Below are positions 1 to 7,116 of a stretch of DNA of 7,116 bases, piece by piece. Below the pieces are notes generated by a model. The model worked only from the letters and a program-made list of their open reading frames with translations, searched no databases and was not told the DNA's origin. The stretch is from Chloroflexota bacterium. GTDB lineage: Bacteria > Chloroflexota > Anaerolineae > Caldilineales > Caldilineaceae. Both the position numbers and the translations under genes were made by a program. Location: positions 1 to 7,116 of the forward strand of contig QEUW01000380.1 in assembly GCA_003577005.1 (NCBI GenBank), read 5' to 3'. Within the stretch, counting starts at the first letter, position 1; the number at the start of each line of letters is the position of its first letter.

Positions 1-22
1 GAGAGTGCGTAATAGACGTTTG
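1..22 (+). repeat. Left terminal inverted repeat of the insertion sequence
   Basis: These 22 bp are the exact reverse complement of 1954-1975. The match stops at position 23 (T here, C on the complement of 1953). The window edge coincides with the outer end, so one or more further matching bases outside the window cannot be excluded. Confidence 0.95.
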
Positions 23-115
23 TAAGACCGGTAGCGAGAGCACAGAGCGACAGCGACAGATGGCGGTACGATAAAAGCTTCGTTCGGAGATGTTCTATGG
101 ACCTGAACCTGCTTT

Positions 116-1945
116 ATGCTCGAAACCGCTACCTCTATCAATCAAACGTTGTGTGGTGTGGTCGTCCTCAACTATAGCCTCCCCGTTAACCGGTGTGATC
201 GCTGCCAGGGTGCCGCGCTGCCTTTCACGACGGCCACACGAACGGCGATTGATCTCCATCTGGATCACCCGGTGCTGCTGAGTCTGACCGTGAGCGTCCA
301 TTATTGCCCTACCTGTCACCATTATTTTCGTACACAGCCCCCCTTCTTGCGCCGCAATGCCATCTACAGCCAAGCGGTAGTACGCAAGGCGGTGCAATCG
401 GTCTACGAAGATGGCATGGCCCTGCGTCGAGTTGCTACCCGCCTGGCGCGTGACTTCTGGGTGCAACCGAGCGAGGGCATGATTCGCGCTTGGTGTCGCA
501 CCTATGCTGCCGGGTTTGACTTTGCCGCCGATTACCAGCCGTGGGTGGTCAGCGAGTTTTCCGGCATCTTATGCGTCGACGAACTCTATCAGGATCGCCT
601 GGCCTTGCTCTTGGCTGTGGATCCCGCCGCAGCGGATGGGGACCGGCTGGTCGGCTATCAACTCGTGCATGGCTCGATTGACGCCCCAACCGTGGAACGG
701 TTCCTGACCCGGCTCAAAGCGAGCGGCATTGAGCCAGACGAAGTGATTACCGATGGCTCCCAACTCTATCCTGCCGTGTTAGCCCAGGTTTGGCCCCAGG
801 CGGCCCATCAACTCTGTCTCTTTCATGAAACTCGCCGGGTGACCAAGGTGGTTATGCAGGTGATTCAGGGGATCCGCAAAACCTTACCACAGCTACAGTC
901 AGCCGCAGCGCGTGGCCTCGGTGGTCCATTGCGCAATCAGCCACCCAGTGACAACCCCACCGATCCGGCGACCCAACGCTGGTATTGGCGGCAAGATCAG
1001 CGCCGCACTGAGATGGCCCACGTCCATGCCTTGGCGCAGCAGGGACTCTCTCAACGCGCGATTGCCCGCCAGACCGGCCATCATCGCCAAACGATTCGCC
1101 ACTGGTTGCAACAGCCCATCCCTGATGGACCCGCAACGACGCCCGTTGAACTGGCTGCCCACGCCGCCCTGCCGCTATCACGCCAGCGCCAAGTCGTCAA
1201 AGCGCAACGGCTGCAGCAAGTGCATCACTTGGCGCAACAAGGCTACTCCTACTCAGCCATTGCCCGCCAAGTCGGCTTGCACCGCCTGACCGTCAAACAG
1301 TGGCTACAGCAACCACCCCCGCCGGGTGAAAGCGCCCCCTCCACGGCTTCTGAGCCAAACGCCGAATCGCTCCCGCCGCCAGCGCCGTGGTCAAGCTGGG
1401 AGGAAGTGCGGAAAGTGCGGGAAGCCTTGCAGGAACATCGCTTTCTCTTTCTCCGCCGCCCTGACCATCTGCAGCCAGAGGAGCAGGCGCAGATCGCAGC
1501 GCTCTTGGCGACGCCGGTGGGACCCGCACTACAAGTCGCACGTACCTTTCTCGTGGAGTGGTATCAGCTTTGGCATGATGAAATGGGTCAGCGTAGGTCC
1601 TTGGCCGAGGCGCAAGCCCGCTTTGAAGCATGGCGTACCAGTCCCACCTACCAGACGATCCCTCAACTCCGCCGACTCCAAGCACAGATGACGCCCACCA
1701 AGTTCGAACGCTTGAGCCAGTTTCTCCGCCATCCCGCTTGGGAAGCCACCAACAATGGCGTCGAGCGAGCTGGACGCACCTTTCGTCATCGCCAAGCGCC
1801 GCATTTCAATTTGCGCTCGGCGACGGCCATTGAAAACGCTATCACGGTGGCTGCTTGCCAACACAAAGCAGCCGTGCTCGTCCCCACACCGTCGCGGGCG
1901 AATCGCTCCATGCGGGGCCGCAAACCAGGCGATGAGGCCGGCTAG
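116..1945 (+). CDS. DDE transposase (ISL3-like) with an internal HTH pair
   Basis: The protein (609 aa) should cut and join the ends of the surrounding insertion sequence. Two CxxC pairs (C27/C30 and C64/C67) form an N-terminal zinc-binding DNA-recognition region. The catalytic triad is readable: D155 in 'CVDELYQ', D213 in 'VITDGSQLYP', and E550 in 'NNGVERAGRTFRHRQ'. A 'HQLCLFHETRR' segment (231-241) follows the second Asp, as in related DDE enzymes. Between D213 and E550 lies an unusual insert with two similar helix-turn-helix units (about 302-333 and 366-399, both 'LAQQG-S--AIARQ-G-HR-T----LQQP'), followed by a Pro/Ser-rich linker (400-426). ISL3 is the closest family I recognise, but the assignment is by pattern only. 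The start is uncertain: no Shine-Dalgarno precedes 116, while GGAGA at 86-90 sits well placed for an ATG at 97 in another frame (see findings). The frame is intact from 116 to the TAG. Confidence 0.9.
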   Translation: MLETATSINQTLCGVVVLNYSLPVNRCDRCQGAALPFTTATRTAIDLHLDHPVLLSLTVSVHYCPTCHHYFRTQPPFLRRNAIYSQAVVRKAVQSVYEDGMALRRVATRLARDFWVQPSEGMIRAWCRTYAAGFDFAADYQPWVVSEFSGILCVDELYQDRLALLLAVDPAAADGDRLVGYQLVHGSIDAPTVERFLTRLKASGIEPDEVITDGSQLYPAVLAQVWPQAAHQLCLFHETRRVTKVVMQVIQGIRKTLPQLQSAAARGLGGPLRNQPPSDNPTDPATQRWYWRQDQRRTEMAHVHALAQQGLSQRAIARQTGHHRQTIRHWLQQPIPDGPATTPVELAAHAALPLSRQRQVVKAQRLQQVHHLAQQGYSYSAIARQVGLHRLTVKQWLQQPPPPGESAPSTASEPNAESLPPPAPWSSWEEVRKVREALQEHRFLFLRRPDHLQPEEQAQIAALLATPVGPALQVARTFLVEWYQLWHDEMGQRRSLAEAQARFEAWRTSPTYQTIPQLRRLQAQMTPTKFERLSQFLRHPAWEATNNGVERAGRTFRHRQAPHFNLRSATAIENAITVAACQHKAAVLVPTPSRANRSMRGRKPGDEAG

Positions 1946-1953
1946 CCCCTGTG

Positions 1954-1975
1954 CAAACGTCTATTACGCACTCTC
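1954..1975 (-). repeat. Right terminal inverted repeat of the insertion sequence
   Basis: This is the exact reverse complement of 1-22, ending ...ACGCACTCTC at the outer edge. It lies 8 bp downstream of the transposase stop codon, a spacing typical of compact insertion sequences. Confidence 0.95.
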
Positions 1976-2034
1976 GCTATGACTGGTACATTATCGCTCG
2001 GCTATTGACACTGGGGGAATCAGCCCTGACAAGA

Positions 2035-2193
2035 CTACCCGTTGCGCCGGTCCCACAGTGTTGTCTGCTCCCATCCACGGATGATCCCATTCTCGCCACA
2101 GTTAGGGCACTCCCGCGGATGGCGTCCTCAGGTTCAAGCCAGGACATCGCCGTCGCCCTGGCCTCCGCAAGCAGGACACATTGGTCCGCTCAT
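2035..2193 (-). pseudogene. Remnant of a small zinc-ribbon protein
   Basis: On the minus strand an ATG at 2193 opens 'MSGPMCPACGGQGDGDVLA'. Two in-frame TGA stops follow, then the same frame continues 'RECPNCGENGIIRGWEQ' and 'TTLWDRRNG' to a TAG at 2037-2035. Two CPxC knuckles followed by GG/GEN-G turns are the pattern of a small zinc ribbon. In the short stretch with the stops, the next frame reads 'LEPEDAIR', which looks like real protein. Two compensating indels, one on each side, would therefore restore a continuous protein of roughly 52 residues. This is read by eye from the translation. I do not recognise a named family. It lies between the insertion sequence and the recombinase, 60 bp from the insertion-sequence edge. 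It could instead be chance, but two CPxC motifs in the same frame argue against that. Confidence 0.4.
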
Positions 2194-2306
2194 AGTAGCC
2201 GACCGGGTGGCTCGTCACCCAAGCAATGATGGAGCCGAGAAACAGGGCCATGCTAATTGGCGATCAGCGCCATGAGATTTCCCTCTGCCGGCAACGCTCA
2301 TCAGCG

Positions 2307-3314
2307 TTAAATCCGGATCCGCTCCACTTCTTCCAGGGTAATGGGATCCTGAGTGCGGTCATACAGCTTGGTAGTTTTCGGGGATTCGTGGGCGGCAATC
2401 TGCTGCGCCCGCTCGATCGTGCCGCCGTTCTCCAAATAGGTGGTGATACCTGTGGCCCGGAAGGTATGGCAGCAAATTTCTTCTGACAGCCGCGCCTGTC
2501 GCGCTCTGCGCTTGATCATCGCCCACACTTCGCTGCGGTGGAGCCGGCGCTCTGTCAACTGGCGGCGCTCGTTGAAACTGCGAAAGAGGGGCGTCTTCTT
2601 GGCGCCGGCGATGCCGGCCGCCGCTAAGTAGGCATCGAGGTACTCCTCGGCCTTGTGGTGCGCCGGCACTTCGTGATACTTGCCGCCTTTCTCATGCAGG
2701 CGGAACCACCAGCGCTTGCCCTTCTGGAAGTAGTCCTCCACGTTCATACCCACCACGGCGCTGACGCGGGCAAAGCTGAAGACCATCACGCCAATCAAGG
2801 CCCGGTCACGCAGGCCGATCACCCGACTGGTATCAATCACATCGAGCAACTCCCGGGTTTCTGCCGCCGAGAGCACCGGGGTCTTGCCGACCTTGATGAC
2901 ATATTTCGGCCCCTTGACGGCGGCGGCCGGATTGAGCGGCACGATTTGGCCGGTAACCAAATAATCAAACAACATGCGGATGGCGGCCAGGTGCTGTTTG
3001 ACGGTGGGCGGCTGCATCTCCGTGCCCAGCTCCTGCACATACTTGGCGACGAGCACGGGATTGACCTGAGTTAACTCGACGCCGTAGCGTGTACACCAAT
3101 AGGAGAAGCGGGTGACAGCTCGGTAGTAGGCCCGGCGGGTGTTGGGGTTGTGGATGTTGGCGGTGAAGAACTCGATGAAGCGATAGGCCGCTCCCTCGCC
3201 GGCCTGCACGAAGAGGGCCGGGATGCCACTATCAAGCGCTGCAAGTGAGTGCTGGCTGTCGGTTATGATCAGTGGGTTGTCCATGCCGTGATTATAGCAT
3301 AGGAGGTGAGACAT
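2307..3314 (-). CDS. Tyrosine recombinase / integrase
   Basis: This is a site-specific recombinase of the phage-integrase (XerC/D-like) family, which breaks and rejoins DNA through a covalent phosphotyrosine intermediate. The N-terminal SAM-like core-binding domain spans about 40-122 ('NTRRAYYRAVTRFSYWC', 'TVKQHLAAIRMLFDYLV'). The catalytic domain follows, with the full residue set visible: R183 ('FSFARVSAVVGM'), K209 ('HEKGGKYHEVPAH'), H283 and R286 ('CCHTFRATGITTYL'), H309 ('QQIAAHESPKTTKL') and nucleophile Y318 ('KLYDRT'). The 335-residue length is normal and the gene appears functional. The longest start is at 3314. M11 at 3284 (MDNPLIITD) is a strong alternative because an extended -10 box lies just upstream and would put the transcript start on that ATG. 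The gene is divergent from the toxin-antitoxin pair at 3453-4222. No attachment site is evident. The partner DNA and the reaction (integration, resolution, inversion) cannot be told from sequence alone. Confidence 0.93.
   Translation of the reverse strand: MSHLLCYNHGMDNPLIITDSQHSLAALDSGIPALFVQAGEGAAYRFIEFFTANIHNPNTRRAYYRAVTRFSYWCTRYGVELTQVNPVLVAKYVQELGTEMQPPTVKQHLAAIRMLFDYLVTGQIVPLNPAAAVKGPKYVIKVGKTPVLSAAETRELLDVIDTSRVIGLRDRALIGVMVFSFARVSAVVGMNVEDYFQKGKRWWFRLHEKGGKYHEVPAHHKAEEYLDAYLAAAGIAGAKKTPLFRSFNERRQLTERRLHRSEVWAMIKRRARQARLSEEICCHTFRATGITTYLENGGTIERAQQIAAHESPKTTKLYDRTQDPITLEEVERIRI
3284..3299 (-). promoter_or_regulatory. Extended -10 promoter candidate for the recombinase
   Basis: Read on the minus strand the sequence is TGCTATAAT then CACGGC then ATG. 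It contains a perfect TATAAT (3296-3291) with the upstream TG of an extended -10. No good -35 lies at the expected distance. Initiation about 7 bases downstream would fall on the A of the ATG at 3284, giving a leaderless message that starts the recombinase at its 11th codon. This is inferred from consensus only. Confidence 0.4.
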
Positions 3315-3414
3315 AACGCCCTTTATGTTAGAGCCTTTTTGTTGATAAGCACGGCGTCAGATTGAGTGTACTCACTGCCAATCCGTGAACAGTTGGACAT
3401 CCGACAACCGGCTA

Positions 3415-3444
3415 TTGACAACGGCCCCACAAAAAGAGTAGGGT
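3415..3444 (+). promoter_or_regulatory. Promoter candidate for the vapBC pair
   Basis: A consensus -35 (TTGACA, 3415-3420) is followed after 18 bp by TAGGGT (3439-3444), which matches TATAAT at its first, second and last positions. Initiation about 7 bases on would be near 3451, only 2 bases before the ATG at 3453, so the antitoxin could be read from a leaderless message. Vap antitoxins of the AbrB fold normally bind their own promoter with the toxin, so autoregulation here is expected but no clear operator repeat was identified. Confidence 0.4.
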
Positions 3445-3452
3445 AGTAGTAT

Positions 3453-3761
3453 ATGGAGTTGACCCACGCCGACCCCAGCACCGACATCCACAGAGGAGGG
3501 GATTACATCGGCACCGTGAACACCCAAGGCCGGGTGACCCTGCCCGAAGAAGTACGCAAGGCCTTACAGATTCACCCCCAGGATAAAGTGGTCTTTCGCA
3601 TCGCCGCAGGCCGGGTGGAGATCGTGGGTAAACTGCCGACGTTGGAAGAACTGGCCGGGTCGGTCACCCCCTTACAACCGCAGCAAGATCTGGAGGACGT
3701 GATTCAGGAGGCCAAGGCTGCCCACTATGACCGCCGCTTTACTCAAAAAATGCAACCGTGA
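3453..3761 (+). CDS. vapB: VapB-type antitoxin, AbrB/SpoVT fold
   Basis: This 102-residue DNA-binding antitoxin should neutralise the PIN toxin encoded next to it and repress the shared promoter. Residues about 20-58 match the AbrB swapped-hairpin domain ('GTVNTQGRVTLPEEVRKALQ' followed by 'DKVVFRIAAGRVEI'). Residues 62-102 form the expected toxin-binding tail ('LPTLEELAGSVTPL', 'DLEDVIQEAKAAHYDRRF'). The AbrB motif normally starts within a few residues of the N-terminus, but here about 20 extra residues precede it. A GTG at 3516 (V22) with AGGAGGGG at 3494-3501 upstream is an alternative start, though its 14-base spacing is long. The ATG at 3453 has no Shine-Dalgarno but fits a leaderless start. 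The stop overlaps the toxin start (GTGA), indicating coupled translation. The symbol describes the family role, not a proven orthologue. Confidence 0.88.
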   Translation: MELTHADPSTDIHRGGDYIGTVNTQGRVTLPEEVRKALQIHPQDKVVFRIAAGRVEIVGKLPTLEELAGSVTPLQPQQDLEDVIQEAKAAHYDRRFTQKMQP

Positions 3762-4222
3762 AGGACACGCACTTTCTTGACACCAACATCTTCCTCCGCT
3801 ATCTTACCGGTGATGATGATCAGAAGTACGAGGCCTGTCTGACCTTATTCCAGCAAGCCGAGCGCAACGAGATTAGCTTGGTCACGTCGGAGGGGGTGAT
3901 CGCCGAAGTGGTCCATGTGCTCAGTTCGCCCAAGCATTACCAGCTGTCCCGCTCTCGCATCCAAATCGCTCTCTCCCGCCTGCTCATCCTGTCCGGCCTC
4001 AAGGTGCCGCAGCGCCAGGTCTGCCTGCGGGCCCTCGACTTGTACACCAAGCACAACCTGGACTTTGAAGACTGTCTGTCCCTGGCCCACATGGAGCAGC
4101 AAAATCTCACGCAGCTCTACAGCTATGACCAGGGGTTTGATGCCATCGCCGGCGTCAGCCGCCTCGAACCGTCAGCCGCGGAAGCGAACGTGGTAGAATC
4201 ACGTCACCAAGAGCCGGCCTGA
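3758..4222 (+). CDS. vapC: VapC-type toxin, PIN-domain ribonuclease
   Basis: The protein is a 154-residue PIN-domain protein. Enzymes of this family are Mg2+-dependent endoribonucleases that cut tRNA or rRNA when released from their antitoxin. The acidic active-site residues are visible: D8 ('HFLDTNIFLRYL'), E50 ('VIAEVVHVL'), D105 with D102 ('LDFEDCLSLAHM') and D124 ('YSYDQGFDAI'). The PIN fold ends near residue 135. The last 20 residues (SAAEANVVESRHQEPA region) look like a poorly conserved extension. The start is a GTG that overlaps the antitoxin stop by 4 bases, with no Shine-Dalgarno of its own, so translation probably depends on ribosomes finishing the antitoxin. All active-site residues are intact. 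Its specific RNA target cannot be inferred. Confidence 0.9.
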   Translation: MKDTHFLDTNIFLRYLTGDDDQKYEACLTLFQQAERNEISLVTSEGVIAEVVHVLSSPKHYQLSRSRIQIALSRLLILSGLKVPQRQVCLRALDLYTKHNLDFEDCLSLAHMEQQNLTQLYSYDQGFDAIAGVSRLEPSAAEANVVESRHQEPA

Positions 4223-4248
4223 GGCTCCTTTATCTCTAACGCAATCAT

Positions 4249-4512
4249 ATGCAGCGTTCACCCTCATTGATCACTACGCAGCGTGCGCATCCCGCCAGTC
4301 ACCAGCCGATGGAACTCTTGCCGGCCTCCTTGTTGCCGTACCGGAAGACCTGGCAGCCGATCATTCGTTCGCTGCCTACGAACACGTATCTGGTGGTGAC
4401 CAACTTAGACAATCCACCACAGAATGCTTCGATGCTGCGGTTGGTGCATCAGCTGCGCCGGCAAGGGGAGTCGGTCTATGTGCTGTCGGTGGGGGCAGTG
4501 GTAGAGGCCTGA
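4249..4512 (+). CDS. Small uncharacterised protein
   Basis: I do not recognise this 87-residue protein. Its codon third positions are GC-rich like the flanking genes (for example CTG GTG GTG ACC AAC), which supports real coding. The first 20 residues look poorly structured. The rest, from M21 at 4309, reads like a compact alpha/beta unit with 'LPASLLPYRKTWQPII', the strand-like 'NTYLVVTNLDNPPQN' and 'LRLVHQLRRQGESVYVLSVG', so 4309 may be the true start. Neither start has a clear Shine-Dalgarno. It follows the toxin gene by 26 bp on the same strand and could be co-transcribed with it. It ends 27 bp before the duplicated AGTA of the MITE-like element. Its short abrupt C-terminus ('VGAVVEA') could mean the gene was cut by a past rearrangement. 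Confidence 0.5.
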   Translation: MQRSPSLITTQRAHPASHQPMELLPASLLPYRKTWQPIIRSLPTNTYLVVTNLDNPPQNASMLRLVHQLRRQGESVYVLSVGAVVEA

Positions 4513-4539
4513 CAGGGGAAGGGGATAGCTCTATCTCCC

Positions 4540-4543
4540 AGTA
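4540..4543. repeat. Putative 4-bp target duplication, left copy (AGTA)
   Basis: AGTA directly abuts the outer end of the left terminal repeat of the MITE-like element and is repeated at the right end. A 4-base match alone has a 1 in 256 chance, so it is supportive only together with the terminal repeats. Confidence 0.55.
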
Positions 4544-4838
4544 GGACCAGCGGGCACATTCGCGCAGAAAGTTACGGTTTCGCAACAGCTTTCAACGGTA
4601 AAGCAACTCGATTTTGTCCTGCGTTGCTTAACTTTGATACCTTTACCGGCTTTTCTGCCCACAGATTGGCTGTTTTTATGCCGATGATAGGCGTCTGTAG
4701 CAAGGGTAAAGCAAATGACCGTTTTGTTGACCGCCTCACTGACAGCCACTGGCGAGGGTATCCAACAGTAAGTTGCGGTTCTGAATAGATTTTTGGATTC
4801 AAAACCGTAACTTACTGTTCAAATGCTCCCGCTGGTCC
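4544..4838. mobile_element. MITE-like element, 295 bp, 37-bp terminal inverted repeats
   Basis: The two ends form imperfect inverted repeats of equal length (4544-4580 and 4802-4838). They match at 31 of 37 positions when aligned without gaps by eye, both beginning GGACCAGCGGG and ending AAGTTACGGTTT. The four bases immediately outside each end are identical (AGTA at 4540-4543 and 4839-4842), as expected of a 4-bp target duplication. No credible gene lies inside. The interior is AT-richer than its neighbours and holds repeated GGTAAAG motifs and a strong hairpin at its right end. This is the pattern of a miniature inverted-repeat transposable element mobilised by a transposase encoded elsewhere. 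The ends do not match the insertion sequence at 1-1975, so that enzyme is not the partner. The family is unassigned. Confidence 0.75.
4764..4819. repeat. Strong hairpin at the right end of the MITE-like element
   Basis: The arms 4764-4786 and 4797-4819 are 23 bp long with two mismatches around a 10-base loop (AGATTTTTGG). The right arm is part of the right terminal repeat. The left arm is an internal, inverted extra copy of the same AACAGTAAGTT-CGGTT core, which also occurs near the left end (4565-4580). The core is therefore present three times in the element. It may be a transposase-binding motif, or the hairpin may fold in RNA read through the element. Confidence 0.75.
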
Positions 4839-4842
4839 AGTA
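4839..4842. repeat. Putative 4-bp target duplication, right copy (AGTA)
   Basis: AGTA directly follows the GGTCC end of the right terminal repeat, in the same orientation as the left copy at 4540-4543. Confidence 0.55.
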
Positions 4843-4854
4843 CACAGCATTTCT

Positions 4855-4875
4855 TGCCTTTCCTCTAGAAAGGCA
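4855..4875. other. Perfect 8-bp stem-loop before the membrane-protein gene
   Basis: TGCCTTTC (4855-4862), a 5-base loop CTCTA, then GAAAGGCA (4868-4875). No run of T follows on either strand, so it is not a standard intrinsic terminator. It sits 24 bp upstream of the ATG at 4900 and just outside the MITE-like element. It could be a leader hairpin or a protein-binding site. Confidence 0.45.
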
Positions 4876-4899
4876 CTCCGATAGCAAGTAGCGACCTAA

Positions 4900-5223
4900 A
4901 TGGGAAGCCTCTTGATATGGTGTTGCTGTTTTATCTATAGTCGGGGTATGAGGAACAGATTAAAGCTTCAATTTTGTAGCACTCTTTTGATTGTTTTGGG
5001 ACTAGGTTTGGATATTTACAATTCAGGTTTCCGCCCATCTAGGGGGTCAGATGGTTTACTACTCTTGAGTGTATTGGTGATCCTGTGTTTTGTGATTGGA
5101 GGAATGTTATTAATGAGAGTAAAGCGACGGTCTATCTATTGGGGGCTATTAGGCTTGTTTGATATATGGGGATTGGCCTTAATGTTCATAGTATTACATG
5201 TTAAGCGTACACAGAAATCGTGA
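4900..5223 (+). CDS. Small AT-rich membrane protein, function unknown
   Basis: The protein has up to 107 residues and three predicted membrane helices (about 24-40, 52-72 and 80-100). Positively charged stretches lie between and after them ('MRNRLKLQ', 'MRVKRRSIYWG', 'VKRTQKS'), and a 'FRPSRGSDGL' loop follows helix 1. I do not recognise a named family and assign no function. M17 at 4948 is a likely alternative start giving 91 residues that begin MRNRLKLQ, a more usual N-terminus for such a protein. Neither start has a well-spaced Shine-Dalgarno (GGGG sits one base before 4948). The gene is about 40% G+C, counted over 4981-5160, against about 57% in the toxin gene. This marks it as a probable import. 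It is convergent with the surface-protein gene on its right. Confidence 0.6.
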   Translation: MGSLLIWCCCFIYSRGMRNRLKLQFCSTLLIVLGLGLDIYNSGFRPSRGSDGLLLLSVLVILCFVIGGMLLMRVKRRSIYWGLLGLFDIWGLALMFIVLHVKRTQKS

Positions 5224-5461
5224 AAGAATAAACAGGGAGAAACAGTTGTTTTTGGTTTCTCTTGAATAAGATGCTTTGCCTCAGTAGTACTTGACCTTCT
5301 GTCCTCACAATCAAGCTAAAATGAATGAGATAAATGCCTATAATTGAGGTCGTTTCATTGCCAGATACTGCTTTTCCTATTCAACGGCGCCATTTTAGCG
5401 TCGGCTCAAGTGTTGCTGGTTCAAATCAAGGTCAGTAGAGTCAAATTTGACTCTACTGAGA
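5224..5461. other. Convergent intergenic region without a gene
   Basis: This AT-rich spacer lies between the stop of the membrane-protein gene and the stop of the surface-protein gene. I see no coding stretch or RNA gene in it. A TTGACC (5291) and TAAAAT (5317) pair is spaced 20 bp, too far for a convincing promoter. GGTTCAAATC (5419-5428) resembles a tRNA T-loop, but no tRNA folds around it. The only strong structure is the palindrome at 5432-5459. Confidence 0.6.
5432..5459. repeat. Perfect 28-bp palindrome at a convergent gene end
   Basis: Each half is the exact reverse complement of the other over 14 bp (TCAGTAGAGTCAAA then its complement), with no unpaired centre. It starts 2 bp beyond the TAG of the minus-strand surface-protein gene. 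It could fold as a hairpin at the end of that transcript and act as a terminator or 3' protecting structure. No T-run follows on the minus strand (CCTTGATTTG), so it is not a classical intrinsic terminator. A dimeric-protein binding site is the other option. Confidence 0.7.
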
Positions 5462-6409
5462 CTACCTAGGAAGCTGTGCCACGGGGATAATAATGACACG
5501 TGTTCCACTGCGGACAACCGGTTGAATTGAGCCATGGGTCGTGCGGGCCCTCAGGGCTAGTACATGCTCACCTGCTGGCAACTCAAACGAAAAAAGAGCA
5601 GAGGTGGTCAGTACATTGTTGCTCGTATGGTTCAATCCACCAAAGTAAGGGCCGTTACTGCCAGCCCGAAGATAGGCAATGCTGCGGGCTCCAAGACCAT
5701 CGGCCTCAAACATAATGAAGGCTAGATAGAGAGCATCATATGGCACAGTGATCGTGGTTTGTGCCAAAGTTTGCTCGGTGGTGGTGAGGCGAAATTGATC
5801 GGGGACACCGGCCAATGTGTGGACCTGCAATGCCAGTTTTTCGTTTACCACTGCTGCGTTGCGCAGTTTTGACGTGCCTATACTGTCATCAGGCACAGTC
5901 AGCGCCTGCATAGCAAAAGGAGCGCTACCAAGCTGCATGCGCGGTATCATCTCCGGATCGGACCCGACCGCAACCCCCAGGTACAGATCCGCGTCGTTGA
6001 CAATTGACGAAGGAATTGTCGTCAGACGACCAAGCATTACATTGAACAATCCGTCAGTGACCTGTACAGCGTTCGATCCTGCCCACTGTTCTTCCCACAA
6101 CGGCGTTCCGCCACTCGGCGCGTTGTACAACCTGAACACCATCTCATGCGTCCCTGTGAGTGGTGCCCCACTGGCATCGGCCAACCGCCCCTGGTAGGCC
6201 ATCGTAGTAGCTGATGTGGCAGATGTTACCGGCGCACCAAGCGTAATGGCGCCGGCCTGCTGAGCCCACAGAACAGCCCCCACAACCAGCAGCGTAAATA
6301 TCACATTACCTCGGCTCGGTAGCCACCCTTGCAACGATAGCGCAAACGTTTGAAGAACGGCGCGGCGATGGGAAAAGGAGCCAATATTTGGGCTTGGTTG
6401 CTCGATCAT
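5462..6409 (-). CDS. Exported surface protein with a 'YQGRL' domain
   Basis: The 315-residue protein probably lies outside the cell, either anchored or secreted. A long charged N-terminus (1-34) precedes a hydrophobic segment (about 36-54, 'VIFTLLVVGAVLWAQQAGA') that would serve as a signal peptide or anchor. Residues about 69-170 form a recognisable module of secreted bacterial proteins: 'MAYQGRLADASGAPLTGTHE', 'FRLYNAPSGGTPLWEEQW', 'VTDGLFNVMLG', 'DADLYLGVAVGSDPEMIPR' and 'GSAPFAMQA'. Family members often resemble fibre or adhesin-like surface proteins, but no enzyme function is known to me. The C-terminal 110 residues look beta-rich and are not recognised. The start is supported by AAGGGG just upstream (6413-6418), rather close to the ATG. 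The gene is downstream of the VCBS-repeat gene on the same strand, 94 bp away. Confidence 0.85.
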   Translation of the reverse strand: MIEQPSPNIGSFSHRRAVLQTFALSLQGWLPSRGNVIFTLLVVGAVLWAQQAGAITLGAPVTSATSATTMAYQGRLADASGAPLTGTHEMVFRLYNAPSGGTPLWEEQWAGSNAVQVTDGLFNVMLGRLTTIPSSIVNDADLYLGVAVGSDPEMIPRMQLGSAPFAMQALTVPDDSIGTSKLRNAAVVNEKLALQVHTLAGVPDQFRLTTTEQTLAQTTITVPYDALYLAFIMFEADGLGARSIAYLRAGSNGPYFGGLNHTSNNVLTTSALFSFELPAGEHVLALRARTTHGSIQPVVRSGTRVIIIPVAQLPR

Positions 6410-6503
6410 ACACCCCTTCTTTCTCTAACTGCCGGTGAATCCCAATGATCAAATTCCGCAGCCGGTTGTAAGACCGCAGGTTAACATGCCGGCGCTATGC
6501 TCA
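6410..6503. other. Spacer between the two exported-protein genes
   Basis: This is 94 bp on the minus strand, downstream of the VCBS gene and upstream of the surface-protein gene. A weak -35/-10 pair (TTGATC then TTAGAG, 18 bp apart on the minus strand) could drive the downstream gene but is not convincing. No intrinsic terminator is visible, so read-through is possible. Confidence 0.4.
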
Positions 6504-7116
6504 CTATTGGCTGACCACAGGCAAAAAGATACGATGTTGCATAGCAGGCGAATCATTCCCTGCCGCACTGCCTGCAACCCCGGCGGATGGCGCCGCCGCC
6601 AGGAAGCCAGGTTGATGCCGGAAGTTGGCGCTTGTGAGCGTGGTCGCATTGTTTGGCAGGGCCGGTTCGCCTATGGTGCCTATCATTCGGAATGACGCCG
6701 ACTGCATGGCCGCGCCCGCGTTGCCTGAAGTAAGCCTACTGTTGACCAGTTCCGGTGTTACCGGGTTGGACGTTTCGGCAGGTGTATACCAGAATACATC
6801 TGCCCTACCATCGCCATTGAAGTCGCCAGTGAATGGCTTAAATGTTCCGTCTATACTGATAGAGGCTTGTTTAGTAAAAGTGCGGTTCCCGTTGCCCCAC
6901 CAGATCCAATCGGACTCTGAACCAGGGCGATACAAAAAGAGGTCTGCCCTGCCGTCGCCGTCGAAGTCGCCCACAAAGATCTCAAACGTGCCTATGATAT
7001 TGTCCACCTCGGTCTTGGTAAAAGTGCGGTTCCCGTTGCCCCACCAGATCCAATCGGACTCTGAACCAGGGCGATACAAAAAGAGGTCTGCCCTGCCGTC
7101 GCCGTCGAAGTCGCCC
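6504..7116 (-). CDS. VCBS/FG-GAP repeat exported protein, C-terminal part only
   Basis: The reading frame is open to the right edge, so the start and most of the protein are missing. The last 203 residues are present. Three repeat units start with calcium-binding-type motifs ('GDFDGDGRADLF' twice, then 'GDFNGDGRADVF') at an exact 48-residue period. Such repeats build beta-propellers in secreted surface proteins. A second region follows ('SASFRMIGTIGEPALPN...SANFRHQPGFLAA'). It resembles a short element often seen near the C-terminus of exported Chloroflexota-type proteins in the form 'GTIGQP...GFW'. The protein ends in a Gly/Ala/Ser-rich linker and a basic-hydrophobic tail 'HRIFLPVVSQ', possibly a sorting or anchoring signal. 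The role is unknown; adhesion or polysaccharide binding is a guess. It is transcribed towards the surface-protein gene on its left and may share a message with it. Confidence 0.87.
   Translation of the reverse strand, partial: GDFDGDGRADLFLYRPGSESDWIWWGNGNRTFTKTEVDNIIGTFEIFVGDFDGDGRADLFLYRPGSESDWIWWGNGNRTFTKQASISIDGTFKPFTGDFNGDGRADVFWYTPAETSNPVTPELVNSRLTSGNAGAAMQSASFRMIGTIGEPALPNNATTLTSANFRHQPGFLAAAPSAGVAGSAAGNDSPAMQHRIFLPVVSQ
6874..7116 (-). repeat. Tandem 144-bp repeat units, 99 bp identical
   Basis: Bases 6874-6972 and 7018-7116 are identical over 99 bp, offset by exactly 144 bp (48 codons). The second copy is cut by the window edge, so the identity may run further. The 45 bp between them differ from the matching segment of the next unit. 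A third, diverged unit begins at the same 144-bp offset (GGC codon at 6825-6827). Identity at silent positions indicates a recent duplication or gene conversion inside the VCBS-repeat gene. Confidence 0.92.

Follow-up and report, generated by a model that had tools for sequence, protein, structure and literature searches.

What kind of mobile element gave rise to a gene-less 295-bp sequence on a Chloroflexota contig, and which transposase could have moved it? The element occupies positions 4544-4838 of the window, the 7,116-bp stretch of contig QEUW01000380.1 that was analysed here, and its ends are 37-bp inverted repeats. The original prediction described a non-autonomous miniature element whose parent would share its GGACCAGCGGG ends, and both the anatomy of the element and the matches to its ends agreed with that description. 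The two arms are identical at 31 of 37 nt, as predicted, and the best of 60 trials in which the 120 surrounding bases of each arm were shuffled reached 21/37. The outermost 11 bases of both repeats are identical, and there are six mismatches between the arms. A 24-nt degenerate end pattern, allowing up to three mismatches, matched the window only at the two ends of the element (shuffle expectation 0.01). The length of 295 bp, previously assigned to the interior, is that of the full element, and 221 nt separate the arms. The motif core AAGTTRCGGTT is indeed present at three places, once in each arm and once in an inverted copy near the right arm. The longest open reading frames in, or nearly in, the element were minus-strand frames of 72 and 76 aa, neither of which had a Pfam match at E up to 0.1, in keeping with the claimed absence of a gene. 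The element lies between open frames at 4249-4512 and 4900-5223 and disrupts neither. The features discussed below are listed in Table 1.

Table 1 Features of the miniature element and its flanks, in window coordinates
Feature	Position	Strand	Basis
Left copy of the target duplication, AGTA (alternative: CAGTA, 4539-4543)	4540..4543	.	direct reading
Left terminal inverted repeat, presumed resolvase-side end (IRL)	4544..4580	+	end comparison
Putative res region, aligning collinearly with the L018 tnpR-tnpA spacer (6799-6944)	4592..4736	+	score 160, 0/500 shuffles as high
Inverted half-sites GTAAAGCAA / TTGCTTAAC, putative accessory resolvase site	4598..4632	+	
Putative res site I, near-palindrome GTAAAGCAAATGACCGTTTTGTTGAC, 26 bp	4706..4731	+	
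Inner box of the right repeat in a second, inverted occurrence; the palindrome is centred about 47 bp from the tip	4765..4781	+	15/17 matches, 0/5000 shuffles
Right terminal inverted repeat, presumed transposase-side end (IRR)	4802..4838	-	end comparison
Right copy of the target duplication, AGTA (alternative: CAGTA, 4838-4842)	4839..4842	.	direct reading

The window holds several other features. Positions 1-1975 are occupied by an insertion sequence whose 22-bp ends are perfect and which encodes a 609-aa transposase; the contig begins exactly at its left end. Its ends read GAGAGTGCGTAATAGACGTTTG and differ from those of the miniature element, as had been stated. The 609-aa transposase scored 51.1 bits against the NCBIfam ISL3 model, below the cut-off of 180, and showed helix-turn-helix matches in mid-protein; tblastn found no relatives of it in the genome contigs (16 pattern matches) or in plasmids. 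A tyrosine recombinase of the XerC/XerD type is encoded at 2307-3314. At 3453-4222, a PIN-domain gene is overlapped by one that resembles antitoxin genes (it matches PrlF and MazE, below the curated cut-offs), and the two likely form a toxin-antitoxin pair. Positions 6504-7116 encode an FG-GAP repeat protein whose repeat units appear near-identical in DNA and extend past the contig end. A 315-aa protein of the window had 446 relatives; of the 120 that were listed, three name an organism, two Caldilineaceae and one Chloroflexi bacterium, which makes a Chloroflexota host most likely.

Comparison of the element with 72,556 plasmid records by blastn yielded matches in 213 records at E up to 0.1, with an identity of 90-95% in 77 records and 80-90% in 136. 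Among the 20 matches listed, query coverage was 13-25% and fell at the element ends; no place in the 213 matched records covered 80% of the 295-bp query. None of 50,697 phage records was matched. Two plasmids, Acaryochloris pREC3 (L004) and Kovacikia pA (L006), carry the end-matching sequence directly 3' of a Tn3-family transposase gene. Both of the branch TnpAs that were scanned exceeded the cut-off of 500 for NCBIfam model NF033527 (798.7 and 774.3 bits), and transposase P0001 resembles the solved Tn4430 transposase. A tblastn search with the Acaryochloris transposase matched at least 5000 records. Among the 60 matches listed, near-full-length relatives at 58-81% came from Kovacikia, Alteromonas, Salinimonas, Vibrio, Klebsiella, Escherichia, Enterobacter and Aureispira, followed by Simkania (48%), Legionella antarctica (36%) and others at 33% or less. 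Within the same 60, relatives down to 58% were named only 'Tn3 family transposase' where annotated, and some remoter matches were named TnAs1.

The fetched loci were scanned with a consensus of the repeats, and two facing ends were found in 12 elements (L003, L004, L006, L013, L014, L015, L017, L018, L019, L020, L021 and L025). The ends of the Simkania element L020 agree with the consensus at just 25/38 and 23/38 positions. L002, L005, L007, L008, L016, L022, L026 and L027 had one end, or ends on one strand only, and gave no pair. Among the transposons L004, L006, L014, L017, L018 and L019, those with both ends measure 3851-8985 bp. The 8985-bp transposon (L014/L015, 4028-13012) carries chromate-resistance genes, a tyrosine recombinase and an annotated DNA-binding protein, with no annotated serine resolvase. 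In a tree of 16 transposases, the seven TnpAs of GGACC-ended elements, from cyanobacteria, Gammaproteobacteria and Bacteroidota, fell on one side of a branch with support of 100/100; the tree was midpoint-rooted, contained one very long outgroup branch and left out the broken Simkania transposase. Tn3 ends usually start with GGGG. In the outgroup, CCCC appears no more than about 45 bases after the genes of Hafnia, Aeromonas (TnAs1) and Paraburkholderia, and was taken as an unpaired GGGG-type end. These matches identify the element ends as those of the Tn3-family branch with GGACCAGCGGG.

The sequence AGTA does flank the element on both sides, as predicted. The right flank reads GGTCCAGTAC, which fits the AGTA duplication as read; because of this same flank, a 5-bp CAGTA duplication with one terminal C lost from the right repeat (GGTC|CAGTA) would fit equally well. 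In a single window copy the 4-bp and 5-bp readings are indistinguishable, and TIMEs are characterised by duplications of 5 or 6 bp. Among the 12 two-ended relatives, five had a 5-bp duplication (L003 ATATT, L015 TTATA, L017 ATCCA, L018 TAATA and L020 AAATT), seven had none and none had a 4-bp duplication, counts that include the close-relative pairs L014/L015, L018/L021 and L003/L025 and are not independent. The expectation of a parent with 4-bp target duplications was therefore not upheld by the relatives.

The original prediction described the interior as free of genes. No gene is recognisable in it, but it is not featureless, and it carries a putative resolution site. Weak blastn matches to window positions 4706-4736 lay inside the tnpR-tnpA spacers of relatives. 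The interior was aligned with these spacers by the Smith-Waterman method and evaluated against dinucleotide shuffles (n = 500). The Escherichia albertii spacer (L018) scored 160, the top shuffle reaching 136, and the L021 spacer scored 155 with no shuffle as high; L018 and L021 are near copies and count as one line of evidence. Scores as high were reached by 1/500 shuffles for the L012 spacer (136), 4/500 for L004 (98) and 13/500 for L020 (102). The spacers of L017 (75, 182/500) and of L006 (85, 146/200 in a separate 200-shuffle run) matched at chance level. In L016, the segment that separates two recombinase genes gave 127 on the opposite strand (0/200 shuffles). As a control, twelve 220-base pieces of the L018 transposase gene gave a top score of 110.

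The alignment with L018 is collinear across 145 bases of the window, and its core is the near-palindrome GTAAASAAAACGACCGTTTTSTTTAC. Both strands of 33 sequences (318,433 bases) were searched for this palindrome. At up to six mismatches it was found only in L004, L012, L018, L020, L021 and the window, once in each; these occurrences differ by 0-3 mismatches, and the next-best match, in L014, had seven. No shuffled window contained it at up to three mismatches, and its exact form had no match in the viral contigs. The version in the window is three mismatches away from the form that neighbours serine recombinase genes at all five other sites. In L004, L018, L020 and L021, the adjoining gene carries the annotation recombinase family protein. 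The L012 palindrome is flanked by what reads as a 190-aa serine resolvase frame and by a frame that reads as the start of a Tn3 transposase. No GGACC end was found in L012 (best 22/38), and the res core therefore extends outside the GGACC branch. The context of the L012 palindrome (3061-4160) suggests that resolution modules shift between Tn3 branches.

We read the palindrome as putative res site I and take the inverted half-sites to belong to the accessory sites. In L018, the palindrome is the portion nearer tnpA, and the accessory portion is nearer tnpR. The order in the window is the same, and the left end of the element would therefore be the tnpR side. The letters of the repeats agree: the left repeat has GGTTTC, as do the distal ends of L017 and L018, and the right repeat has GGTTTTG, as do their tnpA ends. 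The layout is accordingly written IRL-res-IRR, with a polarity that is presumed from these likenesses.

A second miniature element with the same ends, L003, was found on Salmonella plasmid CP053317. It is 291 bp long and flanked by the 5-bp duplication noted above. L003 and its Pantoea stewartii relative L025 are similar in size to the window element and also have no annotated gene, and L003 likewise has a res-like interior. L003 differs from the window element in that its interior is L017-like and the inverted copy of the inner box is absent at the fixed spacing. Its interior scored 237 against the L017 spacer (top shuffle 118, 0/500 as high), whereas against each of the five remaining spacers between 105 and 278 of the 500 shuffles equalled its score. 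The window element matches other spacers, so the two miniature elements of the branch resemble the res of different parents. Plasmid records matched by L003 numbered 110, and only three held at least 80% of it, namely L003 itself and two P. stewartii plasmids at 93.8%. Many of the remaining records, plasmid F included, held the 58-bp end only. Partial matches to L003 occurred in 76 of 5426 complete E. coli genomes, and none of the 5426 held most of it. On the E. coli plasmid F (L026 2501-2558, plasmid positions 2631-2688), the 58-bp L003-type end has no annotated feature beneath it, and such ends also occur on other E. coli plasmids. A further sequence with two ends and no duplication, L013 (665 bp), weakly matched the L017 spacer (3/500 shuffles as high).

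The inverted copy beside the right repeat corresponds to the inner 17 bases of that repeat (the inner box), and the shuffles against which it was evaluated were mononucleotide shuffles. The right end can form a DNA hairpin of -17.8 kcal/mol (z -5.73). Such copies were then sought at 25 ends, a set that omits near copies and late additions (L008, L011, L015, the distal L021 end, L022 and L025-L027). At 13 of the 25, a copy scoring 11 or more was present at an offset of 56 or 57, and the other 90 offsets together gave three such scores. Seven of the 13 copy-bearing ends were subjected to a shuffle test, in which the observed score was reached 0 to 15 times in 5000. These 13 comprise the left and right ends of the elements from Alteromonas, Klebsiella and E. 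albertii, the tnpA end of the Aureispira element, one end each from Vibrio, E. coli, Shigella, Shewanella and viral contig L002, and the right end in the window. The copy is not a general rule, for the other 12 ends do not have it; they include the two ends of L003, of L004, of L006, of L013 and of L020, as well as the left end in the window.

Where the copy is present, it may form a second TnpA contact and make the transposon end bipartite. The Alteromonas type has a divergent box, ACGAAAACCTACGG, and its inverted copy is altered accordingly. The enterobacterial ends show a looser match of box and copy, and several fit the copies of other lineages equally well or better; covariation of the two appears only partial. 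On the tnpA side of L017 and L018, the copy falls within tnpA, where coding may constrain the sequence. A broader proposal is that ends in this branch can be bipartite, consisting of a 37-38 bp repeat and an inverted inner-box copy centred about 47 bp from the tip, the two co-varying in some lineages at least. TnpA would then engage a pair of opposed boxes at each end, and a palindromic res core, common to the branch in four phyla and to at least one Tn3 transposon outside the branch, would let distant relatives move and resolve miniature IRL-res-IRR derivatives. We put this forward tentatively and consider it possible but, taken as a whole, doubtful. The possible bipartite end is the feature of the branch that holds most promise.

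Searches for further copies covered the genome contigs and a set of viral contigs. An interior 22-mer of the element had no match in the genome contigs, and an interior 25-mer, the end pattern and a two-ended gapped pattern had none in the viral contigs; these searches thus revealed neither a second copy nor an empty site, and no Chloroflexota parent. A looser first version of the end pattern matched two viral contigs. One, L002, has a true end adjoining a Tn3 transposase fragment. In the other, L001, the sequence diverges from the repeat straight after the pattern, and this match was taken as chance. A TnpA pattern gave five matches in viral contigs, none of them a relative.

TIMEs carry terminal repeats of the Tn3-family type, span 50-500 bp and lack a transposase gene. 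The window element is 295 bp long with open reading frames of no more than 76 aa, and its repeats match the ends of transposons that encode a Tn3 TnpA. We are highly confident that it is a TIME, a non-autonomous derivative of a Tn3-family transposon of the GGACCAGCGGG-ended branch that was reduced to IRL-res-IRR; this confidence concerns its identity and not its present mobility. TnpA binding, mobility and resolution are what we infer from this architecture. A full-length relative would provide, in trans, the TnpA that binds the 37-bp repeats, and replicative transposition would join the element to its target and leave a duplication of 4-5 bp. The cointegrate would be resolved at the internal res site by a trans-acting serine resolvase, and the inverted inner-box copy beside the right end might assist as an additional point of TnpA contact. 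Several findings were counted against this assignment: the 4-bp duplication as read, found in 0/12 relatives; the seven relatives with no duplication; the chance-level scores against the L017 and L006 spacers; the palindrome, which is not private to the GGACC branch; and the outcome of the searches above for a second copy, an empty site and a Chloroflexota parent.

The exact 4-bp AGTA duplication would suit a MITE from some unrelated IS family that makes 4-bp duplications, with ends that resembled those of Tn3 by chance or convergence. We regard this origin as very improbable, given the end matches of 80-95% in 213 plasmid records, several of which lie immediately 3' of Tn3 tnpA genes, and the likeness of the interior to a Tn3-family res. 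An IS parent with 4-bp duplications was set aside because the ends belong to a Tn3-family branch with 5-bp duplications. It is also highly improbable that the sequence is a transcribed structured element, such as a hairpin regulator, a terminator or an RNA, rather than a transposon. The RNA fold of the whole element (z -6.00) and the long DNA hairpin at its right end would speak for such a role, but any MITE with long inverted ends folds, the window had no Rfam match at gathering thresholds, and no promoter- or terminator-like site was found within the element. An RNA or terminator role, having neither Rfam nor terminator support, was rejected.

A closer alternative is that the element is an immobile relic, an internally deleted or recombined Tn3 transposon. 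This shares the origin of the TIME and differs on present mobility. The six mismatches between the ends, the single copy seen and the terminal base that may have been lost all accord with a relic, which we consider rather unlikely though far from negligible. The identical outer 11 bases and the matching flanks argue that the element inserted as a unit, and are silent on whether it can move at present.

The element can be compared with several described systems. The Tn3 family comprises seven subgroups (PMC7157771). TIMEs as defined in PMC4133298 have 38-bp Tn3-type ends, are mostly 262 bp long and have 5- or 6-bp duplications; they are usually single copy, and duplications flank 4/18 of them (PMC4133298). 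Described TIMEs come mainly from Gammaproteobacteria, with one on a plasmid of an uncultured bacterium, as presented in PMC4133298 and PMC13367494. Among the papers listed for Chloroflexi with MITE or Tn3, none described such an element in Chloroflexota in its title or the opening of its abstract; one of them, on a bioreactor, mentions both MITEs and Chloroflexi (PMC12542641). The GGACCAGCGGG string occurred in the text of five papers, in one of them within a primer, and the titles of the others are unrelated. Listings of literature on Tn5401 binding sites and Alteromonas chromate transposons contained nothing bearing on the element.

Judged by its sequence alone, with an interior like a Tn3-family res and a putative resolvase crossover site, the element is a res-bearing TIME of the GGACC-ended Tn3-family branch, a kind already known. 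It is set apart by its place on a Chloroflexota contig, and the branch transposases, where annotated, are only generically named. It illustrates how far a Tn3-type element may be reduced, down to a res between two ends, and the second inverted box beside the end gives the branch a feature that can be tested. Gene-less elements of this type escape gene-based annotation.

The full-length GGACC-ended transposons of Acaryochloris (L004), Kovacikia (L006), Alteromonas (L014), Klebsiella (L017), E. albertii (L018) and Aureispira (L019) share the 37-bp ends with the window element, and L018 and L004 also share its res palindrome; unlike it, all six carry tnpA and a resolvase or recombinase gene, and have the greater lengths given above where both ends are present. 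TIME1-TIME4, MITESen1 and TIME244 resemble it in their Tn3-type ends and size class (244-262 bp versus 295), and differ in having duplications of 5-6 bp versus AGTA, 4 bp as read (PMC4133298, PMC13367494). TIME244 also has a putative res, of the Tn21 type, and is traced to the Tn21 subgroup (PMC13367494). IS101, compared here by its description only, is likewise small, lacks a transposase, has Tn3-family ends and an internal res, and needs both TnpA and TnpR in trans; the res of IS101 is functional (PMC13367494). Its partner is Tn1000, of the Tn3 subgroup, whereas the ends of the window element belong to a different branch and its contig is from Chloroflexota.
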